Assembly: GCA_947589385.1 (NCBI GenBank) | Contig: CANPZW010000009.1 | Span: 1 to 57,453, forward strand | DNA length: 57,453 bases | Source: an uncultured Clostridia bacterium | GTDB lineage: Bacteria > Bacillota > Clostridia > Christensenellales > Borkfalkiaceae | Direction: 5' to 3' | In this document: positions 1 through 57,453 of the stretch, one piece after another | Layout: each line of letters opens with the position of its first letter | How positions within the stretch are numbered: position 1 is the first letter of the stretch | Notes under the pieces: generated by a model | What the model saw: only the letters and a program-made list of their open reading frames with translations | The model's database searches: none | What the model was told of the DNA's origin: nothing | Translations under genes and position numbers: made by a program

Positions 1-291
1 ATTGCCGAGCATAAGGGGCTTTCCGAGGGCGAGGAAATTCTCGACCACATGGGCGGCGAGGAACTTGCGGCGAACCTCTTCCGAATTACGCAGACAGAAG
101 CGAAGATGCGCCGCGAAGGGACGGACACGCCCGAAAAAGCAAATGCCGCACACTTTGAGGTGGGAACAATCGTCAGAGAAGCAATCGAGCGCGCGGGCGG
201 CACGATGCCCGAAGAACTCCCTACGCCCGAAAAGAGTATCAAACAGCTTGAATCCGAACAGCGTAAAAAATTAAAGCCGAAAAAGGGCTGA
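1..291 (+). CDS. dinD: DNA damage-inducible protein D, C-terminal part
   Basis: The reading frame enters from the left edge and gives about 96 residues before a TGA stop. The segment with ILDHMG, ELAANLFR, the HFEVG block and GGTMPEELPTP matches the C-terminal third of E. coli DinD, which is about 275 residues long; the rest lies outside the window. DinD is a DNA-damage-induced protein reported to act on RecA filaments. In Clostridia such genes are often on mobile or defence islands, which fits the recombinase remnant and pilin genes that follow. The shorter start at position 49 is not real, because the homology runs through it without a break. No promoter is visible in the window. Confidence 0.9.
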   Translation: MAEHKGLSEGEEILDHMGGEELAANLFRITQTEAKMRREGTDTPEKANAAHFEVGTIVREAIERAGGTMPEELPTPEKSIKQLESEQRKKLKPKKG

Positions 292-300
292 TACATAGAA

Positions 301-337
301 GCGACCGTCTCCGCAGGCGGTCGCTCGTTTCATTTTT
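301..337 (+). terminator. Intrinsic terminator after dinD
   Basis: GCGACCG at 301-307 pairs with CGGTCGC at 318-324, followed by a T-rich tail to 337. It lies 9 bases after the dinD stop and overlaps the end of the convergent gene that stops at 330. Confidence 0.8.
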
Positions 338-1484
338 TCGTAAACCTTTTCCCATACAGAGAATATTCGCCGTTTTCGTCCTCCACGATTTTGTAAATAA
401 ATCCGCGGGACAATTCCCAAAACAGGTCTTTGAACACGGGGTGATTGATGAGTGCGGCATAGATGCGCCAATCCGCCGCGCTGTTCTTCTCATAGTGGCG
501 CAAGACAAGAATGAGTATATTTTCGTTCGTCAGCCACTTCGACACTTCCTTGTCCCGCCGTGACTTTTCGTCTGCGATCCTGTCAAAGAGGACTTCGCGC
601 TCCTGTTCGTCTGCCGTTCTTATCGCCATATACAGACGGTTGATATTCGCTTTGCTCTCGTCGATGATTTCTACGATTTTATCCGTGTGACGGTATTCCG
701 TTGCGCTCCCTGAACCCATAGAGAAGGCGCAAGACTTGAAAAACTTGTTTCGGAGAAGCACCATGTGCCTGTCCGCATATTCTCCCGCAAACAGGCTCTC
801 GTCCAACAGGCTTTCTCCGTCCCATATATCGTTTGTGATTTGCGTTTCTTTTGTATGCGCGGCGAGCTTCCCGTCCTCGATTTCGACGGATACGACTTCT
901 TCCGTAAACGTGCTTTGATATTCCGGCACAAAGAGGATGCCGTTGAGTGGTATCTCTATCGTTCCCTTGATACTACTGAGTGATAGGGCTTTATAAGACT
1001 CCCACGACGCGAGGTCTGCTTTGGGTTTCAAGCCGCACTCGCTCCATTTTGACATGGCGCGGAAGAGCCATTCGTCTATGAAAAGACACTTGCCTTCGCG
1101 GGAACTGCCCGCGCTCCGCTTGTATCTCACATACCGAATACCGTCCACGCAGAAGCCGTTTTCATAGAAATGTTCCCGAAGTTCTTTAATTTTTACAGGT
1201 TTTCCGTCTGCGGGTTTGAATTCATAGTTGAATTTGACGTTGACGACGGCGAGGGTATAGGCGTTTTCGTACTCGTCTTGGAAAGAGAATTTCCTGCGGC
1301 AAATGCGCGTATATGCCTTTTCAAGCTCGTTGGAATCAAGGGAATCGTCCAAAAGTATCTTGAACAGCCGAAAACGCGCGTCGCCCTTTTCGGGAAGCCG
1401 ATACCCGACGACCGCGCCGTTTTCCTGTTCATTTTTATATATGTCCGCCGCCTCGACAGACAATATCCGATACCCTCTGCGCAT
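330..1484 (-). CDS. Unrecognised conserved protein, possibly an internally deleted polymerase-like protein
   Basis: This 384-residue protein has no signal peptide or membrane segment. I do not recognise it with certainty. Landmarks are a basic block RYKRSAGSSREGKCLFI (about residues 120-136), a GTIEIPLNGILF strand, then IWDGESLLDESLF and LLRNKFFKSCAF. From memory, this order resembles the N-terminal half of very long clostridial proteins with a two-barrel RNA-polymerase-like fold and a later DFDSD-type catalytic motif. Here no DxDxD motif exists, and after the FFKSC block the sequence passes straight to a charged C-terminal region, so a large central deletion is possible. I chose the start at 1484 rather than the longer frame to 1541, because a TGGTATAAT element sits directly before it, implying a leaderless mRNA; no ribosome binding site is present. 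The gene stands between dinD and the pilin operon in an accessory region. Confidence 0.55.
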   Translation of the reverse strand: MRRGYRILSVEAADIYKNEQENGAVVGYRLPEKGDARFRLFKILLDDSLDSNELEKAYTRICRRKFSFQDEYENAYTLAVVNVKFNYEFKPADGKPVKIKELREHFYENGFCVDGIRYVRYKRSAGSSREGKCLFIDEWLFRAMSKWSECGLKPKADLASWESYKALSLSSIKGTIEIPLNGILFVPEYQSTFTEEVVSVEIEDGKLAAHTKETQITNDIWDGESLLDESLFAGEYADRHMVLLRNKFFKSCAFSMGSGSATEYRHTDKIVEIIDESKANINRLYMAIRTADEQEREVLFDRIADEKSRRDKEVSKWLTNENILILVLRHYEKNSAADWRIYAALINHPVFKDLFWELSRGFIYKIVEDENGEYSLYGKRFTKK

Positions 1485-1490
1485 ACGGAT

Positions 1491-1499
1491 ATTATACCA
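1491..1499 (-). promoter_or_regulatory. Extended -10 promoter, leaderless geometry
   Basis: TGG plus TATAAT (minus strand, 1499 to 1491), no convincing -35, then 6 nt to the ATG at 1484. Transcription would start at or very near the A of the ATG. Confidence 0.6.
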
Positions 1500-1532
1500 C
1501 AAAACAGTGCAAAAAGAAAACCAAGCTATATG

Positions 1533-1560
1533 AAAAGACAACGGAAAACCGTTGTCTTTT
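1533..1560 (-). terminator. Terminator of the pilin operon
   Basis: Twelve-base arms AAAAGACAACGG (1533-1544) and CCGTTGTCTTTT (1549-1560) are perfectly complementary with a 4-nt loop. On the minus strand the stem ends in TTTT, 32 bases past the last pilin gene. Confidence 0.85.
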
Positions 1561-1591
1561 CGATCATAAAGGAGAAGAACAATGTATCAGA

Positions 1592-2092
1592 CTAACCCAT
1601 GCCGTTCAAGGGTTTTACGGTGACGCTACCGCTCCATAGCGTCTTGCCGCCGAAAGAAATCGACACGGAAATTTTTATGGTTTTCTTATCTTTGTCTCCC
1701 GAAAAAGACAAATCCGAAACGCGAAGATTGCCGTATGAGGCGCCCGCAAAGAGTAGTTCAGTTTCCTTTTCGCCGTCTTTTTCGTGTTCCATAACGATCT
1801 TTCCCTCATCGTTGACGGAAAACACGTAGCCCTTGTTCGCCTCGTTGATGTCGAACATGACGTGCCCCTTGCCGTCGACCGTGACGCTTTCTGCGACGCG
1901 GAGTTGTCCCTGCAAATTGTCGAGCGCCTCGCTACCGAGGATCTCGGCCTGCGCGACTTCCCGCATTGTGACGGTAGAACTGAGAATAGCCGATGTCATA
2001 ACCGTCACCATAATCGACACAAACCCGAGAAGCAATACGGAGATCAACATTTCCGTAAGCGTAAAACCTTTTTTGTTGCGTAATTTTTTCAT
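1592..2092 (-). CDS. Type IV pilin-like minor pseudopilin (PilW/GspJ-like)
   Basis: 166 residues. The N-terminus has a short basic leader ending in KKG, then FTLTE (Glu at +5 of the mature protein) and a hydrophobic helix of about 20 residues: the class III prepilin signature cut and methylated by a prepilin peptidase. The rest is beta-rich and acidic and ends in a possible pseudopilin head (SVTVKPLNGMG). It is the last gene of a four-gene minus-strand operon and overlaps the previous gene by 4 bases, so translation is probably coupled. It likely forms part of a small pilus tip or secretion pseudopilus. No PilB ATPase, PilC or PilD peptidase is in the window, so assembly must use proteins encoded elsewhere. 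Confidence 0.8.
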   Translation of the reverse strand: MKKLRNKKGFTLTEMLISVLLLGFVSIMVTVMTSAILSSTVTMREVAQAEILGSEALDNLQGQLRVAESVTVDGKGHVMFDINEANKGYVFSVNDEGKIVMEHEKDGEKETELLFAGASYGNLRVSDLSFSGDKDKKTIKISVSISFGGKTLWSGSVTVKPLNGMG

Positions 2093-2412
2093 GGCGTGTC
2101 CCCGTTGTGATAGACGGAAAGTCCGTCCTGCGTTAAATACTCCACCTCAACGTTGCTTGTTCCGTTGCTGCCCTCGTATTGCAGGTTCCCTTTCGACTTT
2201 GTCGTATTGTCCGATTCTTCCATTTTTTCAAGCGTACTTACGGCTTCGTAAAATGCTTCGTCCTGCTTTTGCGCGGAAAGATTGATATTCATCGAAGCGG
2301 TGTACATGGCGGCGAACATCCCCGCGAAGAGCGCAATGATGAGGATCGCGACAAGGATCTCGACAAGCGTTTCGCCCCGTTTTGATTTAAGTTTCCAAAA
2401 TGTATTCTTCAT
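2089..2412 (-). CDS. Type IV pilin-like minor pseudopilin (PilV/GspI-like)
   Basis: 107 residues. The leader ends in SKRG and is followed by ETLVE with Glu at +5 and a hydrophobic helix (ILVAILIIALFAGMFAA), then an amphipathic helix and a short C-terminal domain ending YHNGDTP. This is the size and pattern of GspI/PilV-type minor pseudopilins. It starts 10 bases after the PilX-like gene and overlaps the PilW-like gene by 4 bases, so all four are one transcript. Its leader, WKLKSKRGETLVE, is very like that of the large prepilin at 3046 (QKLKSKRGTTLVE), which suggests processing by the same peptidase. Confidence 0.8.
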   Translation of the reverse strand: MKNTFWKLKSKRGETLVEILVAILIIALFAGMFAAMYTASMNINLSAQKQDEAFYEAVSTLEKMEESDNTTKSKGNLQYEGSNGTSNVEVEYLTQDGLSVYHNGDTP

Positions 2413-2422
2413 ACTTTTCTCC

Positions 2423-3049
2423 TCAATAACCTGCTTCTACGACATACGTAACTTTTTTCATATCGAATTTCATTCGCTTGTAAAACAACTTCCTGTTGCT
2501 ATCCTCCACGAAGTTGCCTATGCCATCGCTGAATGTTGTGCCGACTTTCATGGTTATCTGGTAATCGCGGTTGTCGCCGTCCACCGAATAGAGTCTGAAA
2601 TCGAAGGTACCGCTGTAAACGTAAACGCTGACAGAAACCGTTCCCATGCCGGCGTCCGTCGCGGAGAGCGAAAAATCAAAATTTGCGTTCGCGCTGGTCG
2701 AATAGGCCTGCAAACATTTCGTAAAGGCCTCGTCGGCGAGAAACAGATCCCTTTGTCCGGTGGTAGTATAGGTTACGGTTACCTCATCGGGTTGGGGATA
2801 GCCTTTTTCCGCCGTGTACTCTATCTCGACATCTTCGAGTCTGTCGAGAATGATATTTGCCGCAGAAATGACTGAGAGATACGCCTGTTGGTCGTCCTTT
2901 TCGTGCGTGTATCTGCCCGCGTTGGACGCCGCCATGGTGAGCGCTACCGTCCCCGAAAGCGCGGCAAGGAAAAAGACGAGTAGCGCAATCATCAGCGCCG
3001 CGCCGCGCCTGCCTGAAATTTTTTTGCGTAAATCGCCGTATTTTTTCAC
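2423..3049 (-). CDS. Pseudopilin lacking Glu5 (PilX/GspK-like)
   Basis: 208 residues. The leader ends in SGRRG and the mature protein starts AALMI with a long hydrophobic helix (LLVFFLAALSGTVAL). Unlike its three neighbours it lacks Glu at +5, as is typical for PilX/GspK tip proteins. A coiled region with HEKDDQQAYLSV and a beta-rich domain follow. The start overlaps the stop of the large prepilin by 4 bases (ATGA type), so translation is coupled. Together the four genes supply the usual minor set (H/I/J/K-like), with the large protein in place of the ordinary GspH/major pilin. Confidence 0.75.
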   Translation of the reverse strand: MKKYGDLRKKISGRRGAALMIALLVFFLAALSGTVALTMAASNAGRYTHEKDDQQAYLSVISAANIILDRLEDVEIEYTAEKGYPQPDEVTVTYTTTGQRDLFLADEAFTKCLQAYSTSANANFDFSLSATDAGMGTVSVSVYVYSGTFDFRLYSVDGDNRDYQITMKVGTTFSDGIGNFVEDSNRKLFYKRMKFDMKKVTYVVEAGY

Positions 3050-6000
3050 GCCTCGCCTCCGTCTGCCACGCAGAAACTGCCGTCGGTGAAAGTTATTTTC
3101 GCGCCGGTTTCGGATAATGAGATCGTTATTTGCGATGTGCTAAAATAACTCGGTTTGATATAGTAGTAATTATCCCTTTCATCAATATCATTTCCATCTT
3201 CATCCTTTGCTCCGGTCTCTCGAAATTCGGCATCGCCGTACTCCACTTCATCGTCAAAACCAATATAATACGCGTGTTTGGCTTGCAGATCGCCGAAAAA
3301 AAGACCGAAATAGTCCCAGTTAAGAGATGTATCGTCTTTATTGATATAGTCCAAACTGTCGGAGAGCCCGGATTTGACCCCTTTTCGCTTCAAGGGATCG
3401 AACAAGGAAGCATCGTAGGCGAAACCCTTGAAAGTGAATCTTTTGTCGTTATATGTGACAGCCGATGTGAGACCTACGCCCGGCATCTTCGGCAGGTCCG
3501 GGTTCGGGTTCATCCACCACATGCCGTTGAGCATGGCGTTCTTCAATAAAACATTATTCTTCGCGTCAACGGTAAACTTTTCCGCGGAAATAACTCCGGT
3601 GTCGACGTTGCTTTGTCCGATACTCGACCAAATCGCGTTATAATACGCGCAGAAGAACCCGACACACTTGCTCACAAAGGTCTCGGGAACGACGGCGTCG
3701 GGGATGTCGTCGTACTCCATGATCCACGAACCGTTGAACACATTGTTCTCGCTGAGCATGGGGAAAGGGTATGTCTTTTCGGGGTTGCCGTCTCCGCTGT
3801 AAGAATCTCCGTTCTCACGCCGCCAGAAGACCGTTTCTTTTGCGCTTCCCCATCCGTTGCCGCTGTTCAGATTTTTTTTGAGATCGGTCGCGTTGGCGCA
3901 AGCGACGCCGCTACTTTCGCCGGTGAGGGAGAACACATCGCCCGTGCAATCAAAATGCGCCTCGGTGTTTGTCGTGATGGGGACCGCCAGATGCGTCTGG
4001 ACAATGTAGTAGTTCTTATTGTCTCCCTTGAAAGTGCCGTATGCGGTGGGCGGAAGAATCTGCCACTCGACGGAAGAGTAGCAATCGGTAACGTCCGGGG
4101 CGGTGCCGCCGATGTCCGCGATCAGTCCGCCGCCGACGCGCGCCTGCCGCAGTATGATGCCCGAAGCGAAACTTTTTTCGATCTTCAAACCGCCGGTGCC
4201 CGTGCCGTTTTGACCGTAATACCATCCGTTGTTATACGGTTTGCCGTAATATCCTTGGTTGTCGTACTTCCACGTTCCCGGTTTTGCGACGCCGCCGACA
4301 AGCCCGCCGGCATTGTAGCCGTTCAGTTGGCTCGCCGCGAAGCAGCCCTTAATAACGACGTTGCCCATTGTCATGCCGACAAGCCCGCCCGCGTAGAGGC
4401 AACTGCTTGTTTGATCGTACAATTCCGTGCCGACGTTGATCGAAGCGGAGCAGTCCGTGAAAGTCGTAGTTTCGTTCTCGGTAGTGTCCGAACTCCAACC
4501 GTTTATCGTTGTAATACCGGTCGAACCGATCGCTATCCCCACGAGGCCGCCCGCTATGACGCCGCTCGTACGGCGGTAACCGAGATTGTTCGCGGCATAC
4601 TTGTTGGTGTTGTCGAGGTCGCCTTCGGGAGTATTGGAATCTTCTTCTACCTTTAAATCCCTAGTCTTGTCGAGATAGACGTGTACATTTTTGAAAGTGG
4701 AATTTACGGCTATGCCGACCAAAGAGCCGGATACGGCGTGCGAATATCGTGCGTTTATCCCGCTAACGTTCCCGTCGCTATCCTCGGATAAAAAGGTAAG
4801 GTCGAAGCCATTGCGCATTACCGAGGGGCTGATTATATCGAGATCCTCGACGGTAAGGCCGTAGGCATAACCGAACAGCCCGCCCAACAGGTTCGTTCGT
4901 CCGCTGAACCCGGCGCCGACTATGGCATGACGACCGCCGTCTTTACTCTTGCCGGACAGGGTAAAGGGTTTCGTGGGGTTCAGCATATCCACATTCATCG
5001 CGTCGATATTGGCGTATCTCGTCCAATATGAGTTTACCTCGGGGTTCTTTCGAATCAAGGCATAGCGCACTTTTACAAGCTTATCGTAAGTTTGCTGCGC
5101 AGTTATATCCTGGTTGAGCTCCGCCCGATTCACGATGTTGTCTGTGTTGAAAACGTATTTGAGGTTGTTCAGATCGCGCAGGGCGGAGATGGCTATTTTG
5201 GTGTTTTCGTCGGAGATGGCGTTGAAATAGGGCGAGATCTCACCGGTCAGCGCTTCGAAAGACGCAAATTTTTCGTCCTTTTGGTAAAAACTTGCAGACG
5301 TACCCTCAGGCATTCCCACCGCGTCCCTGCAAACATCCGAGAGCACGCTCAGCCTTATTTTGAGCTGCATGGTTTCGTCGACGCCCACATATTTGGTTAC
5401 GTTCGTGTAGTCCAGACCGAAGATTTTATTGTGGAGAGCGCGGTTCTCGGTATCGTTGATTTCGCGGTGCCACACCGTCATGTAAGGATTTGTCGTCGGG
5501 TTGAACCAGTTCGCGATCGATTCGCGGGGGTATAGCGTGGGGTCGGTCACGGTTGTGTATTCGGGTTTGTTCTGGTGGCGCAAACATTGCTTTACGTAAG
5601 CGTCGCCGTAGCCCGCCCTGTCGGTGATCATGCTGTCGAGCGCAAACCTTATAACCCCGTCGTTTTGCTGTATTTTCCTCAACGTGAGGGCGTGCGGAGC
5701 GTCGCCGTCGGGCTCTATGGCGCCGGCGTACTGCGTCTCATATCTCGTGGCAAAAAATCCTTGATAATAGATGCCGATCTCGTCGGTCAGTTCGCCGTCG
5801 GCACCGGGGATCTCGGCATATATCTCCAATCCCAGACGGCTGTCCAGAAGTTCATCCGGGAGCGTTTCCCCCATTTGCATTTCGAGATAGAGTTCGTCGG
5901 AGAAAACGAATTTGCACGAAAAGTTGGGCACGCGCACCATGCGTTCCGGCGCGGGTGCACCGTAGCCGAGGTAAAGACCTATGCGCTTGCTCTTTAAAAT

Positions 6001-6498
6001 ATTTTCGTTAGCCTGAGGAAGAATATCGTCTAAATTATAATCCTTATCGCTGTAAAAAACTTCGAGAACGTCGGCGGTAGATTCCTTAAATACAACCACT
6101 ATCTTGCCCTTATCCAAAAGCTCGCTCTCCGTAATCGCGCCCGACAAAAGCTGTTCTCTGCCTTGGGAACCTTTATCGCTTAAAAAGTTGTTGACAAAAA
6201 GAAAATCTTCTTCCGTCTCGTCATCGGATAATTTAGTTTTATCGGCAGCCGTATTGCACAGCATAAAATATGCCGACTTTGCCGAAGTGCCGGCGTTTTT
6301 CATTCCGTAAAGCTTGCTTTGCACGGCTACCGCCACCGCGCGGGCGTTGTCGTTCATTTCCGCCATTTTAATCTCTTCGGATTCGGCAAGAATATTCGGC
6401 ATTGCTATTCCGAGCATAATTGCCATAAGTGCAACGACCATAAGAACTTCGACAAGCGTTGTGCCGCGTTTGCTTTTTAATTTTTGAAAGAGTTTCAT
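3046..6498 (-). CDS. Giant prepilin-like surface protein with GLUG repeats
   Basis: 1150 residues. The N-terminus is a classic prepilin leader (KLKSKRG, then TTLVE with Glu at +5, then VLMVVALMAIMLGIAM), so it should be inserted and assembled like a pilin. Ordinary pilins have 130-200 residues, so about 1000 are extra. The region around residues 540-800 holds GLUG-type repeats: GAGFSGRTNLLGGLFG, AGGLVGIAIG, AGGLVGMTMG, AGGLVGGVAK and GGGLIADIGG, each followed by a CYSS/CFAAS-like strand. GLUG repeats occur in adhesins and M26 peptidase-associated surface proteins and likely form a beta-solenoid. I infer an adhesin displayed on a short pilus. GGAGGG ends 5 bases before the ATG. It is the first gene after the candidate invertible promoter. 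Confidence 0.8.
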   Translation of the reverse strand: MKLFQKLKSKRGTTLVEVLMVVALMAIMLGIAMPNILAESEEIKMAEMNDNARAVAVAVQSKLYGMKNAGTSAKSAYFMLCNTAADKTKLSDDETEEDFLFVNNFLSDKGSQGREQLLSGAITESELLDKGKIVVVFKESTADVLEVFYSDKDYNLDDILPQANENILKSKRIGLYLGYGAPAPERMVRVPNFSCKFVFSDELYLEMQMGETLPDELLDSRLGLEIYAEIPGADGELTDEIGIYYQGFFATRYETQYAGAIEPDGDAPHALTLRKIQQNDGVIRFALDSMITDRAGYGDAYVKQCLRHQNKPEYTTVTDPTLYPRESIANWFNPTTNPYMTVWHREINDTENRALHNKIFGLDYTNVTKYVGVDETMQLKIRLSVLSDVCRDAVGMPEGTSASFYQKDEKFASFEALTGEISPYFNAISDENTKIAISALRDLNNLKYVFNTDNIVNRAELNQDITAQQTYDKLVKVRYALIRKNPEVNSYWTRYANIDAMNVDMLNPTKPFTLSGKSKDGGRHAIVGAGFSGRTNLLGGLFGYAYGLTVEDLDIISPSVMRNGFDLTFLSEDSDGNVSGINARYSHAVSGSLVGIAVNSTFKNVHVYLDKTRDLKVEEDSNTPEGDLDNTNKYAANNLGYRRTSGVIAGGLVGIAIGSTGITTINGWSSDTTENETTTFTDCSASINVGTELYDQTSSCLYAGGLVGMTMGNVVIKGCFAASQLNGYNAGGLVGGVAKPGTWKYDNQGYYGKPYNNGWYYGQNGTGTGGLKIEKSFASGIILRQARVGGGLIADIGGTAPDVTDCYSSVEWQILPPTAYGTFKGDNKNYYIVQTHLAVPITTNTEAHFDCTGDVFSLTGESSGVACANATDLKKNLNSGNGWGSAKETVFWRRENGDSYSGDGNPEKTYPFPMLSENNVFNGSWIMEYDDIPDAVVPETFVSKCVGFFCAYYNAIWSSIGQSNVDTGVISAEKFTVDAKNNVLLKNAMLNGMWWMNPNPDLPKMPGVGLTSAVTYNDKRFTFKGFAYDASLFDPLKRKGVKSGLSDSLDYINKDDTSLNWDYFGLFFGDLQAKHAYYIGFDDEVEYGDAEFRETGAKDEDGNDIDERDNYYYIKPSYFSTSQITISLSETGAKITFTDGSFCVADGGEA

Positions 6499-6560
6499 AT
6501 AACCCTCCGCCGTTTTGTGAAAAAATATTTCAATCTATTTACGGCTTAAAATTTAAAACC

Positions 6561-6580
6561 GTAGAATAAGCTATTCTATG
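6561..6580 (+). repeat. Inverted repeat, pilin-proximal copy
   Basis: GTAGAATAAGCTATTCTATG. It is itself nearly palindromic (TAGAATA-AGC-TATTCTA), with an asymmetric AGC centre that gives it a direction. Its reverse complement matches the copy at 6718-6737 at 19 of 20 bases. Confidence 0.9.
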
Positions 6581-6595
6581 CACCTTATTATATAT

Positions 6596-6624
6596 AGTTT
6601 ATTTCATTTTATGCAAAAAGTCAA
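6596..6624 (-). promoter_or_regulatory. Promoter of the pilin operon
   Basis: TTGACT (6624-6619), 17 bp, TAAACT (6601-6596) on the minus strand. The expected start is near 6589, so the leader is about 90 nt and contains the proximal inverted repeat. Confidence 0.75.
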
Positions 6625-6717
6625 GAATAAGAGATATTTATTTACAATATTTTCGGTAATATCGTCAAAAGCCTACATGGATTTCAATTTTAGTGTACCG
6701 AAAGACCGTTTTAAGTC

Positions 6718-6738
6718 CATAGAATAGCTTATTCTATG
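6718..6738 (-). repeat. Inverted repeat, recombinase-proximal copy
   Basis: CATAGAATAGC followed by TTATTCTATG: a palindrome with 9-base arms around GCT. It is the inverted partner of 6561-6580. Confidence 0.9.
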
Positions 6739-6790
6739 ACTCAAAGCGGCGATAAAAACTGCCGCATTTTCATTTTAAGTACCTTGATTA

Positions 6791-7560
6791 TCAGCCGTAA
6801 AGCCGACCGACTTTGTTCATCATTTCATTCTTGTGTTCGAGGAGCGAATGGGCGTATCGGTTCATGTTGTTCGTAGGATTTCGGTGTCCCAAGATTTCCG
6901 AGAGCGTCTTTATGTCCATCCCAACTTCAAGAGCGCACGTTTCAAAAGTATGCCGCAGAGCGTGAAAGCCTTTGCGCTCAATGTTCAGCTTTTCGAGAAC
7001 ATGCTCGAAAGAGCGTTGATAGGCGCGAATTTGCACCCCATATTCACTTTTTGCCGCTACAACAAACCGACCGCCCGTCTGCTTTTTAAGCTGTTTCAAC
7101 TCTCCGATAAGTTGCTTTGGCAGAGGAATTATCCGTTCCGAAGCCCCGTATAGAGGGACAGCGCGATTCCGAAGAAATAAGGCATGTTATGCTCCAAGAC
7201 GTACCGCTCGATTTTCTTCTGCTCGTCCTTGTTGAAGCAAACAACCTTTTTCTCCCGCGCTTTCGGGCTGACGATGGCGTCCGTAAATTGCCGATGCGCT
7301 ATCCCGAGCGCGACTGCCTTTTTAAGAGATGATTTCAAGACGAACAGCACGCCGTTCACGGTACTTGCCGCCATGCCCCGTTCGGTGACGTCGCGGAGAA
7401 TTTTTGCAATTCGACCGCGGACAGCTCGTCCGCCTCGTAGTCCCCGAGCGCGGGGAGAGTATTTCTCCACTTGCCGACGGTATTTCATATATGTCCTTTC
7501 TTTGGTCGAGGGCTTAACGTAAAGCTCCAACCATTCCTTTAACCACTCTTTGTAAACCAT
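6791..7560 (-). pseudogene. Tyrosine recombinase, decayed (frameshifts and internal deletion)
   Basis: The gene starts at 7560 with AAAGGAG upstream (MVYKEWLKEWLELYV). The N-terminal core-binding domain begins in frame, but between about 7465 and 7410 the normal sequence (LPALGDYEADELSAVELQK) is in another frame, while the intact-looking frame reads a basic nonsense stretch there; two compensating shifts restore the frame before RDVTERGMAASTVNG. It then reaches LYTGLRNG and stops at 7129-7131. The C-terminal part, read from IIPLPKQL in another frame, has HALRHTF, EILGH and the candidate nucleophile Tyr in NRYAHS. The roughly 30-40 residues normally between GLR.GE and IPLP, including the catalytic beta-hairpin Lys, are missing. 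It is almost certainly inactive. Its 3' end is 53 bp from the inverted repeat upstream of the pilin operon, which suggests it once served that switch. Confidence 0.85.
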
Positions 7561-7631
7561 TTTTTCTCCTTTTGTGTTGATTTTTGCACCAAAGCGCATT
7601 GAATATAATACTCCATTGTTTCTTGCATGAA

Positions 7632-7664
7632 AATAGCCGCCCGACTTGGTGTCGGACGGCTATT
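7632..7664 (-). terminator. Terminator-like hairpin upstream of the recombinase remnant
   Basis: AATAGCCG (7632-7639) pairs with CGGCTATT (7657-7664), and CCGAC with GTCGG inside, with one mismatch. On the minus strand TTTTC follows. The stretch 7565-7823 holds no gene; 7700-7712 contains the small AT palindrome CTATATATAG. Confidence 0.6.
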
Positions 7665-7823
7665 AGCGGAACACAAATTAAGTTTTCTGGCGATTTCTAT
7701 ATATAGAAAAACAGCGGGGATATGATTCCTCGCAGTTTCCTTGACTCGCCCAAAGGTGTATTACGATAAAATTTTTTTGTGATTTCCTACGGGACACACC
7801 CATGTGCTTTATCTTATTGTTAC

Positions 7824-9554
7824 TTATATAATTTCAAAATGCTTCAAGGTCTCTTTGATTGCCTCGACCGGTTGCGACGAGGGATGCGAACGAGGTCTTT
7901 TAAGTTCTTCCACGGCGTTGGGAGCGTCGTACATAGGCAAACCCAAACTGCGCTTGACTTCGGCAATATACGCAGTATGGACTTTGAAGCCGTAAGTCTT
8001 TTCGATGTATTCTTGAATCATTTTGTAAGTAACTTTCTCTTTCGGCTTGCGTTCCTCGGCGCGTTTTTCCGCTTCTTTCAAGGAAATCTGCCCTTCTTCC
8101 TCTCCAAACTCGACTTTTACGCCGATATGTCCGTCGGGTTTTTTGTGGGAAAGCACGACCAATGTCTCGACGTGTTTTGTTTGGGGAAACATATCGAACG
8201 GGGTCACCGAAGTAATTTCATAGGGGGAATTTACGCGGACGGGGTCGGAATTGCCGCGGACTGTAAGACTTCCGTCCGCGCCGCACGCCAGAGAATCGGT
8301 CAAAATCCCTAAATCGCGGGCAAGCGTCGCCGGATTGCAGGATATCAAAATTATCTTATCCGCGCCGCACGTCTTTAATTTTTCGACGACGGACCTCTCC
8401 ATTCCCTTGCGCGGCGGGTCGCAGACAACCACGCGTTTCCGTCCCTTCGAAGCTTCGAAAACGCCGCCCAGCTTGTCCTCCACTCTGCCGCAGATATTTA
8501 TCATTTTGCCCTTCAAGCCGTTTTCATCGCAAAGCTCGTCCGCACAGCGCGAAGCCTCCTCCACTATTTCCACTCCGTAAGCCTTTCCGCACGCCTTTGC
8601 AAGCATTGCGGTGAGCATTCCGCCGCCCGAGTATAAATCTATGGCAACCGTATTTTCCGACGCCGCCTCCTCAACCACGCGGGAATAAAGCTTTTCACGC
8701 ATGCCGTCGTTGACCTGTAAAAAGGTTTCGGCGCCCGCCCTGTATTTTATGCCGCAGTCCTCGGCTTCGAAAAATCCGTCGCCATAGCGGATTTGCCAAT
8801 TATCCGAGAAAATCACGTTGCTCTCCAACGGGTTGATATTAAGAAGCAGAGTGAAATCCGCCAATTCTTTTTTCAGCGTCCCGACCAAAAAGTCCGTATC
8901 GATTTTACGCGCAGCCACAAGAGCTATAATGAATTTGCCGCCGACTTCGCGCACCACGATATGTCTTAAAACGCCCGTGCGGGTGACTTCGTCATACCCC
9001 TTTACCCCGCACACGCGTGCAAAATTTTTGACTGCGGCGATAATTTTTTTCACCCATTCCGATTGAATAAGACAGTCGTCTATGGGAACTACGCGGTGGC
9101 TTCTTACCGAGTAAAAACCGAGGACGGTATCCCCCTTTTCGTCAACGCTTACGGGAATCGCCAGCTTGTTGCGGTAACGGAACTGCCTGTCGCATGGAAC
9201 CGTTATTTCAACCGCCGCCGAAATGCCGCCGATTTTTTTCAAAGCGTTTTCCACAAGCCCGCGTTTAAATTCAAGTTGCCCCGTATAGCTCATATGCTGT
9301 AAATTGCAGCCGCCGCATTTGGTAAATACGGGGCAGGGCGGCTGTACGCGTTGCGGAGAAGATATAAGCGTTTCTTCAAGCTTGCCGTAAGCGACAGCCC
9401 CGTCCTTATTGACTTTCAACGCCTTGAATTTTACGCTTTCCCCTATAAGACAAAAAGGCACAAACGCCGTTGTGCCCTCCGCTTTTATTATTCCCTCGCC
9501 CTCAGTGCCGTAAGCAAGCACTTCGCCGCTATATACCTTATTTTTTTCAATCAT
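7824..9554 (-). CDS. rlmD: 23S rRNA (uracil-5-)-methyltransferase, RlmD/TrmA family, with C-terminal extension
   Basis: 576 residues, about 120 longer than usual. Order of parts: TRAM domain (residues 1-60), an iron-sulfur cysteine cluster (CPVFTKCGGC, about 74-83, with a further Cys in DDCLIQ), an SAM-binding Rossmann motif (AIDLYSGGGML, about 304-314), VCDPPRKG, and the catalytic nucleophile in SCNPATLARDL. It methylates U in 23S rRNA to 5-methyluridine using SAM. The last hundred residues (from about 475, with YKMIQEYIEKTYGFKVHTAY) are a separate helical module seen on some Clostridia members and of unknown role. The start overlaps the stop of the upstream membrane protein by 4 bases, so it is the last gene of the trpS run. 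It could equally be an RlmCD-type dual-site enzyme. Confidence 0.9.
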   Translation of the reverse strand: MIEKNKVYSGEVLAYGTEGEGIIKAEGTTAFVPFCLIGESVKFKALKVNKDGAVAYGKLEETLISSPQRVQPPCPVFTKCGGCNLQHMSYTGQLEFKRGLVENALKKIGGISAAVEITVPCDRQFRYRNKLAIPVSVDEKGDTVLGFYSVRSHRVVPIDDCLIQSEWVKKIIAAVKNFARVCGVKGYDEVTRTGVLRHIVVREVGGKFIIALVAARKIDTDFLVGTLKKELADFTLLLNINPLESNVIFSDNWQIRYGDGFFEAEDCGIKYRAGAETFLQVNDGMREKLYSRVVEEAASENTVAIDLYSGGGMLTAMLAKACGKAYGVEIVEEASRCADELCDENGLKGKMINICGRVEDKLGGVFEASKGRKRVVVCDPPRKGMERSVVEKLKTCGADKIILISCNPATLARDLGILTDSLACGADGSLTVRGNSDPVRVNSPYEITSVTPFDMFPQTKHVETLVVLSHKKPDGHIGVKVEFGEEEGQISLKEAEKRAEERKPKEKVTYKMIQEYIEKTYGFKVHTAYIAEVKRSLGLPMYDAPNAVEELKRPRSHPSSQPVEAIKETLKHFEII

Positions 9555-10114
9555 TTTTTAATCCTGCGCACAAACATATTCACCATAGACTGGCATTTGA
9601 AAATCAGATAGTCATAGACGAAGAACGCCGGCGACCCGAGGCAAAAAATAAATACGTATATGTATTTATTTAAAATTTCATAAAATTCGGCGGACAGAAA
9701 CGACCCGCCCAAAACGCCCCCGAATACAAGGAAATATCCCGCAAGGAGGGTACAGTCGAACCACAGGGCTTTAACTGCAAGCGCAAGCCAACGGTTGATT
9801 TTAAAGCGTATCTGCAAACAGTTTGCAAGCGGATGAAGCCCGAAAAACATTGCGAACGGCACAAGATTCCAGAATTGCACCGCCGCGCCGAGCACGACCG
9901 TTAAAATAAGCGTTCCCGCGTACGCCAGAAACCCGCCCAAAATAAACTGCTTGGAAAGGGGCAGCATTAAAGCGAGAATCGCCAGCATATACCAAAGCCC
10001 CAGAAGATAGTCGCCCGTGCTCAGCAAGCCGAGGGACAAAAAACCGACGGCAAACGCGCAGGAAAGCGCCGAAAGCGCGATTTCGAACGACTTCGAATAT
10101 TTTTTATCCTTCAT
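9551..10114 (-). CDS. Hypothetical polytopic membrane protein
   Basis: 187 residues with five to six predicted hydrophobic segments (about 13-31, 37-53, 60-80, 85-103, 112-135, 148-170) and a basic C-terminus (VRRIKK). I recognise no family motif. AAGGTGAT lies just before the ATG at 10114, and the gene overlaps rlmD by 4 bases, so the two are translationally coupled. It lies 6 bases after the J-domain gene. The multi-helix layout is loosely like the small S components of ECF transporters, but no substrate or energising partner is nearby, so this is only a resemblance. Confidence 0.7.
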   Translation of the reverse strand: MKDKKYSKSFEIALSALSCAFAVGFLSLGLLSTGDYLLGLWYMLAILALMLPLSKQFILGGFLAYAGTLILTVVLGAAVQFWNLVPFAMFFGLHPLANCLQIRFKINRWLALAVKALWFDCTLLAGYFLVFGGVLGGSFLSAEFYEILNKYIYVFIFCLGSPAFFVYDYLIFKCQSMVNMFVRRIKK

Positions 10115-10120
10115 ATCACC

Positions 10121-10759
10121 TTACCTGCAACAGCCGTTGCAGAGTGCGTTAAGGCACATACAGGTGCAGATAGAGTTTATACAATCGGCGCAGAAGCCGC
10201 CGCCCATTTGTTCCTGGTCGGGCGGAGTGCTCATATTCTGACCTTCGTAACGGCTTTGATAGCCCTCCTGACCGTTTTCGCCCGAGGGAGCGCCCTGCGG
10301 GTTATAGTTTATTTTATCGTTAAGTTTGCGGTAAGTTTCCCTGTACTTATCGTTATTCGGTTCAAGCTGGATGGCTATTTCAAGCTGTTTTTTGCTTTCG
10401 TTCATCCAATTTTTGCGGTAAAACACCACGCTTTGCAAATAATGCCATTGCGCGTTCCGCTCATTGAAACTGTCGAGAACGCGCTGGGCTTCCTGTATAT
10501 CGTTGGCTTTCAGAAGCTCTTCAACGCGCGCAAAAGACGCGCCGCCGTCCTCCGCCGCCGCGTTTTCGTTCAGTTCCGACGACAATTCCTGATACGCCGT
10601 CTCTATTTTCGTAAGCATTTTGGCGGCGTTGTTGCCCGCTTCGCCGTCCATAAACCGCTCTTCGAGATATTTGGCGCGCAGAGTTTCATAGGCGTTTTTA
10701 ACGTCCTGCGCCGTCGCGCCCTCGGAAAGCCCCAAAATTTCAAGATTTTTTTTGTTCAT
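10121..10759 (-). CDS. Degenerate J-domain protein with TPR-like helices and a cysteine-rich tail
   Basis: 212 residues. Residues 1-60 follow the DnaJ pattern (ILGLSEGATAQDVKNAYETLRAKY), but the HPD tripeptide that stimulates DnaK is absent; the loop reads FMDGEAGNN. Residues 75-155 form TPR-like helices (AQRVLDSFNERNAQWHYLQSVVFYRK, IAIQLEPNN). After a Gly/Pro/Gln linker the last 23 residues contain eight cysteines (CADC, CTCMC, C, CC), suitable for metal binding or membrane attachment. RBS AAGGAG precedes the ATG. The gene overlaps the end of the DUF5685 gene by 20 bases. Pairing of a cysteine-rich J-like protein with DUF5685 is, to my memory, recurrent in Clostridia, but no function is known. 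Confidence 0.75.
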   Translation of the reverse strand: MNKKNLEILGLSEGATAQDVKNAYETLRAKYLEERFMDGEAGNNAAKMLTKIETAYQELSSELNENAAAEDGGASFARVEELLKANDIQEAQRVLDSFNERNAQWHYLQSVVFYRKNWMNESKKQLEIAIQLEPNNDKYRETYRKLNDKINYNPQGAPSGENGQEGYQSRYEGQNMSTPPDQEQMGGGFCADCINSICTCMCLNALCNGCCR

Positions 10760-11609
10760 TGCAAACTCCTTGCTTGCCGTAAAAAATTTCCCGCGATTTC
10801 AGCGGAATACCGCGCAATATTATATTGTCGGTCAGGTCGTGGTTAAAGTGGAATTTTATGCCCGCAATCGCTTCCCGCATTTGCGCGAACAGCATATCGA
10901 AGACAAATTTCAGCTCCTCGCCACCACATTCCAACGCTTCCGCCTTGCTGTTTTTGCGGTACATATTGTAAAACACGTTGTAGCCGCCCTTTTTTACGTC
11001 CTTGTCGTAATCGTCGAGGGCGTCAATTAAATAAACCCATTTGCCCAGGCTGTAAAAAAGTTTTCGGGTATGCTCGGTGGCAAAACCGCCGAGGACGTAG
11101 CTTGACAAATCGCGCGTCATTGCCGCGGTGGGCTCGGCAGCCTCGTCTATGACGGAACAGCCCGCTTTTTCAAGCTCGGACTGCAATTTCATATGGCGTT
11201 GCACAATTTCCGCAGCCTGCGGATGGCGTTTCAGCGCGCGTTTGAAACCCGCCCTGTAAATAAGTCTCAAAGCCCCCCGCCTTTCGCCGTCGGCATTGTC
11301 GTCGCACAGTTTATAGTAAGCGAGAATAGTATTCACGCAGCCCAGCGCGACAGTAAGGTCGTCCGAAGCGGCTATGGGACGCCGCCTGAACCAGTGTATT
11401 ACGCAGCGCTTCTTTTCTATTTTTACGTCCTCGCCGCGGATATTATGAACTATGGCGGACGTAAAAGCCATATCGTACGTAAGCGCGGTGCGCGCGCACT
11501 GTCCGCAGCCCTTGCCTATACCCTTACACAAACCGCAATATACGGCTTTATATAAGTTTTCGTCTTTTTTGAAAAGATACGGTGCGTCGGGGTTTATATA
11601 TCCGAACAT
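10740..11609 (-). CDS. DUF5685 family protein
   Basis: 289 residues, soluble. The N-terminus MFGYINPD and the motif VYCGLCKGIGKGCGQCARTALTYD (here Cys pairs at about residues 29-42) are the hallmark of DUF5685. The rest is helical with an acidic DALDDYDKDVKKGGYN motif (about 197-210) that resembles Asp-rich metal-binding motifs of all-alpha prenyl-synthase folds, which I offer only as a comparison. RBS AAGGGAA precedes the ATG at 11609. It follows trpS by 12 bases and overlaps the J-domain gene, so it is part of the trpS operon. Function unknown; together with the Cys-rich partner it could be a metal- or membrane-linked pair. Confidence 0.75.
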   Translation of the reverse strand: MFGYINPDAPYLFKKDENLYKAVYCGLCKGIGKGCGQCARTALTYDMAFTSAIVHNIRGEDVKIEKKRCVIHWFRRRPIAASDDLTVALGCVNTILAYYKLCDDNADGERRGALRLIYRAGFKRALKRHPQAAEIVQRHMKLQSELEKAGCSVIDEAAEPTAAMTRDLSSYVLGGFATEHTRKLFYSLGKWVYLIDALDDYDKDVKKGGYNVFYNMYRKNSKAEALECGGEELKFVFDMLFAQMREAIAGIKFHFNHDLTDNIILRGIPLKSREIFYGKQGVCNEQKKS

Positions 11610-11621
11610 ATTTATTCCCTT

Positions 11622-12620
11622 TTATATTTGGTAAAAGCCGATTTTTTTATACACCTTGGAAAGCGTCCTGCCCGCAGTATGCGCGGCGCGTTCCGCGCCC
11701 GCTTTCAATACCGAATCCAGATACTCTTTGTCCGCTATAAGCCTTGCCTGCTCCGCGCGTAAAGGCGCAAGTCTGTCCGCGACCGTTTCGCCTACGGCAA
11801 GTTTGAAATCTCCGTAGCCTTTACCCGAAAAATCGGCTTCGGCTTCGCTTATGCTCTTCCCCGCAAAAACCGAATATATAGTAAGCAGATTTGAAACGCC
11901 CGGCTTGTTTTCGGGGTCGTATTTTATCTCCGAACCGCTGTCCGTTACCGCGCGCTTGAATTTGCGGATAACCGTATCCTTGTCGTCCGAAAGGAAAATC
12001 GAACCGTTGGGGTTTTCGCACGATTTCGACATCTTCTTTTGGGGGTCCTGCAAATCGTTTATCTTCGCGCCGACTTTCAGAAACAGCCCCTCGGGAACGG
12101 TGAAAGTAGGCGAATAAGCGTTGTTGAAACGCTGCGCAATATCCCGCGCGATTTCAAGGTGCTGGCGCTGGTCCTCGCCTACGGGAACATATTGGGCTTG
12201 ATACAAAAGTATGTCCGCAGCCATAAGCACTGGGTAATCCATAAGCCCCATATTCACGTTTTCTGCGTGGCGGGCGGATTTATCCTTAAACTGCGTCATT
12301 CTCTCCATTTCCCCGACGTACGTGAACGTGTTGAGAACCCAGCACAGCTCGGCGTGCGCGGGCACGTGCGACTGAACGTAAAGGCAACATTTTGCGGGGT
12401 CTATTCCGCAGGCGATATAAAGCGCAAGCAAATCAAGCGTTTTGCGCCTTAACTCGGCGGGGTCCTGACGCACGGTTATGGCGTGCATGTTAGCTATTGC
12501 GAAATAGCAGTCATACTCCTCCTGCAATTTAAGCCAGTTGGTTATCGCCCCGACGTAGTTGCCTATGGTAAGATTGTTAGTCGGCTGGATTGCCGAATAC
12601 AGCGTCTTTTTTTCGTCCAT
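11622..12620 (-). CDS. trpS: Tryptophanyl-tRNA synthetase
   Basis: 332 residues, normal for bacterial TrpRS. It charges tRNA-Trp with tryptophan using ATP. The class I signatures are both present: the HIGH equivalent in PTNNLTIGNYVGA (about residues 13-25) and KKMSKS (about 194-199), with the TrpRS-specific GEDQRQHLE at about 148-156. It is the first gene of a five-gene run ending with rlmD. The leader is short, about 25 nt, so there is no room for a T-box, and no strong Shine-Dalgarno sequence is visible before the ATG. Confidence 0.97.
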   Translation of the reverse strand: MDEKKTLYSAIQPTNNLTIGNYVGAITNWLKLQEEYDCYFAIANMHAITVRQDPAELRRKTLDLLALYIACGIDPAKCCLYVQSHVPAHAELCWVLNTFTYVGEMERMTQFKDKSARHAENVNMGLMDYPVLMAADILLYQAQYVPVGEDQRQHLEIARDIAQRFNNAYSPTFTVPEGLFLKVGAKINDLQDPQKKMSKSCENPNGSIFLSDDKDTVIRKFKRAVTDSGSEIKYDPENKPGVSNLLTIYSVFAGKSISEAEADFSGKGYGDFKLAVGETVADRLAPLRAEQARLIADKEYLDSVLKAGAERAAHTAGRTLSKVYKKIGFYQI

Positions 12621-12651
12621 ATTTTGAAAATCCGCAAATTATTTCAAGATA

Positions 12652-12680
12652 ATAATAGCATACCACTTGAAAAAAAGCAA
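12652..12680 (-). promoter_or_regulatory. Promoter of the trpS operon
   Basis: TTGCTT (12680-12675), 17 bp, TATTAT (12657-12652) with a TGC extension, about 32 nt before the trpS start. Confidence 0.7.
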
Positions 12681-12836
12681 AGTTTTTTAAACGCTACTTT
12701 TTCAAATCACCAAAGTATGCTTTAAATTTCATTTATTTTACAAAATGCGGGCTGAAATTCTTCCGCAAACGTAGCGCGTACGAAAACAAGACTACGAAAA
12801 TCCACCCTCGACGACGCGTTTCCGTTTACACGAAAT

Positions 12837-12863
12837 GCGCCGCGCGGTTAAACCGCGCGGCGC
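12837..12863 (-). terminator. Hairpin after the lipoprotein gene
   Basis: Perfect 13-base arms (GCGCCGCGCGGTT and its complement) around a single A. It lies 45 bases past the end of the lipoprotein gene; the minus-strand tail ATTTCG is weak. The surrounding gap 12681-12907 holds nothing else I can name. Confidence 0.6.
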
Positions 12864-12907
12864 AAAGCAAATCTTTTACCGGATAAACTATAATGTGCCT
12901 AAGTAAA

Positions 12908-13654
12908 TTATTTAAATTCTTTATCGCTTACTTTAACAAAATTATCTTGAACCGAATAGAAAAAATGAGTTCCCTTACTAAACATACATTCGACTGTTCC
13001 GTCCTCGAATTTAACAAACTCCGTCAACCCGCAAAACATGATGCCATTCTCACCGACAAACAGCTCCTCCGGTATTTTTATATTTTCCGAATGGGAATAG
13101 GTGTGAACGGATTTGTTTTCGACCCGCTGAATATCAATTTTGTAATCTTCATACGGAAAAGAATCGGACAATTCGAAATGTTTATAAACGAAAATGCCTT
13201 TCCCTCTCTCCAACACGCCTTGCTCGGCACTTGCAATCCGCTCATAATATCTACTGTTGCCGTCAAATAATTTGGAGCCGTCTGCGTTGAACATATAATC
13301 TGCCGACTTTTCGATTGCAGGATTTTCCATTGTTATATAAAGATTATCTTCAACAATATCGCCGTGCTGCATTATATCGGAATACCAATAGTTACTCTTA
13401 CCGAGAAAAACTTTACTTTCGTCTATTGAATAGAAAAAGGAAAGATTAACGTTATCTTTTTCAAATTGGTTCTTATCAAAGAGATAGTCGCAGAAAAAGA
13501 ACGTAAAGTAATCCGGATCCCCGTTGCCGAACGTATGGTCGTCAAGTGAAGTAACCGTTCCGTCCTCATATTCTTTTAAAGCGCAAGCCGAAAAGGAAAT
13601 TAGAATTACGCAGCCCAATATAGCCGATAAAATTTTTAAAAACTTTTTGCACAT
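12908..13654 (-). CDS. Hypothetical lipoprotein
   Basis: 248 residues. A signal peptide (CKKFLKILSAILGCVILIS) ends in the lipobox FSAC, so Cys24 would be lipidated and the protein anchored outside the membrane. The mature part is rich in aromatic and acidic residues (DPDYFTFFFCDYLF, YYERIASAEQG) with no motif I recognise; it looks beta-rich. Base composition is AT-richer than the flanking housekeeping genes. AGGAG precedes the ATG by 7 bases, and a good promoter lies upstream. It is probably monocistronic, with the GC hairpin at 12837-12863 as its end. Confidence 0.75.
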   Translation of the reverse strand: MCKKFLKILSAILGCVILISFSACALKEYEDGTVTSLDDHTFGNGDPDYFTFFFCDYLFDKNQFEKDNVNLSFFYSIDESKVFLGKSNYWYSDIMQHGDIVEDNLYITMENPAIEKSADYMFNADGSKLFDGNSRYYERIASAEQGVLERGKGIFVYKHFELSDSFPYEDYKIDIQRVENKSVHTYSHSENIKIPEELFVGENGIMFCGLTEFVKFEDGTVECMFSKGTHFFYSVQDNFVKVSDKEFK

Positions 13655-13685
13655 ATCAATCTCCTTGTCGTTTTATCTTTTTTTA

Positions 13686-13714
13686 TATTATATATAATAT
13701 TTTATGCTTTTGCA
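13686..13714 (-). promoter_or_regulatory. Promoter of the lipoprotein gene
   Basis: TTGCAA (13714-13709), 17 bp, TATAAT (13691-13686). The -35 overlaps a copy of the dispersed decamer GCAATACGTA. Confidence 0.75.
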
Positions 13715-13720
13715 ATACGT
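13711..13720 (+). repeat. Dispersed decamer GCAATACGTA, copy 1
   Basis: One of five exact copies, all on the plus strand. This one overlaps the -35 of the lipoprotein promoter. Confidence 0.8.
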
Positions 13721-13763
13721 AAGACTGAATTTTTTTAATACCCGATTTTATAATATAGGAATT

Positions 13764-15251
13764 TTATTTTATTTGACTGATAAAGTTTAGTATTTCTTCG
13801 GGAATTTTTTTAACGTCAACGGTTTTTGTGAAGCGCGCGGGCTTGTCCCTCAAAGCCGAAATACATTTCGGAACGGTCATAGCCGTTGCCGCGTGAAGTC
13901 TTTTGACGCCCTTAAAGCTGTCCTTCACGTCGTTTCCCGTGACGGCGTACAGCACGTCCTGCGGGAATTTATAGGGATTTGCCGTGGAAACGATTATAAT
14001 TTTGGTTTCATCCTTTTTGTTCTTTTCGTACCAATCCTGCACCACCTTCATAGCGCAGCCCGTAAGCGTATCCATGACGTAGCCCGTATCTATAAACACG
14101 TCGTACATAGCCTCAACCGAGGTCTCTTCGTTGGCAAATCCGCCGTCGAAAATGCGCTTGATTTCGGCAAGCTCGCCCGCGGTCACCTCGAATTTCAAAT
14201 CTGATTTAAGCGCCGCCATACGGGAAGCCGTCAGCTGTTTATCTCTGCCGGAAATTTCAAACAGCAGCCTTTCGAGGTCGGAAGCGTTCAAAACGTCGAT
14301 AGAGGGTGAAGTGGTTTTGCAAAACTCGCGGTGCATATCGTAAACGCCAGAGGACAAAAATTCGCAAAACGCGTTATTAAGATTGTTTGCACAGTGAATC
14401 CTGCGGATGGGCAAGCCCATGCGTTTTGCCATATATCCCGAATACGCGTTGCCGAAATTGCCTACGGGAAGGGCGAAATCAATCTCCTCCCCCATTTCAA
14501 GCTGCCCGCCCGAAACAAGGTCAAGGTATGCGGAAACATAGTAAACGGACTGCAAAATCAGTCTTAAAACGTTGAAAGAATCGGCGGAAATCAATACCGT
14601 ATTGCGTTTTTCAAGCTCGGCGGCAAATTTGCCATCCGCAACCAATTCCCTTGCCGCCGCGCGGCATGCGTCGTAATTTCCGCGCACAGCCGCCACGTGA
14701 ACGTTTTCCCCGCCCTGAGCGCAAAGTTGAAGTTTCTGCATTTTCGAAGCGCCTTCGCCCGGGTAGAACGCCGCGACTTTAAAGCCTTCGATATCCTTAA
14801 AACATTCCGCCACGGATTTCGAAGTATCCGCGGAAGCTGCGGCAAGCACAAGCGCCTGCCGCTTTTCGCCGCAGACCGTAAGGCATTTTTTAAAAAGATA
14901 GGGCAAAAGCGCCACGGACATATCCTTATAGGAACACGAAGGTCCGTGCCAAAGCTCCAACATATATACGCCGTCGTCTATGCGGACGAGGGGCGCGGGG
15001 TCTCCGCCGAAATCCGAATACACTTCTTCGCATCGGGAAATAAGTTCGCCCAAATCAAGCCCGTCAAGATATTTTATTGCGATTTTTGCGGCTCTCTCGG
15101 CGTAGCTCATGTTAAGCATGCCTTCAAGTTCCTCCGCGGAAAGCGCGGGAAAGGTTTCGGGCACAAACAAACCGCCGTCCGCGGGAATACCCTTTAATGC
15201 TGCGCGGACGCCCGAAAGCTTTTCGCCGCCGCGCGTGCTGATGAAATTCAT
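13764..15251 (-). CDS. thrC: Threonine synthase
   Basis: 495 residues. PLP enzyme converting O-phosphohomoserine to threonine. The N-terminus MNFISTRGG and ADGGLFVPE are typical; the PLP lysine is in GPSCSYKDMS (about residues 98-107) and the phosphate-binding loop region is FALPVGNFGNAYSGY. I chose the start at 15251, which has AGAGGT upstream, over the longer frame to 15290, which would run into the preceding terminator. It sits alone between a lipoprotein gene and a P-loop protein; no other threonine or homoserine gene is near. Confidence 0.95.
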   Translation of the reverse strand: MNFISTRGGEKLSGVRAALKGIPADGGLFVPETFPALSAEELEGMLNMSYAERAAKIAIKYLDGLDLGELISRCEEVYSDFGGDPAPLVRIDDGVYMLELWHGPSCSYKDMSVALLPYLFKKCLTVCGEKRQALVLAAASADTSKSVAECFKDIEGFKVAAFYPGEGASKMQKLQLCAQGGENVHVAAVRGNYDACRAAARELVADGKFAAELEKRNTVLISADSFNVLRLILQSVYYVSAYLDLVSGGQLEMGEEIDFALPVGNFGNAYSGYMAKRMGLPIRRIHCANNLNNAFCEFLSSGVYDMHREFCKTTSPSIDVLNASDLERLLFEISGRDKQLTASRMAALKSDLKFEVTAGELAEIKRIFDGGFANEETSVEAMYDVFIDTGYVMDTLTGCAMKVVQDWYEKNKKDETKIIIVSTANPYKFPQDVLYAVTGNDVKDSFKGVKRLHAATAMTVPKCISALRDKPARFTKTVDVKKIPEEILNFISQIK

Positions 15252-15279
15252 ATTTACCTCTTGCCAAAAGTCTATGAAA

Positions 15280-15307
15280 AACGGCGGCACGCTGCCGTGC
15301 CGCCGTT
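15280..15307 (-). terminator. Terminator between the P-loop gene and thrC
   Basis: AACGGCGGCACG and CGTGCCGCCGTT form a 12-base stem with a 4-nt loop; on the minus strand TTTC follows. It ends 29 bases before the thrC start, so thrC must be read through this site or have its own close promoter. Confidence 0.8.
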
Positions 15308-15317
15308 CAGAACATTG

Positions 15318-15725
15318 TTAAACGTATTTTTTGACGAAATCGGGAAGCTCCGACTCTTCGCAACTGCACGAAATTGTAATGGTTATATCGTTTGCGGCCG
15401 CGACCTTGTCAAGCATATAGAAAAGCCCGCTTAAATCGCCTATGGGTTTGCCTGAGATACGGGATACGCCATCTACGTATATGTACTCGTGGTCGTTGTT
15501 GCAGGCTGCGACGCCCTTTATGAATCCGCACAGCGCGTCCTCGCCGGCTATCTGATAATCGGCGGCGTCTATAAAGCGCACGTTGCGGTCCAAATCGTAC
15601 ATACATCTTTTGTTGTCGGTGATGAATACGCTGAGACCCTTGGCGTCTTTGATATCTTCATTCGCCTTGTCAATCAGCATCTTGGTCTTACCCGTACCTT
15701 TGGGGCCGTAAATTATTTTAATCAT
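15318..15725 (-). CDS. Small P-loop ATP-binding protein of unknown function
   Basis: 135 residues. A Walker A motif GPKGTGKT starts at residue 7 and a Walker B-like strand is YIYVDGVSR (hydrophobic strand with Asp, about 88-96). No other domain fits in this size, so it is a minimal P-loop NTPase, about the length of thymidine-kinase-like or YjeE-like proteins but with neither signature. I chose the start at 15725 with GGAGG 8 bases before it; the longer frame crosses the promoter. It is transcribed alone and ends at a strong terminator. Function unknown. Confidence 0.75.
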   Translation of the reverse strand: MIKIIYGPKGTGKTKMLIDKANEDIKDAKGLSVFITDNKRCMYDLDRNVRFIDAADYQIAGEDALCGFIKGVAACNNDHEYIYVDGVSRISGKPIGDLSGLFYMLDKVAAANDITITISCSCEESELPDFVKKYV

Positions 15726-15765
15726 GAAAATCCTCCATACAAGTAATATACTTACTTTCACACCT

Positions 15766-15794
15766 ATTTTAACAGCAAAGGAAGAAAATTTCAA
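15766..15794 (-). promoter_or_regulatory. Promoter of the P-loop gene
   Basis: TTGAAA (15794-15789), 17 bp, TAAAAT (15771-15766) with a TGT extension. Confidence 0.75.
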
Positions 15795-15862
15795 GACATT
15801 ATTCAAACTTTTTGCAAAATTATATTTTACATATTTGGTTATTGACGCATTTTTGCCGAAAT

Positions 15863-17065
15863 TTACTTGATTTCGCGGACAAAATCTTCGATTTTTTTCA
15901 GTCCTTCAACCATATCTTCAAGCGAAAGTGCGTACGAAAGACGTACGGACGTATCGTCGCCGAAGCATACGCTGGGCGTCACGGCTACCTTTTCCTCAGT
16001 CAACAGCAAGTCGGCAATATCCATACTGCCGTTGATTTTTCTGCCGCGGTAGGACTTGCCGTAAAGCTTTTCGGTGACAAGCATTACATAAAACGCGCCG
16101 TCCGGCTTAACGAAATCCAGCCCGTATTTTTTGTAACCTTCGAGTATTTCAAGCATCTTTTCGCGGCGCAGACCGAATTGCCCGACCATATCGTCTATCG
16201 GTTTTGCGGGGCCTTCGAGGGCGGCGATTGCGGCATATTGCGTCATAGTATTTACGTTGGAAGTGCAATGGCTTTGGAAAGAAGCTATCGCCTTGGCGAC
16301 TTCGGGCGGGGCGGCAAGATAGCCCAAACGCCAGCCCGTCATAGCATACGACTTTGAAACGCCGTTGATGACTATGGTAAGCGCTTTCATCGCGGGGGAA
16401 ACCTGCGCCATGGAATAGTGTTTCTGTCCGCCGTAGATAAGCTTTTCGTAAATCTCGTCGGAGACGACGATTATACCGTGTTTTTCGCATACGTGCGCGA
16501 GTTTTTTGATTTCCTCCTCGGTATAAACCGCGCCCGTCGGGTTGGAGGGCGAGTTAAAAATCAACGCCTTTGTTTTGGGCGTTATAGCCTTTTCAAGCTG
16601 TTCGGGCGACATTTTATAGGCGCTTTGGCGGGTGGTTTCCACAAATACGGGAACGCCGCCGCAGGTTTTTACAAGCTCGGGATATGTAAGCCAATAGGGA
16701 ACGGGGATAATCACCTCGTCGCCGTCGTCGATTATGGCGTAGAGGGCGTTGAAAAGCGAATGTTTTGCGCCGTTGGAAACGACGATTTGCGAGGGCTCGT
16801 ATTCAAGACCGTTGTCGGTTTTAAGTTTTTTGCAAATAGCTTTTTTCAAAGCGGGCAGACCCGCCGCCGCCACGTACTTCGTATAGCCCTTATCCAGCGC
16901 GTCTTTCGCAGCCTGGATGATATGCGCGGGCGTGTTGAAGTCGGGCTCTCCCACGCCGAAATTGATAACGCGCTCCCCCGCGGCTTTCAATTCGTTGGCT
17001 TTTGCCGAAATGGCAAGCGTTAAGCTGGGGGCGATAGACGCGACTTTCTTTGAAACCTTAATCAT
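15863..17065 (-). CDS. aspC: Aspartate aminotransferase (class I, subgroup Ib)
   Basis: 400 residues, cytoplasmic. PLP enzyme interconverting aspartate and oxaloacetate with glutamate/2-oxoglutarate. Markers: NFGVGEPDF near residue 35, SNGAKHSLFNA (about 97-107), SPSNPTGAVY (substrate and PLP binding, about 170), and the PLP lysine in NGVSKSYAMTGWRLGY (about 234-249). The C-terminal Arg for the substrate carboxylate is in VRLSYALS. AAAGGAC lies before the ATG. The promoter upstream is overlapped by a 17-base palindrome, so expression is probably regulated. Class Ib members can act on several amino acids, so exact substrate choice is uncertain. Confidence 0.92.
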   Translation of the reverse strand: MIKVSKKVASIAPSLTLAISAKANELKAAGERVINFGVGEPDFNTPAHIIQAAKDALDKGYTKYVAAAGLPALKKAICKKLKTDNGLEYEPSQIVVSNGAKHSLFNALYAIIDDGDEVIIPVPYWLTYPELVKTCGGVPVFVETTRQSAYKMSPEQLEKAITPKTKALIFNSPSNPTGAVYTEEEIKKLAHVCEKHGIIVVSDEIYEKLIYGGQKHYSMAQVSPAMKALTIVINGVSKSYAMTGWRLGYLAAPPEVAKAIASFQSHCTSNVNTMTQYAAIAALEGPAKPIDDMVGQFGLRREKMLEILEGYKKYGLDFVKPDGAFYVMLVTEKLYGKSYRGRKINGSMDIADLLLTEEKVAVTPSVCFGDDTSVRLSYALSLEDMVEGLKKIEDFVREIK

Positions 17066-17109
17066 ACACTGTCCTTTTTTCCGCCTTGCGGATGTTATTT
17101 TTTATTGCA

Positions 17110-17126
17110 TTGTGATTATATCACAA
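17110..17126. promoter_or_regulatory. Palindromic operator over the aspC -10
   Basis: TTGTGAT-ATA-ATCACAA, a perfect 17-base palindrome covering the -10 hexamer. It resembles CRP and Rex sites but its centre is one base too short for either consensus. Confidence 0.6.
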
Positions 17127-17143
17127 CAATTTGAATATTTCAA
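17115..17143 (-). promoter_or_regulatory. Promoter of aspC
   Basis: TTGAAA (17143-17138), 17 bp, TATAAT (17120-17115), with a TGA extension. Confidence 0.8.
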
Positions 17144-17198
17144 CATTTTAAAGCACCCCTTTAACGCGAATTTTTGCGAGAACATTCGGGCGCGGGTA

Positions 17199-17227
17199 TT
17201 GCATTAAATTCCGCCGCGTGGTATAAT
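17199..17227 (+). promoter_or_regulatory. Promoter of eda
   Basis: TTGCAT, 17 bp, TATAAT at 17222-17227 with a TGG extension, 33 bases before the start codon. Confidence 0.85.
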
Positions 17228-17260
17228 ATTAAAGAACGAATATATGTCAAGGAGAAAAAT

Positions 17261-17878
17261 ATGGCACACGAAAAGCTTTTGGAACAAATCAGCAAGATGA
17301 AGATTGTACCCGTGGTAGTGCTTAATTCCATAGAGGAAACGCTGCCCAAGATGCAGGCGCTTATCGACGGCGGGCTGCCCTGCGCGGAAATCACATTCCG
17401 CACGGCTTGCGCCGAGGAAGCGATAAGGCTGACCCGCAAAACATTCCCGCAGATGCTTGTCGGCGCGGGCACGGTAATCAACCGCGAACAATGCGAAAAA
17501 GCGATTGCCGCAGGCGCGGAATTTATAGTGTCGCCCGGGTTTTCGGAAGATGTCGCCGACTGCTGCGCCGAACGCGGTCTTCTGTATCTGCCGGGAATAG
17601 TCACCCCCACCGAGGCTATGGCGGCAGTTTCAAAGGGGCTTACTACGCTTAAATTCTTCCCCGCTTCCAATTACGGCGGCTTGAAAACAATCAAGGCGAT
17701 ATGCGCCGCATTCCCCTATCTCCGCTTTATGCCGACGGGCGGGATTTCCGCGGAAAATATTTTGGAATATCTCTCCTACGAAAAAATCGTCGCCTGCGGC
17801 GGCAGCTGGATGATGAACGGCACGCCCGAGGAAATCAGGGCTAAAACCAAAGCCGCGGTCGAACTTGTAAAAGGTTAA
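17261..17878 (+). CDS. eda: 2-dehydro-3-deoxy-phosphogluconate aldolase (KDPG/KHG aldolase)
   Basis: 205 residues, a single TIM barrel. It splits KDPG into pyruvate and glyceraldehyde 3-phosphate. Markers: IVPVVVLNSIEE, CAEITFRT with the catalytic Glu (about residues 41-48), VGAGTVINREQC, and LKFFPAS with the Schiff-base Lys (about 129-135), then MPTGGIS. I chose the start at 17261 because AAGGAG lies 8 bases before it. It is monocistronic, with its own promoter and terminator. It could serve the end of the galacturonate route, and a pectin uptake locus lies some 4 kb away; the specific upstream enzymes (uxaC, uxaB, uxaA, kdgK) are not in the window. Confidence 0.95.
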   Translation: MAHEKLLEQISKMKIVPVVVLNSIEETLPKMQALIDGGLPCAEITFRTACAEEAIRLTRKTFPQMLVGAGTVINREQCEKAIAAGAEFIVSPGFSEDVADCCAERGLLYLPGIVTPTEAMAAVSKGLTTLKFFPASNYGGLKTIKAICAAFPYLRFMPTGGISAENILEYLSYEKIVACGGSWMMNGTPEEIRAKTKAAVELVKG

Positions 17879-17883
17879 AAAAC

Positions 17884-17893
17884 GCAATACGTA
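17884..17893 (+). repeat. Dispersed decamer GCAATACGTA, copy 2
   Basis: Lies 6 bases after the eda stop, within ACGCAATACGTAT. Confidence 0.8.
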
Positions 17894-17907
17894 TCCTACA
17901 AAAAGCG

Positions 17908-17943
17908 AGCCGCGCGGGCTTTTTAAAGCCCGCGCGGCTTTTC
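17908..17943 (+). terminator. Bidirectional terminator between eda and a YitT gene
   Basis: Fifteen-base arms AGCCGCGCGGGCTTT (17908-17922) and complement (17925-17939), TTTTC tail on the plus strand; on the minus strand CGCTTTTTG follows, serving the convergent gene. Confidence 0.9.
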
Positions 17944-17961
17944 AACTATGCATAGAATTTT

Positions 17962-19059
17962 TCAGAATTTTGCGGCAAAACCTTTACCCAAAATTTCGTT
18001 GGCGTCCGTTATAATGACGAACGAAGCCGGGTCTAAAAGATAAAGCTTTTCCTTTAAACGTATAGCCTGCGCCCTTTTGCAAACGGTGATTATTATAGTG
18101 CGGGGGTCGCCCGTGTATCCGCCTTGCGCGTCGTATTTTGTAAAGCCGCGGTTCAAATCCTGCAAAATGACCTTGGAAACGACTTCGGGGTGCATCGTTA
18201 TTATTGTAACGTATTTGGTCTTTGCGATATTTTCTATAATTCCGTCAATGGCGAACGAACGTAGCGCCACGCCGAGAATTGAAAGCATCGCTATTCCCTT
18301 GCTGCTGCCGGGGACGAAAAACGCCAGAAAGGCTATCACGAAGTCGCTTGCGATTACCGCAGGTCCTATGTTGACTTTGGCGTACTTTTTGACTATCAAA
18401 GCAATAATGTCCGTGCCGCCCGACGACGCGCCGCAATAGAATATGATGGCTTGCGCCACTCCCACCGTGACGACGGCATAAATGGCTTCCATAAGCGTAG
18501 CCACTTCGCCCGAAAGCGTGGTTTCCATGGGTATAATAAGCTCGAAAAGCCACAGCTCGGCGTTGTACATAACTGTGCAGAAAACAGTTTTCAAACCCAC
18601 GCCCTTGCCGAGGAAAATAAAACCTATAATAAGCAGAATTACGTTGATTATCGTTATAAGAATATTTTCGTTAAAGTTCGGGATTATGTTCTGAAATAAG
18701 GGCGTCAGCAAAATAGAAAGACCGCTTACGCCGCCCATAACAAAATGGTTGGGGATTTCGAACATATGGACGCCGAGCGAAAGAATCAGCACGCCTATGT
18801 TCAGCATCGTCCAATATTTTACGTTTTTTATAATATTCTTTTTGCGCTCCTCACGTGAAAGCGGAACTTTTTCCTTCTTTTCCTTCTTGCTCTTCTTGCC
18901 TTTCGGCGCAACTTCGGGTTCTACTTCCGCTGCAACTTCTTCCGCCGCGCCTACGGGCAATGCGGCTTCATTTTGCAGGCTGTCGGACAATACGGTTTCG
19001 CTCTCCGCCGCGTTTTCTGTTGTACGTTCGCCTTTTTCGGGGTTTTCCAAATCTGTCAT
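17962..19059 (-). CDS. YitT family membrane protein (DUF161 plus DUF2179), copy 1
   Basis: 365 residues. After an acidic, low-complexity N-terminal tail (residues 1-70, Glu/Lys-rich) come five to six membrane segments with the YitT signatures PNHFVMGGVSGLSILL, FLGKGVGLKTVF, CGASSGGTDIIAL and KYVTIITMHPE. The C-terminal DUF2179 cytoplasmic domain holds GGYTGDPRTIIITVCKRAQ and FVIITDANEILGKGF. The family is common in Bacillota, usually in several copies; function is not established. AAGAGG precedes the ATG. It is about half identical by eye to the next gene, with its own promoter, so the two are a diverged tandem duplication rather than an operon. Confidence 0.85.
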   Translation of the reverse strand: MTDLENPEKGERTTENAAESETVLSDSLQNEAALPVGAAEEVAAEVEPEVAPKGKKSKKEKKEKVPLSREERKKNIIKNVKYWTMLNIGVLILSLGVHMFEIPNHFVMGGVSGLSILLTPLFQNIIPNFNENILITIINVILLIIGFIFLGKGVGLKTVFCTVMYNAELWLFELIIPMETTLSGEVATLMEAIYAVVTVGVAQAIIFYCGASSGGTDIIALIVKKYAKVNIGPAVIASDFVIAFLAFFVPGSSKGIAMLSILGVALRSFAIDGIIENIAKTKYVTIITMHPEVVSKVILQDLNRGFTKYDAQGGYTGDPRTIIITVCKRAQAIRLKEKLYLLDPASFVIITDANEILGKGFAAKF

Positions 19060-19080
19060 AACGACCTCTTAAACAAATCT

Positions 19081-19109
19081 ATCTTATCACAAATTTTGCG
19101 CCCTGTCAA
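19081..19109 (-). promoter_or_regulatory. Promoter of YitT copy 1
   Basis: TTGACA (19109-19104), 17 bp, TAAGAT (19086-19081), with a TGA extension. Confidence 0.85.
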
Positions 19110-19166
19110 TGTTTAAAGAGGTTTAACGCGCAGGCAAAAGACAAGCGGCGCATTTTTTAAGCGAAG

Positions 19167-19194
19167 AAGCCGCGCGTCGTACGACGCGCGGCTT
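19167..19194 (-). terminator. Terminator between the two YitT genes
   Basis: A 28-base perfect palindrome with arms AAGCCGCGCGTCGT, 19 bases after the end of YitT copy 2. Confidence 0.75.
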
Positions 19195-19212
19195 TAAAAT
19201 TCTTTTGAAAAT

Positions 19213-20232
19213 TTACATTCTTTCGGCAAAGCCCTTGCCCAAAATTTCGTTAGCGTCGGTTATGATGACGAACGAGGTAGGGTCTTCGTCATGCAATTTC
19301 GCTTTAAGGTGTGCGGCTTGCGCGCGGCGGCATACGGTAATTATAACCGTGCGGGGGTCGCCCGTGTAACCGCCGATAGCCTCCATTTTTGTAAAGCCGC
19401 GGTGTATGTAATCCACTATTATCTCCGAAACCATATCGGGGTGCTCGGTAATAATGGTGACGTACTTCGTCTTTGTTATATTTTCTATTACGCCGTCTAT
19501 TACGAACGACTTCGCAAATACGCCTATAATCGACAGAAGCCCTATTTCCGTGGTGAACTGCCAGAATGCAAGGCAGGCAACCAAAATATCGGCTACAAAG
19601 AGCGCAAAGCCTATGTTGGATTTGGAGTATTTTTTAATTATTAGCGCTATTATATCCGTTCCGCCCGACGACGCGCGGCAGTTGAAAACAATCGCCTGTC
19701 CCGCGCCCGTAATAAGCACTGCGAATACGAGTTCGAGAAAGAGTTGGTTGCCGCCCGTAAGGGGGAATATATTTTCAGTTGGTATAAGATTGAGAAGAAT
19801 GTTCTCCAAAGAAAGCACTACCGTGCAGTAAATGGTTTTTAGGGTAAGCGCCTTTCCCAGAAAAATCAAGCCGAAAATAAGCAATATGGCGTTCAGTAAG
19901 CCGTAAATAACGGAATAACTTAAAATACCGTGGGTAGGACCTTCAAGAACTTTTGCAAGAACGACGGAAATACCGCCTACGCCGCCCAGCGCGAAATTGT
20001 TGGGAGCTTGGAATATCCAAAGGCTGAACGCGATAAGAAATACGCCGAGGTTCAAAACCAAAAAATACAATACGGTGTTCTTTGTTATACGAAATTTGGG
20101 CTTTCCGCCTTTTACGGCTTCCGTATTTTCCGCGTTAGCCCCGTCCTTTGCGGTTTCCTCCGCAGTCAAAGCGGTTTGCGCATTTTCCTGCGTTTCCGCA
20201 GCTTGTTCATTAACGGAATTTTTATCTGACAT
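19213..20232 (-). CDS. YitT family membrane protein (DUF161 plus DUF2179), copy 2
   Basis: 339 residues. Same plan as its neighbour: an Ala/Glu-rich N-terminal tail, five to six membrane segments (PNNFALGGVGGISVVL, FLGKALTLKTIYC, CRASSGGTDIIALI, KYVTIITEHPD) and a C-terminal DUF2179 domain (GGYTGDPRTVIITVCRRAQ, FVIITDANEILGKGF). I chose the start at 20232, preceded by AGGAG; the longer frame to 20301 crosses the promoter. Different N-terminal tails and loop charges suggest different partners. Function unknown; family members have been guessed to transport small molecules. Confidence 0.85.
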   Translation of the reverse strand: MSDKNSVNEQAAETQENAQTALTAEETAKDGANAENTEAVKGGKPKFRITKNTVLYFLVLNLGVFLIAFSLWIFQAPNNFALGGVGGISVVLAKVLEGPTHGILSYSVIYGLLNAILLIFGLIFLGKALTLKTIYCTVVLSLENILLNLIPTENIFPLTGGNQLFLELVFAVLITGAGQAIVFNCRASSGGTDIIALIIKKYSKSNIGFALFVADILVACLAFWQFTTEIGLLSIIGVFAKSFVIDGVIENITKTKYVTIITEHPDMVSEIIVDYIHRGFTKMEAIGGYTGDPRTVIITVCRRAQAAHLKAKLHDEDPTSFVIITDANEILGKGFAERM

Positions 20233-20260
20233 AGTTTTCTCCTGAAATCGAGCGTTAAAT

Positions 20261-20289
20261 ATCATAACATTACGTTTTTTAAAAGTCAA
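20261..20289 (-). promoter_or_regulatory. Promoter of YitT copy 2
   Basis: TTGACT (20289-20284), 17 bp, TATGAT (20266-20261), TGT extension. Confidence 0.85.
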
Positions 20290-20403
20290 CAAATTACACA
20301 ATAAATTTTCGGCTTTTTGATTTGAAAAAAATTAACTATTTAACGAGACGCATGACGAGGAAGAAAAGGGCTAATGTGAAAAAAACACCGTAAAAAGACA
20401 GGC

Positions 20404-20433
20404 GCGGCGGCGGACAAATCCGTCCGCCGCCGC
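20404..20433 (-). terminator. Terminator of the XRE regulator gene
   Basis: Twelve-base arms GCGGCGGCGGAC/GTCCGCCGCCGC with a 6-nt loop. The minus-strand sequence after it is T-rich (GTCTTTTTAC). Confidence 0.85.
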
Positions 20434-20466
20434 GCCCGCGCTTACTCTTATAATTATAACATTCTT

Positions 20467-21285
20467 TTATCCGCCAAGTTTAATCACGCCGTTTAATACG
20501 CCGTCGAAAATGCCGCGCGTCCATTCTGTAAAAAGCGAAAACACCGAAGGAATTTCGTTAAAACGCATATATATTTCCTCTTTCATTTCCGCAAATCTCT
20601 CTATGGTTACGGAAATGATTCTGCCGTTTGCCGAGCTTGCGCCCAAAGCTATGCCGCCGTAAGCCCTGTCGCCGATGGCGGCAAAATAACCAAAAGAGAC
20701 GGCGCCCGCAGAGAAAAGCCCGAAATTCACCGCGCCCAGGGCAAAGATTCCCAACGTGACCGCGCCGAGCGCAATCACTCCGACGGCTAACGACCCTGCG
20801 CAAAACAAGCCGAGTGCAAGCGCTCCTGCGGCAAACGCCCCAAAAGACAGCACCCCCGCCGAAACGACGCCTACGCTTAAAAGCCCCGCGGAAAATATCC
20901 CCGCCGACTTCAAGCCCACGGCAAAAATCCCCTTTGCCGTTCTGCCCAAGCCTATGTTTATATGTAACAGCGGCAGATTGCCTATGCAGCGTTTGCTTTT
21001 ATACTCTATATGGAAATTTTTAAGACTGCCCCAAAGATTTATCCCGTCCCGCCGTTCCCCGTTTTCTTCACCGTCATCTGAATTGCCATTTCCGTAATTC
21101 AGGAGATAGTCGGCGGAAACGCCGAACAGCTTGCTCATTTTTGTCAAGTGGTCGGTTTCGGGAAACGCCAAATCGCTTTCCCAGCGCGATACCGCCTGTC
21201 TGCTTACGCCGAGTACGCCCGCAAGATTTTGCTGGGTTAAATTTTTCTTCTTTCTGCATTCGGCTATTTTTTGCCCTGTGGTCAT
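20467..21285 (-). CDS. XRE-family DNA-binding protein with seventeen glycine-centred pentapeptide repeats
   Basis: 272 residues. Residues 1-65 are a helix-turn-helix domain (KKKNLTQQNLAGVLGVSRQAVSRWE). A linker rich in Asp, Glu and Gly follows. Residues 117-201 are seventeen uninterrupted 5-residue units with Gly at position 3 and small or hydrophobic residues around it (SAGIF, SAGLL, SVGVV, SAGVL and so on). The final 70 residues form a helical domain. The strict period of 5 suggests a stacked beta-helix, or glycine-zipper membrane hairpins. I chose the start at 21285, after a GGAGAGGGGG site. It may be a signal-sensing or membrane-tethered regulator. No target is evident; adjacent genes are the pectin locus and a YitT gene. 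Confidence 0.8.
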   Translation of the reverse strand: MTTGQKIAECRKKKNLTQQNLAGVLGVSRQAVSRWESDLAFPETDHLTKMSKLFGVSADYLLNYGNGNSDDGEENGERRDGINLWGSLKNFHIEYKSKRCIGNLPLLHINIGLGRTAKGIFAVGLKSAGIFSAGLLSVGVVSAGVLSFGAFAAGALALGLFCAGSLAVGVIALGAVTLGIFALGAVNFGLFSAGAVSFGYFAAIGDRAYGGIALGASSANGRIISVTIERFAEMKEEIYMRFNEIPSVFSLFTEWTRGIFDGVLNGVIKLGG

Positions 21286-21318
21286 AACTTCCCCCTCTCC
21301 GTAAATATTCTGCAAATA

Positions 21319-21346
21319 ATTATAATGCGCGGGCGGGATAAGTCAA
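21319..21346 (-). promoter_or_regulatory. Promoter of the XRE gene
   Basis: TTGACT (21346-21341), 16 bp, TATAAT (21324-21319). Confidence 0.75.
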
Positions 21347-21392
21347 TAAAAGGATGTAAACTTACGGTTGCTGCCTCGGAAAACCGAAAGCC

Positions 21393-22529
21393 TCAGACAA
21401 GCCGTTTCAATTCCGTATATGCCATAACGAAAGGACCTGTGCCCTTCGCGTCGTTTTCGACTACCGGTTCGGAGATATAATATTCGTACGTGCCGTCGCG
21501 GCGGCGGTTGTTTTCCGGTCCGAGACCCGCCACAAGGCATATACCGCCCAAATTGAGCCGCCCGTCCGTTTCCGTCAGATATTTGTCGCAGATGCCGTCG
21601 AATACGGATTTACCGACGTCGGCAAACCGCTTATCCGTCAAGCCGAGGCGCGCGCCTTTCATCATGGCGTATGCAATCATGGCTGAACCCGAAGTTTCAA
21701 GGTAATTGCCCTTTCTGCCCATTTGGTCGGGAACTTGGTAGAACATATGCTCCGCAGGGTCTATATAGCGTTCAAGACCTTTAACCGTCTGCGCAAAAAT
21801 TTCGGTAAGCCGCGATTTAAGTCCTGCGGCATATCCGGGGAAATAGCTTATCGCATCTACAAGCCCTACGGTGTACCAGCCTATCGAGCGCAGCCAAAAC
21901 GACTTGGAAAGCCCCGTGTTTTTATCCGCCCAAAATGCCGTACGCGACCAATCCCAGCCGTGATAGTACAGCCGCTTGTTTTTATCGTACATATTGTCGT
22001 AAACGGCGCTGAACTGATTTACGATATCCTGTAAGTTTTTCCCGCCGTTTAATTCCGCCTCGCAACGGGTATAAAAGACTTGCGCCATATACAGTCCGTC
22101 CAGCCAAACCTGGTTCGGATATATTTTTTTATGCCAAAAATTGCCCGTGCCCGTGCGCGGCTGGGAAAGAATCTGCCCATACAAAAGCTCTATTGCCTTT
22201 TTGTACTTTTCCTTGCCCGTTTCGCGGTAAAGGTCGAAAAGCACCCTGCCCTCGTTCAGATTGTCGAGGTTGTAAGTTTCCTTGTCGTATCCGCGGACAG
22301 AACCGTCGTCAAACACATAATAATCGACGAAATTATCGATGAAATCCAGATATTTTCTGTCGCCCGTCTGCCCGTAAATCGTGTATAACGAAGTCATCAT
22401 GCAGCCGTCGATATAATTCCACGCCGCCGCCTTGCCATGCCTTATGTTTTCGATATTCCATACGGGCTTGTCGGGCGTGGTTTGGGCGATAAGTCCGTCT
22501 ATATATCTGTCTATTACCGAATAATCCAT
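21393..22529 (-). CDS. Unsaturated rhamnogalacturonyl hydrolase, glycoside hydrolase family 105
   Basis: 378 residues, cytoplasmic (no signal peptide). GH105 enzymes hydrolyse the 4,5-unsaturated uronic acid from the ends of pectin fragments. The (alpha/alpha)6 barrel is supported by WNYIDGCMMTSLY, the catalytic Asp region NQVWLDGLYMA (about residues 138-148), FWLRSIGWYTVGLVD, and ETSGSAMIAYAM. Length agrees with YteR/YesR of Bacillus subtilis. It lies 9 bases after the GH28 gene with AAGGTGA before its start, at the far end of the sugar-transporter operon, so its substrate is probably a pectin oligosaccharide brought in by that system. Confidence 0.9.
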   Translation of the reverse strand: MDYSVIDRYIDGLIAQTTPDKPVWNIENIRHGKAAAWNYIDGCMMTSLYTIYGQTGDRKYLDFIDNFVDYYVFDDGSVRGYDKETYNLDNLNEGRVLFDLYRETGKEKYKKAIELLYGQILSQPRTGTGNFWHKKIYPNQVWLDGLYMAQVFYTRCEAELNGGKNLQDIVNQFSAVYDNMYDKNKRLYYHGWDWSRTAFWADKNTGLSKSFWLRSIGWYTVGLVDAISYFPGYAAGLKSRLTEIFAQTVKGLERYIDPAEHMFYQVPDQMGRKGNYLETSGSAMIAYAMMKGARLGLTDKRFADVGKSVFDGICDKYLTETDGRLNLGGICLVAGLGPENNRRRDGTYEYYISEPVVENDAKGTGPFVMAYTELKRLV

Positions 22530-22538
22530 AAATTCACC

Positions 22539-24080
22539 TTATTCTTCCGTCACTTTTTTGCAGTTGCCCTTTATTATTTTTTCGCCCTCGACCCCTTCGA
22601 ATACCACGTTCTTCAATTTCAGCTTTTCGACGTTATCCACGTAAAGTCCGCCTTTACAATATTCGCGGACGTTTTCGAGCATCGCGGGCTTAGACGGCTG
22701 TGCGTCCGCCTTGAAGCCGAAAGTTACGTTTTCTATCTCGACCTCTTTTATGGGCTGTTCGACAAGTCCGTCGAAATAACCTGCCATGCACTCGCAATCC
22801 ACACATTCGATATCCTTGAACTTGAATTTGCCGAGGTAAGGCGTACCGTCATCTACGGGGGTCGAAGGGTCACGCGACCATACGTATTCGGTATGGCCGT
22901 CGGGGTCGCAGTAATAGTACATATTTATTACAAGGGGGGTCTTTACGTTTATCATCTTGATATTTTCGAACAGAACGCCGTCTATTACGCCGTCCTTGCC
23001 CCTACCCCTGCGGGATTTTATCCTCAATCCCCTGTCGGTATGCATAAAAACGCATTGGCTTACGGTCAGATTTTTAACGCCGCCGCTCATTTCGCTGCCT
23101 AATACTATTGCGCCGTGACCGTCGCGGAACAGATTGTTGCGCAAGGTGTGGCGGTTTGCGGGAGTTTTATAAGTTTTACCCATATACAGCTTGCCGCTTT
23201 TTATTGCACAGCAATCGTCACCAACGCTAAACACACAGCCCACGATATCCACCTTGTCGCAGCTTTCGGGGTCGAGACCGTCGGTGTTCGGACCCGTATA
23301 AGGATTTTTTATCCGCAAATCGTAAAATTTCAAATTTTCCGAAAAGAAAGGATGAAGATTCCAGGATGCGGAATTTTCGCAGGTCACTCCGTGGAAAACC
23401 ACATCTTCGCATTTATTCAAAAATACAAGGCGCGGACGGGCTACTTTTCTGCCTTTGGGCGTCGCCCACCAAGTGGATTTGTCCGCGTTGCCGTTTATCG
23501 CGCCCTCGCCTATAATCCTGATGTTTTTCTTTCCGTAAGCCCAAATCAATGAGCGGTGGCAGTCGAAAGGCTCGCCCTCCCAGCTTGCGAGCACCTCTTC
23601 CTTTCCGTCGATATAGGCGCGGGCGGGCACGAAGGGATAATTTTTTTCAAGCACGTCGCCCAAAAGTTCCGCGCCCTTAACGATTTCCAAAGTTATATCG
23701 CTTTTGAGTTCTATCGGACGGATTAGAAAACTTCCGCCCGCCACGACTACCCTGCCGCCGGGCGGGCATTTATCGATTGCCATCTGCACAAAATACGTGT
23801 CGTCCGAAACGCCGTCGCCGGCGGCGCCCAAAGACTTTACGTCTATAACGTTTGTATCCTTTTCAGTTCTGAAACGAATTTTACAGCCGTCCGAAGAAAC
23901 GGACACTTCGTATTCCGTATCGGGGTCGAGCCCGAAAAGGGAGAAAACGTTGCTCTCCCTCTCCCCACCCACGGCTTTACCGTTCAGATAAACCCTGTAC
24001 TTTTCGGGGCTGTAATAGGGATTGGTATTTCCCAGCTCGAAGCACGCGGACGTGCTTGAAACAAAAAGCTGCCTAAACAT
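22539..24080 (-). CDS. Polygalacturonase-like glycoside hydrolase family 28
   Basis: 513 residues, no signal peptide, therefore intracellular. The N-terminal 90 residues look like a fibronectin III-like beta domain (LDPDTEYEVSVSSDGCKIRF), as in bacterial exo-polygalacturonases. The right-handed beta-helix has the catalytic set: NTDGLD (about residues 260-265), the GDD Asp pair in SVGDDCCAIK, GHGAIVLGSE, and RGLRIKSRRGRG. It would release galacturonate units from homogalacturonan oligomers in the cytoplasm. Its start overlaps the upstream membrane-protein gene by 8 bases. Confidence 0.93.
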   Translation of the reverse strand: MFRQLFVSSTSACFELGNTNPYYSPEKYRVYLNGKAVGGERESNVFSLFGLDPDTEYEVSVSSDGCKIRFRTEKDTNVIDVKSLGAAGDGVSDDTYFVQMAIDKCPPGGRVVVAGGSFLIRPIELKSDITLEIVKGAELLGDVLEKNYPFVPARAYIDGKEEVLASWEGEPFDCHRSLIWAYGKKNIRIIGEGAINGNADKSTWWATPKGRKVARPRLVFLNKCEDVVFHGVTCENSASWNLHPFFSENLKFYDLRIKNPYTGPNTDGLDPESCDKVDIVGCVFSVGDDCCAIKSGKLYMGKTYKTPANRHTLRNNLFRDGHGAIVLGSEMSGGVKNLTVSQCVFMHTDRGLRIKSRRGRGKDGVIDGVLFENIKMINVKTPLVINMYYYCDPDGHTEYVWSRDPSTPVDDGTPYLGKFKFKDIECVDCECMAGYFDGLVEQPIKEVEIENVTFGFKADAQPSKPAMLENVREYCKGGLYVDNVEKLKLKNVVFEGVEGEKIIKGNCKKVTEE

Positions 24081-24783
24081 TCGAAACGCTCTCCTTTTTT
24101 CTGTTTTTCATACGGCGGACAAGGGCGACGACGCCGTCCTTTACGCCGATAAACGCCATATCCGCCAAAACGCAGATAGTGCCGAACAAAAGGGGCTCTA
24201 CGCCTATATAAATAGCGTCCGCCGTCTTATTTATGATATTTGCGAGGACGTTGAGGTTTGTATATACTACCGACACGAGATAGACGACAAGGGTATAATA
24301 GATAATGTTTGCGAAAAATGTCCAGAACGCTTTAAAAGGAAACGGGAACATAACATAGCCGTCGTACTCGCGCCTGTCCGATTCCATATATCTGAACACG
24401 GGGTTGACAAACAAGTCCGTCACCATTCCCAGCACTACGCCCAAAAGCAAAACGCTGTCCGGTCCCGTCAAGGGCAAGCCCCAAAGGATGAAATAGCTTG
24501 TTGCGCCCGCAAACCACCATTTGACGAAAATCGCCTTTATCCAGGTGGGTATGCGCGATAATTTATCTACCTTGTAAGGGTCGAACTGCTTGTCCTTGCC
24601 GCTCCGCGTTACATTTTTAGGGTCATATACCCCCGTGTTCGCGTTGATTGAATAATTTGTATCCCCACCGGACGGCGCGTCCCCGTCTTTAAGCGCCGCA
24701 ACAAGTTCATCCACCTTATCCGCTTTCAAATCGTAATAATTTTGGATGGTCGTTTCTCTGAAATCTTTTTTCTTTTTTGCCAT
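24073..24783 (-). CDS. Uncharacterised membrane protein in the pectin operon
   Basis: 236 residues. After a charged N-terminus (MAKKKKDF) and a polar region of about 80 residues come four hydrophobic segments: FAGATSYFILWGLPL, VLLLGVVLGMVTDLFV, FWTFFANIIYYTLVVYLVSVVY and LLFGTICVLADMAFIGV. The C-terminus is basic. I recognise no family. I chose the start at 24783 (AAAAGG upstream). It overlaps GH28 by 8 bases and follows a 4-helix protein, so it belongs to the transporter-enzyme operon. The position suggests an accessory role in uptake or its regulation. Confidence 0.7.
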   Translation of the reverse strand: MAKKKKDFRETTIQNYYDLKADKVDELVAALKDGDAPSGGDTNYSINANTGVYDPKNVTRSGKDKQFDPYKVDKLSRIPTWIKAIFVKWWFAGATSYFILWGLPLTGPDSVLLLGVVLGMVTDLFVNPVFRYMESDRREYDGYVMFPFPFKAFWTFFANIIYYTLVVYLVSVVYTNLNVLANIINKTADAIYIGVEPLLFGTICVLADMAFIGVKDGVVALVRRMKNRKKESVSNV

Positions 24784-24846
24784 AACAAACCTTTTCCGAA
24801 AAATAACCGACAAAGTTGTATTTGCCGGTTATTGTCACTATGAAAA

Positions 24847-25464
24847 TTAAACTTCTTCGCTTGTGTCGATTTCCTCCGACAGCTTATTTTCTTCGAGGTC
24901 CTTCCGCGTATTGATTTTAAGCAACAGTTTTTTATACAGGGGAAGGGTCGCCACAAGCAATATGCCGATGCCGTAAAGTACCATTACGGCTATTGAAAGA
25001 TTAAGCGACTGTTCAAGGTAAGGGCGTTTCGCCAAATCTTCGGCGCCGAAATTCGAGCCGTGGTAGATATAATCACCGACTTTTACATAATAGAGCACCT
25101 GGCTTAAAATTACTATTATGAGAAATGCGAACAGCACGCAAAGCAATGCAACGTTCGTCTTTTTACGCTTGGGGAAAGCGCTTCCGAATACCGCTACAGA
25201 AAGAATGGAGAAAAGCGTGGTAAGGAATATGGACATGCCACCCCATTCCGCTTTGGACAGCTCGGCTACCGACCGCGAGAAAGTAAACAGCCAAATAAGC
25301 CACAGGAACATTATTATAATCAAATATGTGTAGGGTATCAGTTTGGTGTTGCGTTTCAGTTTAACTATAAACTTTCTGCAACGCTCTTTTATTGCCGCGC
25401 CCGCGCCTTTCTTTTCCGAAGGCTCGGAAGCCACTGCATTTACCGCGTTTTGGTTTTCTTCCAT
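24847..25464 (-). CDS. Uncharacterised 4-helix membrane protein in the pectin operon
   Basis: 205 residues with four hydrophobic segments at about 37-55, 68-90, 98-118 and 148-170, a charged N-terminus, and an acidic C-terminal tail (KLSEEIDTSEEV). No family motif is recognised. The helix-loop plan (a longer outer loop between helices 3 and 4) is similar to the other small membrane proteins at 26566 and 27204, although sequence identity is low. It lies between the ATPase gene and the 236-residue membrane protein gene, all on the same strand with short gaps. Confidence 0.7.
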   Translation of the reverse strand: MEENQNAVNAVASEPSEKKGAGAAIKERCRKFIVKLKRNTKLIPYTYLIIIMFLWLIWLFTFSRSVAELSKAEWGGMSIFLTTLFSILSVAVFGSAFPKRKKTNVALLCVLFAFLIIVILSQVLYYVKVGDYIYHGSNFGAEDLAKRPYLEQSLNLSIAVMVLYGIGILLVATLPLYKKLLLKINTRKDLEENKLSEEIDTSEEV

Positions 25465-25475
25465 AATCTTTCCTC

Positions 25476-26573
25476 CTACCTGATAGCCTTGCCGTATTCC
25501 GAAATATTGCCCTTTTCGTCGGTTACGGGCAGCTCGAAGAAGTGCATCATGGCGGAGTCGAAACCGATTTCAATTTCGTCGCCGTGCATATAGCTGCACC
25601 ATTCCGCGAACTTGCAGACTACGTTTTTTACGCCGCCCACCTTGCCGTGGACAAGTGTGTTCATACCAAGGTTTTCGTTGTTCGTGACCTGCATTTTAAT
25701 ATGCCCGTCGCGGGTGATATTTTCGGGTCTTACTCCCAAAATAACTTCCCTGCCCTCGTAGGGGGCGAGAATTTGCCTTTGATTTTCGTCGAGGGGATAT
25801 TCAAACAGTTCGCTTACGAATTTACCGTCCTGCACCCTGCCTTCGAACATGTTCATGGGCGGCAGTCCTATAAACGTCGCCACGAATGTGTTGGCGGGCT
25901 GTTCGTACAGTTCTATGGGCGTGCCTATCTGCTGTACGCGCCCCATAGACATACATACGATTCTGTCCGCGAGGGTCAGCGCCTCGGTTTGGTCATGCGT
26001 GACGTACATCATGGTTGCATTCAATTTTTTATGCAGAAGGAGAATTTCCCTTCGCATAGAGCCGCGCAATTTAGCGTCGAGATTGGAAAGCGGCTCGTCG
26101 AACAGGAACACCTTGGGGTTGCGCACGATTGCCCTGCCCATGGCTACGCGCTGGCGCTGCCCGCCCGAAAGCTGGCGGGGCTTTTTGTTCAACTGCGATT
26201 TAAGGTCTAATATTTCCGCAGCCGCCATGACCTTTCTATGTATAGTTTCCTTTTTTTCCTTCCGCAGGGTCAGGGAGAAAGCCATATTCTCGTAAATAGT
26301 CATATGCCCGTACAGCGCGTAGTTCTGGAAAACCATCGCTATATCCCTGTCCTTGGGGGGAAGCTGCGTACAGTCTTTGCCGTCGATAATAAGGCTGCCC
26401 TTCGTAATATCTTCAAGCCCCGCGACCATTCTCAGCGTCGTGGATTTGCCGCAGCCCGAAGGTCCTACAAGTACAATAAATTCCCCGTCGGCAATATCGA
26501 GATTGAAGTCATATACGGCTTGAACGCCGCCGTCGTATATTTTATCTAAATGCTGTATTTTTACCTCAGGCAT
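25476..26573 (-). CDS. Sugar ABC transporter ATPase (MsmK/UgpC type)
   Basis: 365 residues, cytoplasmic side of the membrane. It powers a carbohydrate importer. All ATPase motifs are present: Walker A GPSGCGKST (about residues 38-46), Q-loop VFQNYALYGHMT, signature LSGGQRQRVAMGRA (about 134-147), Walker B VFLFDEPLSNLDAKLR, and the switch His in YVTHDQTEAL. The C-terminal 120 residues are the TOBE-type regulatory domain. Many Bacillota keep one shared orphan ATPase for many sugar importers; here it is inside the operon, so it probably serves this importer specifically. It overlaps the upstream membrane-protein gene by 8 bases. Confidence 0.93.
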   Translation of the reverse strand: MPEVKIQHLDKIYDGGVQAVYDFNLDIADGEFIVLVGPSGCGKSTTLRMVAGLEDITKGSLIIDGKDCTQLPPKDRDIAMVFQNYALYGHMTIYENMAFSLTLRKEKKETIHRKVMAAAEILDLKSQLNKKPRQLSGGQRQRVAMGRAIVRNPKVFLFDEPLSNLDAKLRGSMRREILLLHKKLNATMMYVTHDQTEALTLADRIVCMSMGRVQQIGTPIELYEQPANTFVATFIGLPPMNMFEGRVQDGKFVSELFEYPLDENQRQILAPYEGREVILGVRPENITRDGHIKMQVTNNENLGMNTLVHGKVGGVKNVVCKFAEWCSYMHGDEIEIGFDSAMMHFFELPVTDEKGNISEYGKAIR

Positions 26574-27204
26574 TTTCTCCCTCCTCTACAAGCTCTTTTT
26601 CCCTTTCGGAAAATTCGGCTGCGGCGCGGGATTCCTCTTCGTCAAGCGTTTTAAGTGCGTTTTCAACGTTTACCGAGCCGTCTTTGACCCCCGCCTCGTG
26701 TTTTTCAAGACGGCGGCAGCGGAAATATCCGATTACCGCGGCAAGAACGAAACACGCCGCCGAAGCGCAGAGGTAGGCAAGCATTATTATGAACTCGGTT
26801 ATGCTTTCGGTGGGATTAAGCCAAAAATAATTTACCGTCAGATAGTTGTTTTTCAGTCCGTAAAGGGGATATCCGAAAATTCTGAATATCTGGAAAGCCG
26901 CAAGCGCCAAAAGAACTATACAGTATTTTTTGTTATAGCCCTTTATGCCTTCGGAAGAAAGGAAAGCGATTAGCAGCATAAACAAAGTGAGCACTACCGA
27001 AAAGCCCATGGTAAGATTTGAAAATCTTGTAGCTTCCGTCATGCCGTTGTTCATTACGGTGGAAAGCTTGATGCCGTACAGAAGCATGAAATACAGACAG
27101 TTGAAAACAAGTCCCAAAAGCGCAAGATTTGCGGGCAGACTGTTCTTTTTATAGCGGAGAATATCGTCCGCAACTATCTGTTGATTGGGATTAAGCTCTT
27201 TCAT
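26566..27204 (-). CDS. Uncharacterised 4-helix membrane protein in the pectin operon
   Basis: 212 residues with hydrophobic segments near 25-45, 68-84, 93-112 and 136-160 and an acidic, coiled-coil-like C-terminal tail (DEEESRAAAEFSEREKELVEEGE). No family recognised. The stop overlaps the ATPase start by 8 bases, and the start overlaps the previous gene by one base, so it is tightly coupled between another 4-helix protein and the ATPase. Such coupling usually means the products work in a fixed ratio; I infer a subunit or partner of the importer. Confidence 0.7.
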   Translation of the reverse strand: MKELNPNQQIVADDILRYKKNSLPANLALLGLVFNCLYFMLLYGIKLSTVMNNGMTEATRFSNLTMGFSVVLTLFMLLIAFLSSEGIKGYNKKYCIVLLALAAFQIFRIFGYPLYGLKNNYLTVNYFWLNPTESITEFIIMLAYLCASAACFVLAAVIGYFRCRRLEKHEAGVKDGSVNVENALKTLDEEESRAAAEFSEREKELVEEGENA

Positions 27205-27788
27205 TATGCCGCCTCCTTTGCAATATTCTGTTCGAGAAGGGCTTTTTCGCCCTTCATAAGTTTTACTTTCCAGATAAGGTTAAGCGCAACCGCTACGGCG
27301 TCTGCAAGCGCAAGAAAACTTGTCACGAAGCTTATCACGAACATAAGGGAAGATTTGGAGACGGAAGGTCCGCCCATACCCGAAGATATCTGTATGTAAA
27401 AATTCAGTTCTTCCCAATCCATTCCGTAAAAACTGCCCATAAGCACTGCCGTAAATATAATGCCGTACAGCGCCACGGCAAGCGCGGTTGCAATGACAAG
27501 CCCCGAAGATACATAATTCGTTACGTAGTAATTGCGGCGCTTGTTCGTATCGGTTATAAACAGCGTAACCGCGGCGCAGATATAAATGATAGTTAGTGTG
27601 AACATTACGTTGACAAAGCTCTGCGCGCTTGTGCAGAAGTCCCCCGCAAGTTCGGGGTAGTCTTTGCCGTAATATGCGATATCGTTGAGGTTGCCGCTTA
27701 AAAATATTATTGCGCTAACAAAGGTCAACGCGCCTATGATAAGCGAAACCAGACACAATATCCTTTGAAATTTCATCTGAACTTTCAT
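27204..27788 (-). CDS. Uncharacterised 4-helix membrane protein in the pectin operon
   Basis: 194 residues with four hydrophobic segments: CLVSLIIGALTFVSAIIFL, FVNVMFTLTIIYICAAVTLF, SSGLVIATALAVALYGIIFT, and VISFVTSFLALADAVAVAL. The first outer loop contains NDIAYYGKDYPELAGDF. I chose the start at 27788, with GGAG 11 bases upstream; a start at residue 5 is also possible. It is the first gene after the strong terminator that follows the binding-protein gene, so it and all downstream genes are expected at lower level. Confidence 0.65.
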   Translation of the reverse strand: MKVQMKFQRILCLVSLIIGALTFVSAIIFLSGNLNDIAYYGKDYPELAGDFCTSAQSFVNVMFTLTIIYICAAVTLFITDTNKRRNYYVTNYVSSGLVIATALAVALYGIIFTAVLMGSFYGMDWEELNFYIQISSGMGGPSVSKSSLMFVISFVTSFLALADAVAVALNLIWKVKLMKGEKALLEQNIAKEAA

Positions 27789-27811
27789 ATTTAAGTGTCT
27801 CCGAAAAATTT

Positions 27812-27843
27812 TTTTGCCTGCCCGCCTGCGCGGGCAGGCAAAA
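27812..27843 (-). terminator. Strong hairpin between binding protein and downstream operon genes
   Basis: Fourteen-base perfect arms (TTTTGCCTGCCCGC and complement) with a 4-nt loop; on the minus strand the stem is followed by a run of T. Likely a partial terminator that makes the binding protein more abundant than the ATPase and enzymes. Confidence 0.85.
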
Positions 27844-27879
27844 TTCATTTAAGTCGCGGTGGTTTTAACGTCGGGTCGG

Positions 27880-30564
27880 TTAATTAAAGATATTATAAGT
27901 GGTTTTTAAAGTAGCCCATGCGGCCTTGTAGATATTTACGCGTACGTTCATTCCGGCGCCATTCAACCAGTTGACATATTCTTCGCCGTTCGCTTTAAGT
28001 CCGCCGTTGCCCTGTTCACCGAGAATATACACGTCCGAGCCCAGCCATTTCTGCGTGCCGAAGCCGTAATACATAACTTCGAGATATACGTTCATGCCTT
28101 CGCCCTTGGTGCTGCTGCTGCGGAAGTACTGACCTACTTTGGTCTGCTCGTCGTTTTTAAGCGTTGTCTGCTGGTTAGCGGTAAGAGGATAAGCCGTCGG
28201 GGAGATGAAATACCAAGGCGAAGCCGCGTCCTTGGGGTCAACCACAACGTGCTTGATAACGCCCGCGGTTATAGCTTTATCGACTATGGAAGCGCCGTTT
28301 CTGCCGCACTCTGCGGTGCACTGGAATTCGAAGCCCTGATTCTTATTGCCTATGGGAAGGGTCGTGCCGAGCACGTAGCGCGCATAGTTGGTATAGCTGC
28401 CCACCTGGTTTATCGTAAGGTTGCCCGTATTCTGCTTTATGGGGTGTTCCTGGTTGTCGGAACCCTTTACCTTGATTTCATTGCCGGAGAAGAAGGCATA
28501 ATTGGCTTTCGTGATTTGGGGAACTATTCTGCCGCCGTATTCCGTGCCTTCATAGACCTTTCCGTTATAAACGAACACGCCGCCCGCGCCCGTCTTGTAT
28601 TCCGGCTTAACTTCGTACTGCGCGGGAACGTTGCCGTATGCCGCCGTCTTTAACGTTGCGACATCTTCGAGTTTGAGACTGGATTCCTTTGCATACCAGA
28701 AGCCGTTATCGGAGGAAGTTCCCGCAGTTTCGTCGTAGCTGTCCGTCGAAGAAGGAGTTCCGTAAGTCATGAGAATCTGTCCGTCCTCGGAGAACAGGAA
28801 GTCGATAAATGTAAGCACTGCCGAGAATTTATCGGGATTATTCGAAACCGCTTCGACGGGAACGCAGAAGCCCGTATTTTTAACGGAACGCCAGCTTTCG
28901 GTAAATCTCATAACCGTTTCGTGCGTGCCGTCGTCGTTGACGTCCCATCTCGAAACGGGCGTCAGAATAGGCGCATAGTTATAACCGGGAGCGGCATGCT
29001 GTGAAGCGCCCGTAACGGCGTTTTTCGTCTGCGTCTGAATATAGTCGTAGGACATTGCGCCGAGAACATTGGACTTTTCGTTTCTCCATGAATTGAAGCC
29101 GTCCGCGCCCTCTTCGCCCGTGTAGAGGATGCCCTCTTTTGCGAACGCACTGAAATTGTTAAGCGCGTTGTAGGAATCGGCGTTCTGGCGGGAATCGCGG
29201 AGTTCGCCGTTATTATCAATATAGATATATTCAAGTCTTGAACCGAGACCGCGCACGCCGTAGAGCTCGCTTGCCATGGTGAGAAGCATTACGCGTCTCT
29301 GCGAGGTAGCCTGTCTTGCCACGATGCCGTAAAGCGCACCCGTGTCGCCGTCGAGGTAACCGTTGTTGCAGATTATCGCGCGGAGAGTAGCGGCGAGAAG
29401 GTCAACGTCCCATGCCGCGGAAACGCTGTTGAATACGTCCGAAGCCTTGGTATATGCGGGGGTGCCGTCGGTGGCTGTTGCGCTTGCGACTTTAAGGTAT
29501 GCGACCTTGATATATTCGCTTACGATTTTTGCAAGCTTGTCGCCCGTGACGTCGCCCTGCTTTTCGTTTATGGCGAAGTTCTGCATATCCACGATATTGC
29601 CGCTATCGCCGTCATAAGCTTTGCCCGCCGCGGCGGTTATCGCCTGACCGAGAGCGGAATTTCCGTCCTTTGCGGCTGTAAGCGCCTTGCCGTAATCGAG
29701 CCTTATGAAAATCTTAGTGCCGTCCTCGGCTGCGGATTCAACAGTATAACTGTCTTCGGCTTTCGTGCCCATATAAGCTTTAACGGCGGACTGTGTGCCT
29801 ACTATGCTTCCGTGCTGTTTGGTATCGCTGCCGTCCTTATATGAATCCTTTTCCGCCGCCTGCGCCGCGAACGTCTTGAATTTTTCGGAATTTAATTCAT
29901 TGTCGAGAATCTTTTCGACCCAATCCTTGCGGATTGTATTGTAGTATTCTATATCGTTGTTGCCGTCGAAGTAAGGTGCGGCATACATACCGCCGTTCGT
30001 ATCGCCCGTAAGGGAATACTTTGTAACGGCGTTGGCTTCGAGGAACGCCTTGTAGTTGGGCATATAGTCCAGCCAATCCGCAAGATTAACGAAGTTGCTC
30101 GTATTCTGGTTGATTGCCGAAAGCGAACCCGTAATAATGTCGTATCTGGAAAGAGTTTTTTCCGTAACGGCGTTGGTTATCTGTTTATCGGAGCTGACGT
30201 TTGTGAACACGTCCTTTGCGTCGATTTTAAGCTGGGAAGCCATAGCCGCCCATGCGGGTTTCAGGTTGCCGGACGAATAGGATTTTCCGTCTATCATATA
30301 GGTAGAGCCGGACAAATCGCTGTTGGTGTAGCTTATACCCTGCGCTTTGCTGTTCTGGTTGCCGACGTTGAAGTTTACAACCGTGCCGTCCGCATAGGTA
30401 AGCTTGCCGTTCGCGTCGGTGTTCACTTTAAGGTTACCGTTGGTATTGCCGCCCTTGTCCGAATTGTCGGGCTTGCACGCAGCCATGAACGCAACAGACC
30501 CGAGCATTGTGCCCGCCATAACCGTGGCTACGGCGGTCGTTGCCATCTTCTTGAATTTGTTCAT
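27880..30564 (-). CDS. Oversized sugar-binding lipoprotein of an ABC importer
   Basis: 894 residues, against about 450-560 for most members. The signal peptide ends in MAAC, so Cys30 is lipidated, followed by a Gly/Asn/Lys linker. Binding-protein features include LADWLDYMPNYKAFLEAN, RKDWVEKILD, SWRSVKNTGFCVPVEAV and FLFSEDGQILMTYG, as in LplA/YtcQ-type proteins that deliver pectin-derived sugars. Residues from about 670 to 894 (GGRIVPQITKANYAFFSG, then a Gly/Thr/Tyr-rich beta region) may be an extra domain. The gene follows the two permease genes (RBS AGGAG) and ends before a strong hairpin. Confidence 0.88.
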   Translation of the reverse strand: MNKFKKMATTAVATVMAGTMLGSVAFMAACKPDNSDKGGNTNGNLKVNTDANGKLTYADGTVVNFNVGNQNSKAQGISYTNSDLSGSTYMIDGKSYSSGNLKPAWAAMASQLKIDAKDVFTNVSSDKQITNAVTEKTLSRYDIITGSLSAINQNTSNFVNLADWLDYMPNYKAFLEANAVTKYSLTGDTNGGMYAAPYFDGNNDIEYYNTIRKDWVEKILDNELNSEKFKTFAAQAAEKDSYKDGSDTKQHGSIVGTQSAVKAYMGTKAEDSYTVESAAEDGTKIFIRLDYGKALTAAKDGNSALGQAITAAAGKAYDGDSGNIVDMQNFAINEKQGDVTGDKLAKIVSEYIKVAYLKVASATATDGTPAYTKASDVFNSVSAAWDVDLLAATLRAIICNNGYLDGDTGALYGIVARQATSQRRVMLLTMASELYGVRGLGSRLEYIYIDNNGELRDSRQNADSYNALNNFSAFAKEGILYTGEEGADGFNSWRNEKSNVLGAMSYDYIQTQTKNAVTGASQHAAPGYNYAPILTPVSRWDVNDDGTHETVMRFTESWRSVKNTGFCVPVEAVSNNPDKFSAVLTFIDFLFSEDGQILMTYGTPSSTDSYDETAGTSSDNGFWYAKESSLKLEDVATLKTAAYGNVPAQYEVKPEYKTGAGGVFVYNGKVYEGTEYGGRIVPQITKANYAFFSGNEIKVKGSDNQEHPIKQNTGNLTINQVGSYTNYARYVLGTTLPIGNKNQGFEFQCTAECGRNGASIVDKAITAGVIKHVVVDPKDAASPWYFISPTAYPLTANQQTTLKNDEQTKVGQYFRSSSTKGEGMNVYLEVMYYGFGTQKWLGSDVYILGEQGNGGLKANGEEYVNWLNGAGMNVRVNIYKAAWATLKTTYNIFN

Positions 30565-30632
30565 ATAAATCTCCTATAAATATTTTTTATTCCTTTTTAA
30601 AATCATTTTTGAAAATTTTCGCATGGACGCGA

Positions 30633-31586
30633 TTATTCTTTTACGCCGCCCATGTTTACGCCTTTGGCGAAATACTTCTGAATGAAAGGATATATTACAA
30701 GTATGGGTATTACGCCGCAAATTACCATAGCATAGACTACCGACATTATGGAAGCTTTCGTATAGTCAACGCTTTCCACGATTTTCCATTCATCTACGTT
30801 ATCCACGCTGGGCGTTTCGATAAGTCCCGAATACGAATCTATGAAGTTTCGTATCTTGACCTGCACGGGCCAGGAAAATTCCTGGTCGGGCATCATACGC
30901 ATCGCCCAGAAATAGCCGTTCCAGCGGGATATGCCGAAGAATAGCGCCACGGTCGCGATAGTGGCTTTGCTCATGGGGATATAGACATTGAAAAGAATCT
31001 GCATTTCCGTCGCGCCGTCTATCCTCGCCGCTTCCTCTATCTCGGTAGGCACGCCCTCGAAAGTGTTACGGAGAAGAATTACGTTCGTCGCGTTCATACC
31101 CATTGCAAGGATAATAAGCCATTTTTGGTCGAAACCGTTGTCCGTATATTGAAGCCCCGCAAATCCCGCAAGGATATCGCCCGTAGCCTGATAATTGAGG
31201 AATTGGGGAACGATGCCCGCAGAGAACCACATTGTGAATACGAGGAAGAAGTTGAACGCGTGGCGGCCCATAAGTCTCTTTTTGGAGAGGGCGTATGCGC
31301 CCATAATCGTATAAACAAGACACCACACCGTGCCCACAAGCGCAAGGAAAAGCGTGTTGGCGTAGCTGACCCAGAACATATTGTCCAAAAATACGTACTT
31401 ATATGCCTGTATATTCGGCTCTACCGGCCACAGAATTACCTTGCCATGCAATATTGCGTCCGCCGAACTGAACGAGGAGCTTATCGCATATATGAAAGGA
31501 TATACGCACATGAGCGCGAAAGCTATCAAAAGAACGTAAGCGATGATTTTGAATATCAGTTCGCTGATTTCCGTTTTACGTTTCAT
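30633..31586 (-). CDS. Sugar ABC transporter permease, LplC/YtcP type
   Basis: 317 residues with six membrane segments. The conserved EAA loop, which contacts the ATPase, reads EEAARIDGATEMQIL (about residues 200-214). N-terminal residues YPFIYAISSSFSSADAI are typical for the MalG-like subunit of oligosaccharide importers, and the closest group is the LplC/YtcP permeases that pair with LplB. AGGAGG lies before the start, 15 bases after the partner permease. In B. subtilis the YtcQ-YteP-YtcP system imports rhamnogalacturonan fragments, which suits the GH28 and GH105 genes here. Confidence 0.93.
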   Translation of the reverse strand: MKRKTEISELIFKIIAYVLLIAFALMCVYPFIYAISSSFSSADAILHGKVILWPVEPNIQAYKYVFLDNMFWVSYANTLFLALVGTVWCLVYTIMGAYALSKKRLMGRHAFNFFLVFTMWFSAGIVPQFLNYQATGDILAGFAGLQYTDNGFDQKWLIILAMGMNATNVILLRNTFEGVPTEIEEAARIDGATEMQILFNVYIPMSKATIATVALFFGISRWNGYFWAMRMMPDQEFSWPVQVKIRNFIDSYSGLIETPSVDNVDEWKIVESVDYTKASIMSVVYAMVICGVIPILVIYPFIQKYFAKGVNMGGVKE

Positions 31587-31601
31587 ACGTCTGCGTCCTC
31601 C

Positions 31602-32675
31602 TTAATACAAAGATACGTTCGCCGCTCTTCTTGCGACGGAGTTCGCGCCTATTACAAGTATCATGCCTATAAGGTTATTGACCATTTCGGCTGCGATACC
31701 AAGGGTTGCGTTGCCTTGCTGGGACCACCTGTTGGACAGGGTAGCCACTATGTCGGCGGCTTCGTAGTTGGAAGCGTTGGACATCAGATAAACTTTTTCG
31801 TAGCCTACGGAAAGGAGAGAGCCTATCTTCATGATAAGCATTATGACGACCGTAGAAAGGATGCTGGGAATAACCACGTATCTCATCTGCGCCATTTTAC
31901 CCGCGCCGTCTATCTGCGCCGCCTCGTACGAAGTCGGTGAAACAGCAATCACTGCCGCGAAATAGACGATAGAGTCATAACCGCCGTGTTCCCATATGCC
32001 CGTAATCTGATAAATCGCCCTGAAATACCTTTGGGTGAACACAAGCCCGTTGCGCGCGCCCGTCACCTCGGCGGCAAATTTTTCCGAATGGGGAAGCCAC
32101 ATAAGGAATTGCGAAACGATACCTATGCCTTCCGTGCCGCCCTGACCCGAAGTAGAACCGCGGAAAAGAACGATTGCCAGCGCGGTTATGATAACCGTTG
32201 ACATGAACTTGGGAAGATAGACGCAAACCTGCAATACAGACCTGGTTACGTTTGACTTGACCTCATTGAAGAACAGCGCCAGAATAATCGGGAACGGGAA
32301 ACCGAACAGAAGTCCGTAGAACGCGATTATGAACGTGTTTCTGAACGCCCGCCAGAACTCATACTGCATCGCCCCGAAAAACAGCATTTTGAAGTTCGCA
32401 AGACCCACCCATAGCTGGTCGCTTACTTCGAGTGCGCTGTCGGGGTCCTTAAAGGCGGCGAACAGCTCTTTCATAGGCAGATAACGCCAAAGAAGGTACA
32501 CCAATAACATGGGTACCAGCATCAAATAAAGCCGCCAGTCTTTAAGGATGGTCCAGCCGGTCGTCTTCCACTTGTTTCGCTCAGTTTCGTCCCTTACCTT
32601 CTGATCGGCGGCCATGGAATACGTCCCGCTCGCCTCGTCGTAGATAAGGAAGTCGTCATATTTGAGTTTAAACAT
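31602..32675 (-). CDS. Sugar ABC transporter permease, LplB/YteP type
   Basis: 357 residues. It starts with an unusual 45-residue cytoplasmic polar extension (YDEASGTYSMAADQKVRDETERNKW) before the first of six membrane segments. The EAA loop is YEAAQIDGAGKMAQM. PMKELFAAFKD and GLANFKMLFFG are typical of LplB/YteP permeases. I chose the start at 32675 with GGAGGAG before it. It is the first gene of the transporter operon and precedes LplC by 15 bases. It forms the membrane pore together with LplC. Confidence 0.93.
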   Translation of the reverse strand: MFKLKYDDFLIYDEASGTYSMAADQKVRDETERNKWKTTGWTILKDWRLYLMLVPMLLVYLLWRYLPMKELFAAFKDPDSALEVSDQLWVGLANFKMLFFGAMQYEFWRAFRNTFIIAFYGLLFGFPFPIILALFFNEVKSNVTRSVLQVCVYLPKFMSTVIITALAIVLFRGSTSGQGGTEGIGIVSQFLMWLPHSEKFAAEVTGARNGLVFTQRYFRAIYQITGIWEHGGYDSIVYFAAVIAVSPTSYEAAQIDGAGKMAQMRYVVIPSILSTVVIMLIMKIGSLLSVGYEKVYLMSNASNYEAADIVATLSNRWSQQGNATLGIAAEMVNNLIGMILVIGANSVARRAANVSLY

Positions 32676-32753
32676 GAAAAATCTCCTCCATACCACTTAA
32701 AGTAAAGTATTTATTAAAAGCGGTTTCCCGCGGATTACCGTTTAAGTGTTGTT

Positions 32754-32794
32754 GTGTGCTTGTTGCACAAGCACACAGAAGGGCCCTTCTGTGT
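32754..32794. repeat. Two overlapping, mutually exclusive hairpins upstream of the transporter operon
   Basis: GTGTGCTTGT (32754-32763) pairs with ACAAGCACAC (32767-32776); ACACAGAAGGG (32773-32783) pairs with CCCTTCTGTGT (32784-32794). They share ACAC at 32773-32776, so both cannot form fully at once. They lie between the end of the gene at 32854 and the lplB start, and could be a terminator/anti-terminator pair or simply a double terminator. Confidence 0.65.
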
Positions 32795-32815
32795 CGGCAT
32801 TAAATTTTTAATTAC

Positions 32816-32825
32816 GCAATACGTA
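32816..32825 (+). repeat. Dispersed decamer GCAATACGTA, copy 3
   Basis: Within ACGCAATACGTATGCG, a 16-base stretch shared exactly with copy 5. Intergenic. Confidence 0.8.
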
Positions 32826-32853
32826 TGCGTTTATTTGTTGCGGACCGAATGGG

Positions 32854-33528
32854 TTATTGCCATTCGTCGTCGCGTTTATTAAGAATAGATATGGTTTCCC
32901 CGTCCAACTCTATCGGTTCGTCGCCGAATTCGTCGCGGCGCATTTTTTCAAGCCTCTCCTCTTCCATGCGGAGAAGGTAGTGCTTCTGGTCCTCGAATAT
33001 TCCGTCAAGCTTCCGCATACCCGCAATAAGCAAAAGCCCCACGGCAAGCGAAATAAGCTCCCATAACTGACCCGTAAGCGCTTCGGCAAAGTTAATGCCG
33101 AAACACGCCGCGACGGCAGACCTGCCGAAAACGGTAAGAAGCCAGCCTAATAAAACCATAAGCATGGAAAGATATAAAGACTTGCGGATTCGTTCTTTAC
33201 CGACAAAACGCGTAAAAAACAACAAAAGTATCACGAAGGCGTTGCCCGCGCAATAGATAACATAACTTTCGAAGCCCGCCCCGTTCAAAAGACAGAACAG
33301 CGCGCCGTCCCCTACGGCGTAAAATACGGAAATCCAGCCCCAGCGCATCATTACCAGCACAATTATGGGCATCATGGGCGAAAAGGTAAAAAACGCGCCG
33401 TTGCCCTCGAACGCCTTGAATGCGAAATGCAAAATGAGTTCGAACGCCGCCAAAATCGCCGCAAATATTAACAAATCCGTAAATCTGTATTGTTTAAAGG
33501 AAATCTTCCCCGACCCGTTCCGACGCAT
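32854..33528 (-). CDS. Uncharacterised membrane protein (possibly ECF S-component-like)
   Basis: 224 residues with five to six hydrophobic segments between residues 18 and 165, then an acidic C-terminal tail of 50 residues (RMEEERLEKMRRDEFGDEPIELD). The small size, an early short amphipathic start, and GALFCLLNG/GNAFVILLLFF spacing resemble S components or regulators with an added tail, but there is no clear signature. It has its own promoter, divergent from the pectinesterase gene, and ends before the hairpins upstream of lplB. A role in the pectin locus is possible from position only. Confidence 0.65.
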   Translation of the reverse strand: MRRNGSGKISFKQYRFTDLLIFAAILAAFELILHFAFKAFEGNGAFFTFSPMMPIIVLVMMRWGWISVFYAVGDGALFCLLNGAGFESYVIYCAGNAFVILLLFFTRFVGKERIRKSLYLSMLMVLLGWLLTVFGRSAVAACFGINFAEALTGQLWELISLAVGLLLIAGMRKLDGIFEDQKHYLLRMEEERLEKMRRDEFGDEPIELDGETISILNKRDDEWQ

Positions 33529-33573
33529 AGGAAAAATCGACTTAAAAGTTATAAATTTACATTTTTCTTTTTT

Positions 33574-33602
33574 ATTATAGCATAGGCAATTTTAAAAATC
33601 AA
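33574..33602 (-). promoter_or_regulatory. Promoter of the membrane-protein gene at 32854
   Basis: TTGATT (33602-33597), 17 bp, TATAAT (33579-33574), TGC extension; divergent from the next promoter. Confidence 0.85.
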
Positions 33603-33614
33603 TACCCTTTTTTA

Positions 33615-33643
33615 TTGTTTCACGGAAAAAGATATGCTATACT
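33615..33643 (+). promoter_or_regulatory. Promoter of the pectinesterase gene
   Basis: TTGTTT, 17 bp, TATACT at 33638-33643, TGC extension. Only 12 bp separate its -35 from that of the divergent gene, so one bound regulator could control both. Confidence 0.8.
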
Positions 33644-33671
33644 TAATATATATAAATTCAGGAGAAACGTT

Positions 33672-34616
33672 ATGATTGAACTTCGTCTTACGTCTGAGGA
33701 CGATTTGGCGGATATATTGAACAATCTGAAAGAACCCGCCGCAATATATTTGAAAAAGGGAATTTACAGGCAGAAAGTAAAGATAAGCGCCGACGACGTG
33801 GAATTGATAGGCGAGGACCGTGAAACAACCGTTATAACTTATGATGATTATGCAAGAAAAATACATGCCGACGGCAGGGAATACAACACTTTCCGCACCT
33901 ACACGCTTTGCGTGACGGGCAACCGAGTGAAGCTTAAAAACCTTACGGTGGAAAATTCCAACACCCGCCCGCAGGACGTGGGGCAGTGCGTGGCGCTCTC
34001 CGTGAACGCAAAGGATTTTTATGCAGAAAACGTAGCTCTCAAATCCACGCAGGACACCCTTTTCTGCTCACCTTTCCCCGACGACCTCGTGGTGCGCTAC
34101 CGAGGATTTATCCCGCAGGACGAGTTATTTATGGAGGGCGGCGCGGTGCAGATTTTCGAAAACTGCCGCATATACGGCACGGTGGATTTCGTTTTCGGCT
34201 GCGGGGAAGCATATTTCCATAATTGCAAACTGATTTCGGTAAACGACGCCCGCGGGTGCGGTTTTGTCGCCGCCCCCGCCCATGCCCTTGCACAAAAACG
34301 GGGATTTACGTTTATAGACTGCGATTTCGAAAGCGGCGGCGCGGGAGTAAATAGCGTATATCTTGCCCGTCCGTGGCGGGATTTCGGCAAGTGCGAATTT
34401 ATAAACTGCCGAATAGGTGAACACATAAAACCCGAATTATACGACAAATGGAACGACACCTCCCGCGACAAGACGGCGAGATTTTGTCATTTCGGGCTGG
34501 AATACGGTTTTACGCCCTGCCCTGTTCCTTGGAGTCGGGAGCTCACCCGCGAAGAAGCTGCCGCCATTATAGCGTATTACGAAAAACGAAAAATGGCTAT
34601 AAAAGCCGATAAATAA
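33672..34616 (+). CDS. Pectinesterase, carbohydrate esterase family 8
   Basis: 314 residues, no signal peptide, so cytoplasmic. It removes methyl groups from galacturonate residues. The beta-helix motifs are all visible: QCVALSV and LKSTQDTLF (catalytic QDT region, about residues 117-125), YGTVDFVFG with the catalytic Asp (about 168-176), and LARPWRDFGKCEF (conserved RPW Arg). I chose the start at 33672 (CAGGAG upstream); the longer frame covers the promoter. It has its own promoter and terminator. Demethylation inside the cell implies import of methylated oligogalacturonides. Confidence 0.93.
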   Translation: MIELRLTSEDDLADILNNLKEPAAIYLKKGIYRQKVKISADDVELIGEDRETTVITYDDYARKIHADGREYNTFRTYTLCVTGNRVKLKNLTVENSNTRPQDVGQCVALSVNAKDFYAENVALKSTQDTLFCSPFPDDLVVRYRGFIPQDELFMEGGAVQIFENCRIYGTVDFVFGCGEAYFHNCKLISVNDARGCGFVAAPAHALAQKRGFTFIDCDFESGGAGVNSVYLARPWRDFGKCEFINCRIGEHIKPELYDKWNDTSRDKTARFCHFGLEYGFTPCPVPWSRELTREEAAAIIAYYEKRKMAIKADK

Positions 34617-34622
34617 ATTTTT

Positions 34623-34660
34623 GCGCGGGGCGCGAATTGAAATTCGCGCCCCGCGCTTCT
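34623..34660 (+). terminator. Terminator of the pectinesterase gene
   Basis: Sixteen-base perfect arms (GCGCGGGGCGCGAATT) with a 2-nt loop at 34639-34640 and a TTCTTTT tail. Confidence 0.92.
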
Positions 34661-34761
34661 TTTAACAGCTTTTCATTAGTTAAAAATCCTTAACTATACT
34701 TCAAAGGAGCTCCGTCCCCATTCCCACCGATAAAACGCTTATATAAAACAGGGAAAACACG

Positions 34762-35289
34762 TTAATTTTTTTGCGGTCTGAATTTACTGCCGAGATTGGC
34801 GGCAAAATAGGAATTTAATTCGTCCGTGCTGCCCTGCGTCAAATCCGACTTTTTTATGACATGCGTCTGCGCTTTTGAAATAAAAAGAAAGTATGTATCC
34901 GACGTTTCCTCCACTTTATAAAGATAAGAATATTTTGCCGTAACTACCCCTTCGTACTCGTCCCCTTTGCGGGTTGTGATGACAAGCTTGTCCGGATAGA
35001 ACGAATACGTTTCGAAAGTTTCGTCGCTTAAAATGGGCATGGATTTATCCAATCGTTTTTGGGTAAGTCTTGTTAAGAAAAAAACAAGTAAAGGGAATAA
35101 AGCCCCCATGCAAATTAAAAATATGCCAAGATAAAAATCGCTCTCGTCCTCACGAAATATTATGCCCATAATACCCAGCGCAATAAAAACCACGCAAAAA
35201 AAAGCAATCAGCCACCATAATTTTTTAAATTGTCTATTATTTACGCTTTGAGTTTTGCCGCTGTCCAATGTGCCTTTAAATTCTACCAT
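34762..35289 (-). CDS. YcxB-like membrane protein
   Basis: 175 residues. Two adjacent membrane helices (about residues 27-45 and 53-72) precede a C-terminal domain of about 90 residues with FYPDKLVITTRKGDEYEGVVTAKYSYLYKVEETSDTYFLFISKAQTHVIKK, the pattern of the YcxB-like domain (a short PH-like beta fold). Function of the family is unknown. GGGGGTGG lies before the ATG, and a promoter is found upstream, so it is monocistronic. It has no clear tie to the pectin genes on both sides. Confidence 0.75.
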   Translation of the reverse strand: MVEFKGTLDSGKTQSVNNRQFKKLWWLIAFFCVVFIALGIMGIIFREDESDFYLGIFLICMGALFPLLVFFLTRLTQKRLDKSMPILSDETFETYSFYPDKLVITTRKGDEYEGVVTAKYSYLYKVEETSDTYFLFISKAQTHVIKKSDLTQGSTDELNSYFAANLGSKFRPQKN

Positions 35290-35324
35290 TCTTCCACCCC
35301 CACGTGTATCAATATATTAAATTT

Positions 35325-35352
35325 ATTATAAAACAGCCTTAAAAAAAGTCAA
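35325..35352 (-). promoter_or_regulatory. Promoter of the YcxB-like gene
   Basis: TTGACT (35352-35347), 16 bp, TATAAT (35330-35325). Confidence 0.8.
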
Positions 35353-35368
35353 TACAAAATTTAATTTT

Positions 35369-35378
35369 GCAATACGTA
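35369..35378 (+). repeat. Dispersed decamer GCAATACGTA, copy 4
   Basis: Intergenic, 17 bp upstream of the -35 of the YcxB-like gene. Confidence 0.8.
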
Positions 35379-35393
35379 CCATAGATTCAAGCT

Positions 35394-36182
35394 TTAAAAA
35401 TTCAGTTTATAGATAATTTCGTTGAGATAGTCCAGCGACCATCTCAATTCCGAATAATCGCCGTAGTTTTGACCGTAAACTTCGATTATCACAGGTCCGT
35501 CGAAGCCCGCGCCGTTAAGGCGACGGAAAATTTCTTCGAAATCGTAAAGCCCTTTGCCGGGCAGACAGATTGCGCCCTTTTCATCTACGTCCGAGATGTG
35601 CACGTGAGAGATAGAGCCTGCCATATCCTCAATATACATATTCAGCGGATAGCCCGAACGGCGCGCCTGCTTGACGTCGAGGACGGCGGCAAGGCGTGGG
35701 CAGCGGCTTTTCAGTTCCTTAAAAATACTCGGGCGGTCGTACATGCACCAGCAAACGTTTTCAAGGCAGATATCCACGCCGTAACGGGCGGCGAAATCAC
35801 AGATTTCACGCATATATCCCGCAGTTTTATCGTAATCCATAGCCCCCGCCGCACCCGAAATATAGCCGTGAAAGGAATATTTTTTTGCCCCGAAAATCTG
35901 CGCCGACCGCAAAAAACGGTCAAGCCAATAAAAGCTGTCGCCGCGCACCCTGCGGGAATCGGAGAACAACTGCGGTTCGAAATTAGTCGGAAGGGCGTGT
36001 ATAGAACAGATTTCAAGCCCTTCTGCGAGGCGACTGTATGTTTTTGCAAATTCAGGGCGGTACTCATAAAAAGTGCCGAGAAAAATTTCCGCACACTCTG
36101 CGCCGAGCTCCTTTATCCTGACTATTGCGTTTTCACATTCTTCGCGAAGAAAAAATGACGAAGTGGAGATTCCCGTTTTCAT
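35394..36182 (-). CDS. Sugar phosphate isomerase/epimerase-like TIM-barrel protein
   Basis: 262 residues, AP-endonuclease-2/xylose-isomerase-like barrel. Supporting strands: GAECAEIFLGTF, CSIHALPTN, YSFHGYISG, VDICLENVCWCMYD with the metal-binding Glu, LAAVLDVKQARRSGY with Asp, SHVHISDVDEKG with the His/Asp pair, and GPVIIEVYGQNYGD with the last Glu. These match the divalent-metal site of the family. The substrate cannot be read from sequence; the location suggests a pectin-derived sugar. A consensus promoter ends 6 nt before the ATG and there is no ribosome binding site, so the mRNA is probably leaderless. Confidence 0.8.
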   Translation of the reverse strand: MKTGISTSSFFLREECENAIVRIKELGAECAEIFLGTFYEYRPEFAKTYSRLAEGLEICSIHALPTNFEPQLFSDSRRVRGDSFYWLDRFLRSAQIFGAKKYSFHGYISGAAGAMDYDKTAGYMREICDFAARYGVDICLENVCWCMYDRPSIFKELKSRCPRLAAVLDVKQARRSGYPLNMYIEDMAGSISHVHISDVDEKGAICLPGKGLYDFEEIFRRLNGAGFDGPVIIEVYGQNYGDYSELRWSLDYLNEIIYKLNF

Positions 36183-36188
36183 AAAAAC

Positions 36189-36217
36189 ATTTTAGCACGC
36201 GGCGTAAGCTCTGTCAA
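36189..36217 (-). promoter_or_regulatory. Promoter with leaderless geometry
   Basis: TTGACA (36217-36212), 17 bp, TAAAAT (36194-36189) with TGC extension, then 6 nt to the ATG at 36182. Confidence 0.85.
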
Positions 36218-36317
36218 GTTCGCCCCAGCGCATGGCTTACAAACGCAATTAGCGGCGGGGGATTACATTTAAATCGAAAAAACGTAACGATGAATTTAAG
36301 CGGCTATTAGGGTAAAA

Positions 36318-36686
36318 TCATACGGCGCGGGCGAGGGCGTTATAAATTCCGTCGTCGGCAAGATTGCGGACGGGGCTTAAAATATCGCATACGTCCTGCG
36401 TTTTTATATATGTATTTGCGTTTTCGGAAAATTCCGAGTCGGCTTTGGGGCTATGGGCTTCTGCGTTTTCCGATTCCGACGCCGTCTGCATAAACGGCGC
36501 GAATGCCGAAACGAGTTCGGAAATCTGCCCGACTTCACGCATAAACGCATCCACCTCTTCTCCGCCGCCCGAAATCTCCTTAATCAGCTCCATAGTTTCA
36601 GGTTCCAAAAGCTCCGAAACGACGTTCCTATTCTGCGGCTTCCGGTCGCAGAGCGACAACAAAACCAAAATCAGTAACAGTTGCAT
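36318..36686 (-). CDS. Hypothetical protein with hydrophobic N-terminus
   Basis: 122 residues. A short hydrophobic stretch (QLLLILVLLSLC) is followed by KPQNRNVVSELLEPETMELIKEIS and an acidic, helical middle, then a polar C-terminus (YIKTQDVCDILSPVRNLADDGIYNALARAV). I recognise no family. I chose the start at 36686, with GGGG 9 bases upstream; a start 6 codons earlier is possible. It is divergent from the small gene at 36738 with about 50 bp between them. A single-helix anchored protein is the likely form. Confidence 0.55.
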   Translation of the reverse strand: MQLLLILVLLSLCDRKPQNRNVVSELLEPETMELIKEISGGGEEVDAFMREVGQISELVSAFAPFMQTASESENAEAHSPKADSEFSENANTYIKTQDVCDILSPVRNLADDGIYNALARAV

Positions 36687-36737
36687 AAAAAATTTCCCCT
36701 GCATATTTTGATAGTATTATTATATGCGAGGCAGGTT

Positions 36738-37097
36738 ATGAACGACTTTAAAAGTTATTCGGACGATAAAAAACGCAATACGTATGCGCAAAACGGGGCA
36801 CAGACGCCGCGCGAGCAAGCCGCAGCGGCAGGCGATAACGAAAGAGGCGCTAACGGCGGCACGCCCGAACAGTTAAACGCGACCGTGGAAATGGCGAAAA
36901 TTATCACAAAGGCGATGAACGGCAAATCCACGGCTCAGATTTTACAGACGATAATTTCCGAAGCGGAGCGCGGGAAGCGCGAAGGCACGTTGACAAACGC
37001 AGATTTGGACAATTTTTATGCGGTGCTTTCGCCCATTCTCGACAGCGCAAAACGGCGCAGACTGAAAGAAGTGATAGCCCGCCTTAAAAGTATCTGA
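36738..37097 (+). CDS. Small hypothetical protein
   Basis: 119 residues, soluble, Ala/Lys/Arg-rich and helical. The N-terminal 40 residues are polar and low complexity; the C-terminal 75 residues form three or four helices (LNATVEMAKIITKAM, AQILQTIISEAERGKREG, LTNADLDNFYAVLSPILDSAKRRRLKEVIARLKS). AGG lies 5 bases before the ATG at 36738; the longer frame to 36681 overlaps the divergent neighbour's start. A copy of the dispersed decamer is inside codons 12-16 (RNTYA). Function unknown. Confidence 0.6.
   Translation: MNDFKSYSDDKKRNTYAQNGAQTPREQAAAAGDNERGANGGTPEQLNATVEMAKIITKAMNGKSTAQILQTIISEAERGKREGTLTNADLDNFYAVLSPILDSAKRRRLKEVIARLKSI
36775..36784 (+). repeat. Dispersed decamer GCAATACGTA, copy 5 (inside a gene)
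   Basis: Part of ACGCAATACGTATGCG, identical over 16 bases to copy 3, and the only copy inside a coding region. Confidence 0.8.
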
Positions 37098-37166
37098 ACG
37101 GCATACTCGGGCAATCCGTCGGCTTTAACGCCGCCTGTTCGGAATTTCGGTTAAAGTTTAATTTAA

Positions 37167-37195
37167 GCCGCCCGAGGCAATAAGCCTCGGGCGGC
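37167..37195 (-). terminator. Terminator of the cysteine desulfurase gene
   Basis: Twelve-base arms GCCGCCCGAGGC/GCCTCGGGCGGC with a 5-nt loop; minus-strand tail TTAAATTAAACTTT. Confidence 0.7.
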
Positions 37196-37277
37196 GCACA
37201 TCTTACGGCAAATTTACCGCATTTTAAATTCAAATAAATTTATCGGGATTAACGCTATGTTTCAACGCAACGCAAAA

Positions 37278-38396
37278 TCACGCAAGTGCGGAAATAGCTT
37301 TAAGCGTTTCTTCGACCGCAACGGGCGGCGTAAACGCCGAAAACGAAAGACGTATCAGCCCGTCCGAGCCTAACGCTTTGTGCATAAGCGGCGCGCAGTG
37401 CAATCCGCCGCGCACGCATATCCCAAATTCTTCCGAAAGCGCGAAAGCCGCCATTTCGGACTGAACTTTTTTAAGGCGCAGGGCGACAATTCCGTACGGG
37501 TTCGGCTTGGAAAAAACTTCCACACCGCTAATTTTTTTAAGTCCTTCTATGGTGCGCGCCGTAAAATCCTCCACCCGCTTTTTTTGCTCGGACATATGCT
37601 CTTTAAGATATGTCGCACCCTCCGCAAGCGAAATAACCGCGGGGAAATTCAAAGTGCCCGCTTCAAGCTTGTCGGGATAAAAATCGGGCATGTTGGGGTT
37701 ATAGCTTTCGCTGCCCGTGCCCCCGAACATAAATGGCGCGGGATTAAATCTTTCCGAAAACAAAAGCGCGCCGCTGCCCTGAATACCCAACATTCCCTTG
37801 TGTCCCGCGACGGCAAGCCCGTCTATTCCGCATTTATGCATATCGATTTCCGTATGCCCGCACGCCTGCGCGCCGTCGCAAATCAAAAGACATTCGGGCG
37901 GAAGAATTTTGCGCACGCGCATTATATCGGGCGCGGTTCCGGTGACGTTGGAGGCCAGCGTTATCACGGCGGCGCGCGGCGGCGTGCCGCCGCGCGCCGC
38001 AACCTCCACCGCCCTTTCCATTTCATCCAAATCAATTTCGTTTTCTGAATTAAGCGGTACGTATTCGATTTTCGCCCCGCCGTTCTTCAATTTTTCAAGC
38101 GGGCGCAGAACCGAATTATGTTCGGCAACCGTTGTTATAATAGGCGTCGGCAGGGAAAAAATCGCGATATTCAAAGCTTCCGTACAATTCTTCGTAAAAA
38201 CCACTCTTTCGTAGCCGTAACCGCCGAAAAATTCACTTAAAATCCTGCGGGCGGCGACCACCCGCTCCATACAGGAAAGCGAAAGCCTGTGTCCGCTTCT
38301 CCCGGGATTAGCCGCGTGCGCCAGAGCCGCGCTTGCAGCCGAAGTCACGCAGTCGGGCTTGAAGCCGCCCGTGGCGGCGTTGTCGAGATATATCAT
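37278..38396 (-). CDS. Cysteine desulfurase-like class V aminotransferase
   Basis: 372 residues. PLP enzyme that takes sulfur (or selenium) from cysteine (selenocysteine). Markers: IYLDNAATGGFKP at the N-terminus, FTKNCTEALNIAIF, CDGAQACGH with the PLP Asp, AVAGHKGMLGIQGSGALLF with the PLP Lys (about residues 195-213), and the catalytic-loop Cys in RGGLHCAPLMHK (about 332-343). I chose the start at 38396 (AAAGGAG upstream). This subgroup is often linked to selenium or sulfur-carrier genes. It is divergent from a DUF3343 gene, a predicted Se/S carrier, which supports a transfer partner. It is not beside iscU or suf genes. Confidence 0.88.
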   Translation of the reverse strand: MIYLDNAATGGFKPDCVTSAASAALAHAANPGRSGHRLSLSCMERVVAARRILSEFFGGYGYERVVFTKNCTEALNIAIFSLPTPIITTVAEHNSVLRPLEKLKNGGAKIEYVPLNSENEIDLDEMERAVEVAARGGTPPRAAVITLASNVTGTAPDIMRVRKILPPECLLICDGAQACGHTEIDMHKCGIDGLAVAGHKGMLGIQGSGALLFSERFNPAPFMFGGTGSESYNPNMPDFYPDKLEAGTLNFPAVISLAEGATYLKEHMSEQKKRVEDFTARTIEGLKKISGVEVFSKPNPYGIVALRLKKVQSEMAAFALSEEFGICVRGGLHCAPLMHKALGSDGLIRLSFSAFTPPVAVEETLKAISALA

Positions 38397-38457
38397 AAAT
38401 TCTCCTTTCAACATAATATAATAGTATATTTTATTTATACTACGGAAGGTCTCAAAT

Positions 38458-38688
38458 ATGACAGAGCAAATTGCCGTTTTCCGTTCGCGCACGCAGGCAA
38501 TAGAGTGTAACACCCGTCTGCGGGCGCACGGCGTGCCTTCATCGCTTATAAACACCCCGCGCGAAGCGAACATCGGCTGCGGACTTTCGATAAGATTTCC
38601 GCAGAATATGCTGCCGCGCGTCAGAACGCTTATTTTAAACGGCAGATATTCGGCTTTTTACGGATTTCTCAGGGTAAAAAATTATTGA
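38458..38688 (+). CDS. DUF3343 protein, putative Se/S carrier
   Basis: 76 residues. AVFRSRTQAIECNTRLRAHGVPSSLINTPREANIGCGLSIRFP fits DUF3343 closely: a short domain with a thiol in the GCGLS motif (Cys at about residue 41) thought to carry sulfur or selenium. GGAAGG precedes the ATG by 8 bases. The start is 61 bp from the divergent cysteine desulfurase start, so the pair share a control region, in keeping with a donor-acceptor relation. nth follows with its own promoter that overlaps the stop codon. Confidence 0.85.
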   Translation: MTEQIAVFRSRTQAIECNTRLRAHGVPSSLINTPREANIGCGLSIRFPQNMLPRVRTLILNGRYSAFYGFLRVKNY

Positions 38689-38713
38689 TTGCTTTGGAAA
38701 AATATGTTAAAAT
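38685..38713 (+). promoter_or_regulatory. Promoter of nth, leaderless geometry
   Basis: TTGATT (overlapping the DUF3343 stop), 17 bp, TAAAAT at 38708-38713 with TGT extension, then 6 nt to the ATG at 38720. Confidence 0.85.
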
Positions 38714-38719
38714 CTACCC

Positions 38720-39352
38720 ATGGAACAGAAAAAAGCTTTGAAGATTCTGCAAGAACTTGCTTCCCTCTACCCCGACGCCGCTCCCGCGCTTAAATTCGGG
38801 TCGCCGTACGAGCTGCTTGTCGCGGTTATACTTTCGGCGCAGTGCACGGACGAACGGGTGAACAAGGTGACAAAAGAATTATTCCAAAAATACAACACCC
38901 CGCGCGCCATGCTTGAACTTTCGCAGGAAGAATTGGAAAAATACATATATTCCTGCGGATTTTACAGAAGCAAAGCGTCGCACATTCTTTCCGCTTCGCG
39001 GGATATAGTTGAAAAATTCGGCGGAGAAGTACCGCGCGACCACGAGCAATTAAAAAGTTTGGCGGGCGTAGGTCAAAAGACGGCGAACGTAGTGTATGCC
39101 GTAGCTTTCGGGGGCGACGCGATTGCCGTGGATACGCACGTTTTCCGCGTATCCAACCGTCTTGGGCTGGCGCACGGGAACACTCCCGAAAAAGTCGAAC
39201 GGGGGCTGACCGAGATAATCCCGAAAAACATGTGGTCGAAAGCGCACCATTATCTTATATATCACGGCAGGCGGGTATGTCACAGCCGTAAGCCCGATTG
39301 TGAAAACTGCACATTAAAAACCCTTTGCGAATTTTACAATTCGGAAAAATAA
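38720..39352 (+). CDS. nth: Endonuclease III
   Basis: 210 residues, standard length. DNA glycosylase/AP lyase that removes oxidised pyrimidines. The helix-hairpin-helix LKSLAGVGQKTANVV holds the catalytic Lys (about residue 120), the GGDAIAVDTHVFRV block holds the catalytic Asp (about 138), and the [4Fe-4S] cluster motif at the end is C-X6-C-X2-C-X5-C (CHSRKPDCENCTLKTLC). Its promoter overlaps the DUF3343 stop and no ribosome binding site exists, so translation is probably from a leaderless mRNA, with some readthrough from DUF3343. Confidence 0.97.
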   Translation: MEQKKALKILQELASLYPDAAPALKFGSPYELLVAVILSAQCTDERVNKVTKELFQKYNTPRAMLELSQEELEKYIYSCGFYRSKASHILSASRDIVEKFGGEVPRDHEQLKSLAGVGQKTANVVYAVAFGGDAIAVDTHVFRVSNRLGLAHGNTPEKVERGLTEIIPKNMWSKAHHYLIYHGRRVCHSRKPDCENCTLKTLCEFYNSEK

Positions 39353-39360
39353 TTTAATCC

Positions 39361-39390
39361 AAAAGCCGAACCTTTCGGTTCGGCTTTTTT
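39361..39390. terminator. Bidirectional terminator between nth and the polysaccharide operon
   Basis: AAAAGCCGAACC pairs with GGTTCGGCTTTT (4-nt loop) and is followed by TT on the plus strand. The gap 39391-39530 holds no gene. Confidence 0.9.
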
Positions 39391-39530
39391 AATGCGCTTT
39401 ATTTTTCCTTGAAATTTGAATACCGCAAGCGGCTCGTAATGACAGGTTTTAGGTGCGGCTCGGAATACGGATATATTGGTGTCAAGGACAGTTAAAATTG
39501 GGCGGCTAAAATCTCTTAATATCAAAAAAT

Positions 39531-41072
39531 TTAATTTTCAATCTCTTTGTCGGAATTGCTTTCCTGCGCTTCTTCGGGCAAAGGAACTTCTTCGTCGGTG
39601 ATTTTGCGTTTACGGAAATTAAGCACGCTTTTCAATGCCGACAGGAAAAATTTATCGCGTAGCAAAAGCAAAGCTAACCCGTAAATCAATACTCCCGCCG
39701 CGGTTATCAACAAAAACGTCCATACCGAATACGGAAGAAATTTCTGGATAAAATACGTAGCGCCGAACATGACGGCAGCCGCTATAATATACCTCCAACT
39801 GCACTTGAAAATTCCGCCGAAAGTTATGAATTTCTGCTTTAACGCAAATCCCGCGAGAATTACTGCGACAAGCGCTTCGCATACGGACGTTGCGATTGCC
39901 GCGCCCAGCGCCCCGTATTTAGAAATAAGCACATAATTCAGAACAAGATTTACCAGCGCGGCGCATACGGTTGCAATAGTGGAATACTTTTCCTTTCCTA
40001 TCGCAATGAACAGCTGGTTGCCGAATACTTCGGTCATACCCGACACTATAAATCTTACGGACATTATCTGCAACAAGACGGGCACTTCGCTATACCCCTC
40101 GCCCAAGAACCACGAACTTAAATTGCCCGCAAGCACGGCAAAGCCCGCTATCAACGGCAAGCCTGACATCCACACGTAATTTATCGCAAATTTAAGGTGC
40201 GTTTTAAGGCTTTCTACGTCGCCCGCGCGGAAGTCGTGCGCGTTGCGCGACATCATAACCGAAGATATAAACGCTACCACCATAAACGACGCCTCGTTTA
40301 TCTTATACGCCTGTTCGTAACAGCCGTTTTCGTAATCGGGATTTTTCGCAAGCAGCCCTATCATCGTTTTGTCGAAAACAGAATATACCGTTACGGCAAG
40401 CGTAGGCAAAAAAATCAACAGGCAGGGCTTCAAATGTCTTAAAAGTTTCAGTTTATTGACTTTGACGAAATGTATCTTTCTGAAAACCGAGGGCCACATT
40501 ATAATGTATGAAACAAACACGGAAGCGGCGAAACACAGGGTGTAAATCCAAGTGTCGTTTTCGGTTTTTACAAAGACAAAAATGCACACAAGCCCTATAA
40601 CGCGCATACTTATCGAGCGTAGAGCTATGGATTTGAAATTCTCTTCCCCGCGGAAAAAGTACTGAATATCAAAAGGCGTAGCCGCTAATTGCAGAGAAAG
40701 TATCAATATAAGCAAGTTATAGCTTTCCCCGAAGCCGACAGTAAAAATCACGGAATACAATACGGCAAGGGAAATGCCCGTAAGCGCCGATTTCCAAATA
40801 AACAGCTCCCAAAAAACCCTGCTTTTTTCCTCGGTATCGTCGCCGCAGGCGGCGATTTGCCGCTGTCCGTACATATCGAAGCCGAGACTTGCGAACAGAA
40901 TGAAATAGGAAATTATCGAAGCCGCAAAACTGTATCTTCCGTTGCCCGCCTCGTGCAGAACGCGCGAAAGATAGGGCGTTGTAACAAGAGGAACAATCAG
41001 CGTCAATACATTCGTTATGAAATTATATATAAAGTTCGATTTCAAACTTCGTCTTGCGGTATTTTTTTTCAT
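39531..41072 (-). CDS. Polysaccharide flippase (Wzx/MATE-like)
   Basis: 513 residues with about 14 membrane segments. It would move lipid-linked oligosaccharide units across the membrane. Typical features are the N-terminal SNFIYNFITNVLTLIVPLVTTPYLSRVL (quoted in part: start of helix 1, PYLSRVL motif), the conserved GAALATS-like GALGAAIATSVCEA near residue 395, and an acidic cytoplasmic tail. I chose the start at 41072 (MKKNTARR) because the longer frame lacks homology. It is the last gene of the heptose-containing polysaccharide operon. Confidence 0.88.
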   Translation of the reverse strand: MKKNTARRSLKSNFIYNFITNVLTLIVPLVTTPYLSRVLHEAGNGRYSFAASIISYFILFASLGFDMYGQRQIAACGDDTEEKSRVFWELFIWKSALTGISLAVLYSVIFTVGFGESYNLLILILSLQLAATPFDIQYFFRGEENFKSIALRSISMRVIGLVCIFVFVKTENDTWIYTLCFAASVFVSYIIMWPSVFRKIHFVKVNKLKLLRHLKPCLLIFLPTLAVTVYSVFDKTMIGLLAKNPDYENGCYEQAYKINEASFMVVAFISSVMMSRNAHDFRAGDVESLKTHLKFAINYVWMSGLPLIAGFAVLAGNLSSWFLGEGYSEVPVLLQIMSVRFIVSGMTEVFGNQLFIAIGKEKYSTIATVCAALVNLVLNYVLISKYGALGAAIATSVCEALVAVILAGFALKQKFITFGGIFKCSWRYIIAAAVMFGATYFIQKFLPYSVWTFLLITAAGVLIYGLALLLLRDKFFLSALKSVLNFRKRKITDEEVPLPEEAQESNSDKEIEN

Positions 41073-41165
41073 TGCAGAAATTCCACAGTCTATCCTGCCT
41101 TTATTATCAAAGTGAACAGGCGGATAAAACTTTCCTATAACGGTTCGCAATCTTTAATTTAATAA

Positions 41166-41242
41166 TCAGCAAATATTGTCGATTATTGCTTGCGCCGACC
41201 TTTCCCAACTGTACTTTTTCTATAAAGAAGCTCTTATGCGTT
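41166..41242 (-). pseudogene. 3' remnant of a glycosyltransferase gene
   Basis: Read on the minus strand in one frame, this stretch gives RYERIRASL, a TAG stop, then KKYSWERSAQAIIDNIC and a TGA. The SW-x-x-(S/A)A motif followed by a helix is the standard C-terminal end of GT4 glycosyltransferases; the intact neighbour ends in a similar KCSWKKMAETVRLI. The remnant begins right at the stop of that neighbour. It looks like the tail of another GT4 gene lost by deletion. Confidence 0.7.
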
Positions 41243-42306
41243 CATATCTGTTCGTTCTTTCCCAGCATAATTAGCCTTACGGTTTCAGCCATTTTTTTCC
41301 AACTGCATTTTTCGAGCAGTTCTTGTGCCTGTCCGTCAGTCATCGTCCTCCCGCCGCCGAGATTAACCGTGTTTTCATAGTCGTAAGGGTCGAAAAATCG
41401 TGCCGCATCCCCGTACACCTCTTTAAAAACGGGTATGTCCGAAAGATACAAAGCGCGGCAACCCGAAGCGACCGCTTCGAGGGGCGGAAGCCCGAAACCC
41501 TCATATGTCGACGGCAATATAAAGCCGCGGCAATGCTTGTAAAGCCAAGCCATCTGCCCGTCGGTTATATAGCCGAGAAATCTAAAATTGTTCACGCCGT
41601 TTTTTTCGGCGTTTTCGGTAAACTTGGGTACGGGGTTGCCCGCAATTATAAAGTTTTTATCGGGGTTGGCTTTGGCAAGTTCCAAAACGTACGCGAAATT
41701 TTTGTTGAGGTTAGCCGTTCCCACCGAAAAATAAAACTCGTCGGGAACGTCTTTCACCTCTTCCTCTTTCCATTTGAGAACGTGTTCATAACCGCTGTAT
41801 ATCACAACGGGGCGGCGTTTGAGTTTTGGATAAAAATGCATTATCCTGTCCGCCGAAAACTCCGAAACTGTGAACACGGCTTTGCTTTTATATATGTACG
41901 CCCGCACCAAAAAACTTATCTTTCGGAGCCACGACTTCTTTTCTTTGTAGTCGCGCTTTTCTTTGAACCTGACGTCGTGCAGGATAACGAAGTGCTTATA
42001 GAGTATGGGCGAATAATTGCCCGTGCATAAAAGCGGCAGCCCCGCTTTTTTGGCATAGCGCGGCAAAGTCCACTGTTCCCATAAATTATTTTTGAGCTTG
42101 CCCACTTTTACATAGCTTATGTTCCCGTCCTGCGGGGGCATGTCAGGCGCGTCGGGCGGCAGGGCGACTATCGCCTTAAAATCTTCAAGCTCTTTAAAGG
42201 CTTCCAAAAGCTCGAAGCCCAAACGCTGTACTCCCGTAAGTTTTTGGGTAAAAAATCTGCCGTCGATAATTATGGCGTTTTCAAGATTTAGTTTTCTTTT
42301 TGACAT
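41242..42306 (-). CDS. Glycosyltransferase family 4
   Basis: 354 residues, GT-B fold. The N-terminal acceptor domain begins IIIDGRFFTQKLTGVQRLGFEL; the nucleotide-sugar domain has YFSVGTANLNKNF (about 190), the beta-strand FIIAGNPVP and the EX7E motif in PSTYEGFGLPPLEAVASG (about 265-282), with SDIPVFKEVYGDAA after it. It transfers a sugar to the growing repeat unit, cytoplasmic face. It overlaps the upstream O-antigen polymerase/ligase gene by 26 bases. Sugar and linkage cannot be read from sequence. Confidence 0.88.
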   Translation of the reverse strand: MSKRKLNLENAIIIDGRFFTQKLTGVQRLGFELLEAFKELEDFKAIVALPPDAPDMPPQDGNISYVKVGKLKNNLWEQWTLPRYAKKAGLPLLCTGNYSPILYKHFVILHDVRFKEKRDYKEKKSWLRKISFLVRAYIYKSKAVFTVSEFSADRIMHFYPKLKRRPVVIYSGYEHVLKWKEEEVKDVPDEFYFSVGTANLNKNFAYVLELAKANPDKNFIIAGNPVPKFTENAEKNGVNNFRFLGYITDGQMAWLYKHCRGFILPSTYEGFGLPPLEAVASGCRALYLSDIPVFKEVYGDAARFFDPYDYENTVNLGGGRTMTDGQAQELLEKCSWKKMAETVRLIMLGKNEQI

Positions 42307-43522
42307 ATTTCAGAACTCCTCCCCACAACAAACCGAAAAACATCCAGTGATAAAGCCTTAAATATCCTTGATTTGCCTGCAAAACTATTGTAAAACATAA
42401 AAGCGCGTATGCGCAAGCCAAAAGCAAGCGCGTATCGGCGTTTGGATTTTTTTTGTAAACCTTTACGCACCCGACCAAAAGCGAAAGCGTAAGCCCGTAA
42501 AACAGTATAAATCCGCTTATGCCCAGTGTGGCAAGAATATCCAAAGTTACGTTTGTGGGAACATAGCCTGCGTCTTCGCCGAGATAAAGCCCATAGTTAC
42601 CCGGACCGACGCCGAAAAGCACATTTTCTTTGAAAACGCCGAAAGTTTCCGCCCACAGCGCAACCCGTCCGCCGGACGACTCGTTAAGCGACATTTTGAA
42701 AAGTCTTGCGAAAAACAGTTCGTAAACCGAAGGAAAAATCAACACAAACGCCAAGAAAAGTAGGATTACCGCCAGCGGGAAAAGTATTTTTTTGAGAGTT
42801 ATCCTTCCGCTTGCGAACCAAATCAAGTACGCCGAAACAAATACAAGCATTATTCCGACGAATCCTGTTGTGGAAGTCGAAATAAGAAACATTGCAAGAC
42901 AGACGACGATATCTTTCAGGTAATTCTTATCCTTGGCTATCAAGAACATAAATACGGAAAGCGCAAACCAAAACGTAAGATACGTGGCAAGATAGCTCGG
43001 CTCGTAAAACCATAGCTGAAAACGGAACACGTCCTCTACCGAGCCGTACGACGGCAAAAAAGGCAGCTCGTAACCGAATGCGACTTTTAATAACAGCTGC
43101 AACAAAAGCACGGCGAACTGAACATAAAACGAAAGTCTTAAAACGCTTATCATCTTTTTCAGCCCGTACGTCCTTACATAGGAAGCAAATCCGAAAATCA
43201 AAATTACGATATTGTAAAAAACGGAAAGCCAGAAAATCAGACCGCGAGTCGTATCAAAAGCAAAAACCGCAGAAATAAGCGAACTGCAAGCAAACAGAAC
43301 TATCCATACATTGAAATATAGCCTGTACTGCCCCTTTATTGCAAGCAGAATTACGAAGATAATCAAAAAAAGCTGGTCCAGCCGCAGGTTTACGCCTATA
43401 TTAAGTCCCCAGCGGTCTGCACCAATCAAAAGCACGGATATAAAACAAAATATATGGATAAATAGGTCAAGGTTTACCTTGACCTGAGAAATCGGTATTC
43501 TTTTGCTTTTAACCGTTTCCAT
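42281..43522 (-). CDS. O-antigen ligase/polymerase-like membrane protein (Wzy/WaaL)
   Basis: 413 residues with 10-12 membrane segments, a large outer loop, and the motif VLFGVGPGNYGLYLGEDAGYVPTNVTLDILATLGISGFILFYG (excerpted: GVGPGNYG at about residue 310) typical of the Wzy_C/O-antigen ligase superfamily. With the flippase and the initiating transferase it completes a Wzx/Wzy-type assembly route. AAGGC lies before the ATG, 13 bases after the preceding glycosyltransferase. No Wzz-type chain regulator is in the window. Confidence 0.85.
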   Translation of the reverse strand: METVKSKRIPISQVKVNLDLFIHIFCFISVLLIGADRWGLNIGVNLRLDQLFLIIFVILLAIKGQYRLYFNVWIVLFACSSLISAVFAFDTTRGLIFWLSVFYNIVILIFGFASYVRTYGLKKMISVLRLSFYVQFAVLLLQLLLKVAFGYELPFLPSYGSVEDVFRFQLWFYEPSYLATYLTFWFALSVFMFLIAKDKNYLKDIVVCLAMFLISTSTTGFVGIMLVFVSAYLIWFASGRITLKKILFPLAVILLFLAFVLIFPSVYELFFARLFKMSLNESSGGRVALWAETFGVFKENVLFGVGPGNYGLYLGEDAGYVPTNVTLDILATLGISGFILFYGLTLSLLVGCVKVYKKNPNADTRLLLACAYALLCFTIVLQANQGYLRLYHWMFFGLLWGGVLKYVKKKTKS

Positions 43523-43535
43523 TTTTGCCTTAAAT

Positions 43536-44549
43536 TCACCTTAATTTTTTTAAAATCTCTGCCGCAAAATTTTTATAGTTGAATTTCTCCGCGATAACAT
43601 TCCCGCAATCGGGCGTTTCAGGCTGCGCGGAAAGCTTTAAAGCAAGGTCGTTTTCGTCGCTGAAAAATACTACGGGCAAATCTTTGTAAACCTCGCGGAA
43701 CACTTCTATATCAGAAATTATAGGCTGGGTGTTTAAATACAGCGCTTCCATAGGGGGCGCGCCGAAGCCCTCGTAACGGGACGGCAGGACAAGAAATTTT
43801 GCTGTGCGCACTTCTTCGAAAAGTTGTTCGTCGGAAATTTTCCCCGTAAACTCGACGTTTTTATATTGGCTTTCGTCAAGCCTCAGCCCCGTAATGAAAT
43901 TGTCGCGCTCACCGATGATTTTAAGGGTCAAGCCCTCTGTCTTTTCGAATGCGGAAAGCAAAATTTTCAGACCCTTATTGGGTTTGACGTTGCCGACGAA
44001 AATTATTTTGTTTTCTTTGACCGCGGGCTCTGTATGAGATTGGGCATACTCAATCAAGGCTTTTGCAAGCCCCGGGTAATTCAGATAGCACTTCTCGGCA
44101 AGACGTTTGTAATAATACTTGCAGCGGTCCATCGTAAAGCGGGAAACGCAGGCTACCGACGCGGACCTTTTCATACATCTTTTCAGAAGATATTTTTTTA
44201 CCGCTCTGTCGGCAAAATTCTTCGAAGTGATTTTCATATCGAGGAAAATCAAATCGTGCATAACCGAATGAACGGGCACTTTTATCCCCAAAGGCACAAG
44301 GAAATTGGGAATAATCAGGCAGTCGCACTCCTTATTCACCCTCTTCTTCGCAAACCGAAAAAGCCCTGTTTTGGAATAAGGTTCGGTATTATCCTCTATT
44401 ATTTCGGCTCCCGCAAACTGCGAAAGATTCTGAGGCTTGCCTATCAAATAGTATTTATTTTCAGTATAATCCAGATTTTCGAGAATACCGAGGCATACTC
44501 TGCCTATCCCCGATTTCCCGATATATCTGCAATCTATCGCTATATTCAT
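43536..44549 (-). CDS. Glycosyltransferase family 4
   Basis: 337 residues, GT-B fold. The N-terminus is NIAIDCRYIGKSGIGRVCLGIL; the donor domain has IIFVGNVKPNKGLKILLSAF (about 185) and the EX7E region PSRYEGFGAPPMEALYL (about 252-268), then SDIEVFREVYKDLPVVFF. I chose the start at 44549, because the longer frame overlaps the upstream gene's stop at 44563 and MNIAIDCRY is the normal start. It resembles the 41242 gene in layout (SDIPVFKEVYGD versus SDIEVFREVYKD), so the two may have come from one duplication. Confidence 0.88.
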   Translation of the reverse strand: MNIAIDCRYIGKSGIGRVCLGILENLDYTENKYYLIGKPQNLSQFAGAEIIEDNTEPYSKTGLFRFAKKRVNKECDCLIIPNFLVPLGIKVPVHSVMHDLIFLDMKITSKNFADRAVKKYLLKRCMKRSASVACVSRFTMDRCKYYYKRLAEKCYLNYPGLAKALIEYAQSHTEPAVKENKIIFVGNVKPNKGLKILLSAFEKTEGLTLKIIGERDNFITGLRLDESQYKNVEFTGKISDEQLFEEVRTAKFLVLPSRYEGFGAPPMEALYLNTQPIISDIEVFREVYKDLPVVFFSDENDLALKLSAQPETPDCGNVIAEKFNYKNFAAEILKKLR

Positions 44550-44562
44550 ACGCCTTACAGCC

Positions 44563-45693
44563 TTAAAGGCAGGTGATTTCATTTATGATTTTTTCGGAAA
44601 AATCACGGAAAGTAAAAAGTTGAAGTATCCTTTCCCCCGCGGCTTTTCCGAGTTTTTCCCTGAGCGCGGAGTCGTCCGCAAGTTTTTTTATCGCTTCGGC
44701 AAATTTTTCGCCGTTGCCGTTTTCTACCTCCAACCCCGTAACGCCTGCCAAATTTACATAGTTTACGCCGCTGCCCGGGATTTTAAAAGTGACTGCGGGT
44801 TTACCGAAGTACATAGCTTCCGCAAGCGACAGCCCGAACGCTTCGTTTTTAGTGACGGAGGGGAAACAGAATATGTCGCAGGCGGAAAGATAAGCTTTCA
44901 AATCTTCGTCGGTCAATTTACCCAGAAATTCTATTTTATCGTCGCCTTCCGCTTTCTTTTTCAGTTCGGCGGTCAAAGGACCTTCGCCCCCGATAAAAAT
45001 TTTAAAATCGGCAGGCAATAGCCCGCTTGCCTCTATCAGATATTGCAAGCCCTTGTATTCCACATGCCGCCCCACCGCGAAACAAATGGTTTTACCTTTG
45101 TTTTCCGCGCGGACGGCTTCCGCTTTGGCTTTGGAATTTCCGTCAAGTTTCAGCCTTTCCTCGTTCACGCAGCTCGGAATGACGACGCATTTTCCCGCAT
45201 ACCTGCTTAAAAAAGGACTGCCCTCTACGTAATTCGGAGACGTGGCGATGATTTTATCCGCCCGTTTCAGCAAGCGTTCGGTCTGACCCTTGAATAATTT
45301 CCCCAAAATCTTCTGCTTGGTAATATCGAGGTGATAATAAACCACAAGCTTACAACCCTTATTCTTCTTCAACATCTTTAAAAGATAATGAGCCGCGAAC
45401 GGATTGGGGAAATGGAATATTACTACGTCGGGTTTAAAGGATTTAAATTGCCCTTTAAGCAATCTTTTATATTTAAAAGAAAGCGACTGGGAAGAAATTT
45501 TGGCGAAACAGCCGCACCGCGTTACTTTTACGCCGTCCAGCTCGTCAAATACCGTTTCCCTGCCGCCGTTAAAACAGAAGACAGCCTGTTCGCAATCTTC
45601 TTTACTTTTAAGCGCGTTCAAAATATCGCGCGCGGTCTGTTCTATGCCGCCTATATGCGGATACAGGTAATTGGAAATCTGTAAAATTTTCAT
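44563..45693 (-). CDS. Glycosyltransferase family 4
   Basis: 376 residues. N-terminus MKILQISNYLYPHIGGIEQTARDIL (quoted in part: GGIEQT) is the GT4 acceptor-binding loop. The donor half has ICFAVGRHVEYKGLQYLIEA (about 215), FIGGEGPL, and the EX7E motif in FPSVTKNEAFGLSLAEAMYFGKP (about 290-312). I chose the start at 45693, 2 bases after the gmhA stop, implying translational coupling. It is the third GT4 of the operon; four transferases in total (with the initiating one) predict a repeat unit of about four sugars. Confidence 0.9.
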   Translation of the reverse strand: MKILQISNYLYPHIGGIEQTARDILNALKSKEDCEQAVFCFNGGRETVFDELDGVKVTRCGCFAKISSQSLSFKYKRLLKGQFKSFKPDVVIFHFPNPFAAHYLLKMLKKNKGCKLVVYYHLDITKQKILGKLFKGQTERLLKRADKIIATSPNYVEGSPFLSRYAGKCVVIPSCVNEERLKLDGNSKAKAEAVRAENKGKTICFAVGRHVEYKGLQYLIEASGLLPADFKIFIGGEGPLTAELKKKAEGDDKIEFLGKLTDEDLKAYLSACDIFCFPSVTKNEAFGLSLAEAMYFGKPAVTFKIPGSGVNYVNLAGVTGLEVENGNGEKFAEAIKKLADDSALREKLGKAAGERILQLFTFRDFSEKIINEITCL

Positions 45694-45695
45694 AA

Positions 45696-46343
45696 TCAAC
45701 CGTAAAAAGCTTCTTCGAGCATAAGACAAAGACAATGGTAAACGGGAAGATGAAGCTCCTGAATCATATAAGTTTCGTCTGCGGGAACTTTTATCGCAAT
45801 GTCGGCGAAGCCCGCAAGTTCCCCGCCGCGCGCGCCCGTCAGAGCGATAACTTTAAGCCCCGCCGCCCTTGCCACGCACGCCGCGTTCATAACGTTACGG
45901 GAATTGCCCGAAGTGGAAATACCCATAAACACATCGCCTTTTTTACCGAAAACGAACGCCTGTTGGGCGAAAACAAATTCTCCGCCTTCCGCGACGTCGT
46001 TTACAAACGCAGTATTCAAAGCCTGATGCTCTCCGAGAACTATCGCAGGCAATCCGCATTGCAGTTTTTCGGACAGCGCGACGCCCCGTTCCCCGCCATA
46101 TCTTAAAAGTTTATCGGAAAACTCTTCGGGGCAGCGCCGCGGGAGCTTAAAGCTTTTCATCAATTCGCCCGCAATATGCTGTGCGTCGGCATAACTGCCC
46201 CCGTTGCCAGCCAAAAGAAGTTTACAGCCTTTTTTATAACATTCCGCAAGCGCTTCATACGCCGAAAGGATATCGTTTCGGCATACGACAAGCTGGGGAT
46301 ACCTGCTTTCGAGCGCGTCTAAACACGCAAAAACTTTTTCCAT
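45696..46343 (-). CDS. gmhA: Sedoheptulose 7-phosphate isomerase
   Basis: 215 residues (217 if the GTG at 46349 is used). SIS-domain enzyme that converts sedoheptulose 7-phosphate to D-glycero-D-manno-heptose 7-phosphate. Markers: LLAGNGGSYADAQHIAGEL (about residues 42-60) with the His/Glu that bind zinc in GmhA, and MGISTSGNSRNVMNA for phosphate binding (about 139-153), then ETYMIQELHLPVYHCLC with the metal-site residues. It follows hddC-gmhB with overlap of stop and start, so all heptose genes are co-translated. Confidence 0.92.
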   Translation of the reverse strand: MEKVFACLDALESRYPQLVVCRNDILSAYEALAECYKKGCKLLLAGNGGSYADAQHIAGELMKSFKLPRRCPEEFSDKLLRYGGERGVALSEKLQCGLPAIVLGEHQALNTAFVNDVAEGGEFVFAQQAFVFGKKGDVFMGISTSGNSRNVMNAACVARAAGLKVIALTGARGGELAGFADIAIKVPADETYMIQELHLPVYHCLCLMLEEAFYG

Positions 46344-46345
46344 AG

Positions 46346-47611
46346 TCACACCAGAATTTTATCTATACATTCGGAAAGATTTAAGCCACACACGTCGGCA
46401 TTATAGGGATTCCCGTTGCCGATATAAGCCGTTTTGCAACCCGCGTTCCTGCCGCACAGCACGTCGTTTTCGCCGTCGCCGACCATCCAGGAAGCCGAAA
46501 GGTCTATATTGAACTCCGCCGCCGCGCGTAAAAGCATGCCCGCCTTGGGCTTGCGGCAATCGCAGTCTGTTTTATATTCGGGGCGTTCCCCTTTAAACCC
46601 TTTATCGGGGTGGTGCGGGCAGAAATATATTTTGTCGAGATAGGCGCCTTCCGCCCCCAAAAGCGTTTCGAGTTTAGCGTGGATTTCGGATAGTTCTTCC
46701 AAACTTACCTCTCCCCGCGCTATGACGGGCTGATTGGATGCCACGATTGCAAGATAACCGCTTTCGTTTATTTTTTTCACCGCGCCACAAGCCCCGTCAA
46801 TAAGGGAAAGCTTGTCAATATCGGTAAGAAAGCCTACATATTTATTCAGCGTGCCGTCCCTGTCGAGGAAAATCGCGCGCTGCTTGCGGGAAAGATTTTT
46901 CTCCCACACCCTTCCGCGTTTAATATCTTCGGCAACGGCGTAATATCTGTCGGGCGTACCCATATCTTTGACATACTCGGGCGAATCGTAAACATACAGC
47001 TCTCCCGAAGGAATCAAAGGCTTCAATACATCCCTATCCAAGTCCGTTTTTTTAAGCGAGACAATTTCTTTGAAAATTTGCGGGGACAGCATATGAAGCC
47101 CCGCGTTCACCCTGTTGCGGTACCACAGCCGCTCGTCTTCCTTATGAAGCCAGCCTGTCACTTTCCCGTTCCCGTCGGCAAATATTATCCCGCTGTCGTA
47201 GGGGTGCGAATTGGGGTGGGTGAAGATAGTGGCAGCGCAGCGGTTGCGCTTATGCGCCGCAACAAAACGCGGGATATCCACATCAAAAATTATATCCCCG
47301 TTTATAAGTAAAAAATCATCGTGTATCCTGTCTTTCAGAAAATACAGCGCGCCAGCCGTTCCCAACGGCTCTTTCTCTTCTATATACTCTATATCCACGC
47401 CGAATTTTTTTCCGTCGCCGAAGTACTTTTCCACGGCTTCGCGAAGATATCCGACAACAAGAATTATTTGGGTAAATCCCTGCCTTTTAAGACATTCTAT
47501 CTGATATTGCAAAATTGGCTTACCGCAGATTTCTATCATGGGCTTCGGAACTTCGGAATTTACCGAAGCTATCCTGGTGCCCCTGCCGCCTGCCATTATT
47601 ACCGTTTGCAT
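46346..47611 (-). CDS. Fused heptose-1-phosphate guanylyltransferase and heptose bisphosphate phosphatase
   Basis: 421 residues, two enzymes in one chain. Residues 1-230 are a sugar-nucleotidyltransferase (IMAGGRGTRIASVNSEVPKPMIEICGKP excerpted: GGRGTR; INGDIIFDVD; NAGLHMLSP), most like HddC, which makes GDP-D-glycero-alpha-D-manno-heptose. Residues 240-421 are a HAD phosphatase like GmhB: FLDRDGTLNKYVGF with the nucleophile Asp, VASNQPVIARG, and the zinc site CPHHPD...CDCRKP, then MVGDGENDVLCG. It carries out the phosphatase step and the next step, nucleotidyl transfer. The TGATG overlap with hddA couples them. Confidence 0.9.
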   Translation of the reverse strand: MQTVIMAGGRGTRIASVNSEVPKPMIEICGKPILQYQIECLKRQGFTQIILVVGYLREAVEKYFGDGKKFGVDIEYIEEKEPLGTAGALYFLKDRIHDDFLLINGDIIFDVDIPRFVAAHKRNRCAATIFTHPNSHPYDSGIIFADGNGKVTGWLHKEDERLWYRNRVNAGLHMLSPQIFKEIVSLKKTDLDRDVLKPLIPSGELYVYDSPEYVKDMGTPDRYYAVAEDIKRGRVWEKNLSRKQRAIFLDRDGTLNKYVGFLTDIDKLSLIDGACGAVKKINESGYLAIVASNQPVIARGEVSLEELSEIHAKLETLLGAEGAYLDKIYFCPHHPDKGFKGERPEYKTDCDCRKPKAGMLLRAAAEFNIDLSASWMVGDGENDVLCGRNAGCKTAYIGNGNPYNADVCGLNLSECIDKILV

Positions 47612-48621
47612 CAGTTCTCCTGCGCGCTTTCGCGGTCGTACGATTCGGAAAGATAATATATTATGCGCGTGCCGCCGTCCTCGAAAGAAAAAGGAATCCT
47701 TAAAAGATTTTTAAATTCCGAAATGATTTTTTTATGGTCCTCCGGTCTTGCATAAAACACGAGAAATCCTCCGCCGCCTGCGCCGAGAAGTTTACCGCCG
47801 AGCGCGCCCGCCTTCAAGCCCTTTTCGTATAAACCGTCTATATATTCGTTCGAAACTACGCTGCCCGTCTGCCTTTTCAAAGTCCAAGTTTCGTTAAGCA
47901 GCCTGCCGAAATCGTCCAAATCGCGGGTTTTGTCTTCAAGCACTCTTTCGGCTTCATCGACGAGTTTAAGCATTTCCTTTAATTGCGCTGTCTTTTCTTT
48001 TACGGAAGGCGCCTGCTTGTGGATATCGGAAGAAATGCGCGTAAAGCCCGTAAAGAACATAAGAAGGTTGGAATTTAAAGCGCACTTTCTCTCCGCGGAC
48101 ATTATTATGGGCGAAACGGTATATGAATTATTTGCGAAATCTATCCTGTTGAACCCGCCGAAGGACGCGGCAATCTGGTCCTGCCAGCCTCCTCTTTCGG
48201 CGCACAGCCCGCGTTCTATATGAATGGCTTCGTCGGCAAGTTTCCTTTTATCGGCAAACTTGCCTTTCATGGCGTAAAACGCATTCAGCATCCCGACCGC
48301 AAACGAACTGCTTGTCCCAAGCCCCGTGCGCGCGGGCAAATCGGCTTCGTAGTTTAAGCGCAGTTCGTGCATGTCCATAAACTTCATCGTGTTCCTGATA
48401 AGGGGGTGTTCGATATCGTTCACGCAGCTTACGCGCTCCGTTTTGGCATATACGAGTTCGCTTGTATAGTCGAAAAATCTCGGCAAATGCCTTACGGTTA
48501 TGTAGCAATATTTATCGAAAGTCGTCGATAAAACGGCGCCGCCGTATTCGTTGAAAAACTCCGGCATGTCCGTTCCGCCGCCGAAAAAACTCATTCTGAA
48601 TGGCGTTTGGGTTATAATCAT
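47611..48621 (-). CDS. hddA: D-glycero-alpha-D-manno-heptose 7-phosphate kinase
   Basis: 336 residues, GHMP kinase. It phosphorylates the C1 of heptose 7-phosphate with ATP. Motifs: RMSFFGGGTDMPEFF at the N-terminus (sugar site), PARTGLGTSSSFAVGMLNAF (ATP-binding GHMP motif, about residues 95-114), and the C-terminal GGKLLGAGGGGFLVFYA. It is preceded directly by the initiating transferase (stop then start with no gap) and overlaps hddC-gmhB by one base. Confidence 0.93.
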   Translation of the reverse strand: MIITQTPFRMSFFGGGTDMPEFFNEYGGAVLSTTFDKYCYITVRHLPRFFDYTSELVYAKTERVSCVNDIEHPLIRNTMKFMDMHELRLNYEADLPARTGLGTSSSFAVGMLNAFYAMKGKFADKRKLADEAIHIERGLCAERGGWQDQIAASFGGFNRIDFANNSYTVSPIIMSAERKCALNSNLLMFFTGFTRISSDIHKQAPSVKEKTAQLKEMLKLVDEAERVLEDKTRDLDDFGRLLNETWTLKRQTGSVVSNEYIDGLYEKGLKAGALGGKLLGAGGGGFLVFYARPEDHKKIISEFKNLLRIPFSFEDGGTRIIYYLSESYDRESAQEN

Positions 48622-49302
48622 TTATTTCGCTCCCGTTCTTTTGAATACGCCCGCTATGGTCTTGAAAATGATTTTTATGTCAAGCCCAACCGAGCAGTGG
48701 TCAACATAGTACAGTTCCAGCTTCTGCCGTTCGCCGCTTTCGTACGTTGTGTTGCTTCTGCCGTTCGCCGCCCACCAGCCTATCATCCCGGGCTTTACGG
48801 ATAGCAATTTTTCGGCGGAAGGTCCGTACTTTTCTTCCAGCTCTTCCCGAACCAAAGGTCTGGGTCCGATAACGGAAATTCTCCCCACGAAAATCGCCCA
48901 GACGTTGGGCAGCTCGTCAAGGCTTGTCTTGCGCAAAAATTTACCGAGTTTAGTTACGCGGGGGTCGTCGTCCAGCTTGTATTCGCGTTTGAATTTTTCA
49001 AGCTGTTCGGGCGTAAGCATGTCTTCGAGCTTGTCCGCATCCTTGCGCATGCTTCTGAATTTGGGCAGGGATATAATCTTGCCGCCCTTGCCCACTCTTT
49101 TATGGCTGTAAATTACCTTTCCGCCGTCGCTGCACTTTACAACAATCGCGAGAATCAGATACAGCCACGAAAAGATTATAAGAAACAGTCCGCTTGAAAT
49201 TATATCGAAAGACCGTTTTGTAAAGCGATAGCAAAAATAGGCAAATTTATTGCGTTTTTTTGTCGGACAATCGAATTGTTCGACCGTAACCGCTTCCTGC
49301 AT
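48622..49302 (-). CDS. Initiating sugar transferase (undecaprenyl-phosphate phosphoglycosyltransferase)
   Basis: 226 residues, monotopic WbaP/WecP-type enzyme without the N-terminal 4-helix domain. KRSFDIISSGLFLIIFSWLY is the re-entrant membrane helix; PKFRSMRKDAD, KTSLDELPNVWAI with the catalytic Asp-Glu pair (about residues 143-144), and GRISVIGPRPLV are the family signatures. It attaches the first sugar phosphate to undecaprenyl phosphate. It is the first gene of the polysaccharide operon, downstream of two strong promoters; ACGGAG lies just before the ATG. Confidence 0.94.
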   Translation of the reverse strand: MQEAVTVEQFDCPTKKRNKFAYFCYRFTKRSFDIISSGLFLIIFSWLYLILAIVVKCSDGGKVIYSHKRVGKGGKIISLPKFRSMRKDADKLEDMLTPEQLEKFKREYKLDDDPRVTKLGKFLRKTSLDELPNVWAIFVGRISVIGPRPLVREELEEKYGPSAEKLLSVKPGMIGWWAANGRSNTTYESGERQKLELYYVDHCSVGLDIKIIFKTIAGVFKRTGAK

Positions 49303-49319
49303 AATCGTAACATCTCCGT

Positions 49320-49354
49320 AAACGGTTTTATTAAACCGTTTTTACATATGTAAA
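49320..49354. promoter_or_regulatory. Hairpin and palindrome in the leader of the polysaccharide operon
   Basis: AAACGGTTT (49320-49328) pairs with AAACCGTTT (49333-49341), placing the ribosome binding site directly after the stem in the mRNA; the adjoining TTTACATATGTAAA (49341-49354) is a 14-base palindrome that could be an operator. Confidence 0.5.
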
Positions 49355-49383
49355 CATAAGAAACCCATTATATGGTAAATATC

Positions 49384-49412
49384 ATTCTAACATTTAAATA
49401 TTAAAAAGTCAA
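49384..49412 (-). promoter_or_regulatory. Proximal promoter of the polysaccharide operon
   Basis: TTGACT (49412-49407), 17 bp, TAGAAT (49389-49384), with a TGT extension. Confidence 0.85.
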
Positions 49413-49509
49413 ACATAAATCATTATAATGAGGTATATAAATAAATCCTTCCGGACGCCCGATTTTTTCCGCGGCGGAAAAACTTCCGACGGTATTTTAA
49501 CAGTAAAAT

Positions 49510-49538
49510 ATTCTATCATTCGGGAGTTTAAAAGTCAA
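49510..49538 (-). promoter_or_regulatory. Distal promoter of the polysaccharide operon
   Basis: TTGACT (49538-49533), 17 bp, TAGAAT (49515-49510), with a TGA extension. Its surroundings resemble the proximal promoter (ATTCTA..CATT....TTAAAAGTCAAACAT on the plus strand), so the two look duplicated, 126 bp apart. Confidence 0.85.
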
Positions 49539-49650
49539 ACATACTTGCGCGGCAGGAGAGCTCATGAAATATTATCAATCGGCTTAATTTAGAGGACTGA
49601 ATTTTGTCACGGCAAAGTTTGCCATTTGCGCATTGCCGCCCGACAAAAAA

Positions 49651-49687
49651 TTCGGGGAGCTGTTCATTACTTGAACAGCTCCCCGAA
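49651..49687 (-). terminator. Terminator after dut
   Basis: Sixteen-base arms TTCGGGGAGCTGTTCA and complement with a 5-nt loop; on the minus strand TTTTTT follows. The rest of the gap 49303-49785 holds the two promoters and no gene. Confidence 0.93.
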
Positions 49688-49785
49688 TTTAATTTTATTT
49701 AAGTTATTCAGCTAAACGCAACCGCCGGCAATGTCGAACTTATAATTTTTTGATATTCTGGCGTATTCAATGTGCGCCCTGTTTT

Positions 49786-50223
49786 TTATTTGCTACCCGT
49801 AGAACCGAAGCCGCCCGAACCGCGCGCCGTGTCGGACAGCTCGTCCGTAAGCACAAATTCCGCGGTCACATAAGGGGTTATTACAAGCTGAGCAACGCGC
49901 TCTCCCGCGGAAACGGTTTGCGGCGTTTCGGAATGGTTATGAAGCGAGACCTTGACCTCGCCGCGGTAGTCGCAGTCGATAACGCCCACCTTGTTTGCGG
50001 GGGCAAGCCCCTTTTTCGTGGCAAGTCCGCTTCTGGCATACACAAGCCCCGCGTAGCCGACGGGGAGTTCCAAAGCGATGCCCGTGGGAATAAGCGCCGT
50101 TTGATGGGAATTTATAACTATATCTTCATCTATGCAGGCATACAAATCCGCGCCCGCGGCAAATTCGCTGCCGTAAGCGGGAATTACCGCCTTGGGGTCG
50201 AGTTTTTTGATATTTACTTTCAT
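49786..50223 (-). CDS. dut: dUTP diphosphatase
   Basis: 145 residues, trimeric dUTPase. It converts dUTP to dUMP and diphosphate, keeping uracil out of DNA. The five motifs are visible: AGADLYA (I), RSGLATKKG (II, about residues 68-76), GVIDCDYRGEVKV (III, about 84-96), GERVAQLVI (IV), and RGSGGFGSTG (V). I chose the start at 50223 with AGGAGG upstream. It follows nrdG by about 20 bases, so dut is co-transcribed with the anaerobic ribonucleotide reductase genes. Confidence 0.96.
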   Translation of the reverse strand: MKVNIKKLDPKAVIPAYGSEFAAGADLYACIDEDIVINSHQTALIPTGIALELPVGYAGLVYARSGLATKKGLAPANKVGVIDCDYRGEVKVSLHNHSETPQTVSAGERVAQLVITPYVTAEFVLTDELSDTARGSGGFGSTGSK

Positions 50224-50242
50224 TTTCACCCTCCTTACGGTT

Positions 50243-50776
50243 TTAAACGAAGTCCTTTTCGTTCCAAAGAACCACATCGTCCTTTTCAAGACTTTCGCGC
50301 ACAAGGATTATGCGCTGGTTTGAAGAACCGCGGAACAGCAGGTTTATATCCTTCAATTCCTCAACAAATCTGCCGTCAACCAAAACGTCGAGCGTGTTGA
50401 GGATGCGCATATTCACGTTGTGGTCGCCCTTTTTGCCCGTAAGCAAATCCGCCTCGAAGTCGTATCCCGTGAAACACCAAAAGGATTTTGCGGGATAGAT
50501 TTTGCGCAGTTTTTCCATAAAAGGCGCAAGACGTACTGCGTTTTCGGGCTCGAACGGGTCGCCTCCGAGAAGCGTGAAACCCTTAATATATTCGGGCTGC
50601 ATAGACTTTATTATGCTTTCCTCCACCTCCTCGGTGAACGGCTCGCCGTAGCCGAAATCCCACGTTTCGGGATTGAAACAGCCTTTACAATGGTTGCGGC
50701 ATCCGCTGACGTAAAGCGAAGTCCTTACGCCGGGACCGTTGGACACGTCGAAATATTTTATTTTTGCGTAGTTCAT
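50243..50776 (-). CDS. nrdG: Anaerobic ribonucleotide reductase activating protein
   Basis: 177 residues, radical SAM enzyme that makes the glycyl radical on NrdD. The [4Fe-4S] cluster motif is CRNHCKGC (CX3CX2C, about residues 22-29), preceded by NGPGVRTSLYVSG; GGDPFEPEN follows (about 66-74). I chose the start at 50776, with AAAAGGA upstream. It lies downstream of nrdD, with a hairpin between the two that could lower its amount relative to nrdD. Confidence 0.95.
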   Translation of the reverse strand: MNYAKIKYFDVSNGPGVRTSLYVSGCRNHCKGCFNPETWDFGYGEPFTEEVEESIIKSMQPEYIKGFTLLGGDPFEPENAVRLAPFMEKLRKIYPAKSFWCFTGYDFEADLLTGKKGDHNVNMRILNTLDVLVDGRFVEELKDINLLFRGSSNQRIILVRESLEKDDVVLWNEKDFV

Positions 50777-50825
50777 AAAAAATCCTTTTATGCAATCGTA
50801 ATGCATTCTTACTTCATAAGATTAT

Positions 50826-50854
50826 TTAAGCCGCTTTACCCGAAAGCGGCTTAA
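50826..50854 (-). terminator. Hairpin between nrdD and nrdG
   Basis: TTAAGCCGCTTT pairs with AAAGCGGCTTAA around ACCCG. No long T tail on the minus strand, so probably a processing or partial termination site. Confidence 0.65.
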
Positions 50855-50892
50855 CATAACATATGTATTTTCAAACAATTCCGCGCCGCAAC

Positions 50893-53019
50893 TTATAAGT
50901 GGAGAACGCGCGCTTTGATTTCCTTAGTCTTACCCACGTTCCAGAAGTTTTCGCCCAGATATCCGCAGGTACGGCGGGTAACGTTCATCTTGCGCTGGTC
51001 CTTATTGTGACAGACGGGACACTCCCATTCGTTGTCGTCGTTGATTATAATTTCGCCGTCGAAGCCGCACACGTGGCAATAGTCGGATTTAGTGTTGAAT
51101 TCTGCGTATTGGATATTGTCGTAAATGAATTTAACCACATCTTCAAGAGCTTGCAGGTTGTGGCGCATATTCGGAATTTCGACGTACGATATGGCTCCGC
51201 CCGAAGATATCTTCTGGAATTGGCTTTCGAATTTGAATTTCGAGAAAGCGTCTATATGCTCGCGCACATCAACGTGGTAGCTGTTCGTATAATAACCCTT
51301 GTCCGTCACGTCTTTGATAGTGCCGAAGCGCTCTTTGTCTATTCTCGCAAAGCGGTAGCAAAGGGATTCCGCGGGCGTGCCGTAAAGTCCGAAGCCCAGC
51401 CCCGTTTCCTTCTTCCACTTTTCGCAGTGGTCGCGCAGAGTGCGCATAATTTTCAACGCAAATTCCTGACCTTCGGGAGTGGTGTGGGAAACGCCCTTTA
51501 CAAGCTTGGTCACTTCGTACAGACCTATATAGCCCAAAGATATGGTGGAATAGCCGTTTTCAAGGTATTTATCGATTTTTTCACCGGGTTGAAGCCTTGC
51601 AATGGCGCCGTATTGCCAATGCACGGGAGATACGTCGCTGGTTACGCCCATAAGCGCCTCGTGGCGGCACATCAATGCTTCGTAGCAGAGCTGCAACCTC
51701 TCTTCCAAAATCTGCCAGAATTTGTTTTCGTCGCCCTTTGCGAGTATTCCGCATTGGGGAAGGTTTATGGATACAACGCCCTGGTTAAACCTGCCCTCGA
51801 ATTTATAGTTGCCGTTTTCGTCCTTCCACGGGGACAGGAACGAACGGCAGCCCATGGGCGAAAATACGTTGCCCTCGTAATTTTCGCGCATCTTCTTTGC
51901 CGAAATATAGTCGGGATAAAGGCGTTTGGACGAACATTTTACGGCAAGACGGGTCAGATAGTCGTACTTGCCCCCTTTAAGGCAGTTGTTTTCGTCCAGC
52001 ACATATATAAGTTTGGGGAATGCGGGAGTGACATAAACGCCCTTTTCGTTCTTTATGCCCTGATAACGCTGGTTTAAAATTTCCTCTATTATCATGGCGT
52101 TTTCTTCGATATAGGGGTCGTTGTCGTCCAGCCACATAAACAGGGTCACGAACGGCGACTGCCCGTTGGTGGTCATTAAAGTGTTTATCTGATATTGGAT
52201 GGTCTGCACGCCGGCTTTAAGCGCTTCCTTTATGCGCATATCGACAAATTCCTTTTTGGTGGCTTCGTCTATCTTGTCGCCGAACTGCTCCTCGCACTGT
52301 CTTTCATACTTTTCGCGGGTACGTCTTAAATATTTGCCGAGGTGTGCGATATTCACGGATTGTCCGCCGTACTGCGAAGAAGCGACGGAAGCTATTATCT
52401 GCGTGGTTATGGTACAAGCCGTCTGGAAAGACTTCGGGCTTTCAATCATCTTTCCGTTCATGACGGTGCCGTTTTCAAGCATGTCCTTTATATTTATAAG
52501 GCAGCAGTTGAAAATGGGCTGCAAGAAATAGTCCGCGTCGTGGAAATGAATCGCGCCCTCGTCGTGCGCCTTGGAAATTTTTTCGGGCAGAAGAATACGG
52601 CGGGTAAGGTCTTTGGATACCTCGCCTGCAATAAGGTCGCGCTGGGTGGAAGCCGTGCGCGCGTTTTTGTTGGAGTTTTCCTCCATTACGTCCTTGTTCT
52701 TGTTGCGGATAAGGGATAAAATGCTCTCGTCCGTGGTGTTAGCTTTTCTTACAAGGGCGCGCTCGTAACGGTAGAGGATATAAGCCTTCATAAGCTGGAA
52801 TTTCTGCAATTCCATAAGGTGCTCCTCCACCATATCCTGAATGTCCTCTACAAGAAGACGCTGTCTGTGCCTGTCCGCAATGCTGTCAACAATGTCGTTG
52901 ATTTGCGAATCGGTAATCCTGTCCTCAAAGTCAACCGCTTCGTTGGCTTTCCTGATTGCAACAACTATTTTGTTTCTGTCGAAATCGCACGTTGTGCCGT
53001 CGCGTTTGATAACTTTCAT
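50893..53019 (-). CDS. nrdD: Anaerobic ribonucleoside-triphosphate reductase
   Basis: 708 residues. It reduces ribonucleotides to deoxyribonucleotides without oxygen. The N-terminal ATP-cone (KVIKRDGTTCDFDRNKI, residues 2-90) senses ATP/dATP. The barrel includes PSPVTLFMW-like SPFVTLFMWLDDNDPYI and MGCRSFLSPW. The zinc site near the C-terminus is CHVCG...CPVCHN, and the glycyl-radical loop is RRTCGYLGENFWNVGKTKE (Gly near residue 691). I chose the start at 53019 (GAGGAG upstream). It is headed by two promoters with NrdR-like boxes. Confidence 0.97.
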   Translation of the reverse strand: MKVIKRDGTTCDFDRNKIVVAIRKANEAVDFEDRITDSQINDIVDSIADRHRQRLLVEDIQDMVEEHLMELQKFQLMKAYILYRYERALVRKANTTDESILSLIRNKNKDVMEENSNKNARTASTQRDLIAGEVSKDLTRRILLPEKISKAHDEGAIHFHDADYFLQPIFNCCLINIKDMLENGTVMNGKMIESPKSFQTACTITTQIIASVASSQYGGQSVNIAHLGKYLRRTREKYERQCEEQFGDKIDEATKKEFVDMRIKEALKAGVQTIQYQINTLMTTNGQSPFVTLFMWLDDNDPYIEENAMIIEEILNQRYQGIKNEKGVYVTPAFPKLIYVLDENNCLKGGKYDYLTRLAVKCSSKRLYPDYISAKKMRENYEGNVFSPMGCRSFLSPWKDENGNYKFEGRFNQGVVSINLPQCGILAKGDENKFWQILEERLQLCYEALMCRHEALMGVTSDVSPVHWQYGAIARLQPGEKIDKYLENGYSTISLGYIGLYEVTKLVKGVSHTTPEGQEFALKIMRTLRDHCEKWKKETGLGFGLYGTPAESLCYRFARIDKERFGTIKDVTDKGYYTNSYHVDVREHIDAFSKFKFESQFQKISSGGAISYVEIPNMRHNLQALEDVVKFIYDNIQYAEFNTKSDYCHVCGFDGEIIINDDNEWECPVCHNKDQRKMNVTRRTCGYLGENFWNVGKTKEIKARVLHL

Positions 53020-53093
53020 AAACTCCTCTCCCAAACTTTTAAGCCGTCTGATTCAGTGATGACCTGTTTTGCCGAAAATTGTAGAACAAAGAT

Positions 53094-53122
53094 ATATTAT
53101 CACATATTTAGTGGCTTGTCAA
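53094..53122 (-). promoter_or_regulatory. nrdD: Proximal nrdD promoter
   Basis: TTGACA (53122-53117), 17 bp, TAATAT (53099-53094). Its spacer contains CACATATTTAGTG, a further partial NrdR-like sequence. Confidence 0.85.
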
Positions 53123-53131
53123 CACCCAAAA

Positions 53132-53147
53132 CCACAATATCTTGTGA
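53132..53147. promoter_or_regulatory. NrdR-like box 1
   Basis: CCACAATATCTTGTGA, close to the NrdR consensus (CACWATATWTWGTG), 10 bp upstream of the proximal -35. Contains the 12-mer ACAATATCTTGT shared with box 2. Confidence 0.75.
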
Positions 53148-53205
53148 AACATTGCCCGCTGAGCGTTCCATAGAACGCTTGTCCTTTCCCGCGCGAGCAA
53201 TGTCA

Positions 53206-53234
53206 AGTATATTACTTGGGAATTTCAAAGTCAA
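53206..53234 (-). promoter_or_regulatory. nrdD: Distal nrdD promoter
   Basis: TTGACT (53234-53229), 17 bp, TATACT (53211-53206). The leader of this transcript has a small stem from AGCGTTC...GAACGCT at 53162-53179. Confidence 0.8.
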
Positions 53235-53242
53235 GCAATGGA

Positions 53243-53258
53243 CTACAATATCTTGTAT
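53243..53258. promoter_or_regulatory. NrdR-like box 2
   Basis: CTACAATATCTTGTAT, 9 bp upstream of the distal -35 and 111 bp from box 1, in the same position relative to its promoter. Confidence 0.7.
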
Positions 53259-53312
53259 GAAAATTTTTAACGCCCTCACTATATATAGAATGTAACATTT
53301 AACAGCACAAAT

Positions 53313-53741
53313 TCACAAAAACCTTTTCAGATAGCTTAAATCAAGCTTCCATTCGGGCACGAGATTCCTTCTGCGGTGCGCTTCGTTAGCCTCGCCCAAC
53401 GCCTTTCTGTACTCGGCATAAGTGTAGCCGTTGACCTTCATAAAATGGGCGCAGGCTCTCTCCTCGCCGCCCATAAGCTGGGTTCTGCCTATATGAATTA
53501 CCTCGTGGCAGCTGCGGCATACGGCGACTACGTCCGTAAGCTTTTGGACGGCGTTCTTTTCGTCGTACTCCCAACGTTCGTGCGCTTCGAGGCGGCGCGA
53601 AGGCGCTCCGCAAATCATACACCTGCCGTTCGCGCGGGCGTACGCTTCCTTGCGTACGACGTCCCACTGCGCGGGGGAAAGAATACTTCTTAAATTGGAA
53701 TACCAGCAGCTGTCCGGCACAAGTTCGAAATTAAGTTTCAC
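53313..53741 (-). CDS. HNH endonuclease-like protein
   Basis: 142 residues. The HNH fold is seen as CMICGAPSRRLEAHERWEYDEK (first zinc Cys pair CMIC and the His-Glu, about residues 41-60) and AVCRSCHEVIHIGRTQ (second Cys pair and His, about 73-88). The N-terminal part (FELVPDSCWYSNLRSILSPAQWD) precedes it. It starts at GTG 53741 with AAGGA upstream. Small stand-alone HNH proteins can be nicking enzymes, but I see no phage or restriction genes nearby, so the role is open. It reads toward nrdD but ends before the nrd promoters. Confidence 0.8.
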   Translation of the reverse strand: MKLNFELVPDSCWYSNLRSILSPAQWDVVRKEAYARANGRCMICGAPSRRLEAHERWEYDEKNAVQKLTDVVAVCRSCHEVIHIGRTQLMGGEERACAHFMKVNGYTYAEYRKALGEANEAHRRRNLVPEWKLDLSYLKRFL

Positions 53742-53827
53742 GGCGTTTCCTTATAATTTGGCGTTACCTTATAAAATATGGTCTATTGTATTTTACCCTT
53801 TCCGCAAAAAAATTTCAAGCGCAACGG

Positions 53828-53856
53828 TTGACAAAATTTTTGCAGCGGAATATAAT
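53828..53856 (+). promoter_or_regulatory. Consensus promoter of the SPFH operon
   Basis: TTGACA, 17 bp, TATAAT: a perfect sigma-A consensus in both hexamers. Confidence 0.93.
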
Positions 53857-53861
53857 ACCTA

Positions 53862-53880
53862 TGATATCAAAATGATATCA
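53862..53880. promoter_or_regulatory. Tandem palindromic operator at the SPFH transcription start
   Basis: TGATATCA at 53862-53869 and again at 53873-53880. The centres are 11 bp apart, one helical turn, directly after the -10, so a bound protein would block the promoter. Confidence 0.6.
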
Positions 53881-53902
53881 AATTTCTTTTTAGGAGAAAA
53901 TT

Positions 53903-54844
53903 ATGCAAAACATCGAAGAAAAGGAACTGAAAGGCATAAACGGCTGGCTGATGCTGTTTTTGAACATTGCGGGCGTAATTTTGGGCATTGCGCTGATTAT
54001 AGCGGGACCCATGCTTGCGACAGACCCTCAAACCGAAGAAGTGGTCGCGCCGGCATATTTCGCGCTGTTATTTATAGGAATAGTGATGTGTACGGCGGCG
54101 GGCATATGCTTTGCGGGCTTGAAAGTGCTTGCGCCCAACGAAGCTATGGTTTTGACTTTGTTCGGAAAGTATCACGGCACACTGCAAAAGGACGGATTTT
54201 CCTTCGTCAACCCCTTCTGCGTCGCCGTCAATCCCGCGGTTGCGGGCGGCTTTTCCAAAAAGATAAGCCTTAAAGCCATGACCTTGAACAACGACAAACA
54301 GAAGGTCAACGACGAGGACGGCAACCCCATAGAAATTTCCGTCGTTGTCATATGGCGCATTGCCGACGCGGCAAAAGCAGTATTCTCTGTTCAAAACTAT
54401 ATGACTTTTATTTCCACGCAGTGCGATTCCGCCATAAGGCAGGTGGCGCGCCAATATCCTTACGACGTAAGCGACAACGGCGACGAGAAATCGCTGCGCG
54501 GTTCTTCGGTAGAGGTTGCGGAAGAACTTAAAAAGGAGCTTCAAGCCCGTTGCGATATGGCGGGGATAGACATTATGGACGTAAGGATAAACAACCTTGC
54601 CTATGCGCCCGAAATAGCCGCGGCAATGCTTCAACGCCAGCAGGCGGGGGCGATAATAGCCGCAAGGCAGAAGATAGTTGACGGCGCGGTATCCATGGTG
54701 GAAATGGCTTTGAAAAAGCTTTCCGACAACGATATAGTGGAGCTTGACGACGAAAGAAAGGCGGCGATGGTTTCCAATCTTTTGGTAGTCCTTTGCGGCA
54801 ACCGCGACGCCCAGCCCGTAGTAAACAGCGGCAGTATATATTAA
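53903..54844 (+). CDS. SPFH/band 7 membrane protein
   Basis: 313 residues. Two N-terminal membrane helices (about residues 15-38 and 50-72) lead to an SPFH domain beginning [20 protein letters not shown] (about 76-95), with [33 protein letters not shown], and a coiled C-terminal part [27 protein letters not shown] proteins oligomerise into rings at the membrane and organise other proteins. AGGAG precedes the ATG by 8 bases. In this group the downstream small Arc-like protein is, from memory, a regular neighbour. Confidence 0.9.
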
Positions 54845-54951
54845 ATTTTTCAAAACCACGCCTATCGTTAAAACAAATAACATACCTTGTGTTTTAAGTG
54901 GAATACATACGCTGTTTTACGGCGCATGCGGCAGGAGCTATTTGAAATTCC

Positions 54952-55569
54952 GTGAAATATAATTTTATGAAATCTATCCCGCATCAAGAACTCTTTCTAT
55001 GCGACGAAAAGGACGCCGAGGATTACCGAAAAACCGTTTACGCTGAGGCGAGAGCGGTAATAATCATCTTCTGCACATCTCTTGCGGCGGCAGTTTTCGC
55101 TGGCGCTGTTACAGCGCAAATTGCCCTTCCGTACGCTTTTAGATTGACTCTTTTATGCGCGGGACCCCTTATCTTTTTTGCGGCGTTTGTAATAACGCTT
55201 ATAGTTTTTGACAGAAGAACTTCCCGCATATTCCAAACAAGCTTTTCAAAGCTCGGCAACAGTTTGGAGGACAACCTAAAAAAGCAGTTGCATTCAGCCT
55301 ATGTGCGCAACCGTCGTGCGGGGAACATAATGTTCTTGTCGGTCAACGCAGGGGGGATTTTGATAGGCGCGGCGCTGGGTTATTTCGGATATATCTGGGG
55401 CGACTCCGCAAATCTTTGGGAAAACGTCGGTTGCTCCACCGCCGTCTTTTTCATTTTGGCAGCCATTGCGTCCTTTATTATATGGGCTATTATGTACAGA
55501 GTATATCTTTCCCGCATAGCGCCTGCCGAAGAAGAACTTTTAAACGCCCAAAACCGCGGCGGGGAATGA
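54952..55569 (+). CDS. Uncharacterised membrane protein
   Basis: 205 residues with four membrane segments in two pairs (about residues 36-58, 65-86, then 130-150, 160-182) separated by an amphipathic cytoplasmic region ([31 protein letters not shown]). No family recognised. The start is uncertain: GTG at 54952 follows AGGAG by 14 bases; ATG at 54967 is an alternative. It lies 4 bases before the ribbon-helix-helix gene and about 110 after SPFH, so the three probably form one operon. Confidence 0.65.
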
Positions 55570-55573
55570 AGTT

Positions 55574-55759
55574 ATGGAAAAATCGAACAAAAAACAGATA
55601 CCGCTGAGGATATCGGAAAATTTATTTGACGAGCTCGAACGGTGGGCGGACGACGAATTTCGTTCGGTAAACGGACAGATAGAATACCTTCTGACCGAAT
55701 GTGTAAAATACCGCAAAAAAGGCAAAAAGGGCTTGACGAAAGACGAAGAAAGCGATTAA
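55574..55759 (+). CDS. Arc-like ribbon-helix-helix protein
   Basis: 61 residues. [38 protein letters not shown] (in part: PLRIS strand, then two helices) is the ribbon-helix-helix fold of Arc/MetJ regulators: a beta strand reading out the DNA groove followed by two helices with the GQIEYLL motif. Basic C-terminus. It starts 4 bases after the preceding gene and its operon promoter carries two tandem TGATATCA palindromes, suited to paired RHH dimers, so autoregulation is likely. No toxin gene is adjacent. Confidence 0.85.
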
Positions 55760-55762
55760 AAT

Positions 55763-55799
55763 ATATTCGGGAAAGGGCAAAACTTTCCCGAATATTTTG
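55763..55799 (+). terminator. Terminator after the ribbon-helix-helix gene
   Basis: ATATTCGGGAAAG (55763-55775) pairs with CTTTCCCGAATAT (55783-55795) and is followed by TTTT. Confidence 0.9.
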
Positions 55800-55814
55800 C
55801 TTAATGAGGACTGT

Positions 55815-56429
55815 ATGGCGCAATTCGACGTTGAAAAACTTAAAAAATACCAACGCGGCGAAAGGGTCGGAACGGTTGCGCTTTTTTTCTGTGCCGCCGT
55901 GTTTTTTGCTTTCGCCGCGCTGTTAATCGTCGCCCGCGCGCGGGAATCGGCTGTTTTGAACGTCGTTGCGTGGGCTTCCGCGCCCCCTCTACTTGTCGTG
56001 GGCGCCGCCGTTGCGGCATACTGTAATTTGAAATTCGGCTGCGGCATAACCGCAATGATTAAAAAATACGTCACCGAAACGCTTATCGAAAACGCCCACG
56101 CTCTACGTCCCGAAAAAACTTCTCTTTCCTTCGAGATTGGGGCGGACGAAACGTCCGTTCAAATTTCGGTAAACGGCGGCAAGGAAAGAATAGTTTTCGA
56201 TTTTTCACCGTTCGGGAAATTTACTCTTTCCCGCAGGGCGGCGGCTATGTCCGCCGTAGCGGATAAACTTAATTCCACGTTTATAAAGCTATATGAGCGC
56301 GGTTCTGCCTATTCCTCGGTCGAATACCGAGTTATAAACGGCAAGAAAAAGGCGGGGAAGCCTGTTCCCGTAATTGTGGACGGCAAGCCCGACCCCCGCG
56401 CCTTTAAAGCCTGTCTGAAAAGCAAATGA
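55815..56429 (+). CDS. Uncharacterised membrane protein
   Basis: 204 residues. Two membrane helices (about residues 22-42 and 52-72) are followed by a soluble domain of 130 residues with strands (TSLSFEIGADETSVQISVNGGKERIVFDFSPFGKF in part) and an alpha-helical end. I chose the start at 55815 (GAGG 6 bases upstream). It begins 16 bases after a terminator, so it depends on readthrough or an unseen promoter. It overlaps the ATP-grasp gene by 4 bases, which suggests joint function. Confidence 0.65.
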   Translation: MAQFDVEKLKKYQRGERVGTVALFFCAAVFFAFAALLIVARARESAVLNVVAWASAPPLLVVGAAVAAYCNLKFGCGITAMIKKYVTETLIENAHALRPEKTSLSFEIGADETSVQISVNGGKERIVFDFSPFGKFTLSRRAAAMSAVADKLNSTFIKLYERGSAYSSVEYRVINGKKKAGKPVPVIVDGKPDPRAFKACLKSK

Positions 56430-57331
56430 AAGGACTTATTTTAAACAACACCTACTTTGATACCGCCGCAACGCGTTACCAAAGCGCGCGCCTTAAAGAA
56501 GAACTTGAAAAGCTCGGAGTGGAAACCGACGTAAAAAAGAACGACTTTTTCGGCGCGGCAATAAAAGAGGGAAAACTTGAAAACGCGGCGGCGGGATACG
56601 ATTTTTGCGTGTATCTGGACAAGGATAAATACGTTTCCTACGCATTGGAAAAATGCGGAATGAGGCTTTTCAACCGCCACGACGCCATCCGCGCCTGCGA
56701 CGACAAAGCCATAACTTTTTTGCGCCTTGCGGACAGCGGCGTGCCCATGCCGAAAACCTTTCCCGGGCTGTTGTGCTACACGCCCGATTCCCGCGTTTCG
56801 CGCGATACGTATGAGTTTCTTGCGCGCGAGCTGGGCTTCCCCATGATAGCCAAACGCTGCTACGGCTCGCTAGGGAAATTCGTCTATAAAATCGACGGCA
56901 TGAAAGAGTTGGAAACTGCGGGCGAGGAATTAAAGTGCGTCCCCCACCTTTTCCAGCAATTTATTTCGGAAAGCGCGGGAAAAGACGTGCGCGTCATCTG
57001 CGTCGGCGGCAGAGCCGAAGTCGCCATGAAGCGGGAAGCAAGCGGCGATTTCCGTTCCAACATAGAATTAGGCGGAAGGGGAACGCCCTATGAAATAGAC
57101 GGCGAATTGCGCGCGCTTACAGAAAAGACCGCCCGACTACTGAATTTGGACTACTGCGGAATAGACGTCCTTTTCGGTAAAGACGGATATCTTTTGTGCG
57201 AAGTCAATTCCAACGCCTTTTTCGGCGGAATCGAAAGCGTCACCGGCGCGAACGTCGCAAAGAAGTACGCCGCCCATATAGTTAATACCATAAAATCCCC
57301 CCTTTCCTCTCATGTCATACCGAGGGCGTAA
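56426..57331 (+). CDS. ATP-grasp ligase, RimK-like
   Basis: 301 residues. N-terminal preATP-grasp domain (LILNNTYFDTAATRYQSARLKEELEKLG, in part), then the ATP-grasp fold: FNRHDAIRACDDKAITFLRLADSGVPMPKT, MIAKRCYGSLGKFVYKID (nucleotide-binding Lys and Gly-rich loop, about residues 140-157), LFQQFISESAGKDVRVICVGG and CEVNSNAFFGGIESVTG with the metal-binding Glu and Asn (about 257-273). It resembles RimK/LysX-type enzymes that add amino acids, often Glu, to carboxyl groups. Substrate unknown. The final residues (KSPLSSHVIPRA) run into the repeat-like sequence that follows, so the C-terminus could be replaced. Confidence 0.88.
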   Translation: MKGLILNNTYFDTAATRYQSARLKEELEKLGVETDVKKNDFFGAAIKEGKLENAAAGYDFCVYLDKDKYVSYALEKCGMRLFNRHDAIRACDDKAITFLRLADSGVPMPKTFPGLLCYTPDSRVSRDTYEFLARELGFPMIAKRCYGSLGKFVYKIDGMKELETAGEELKCVPHLFQQFISESAGKDVRVICVGGRAEVAMKREASGDFRSNIELGGRGTPYEIDGELRALTEKTARLLNLDYCGIDVLFGKDGYLLCEVNSNAFFGGIESVTGANVAKKYAAHIVNTIKSPLSSHVIPRA

Positions 57332-57453
57332 GCCCGAGCATATCACATTAAAAAATGACAAAAGCAGGGGCTGATAAATCAGCCCCCGCCACGATGTCCA
57401 ACCGTATCTTTACATCCCTGTCGGATACGGGCAATGCGGCATACCCTTGCCAG
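57310..57453. repeat. Repeat-like sequence with hairpin at the right edge
   Basis: The phrase TGTCATACCGAGGGCG at about 57310 and GGGGCTGAT/ATCAGCCCC (57367-57386) flank AT-rich bases; the following 60 bp has an open frame on both strands, as in dispersed repeats. The element runs out of the window. Assigned only by look. Confidence 0.35.

Follow-up and report, generated by a model that had tools for sequence, protein, structure and literature searches.

A candidate invertible promoter between palindromic sites with matched centres, ahead of a pilin-like operon in an uncultured Clostridia bacterium

Known promoter switches and the anatomy of the locus

Promoter inversion by tyrosine recombinases has long been known. 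In the fim system of E. coli, inverted repeats surround the promoter of the pilus operon and tyrosine recombinases adjoin them. The locus described here, in a stretch of 57,453 nucleotides from an uncultured Clostridia bacterium (the whole stretch is called the window), resembles that arrangement, the type of pilus being different. The fim-like plan of the original prediction stood as regards the inverted repeats, the promoter and the recombinase, but it did not extend to the enzyme model: the intact recombinase of genome G014 scored 28.3 bits, against a cut-off of 222, with the tyrosine-type DNA invertase model NF007371, which we take to stand for the Fim type (FimB/FimE). The nearest published match found, likened by description, pairs inverton group 139 with its invertase group 35; according to the passages on it, it holds 33 invertons, 32 of them from Clostridia, a tyrosine-type recombinase gene lies near nearly all, and inversion was measured from reads (PMC11892184).

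The features of the locus are collected in Table 1. As had been predicted, two near-identical repeats lie in inverse orientation: the repeat search gave a pair (6562-6583 and 6715-6736) with arms of 22 nt, 95% complementary and 131 nt apart, and each repeat is palindromic with an asymmetric 3-base centre. The centre of site B is the reverse complement of the centre of site A, and the cores are otherwise identical. Since the arms are palindromic, it is the centre that sets the direction of each core, and the two sites thus point oppositely. Allowing up to 2 mismatches, TAGAATA-N3-TATTCTA was matched 3 times in the window against 0.16 expected, and none of 100 shuffles reached 3. The exact pattern occurs in the own genome (1.53 Mb, 30 contigs) only at sites A and B, and in 3 of the 93 genomes of the genus; a single core match was seen in G004.

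Table 1. Features of the locus in the window
Feature	Position	Strand	Description
Possible operon gene 5	330..1541	-	403 aa; no family in Pfam or NCBIfam
Operon gene 4	1592..2092	-	166 aa; N_methyl prepilin motif above cut-off
Operon gene 3	2089..2412	-	107 aa; N_methyl prepilin motif above cut-off
Operon gene 2	2423..3049	-	208 aa; weak resemblance to GspK-like pseudopilins, 20.4 bits vs cut-off 130
First target gene, prepilin-like protein	3046..6498	-	1150 aa; ATG 58 nt from outer edge of site A
Site A, pilin side	6557..6583		27 nt; core TAGAATA-AGC-TATTCTA at 6562-6578
Invertible segment (predicted)	6584..6714		131 nt; ON orientation as assembled
Promoter-like site	6596..6624	-	TTGACT (6624-6619), 17 nt, TAAACT (6601-6596); reads toward pilin operon
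Site B, recombinase side	6715..6741		27 nt; core TAGAATA-GCT-TATTCTA at 6720-6736
G+C hairpin separating site B from the remnant	6746..6765		terminator-like on + strand in scan
Broken tyrosine recombinase gene	6791..7599	-	two ORFs, 156 + 102 aa; central stretch missing, frame interrupted

The outward promoter said to be enclosed by the repeats was recovered as a consensus match, TTGACT-17-TAAACT, leading into the 1150-aa prepilin-like gene, and its -10 ends 24 nt from the centre of site A. Considering that 5 promoter-like matches were counted on both strands of 6480-7000 against 1.4 expected, this match is by itself modest. In 41 segments the best promoter was picked by a scoring that favoured TTGAC and a spacer of 17 nt, and in 37 of them its -10 ended at a distance of 22-26 nt from the centre of a site; L139, L142, and L143 (14 nt) and L059 (66 nt) were exceptions. 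A TTGAC -35 was present in 39 of the 41, a count which the scoring favoured.

The N-terminal methylation motif of the 1150-aa protein scored 17 bits against a cut-off of 21.2, and that of its G118 orthologue 25.9 bits, above the cut-off. The identification of the target as a GLUG-repeat adhesin was not confirmed: a search of the window protein that admitted E values as high as 10 listed no Pfam Glug match, the HMMER filters removing the majority of matches with E beyond roughly 0.1. In the G118 orthologue Glug stayed below the cut-off (13.9 versus 20.5 bits), and in another G118 target, the paralogue at L146, it reached 36.9 bits and passed it. The own genome holds two pilus-type ATPase matches above cut-off on contig C17 and a prepilin peptidase homologue on C28. 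By eye, the ORF list also shows a pair of neighbouring membrane-protein ORFs, paralogous to each other, at 17962-20301 of the window (minus strand).

The recombinase remnant that had been placed 53 bp from the repeats is indeed there, with its stop 53 nt from position 6738. Of its two pieces, the one of 102 aa is recognised by Pfam Phage_integrase (E 5.9e-12), and the one of 156 aa, which matched no Pfam family, aligns to the recombinase of a relative. The N-terminal part and residues 187-301 lie in different frames, what should join them is absent, and the frame is also lost over some of the N-terminal half; an assembly error may be the source of the broken reading frame. Hairpins like the one beside site B were seen by eye to trail the recombinase gene in several relatives.

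Five open relatives of the enzyme are encoded in the own genome, with identities to the G014 protein of 73% (C6), 61% and 51% (both C8), 47% (C30), and 44% (C5). Downstream of the C5 recombinase lies a separate inverted pair, TTTCAAAGTAAACCCTATACTTTGAA; this second cassette (L158, the same place as L018, recombinase match 3178-4080) differs from the window switch in its pair, and a promoter was noticed by eye between its arms. The sites of the C6 recombinase are not visible because the contig stops 127 nt past the match, and that contig end (L159, positions 1-127; L019) lies near a perfect 32-nt palindrome beyond the open recombinase gene. With its cis recombinase broken, the window switch would be either driven in trans by a paralogue or frozen ON.

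Matched centres and recombinase cassettes

An exact scan for CATAGAATA-N3-TATTCTATG over species genomes gave 50 stretches, which with the window make 51 loci; 42 of the 50 came from uncultured Clostridia bacterium MAGs whose isolate names begin with Lapin, a name that suggests the rabbit gut. Taking as partner a second core with at most 2 mismatches in 12 at a distance of 90-620 nt, a partner site was found at 39 loci and none at 12. The centres were reverse-complementary in 37 of the 39 pairs, same-direction in none and neither in 2, where chance would give 1 in 64; the 39 pairs are not all independent, many of them belonging to G117. The matched pairs comprise 14 different centres. Of 940 random positions tried, 184 also had a core-like partner (up to 2 mismatches); the presence of a partner therefore says little by itself, and what carries weight is the match of the centres. 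Centres that vary between loci yet match within a pair are the pattern that a recombinase needing homology between its crossover sites would leave.

The two pairs with non-matching centres were those of L070, whose recombinase is damaged too, and L057, in Peptostreptococcus, whose partner 469 nt away is probably due to chance. Among the partnerless loci, four are cut by a contig end (L027, L035, L051, and L058), and L040, on contig C48 of G014, has a site without partner beside an intact recombinase. The partnerless matches in Bacillus (L032, L046), Catenovulum (L039), and Campylobacter (L068), in MAG RUI414 (L028), and in two Lapin MAGs (L038, L054) were set aside as chance.

Several loci deserve separate mention. 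In a Thomasclavelia MAG, a different lineage, a matched ACA/TGT pair of the same core lies 170 nt apart (L049, about 810-1010); no recombinase match was found on that stretch, and by eye the pair precedes a GH25 lysozyme-like ORF. Three very similar small-pilin switches of G119 (L148, L149, and L150) have GGT/ACC centres and are all OFF as assembled. At L033 a third, degenerate site stands beyond the pair (about 870-896), ahead of the pilin gene, and half sites resembling it were seen past the pairs of L064 and L070. The G119 orthologue of the window switch (L154, contig C21) combines a truncated recombinase, unmatched TGC/GAC centres, and a promoter in the ON orientation, and it is possibly a natural locked switch.

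The intact G014 recombinase (303 aa taken) matches Pfam Phage_integrase (PF00589) and Phage_int_SAM_3 (PF14659). Its nearest solved relatives are the Int protein of 6en0, 6emy, and 6emz, which we take to be Tn1549 Int, and the integrase 3nkh, with E values of 3e-14 to 9e-14. Homologues at E <= 1e-60 were present in 64 of the 297 genomes of the order. Of 89 homologue loci taken, 72 were kept, those that matched over nearly the full length and were flanked by 400 nt to either side. Downstream of the recombinase, 41 of the 72 carry an inverted pair scoring at least 17 of 20, its arms 90-260 nt apart; upstream 1 does, and first-order resampling of the downstream sequence gave 1 of 72; no downstream pair above the threshold was found in the remaining 31. 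For the 28 pairs of 18/20 or better, the first arm starts a median of 42.5 nt past the match (range 9-233). The arm sequences vary between recombinases, for example TGTACATCTAATA... and GTTCATCAATTA....

A promoter score of at least 9 of 12 was reached in 42 of 43 order-wide segments and in 7 of 43 after single-base shuffling, and the promoter of these 43 cassettes pointed away from the recombinase in 13 and toward it in 29, with 1 tie. These order-wide sets were used without de-duplication, L185 and L197 being identical cassettes. Outside the order, no repeat pair (17 of 20) was found downstream of the 18 homologues with at least 238 nt there; the set comprised 19 homologues at E <= 1e-50, the one with only 102 nt downstream being left out. 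Cassettes of the order precede DNA methyltransferases (L204 and L206 by Pfam, L187 and L217 by PADLOC), and other targets are a TIR-domain protein, an AraC-type regulator, and an ABC ATPase. Recombinase and inverted pair were seen together ahead of methyltransferases, the TIR-domain protein, and the AraC-type regulator at L217, L224, L204, L187, L206, L233, and L221.

Segment orientation between loci and the repertoire of G117

A relative carrying the segment reversed was found at the orthologous locus of G118 (L147), where the flanks are constant and the segment lies on the opposite strand. By blastn, 7123-7801, 6714-7142, and 6287-6577 of the window align to the minus strand of this locus with 75-88% identity, but 6562-6624, a stretch of 63 nt with 76% identity (E 2e-6), aligns to the plus strand; the palindromic site itself accounts for 17 nt of it. 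Global alignment of the segments gave z 7.0 flipped and 0.8 in the same orientation. The window and G119 (L154) share the same orientation (z 6.9 versus -0.6 flipped), and G118 against G119, with 164/200 identical positions in the target flank, again fitted flipped (z 7.0 versus -1.1). The original prediction was to fail if no related genome showed the reverse orientation; G118 shows it, and the phase-switch reading is supported. For the window strain, whose neighbouring recombinase is broken, current switching is a possibility.

Paralogous loci of G117 showed the same. L138 compared with L135 (flank 185/200) gave z 14.6 flipped and 1.5 in the same orientation, and compared with L144 (flank 197/200) z 15.1 and 0.8. 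Of the 13 pairs selected for this test, which were picked after scoring 351 pairs (best 60 of 351), 7 fitted better flipped and 6 in the same orientation. Seven chosen order-wide pairs were also compared, and three were flipped, two in the same orientation, and two undecided or weak. The flipped ones were the methyltransferase switches L217/L224 (z 13.6 versus 1.6; flank 176/200), L238/L236 (z 18.7; flank 170/196), and L238/L237 (z 12.5; flanks weakly alike); L236/L237 and L185/L197 shared one orientation, L206/L207 was undecided, and L234/L238 was weak (flipped z 3.1). All these z-scores set chosen pairs against single-base shuffles, and the promoter itself adds to the signal. L217 and L224 were seen to stand before the same methyltransferase-like gene. 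Some contigs end at or near sites (C1, C69, C15, and C39 of G117; C6 of the own genome, G000), breaks that mixed orientation and repeated paralogous segments would explain equally, so no weight is given to them here.

The richest repertoire was that of G117, a genome of 1.6 Mb with 35 sites at up to 3 mismatches of 22 and 0 for the reversed control. They form 15 full pairs and 5 singles (L122-L128, L131, and L133-L144), and the single on C86 has a more degenerate partner. This makes 16 complete switches, of which 4 are ON as assembled (L124, L127, L133, and L138) and 12 OFF, the target side being taken as that of the closest large ORF or of a paralogue of it. Nine precede ORFs with a prepilin motif, of which seven have 793-1363 aa, the stretch ending inside some of them, and two are small (L128, L131); six precede a lipoprotein-like family beginning MKKIFLP, according to a motif reading, and one a zinc-ribbon/C25-peptidase-like protein. 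The giant pilin paralogues have a near-identical N-terminus and leader, the lipoprotein paralogues likewise, and each has its own segment. L132, on C71 of G117, is outside the count of 16: it has a differing arm sequence (GTACATCTAATA...) and its own recombinase and lies before a lipoprotein-like gene.

Alternative readings and comparison with described systems

Taken from sequence, the segment in the window is very probably a promoter-inversion switch worked by a tyrosine recombinase. Behind this reading stand the anatomy of the locus, the flipped orthologue in G118, centres that vary between loci and yet match, and an order-wide linkage to recombinase genes; the homologues of prepilin peptidase and pilus-type ATPase in the own genome speak for it as well. 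The acting enzyme would be a member of the neighbouring gene's family, recombining the two inverted sites; the 3-base centres would need to match for strand exchange at the putative crossover, and the 131-nt segment would be flipped. In the assembled ON state the promoter would read across site A into the pilin-like operon, and in the OFF state it would read toward the recombinase gene. Inversion would presumably be reversible within one population; the support comes from comparisons between assembled genomes and between paralogous loci. The broken cis recombinase, the lack of any further exact core in the own genome and its rarity in the genus (3 of 93 genomes) count against this reading, as do the 2 of 39 pairs with unmatched centres, the partnerless site on C48 of G014, and the 31 of 72 order-wide cases with no downstream pair.

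In the window strain, flipping would need a trans-acting paralogue; otherwise the switch would be frozen ON. That the latter has happened, so that a formerly inverting switch lost its recombinase and the operon now stands under a fixed promoter, is close to an even call, leaning slightly against; this alternative is nested in promoter inversion, and the two likelihoods need not add up to one. It agrees with the cis recombinase lacking its central stretch and its frame, and with the orthologous locus of G119, which is also ON, with unmatched TGC/GAC centres and a truncated recombinase without the stretch that should hold His/Arg/Tyr, presumably the catalytic residues. However, the window centres still match exactly (AGC/GCT), the own genome has its five open recombinases of the family, one of them 73% identical to the G014 enzyme, and degenerate outer arms occur also beside an intact recombinase, as at L147. 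Operators of a dimeric regulator, acting without recombination, would likewise be nearly palindromic, as each site is, but they predict neither locus-specific centres that are reverse-complementary within the pair (37/39), nor segments flipped between related loci, nor linkage to a recombinase gene; we consider this reading highly improbable and rejected it on these three grounds. The 22-nt inverted ends and the adjoining integrase-like gene would also suit a small mobile element with terminal inverted repeats, or the leftover attachment site of an integrated one. Against this, G118 keeps flanks and segment in place with only the orientation of the segment changed, a scan of viral contigs for the 18-base site pattern found 0 matches, and the segments hold a promoter facing one site; such an origin is very unlikely and was also rejected.

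Promoter inversion being retained as the preferred explanation, a wider proposal may be made with more reserve. It is possible, and we put it tentatively, that a combinatorial display across the whole genome is run by a single recombinase family, in which at least 16 promoters of a 1.6-Mb genome, each inverting separately, would select from giant pilins and lipoproteins that can replace one another, the variable centre would act as a pairing code letting a site recombine only with a partner of like code, and the same kind of cassette would stand before methyltransferases and other genes across the order. Most G117 switches share the AGT/ACT centre, so such a code cannot separate those. The material would amount to a sequence-defined phase-switch family, with predicted recombinase, site, and targets, in a Clostridia order sampled here mostly as MAGs. 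If the switches flip, the display of pilins and lipoproteins becomes a combinatorial trait, and the variable centre would offer a natural test of partner choice in tyrosine recombinases.

What appears to be new, as a variant of a known principle, is the palindromic site family with matched variable centres, the order-wide recombinase cassette, and the multi-locus surface arsenal; a literature search of main texts found no description of the site family. The passages on inverton group 139 describe no pilin targets or matched 3-base centres (PMC11892184). The same source, in the part on inverton numbers, puts the median for Firmicutes_A at 3 invertons per genome (PMC11892184); beside this figure, which is read-based and not strictly comparable, stand the 16 complete switches that a single site family has in G117. 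In C. difficile, as described in the passages on its switches, the tyrosine recombinase RecV flips short segments at several loci, as proposed here, and at Cdi7 a recombinase adjoins, also as here; the same repeats serve Cdi2 and Cdi5 alone there, those of the remaining loci being unrelated, whereas here the palindromic family is common to many loci (PMC5903667). The likeness to Mpi of Bacteroides fragilis, as that source outlines it, lies in one master recombinase serving at least 13 invertible regions for surface structures; Mpi is of the serine type, whereas the enzyme here is of the tyrosine family and its targets are pilin-like and lipoprotein-like (PMC5903667).
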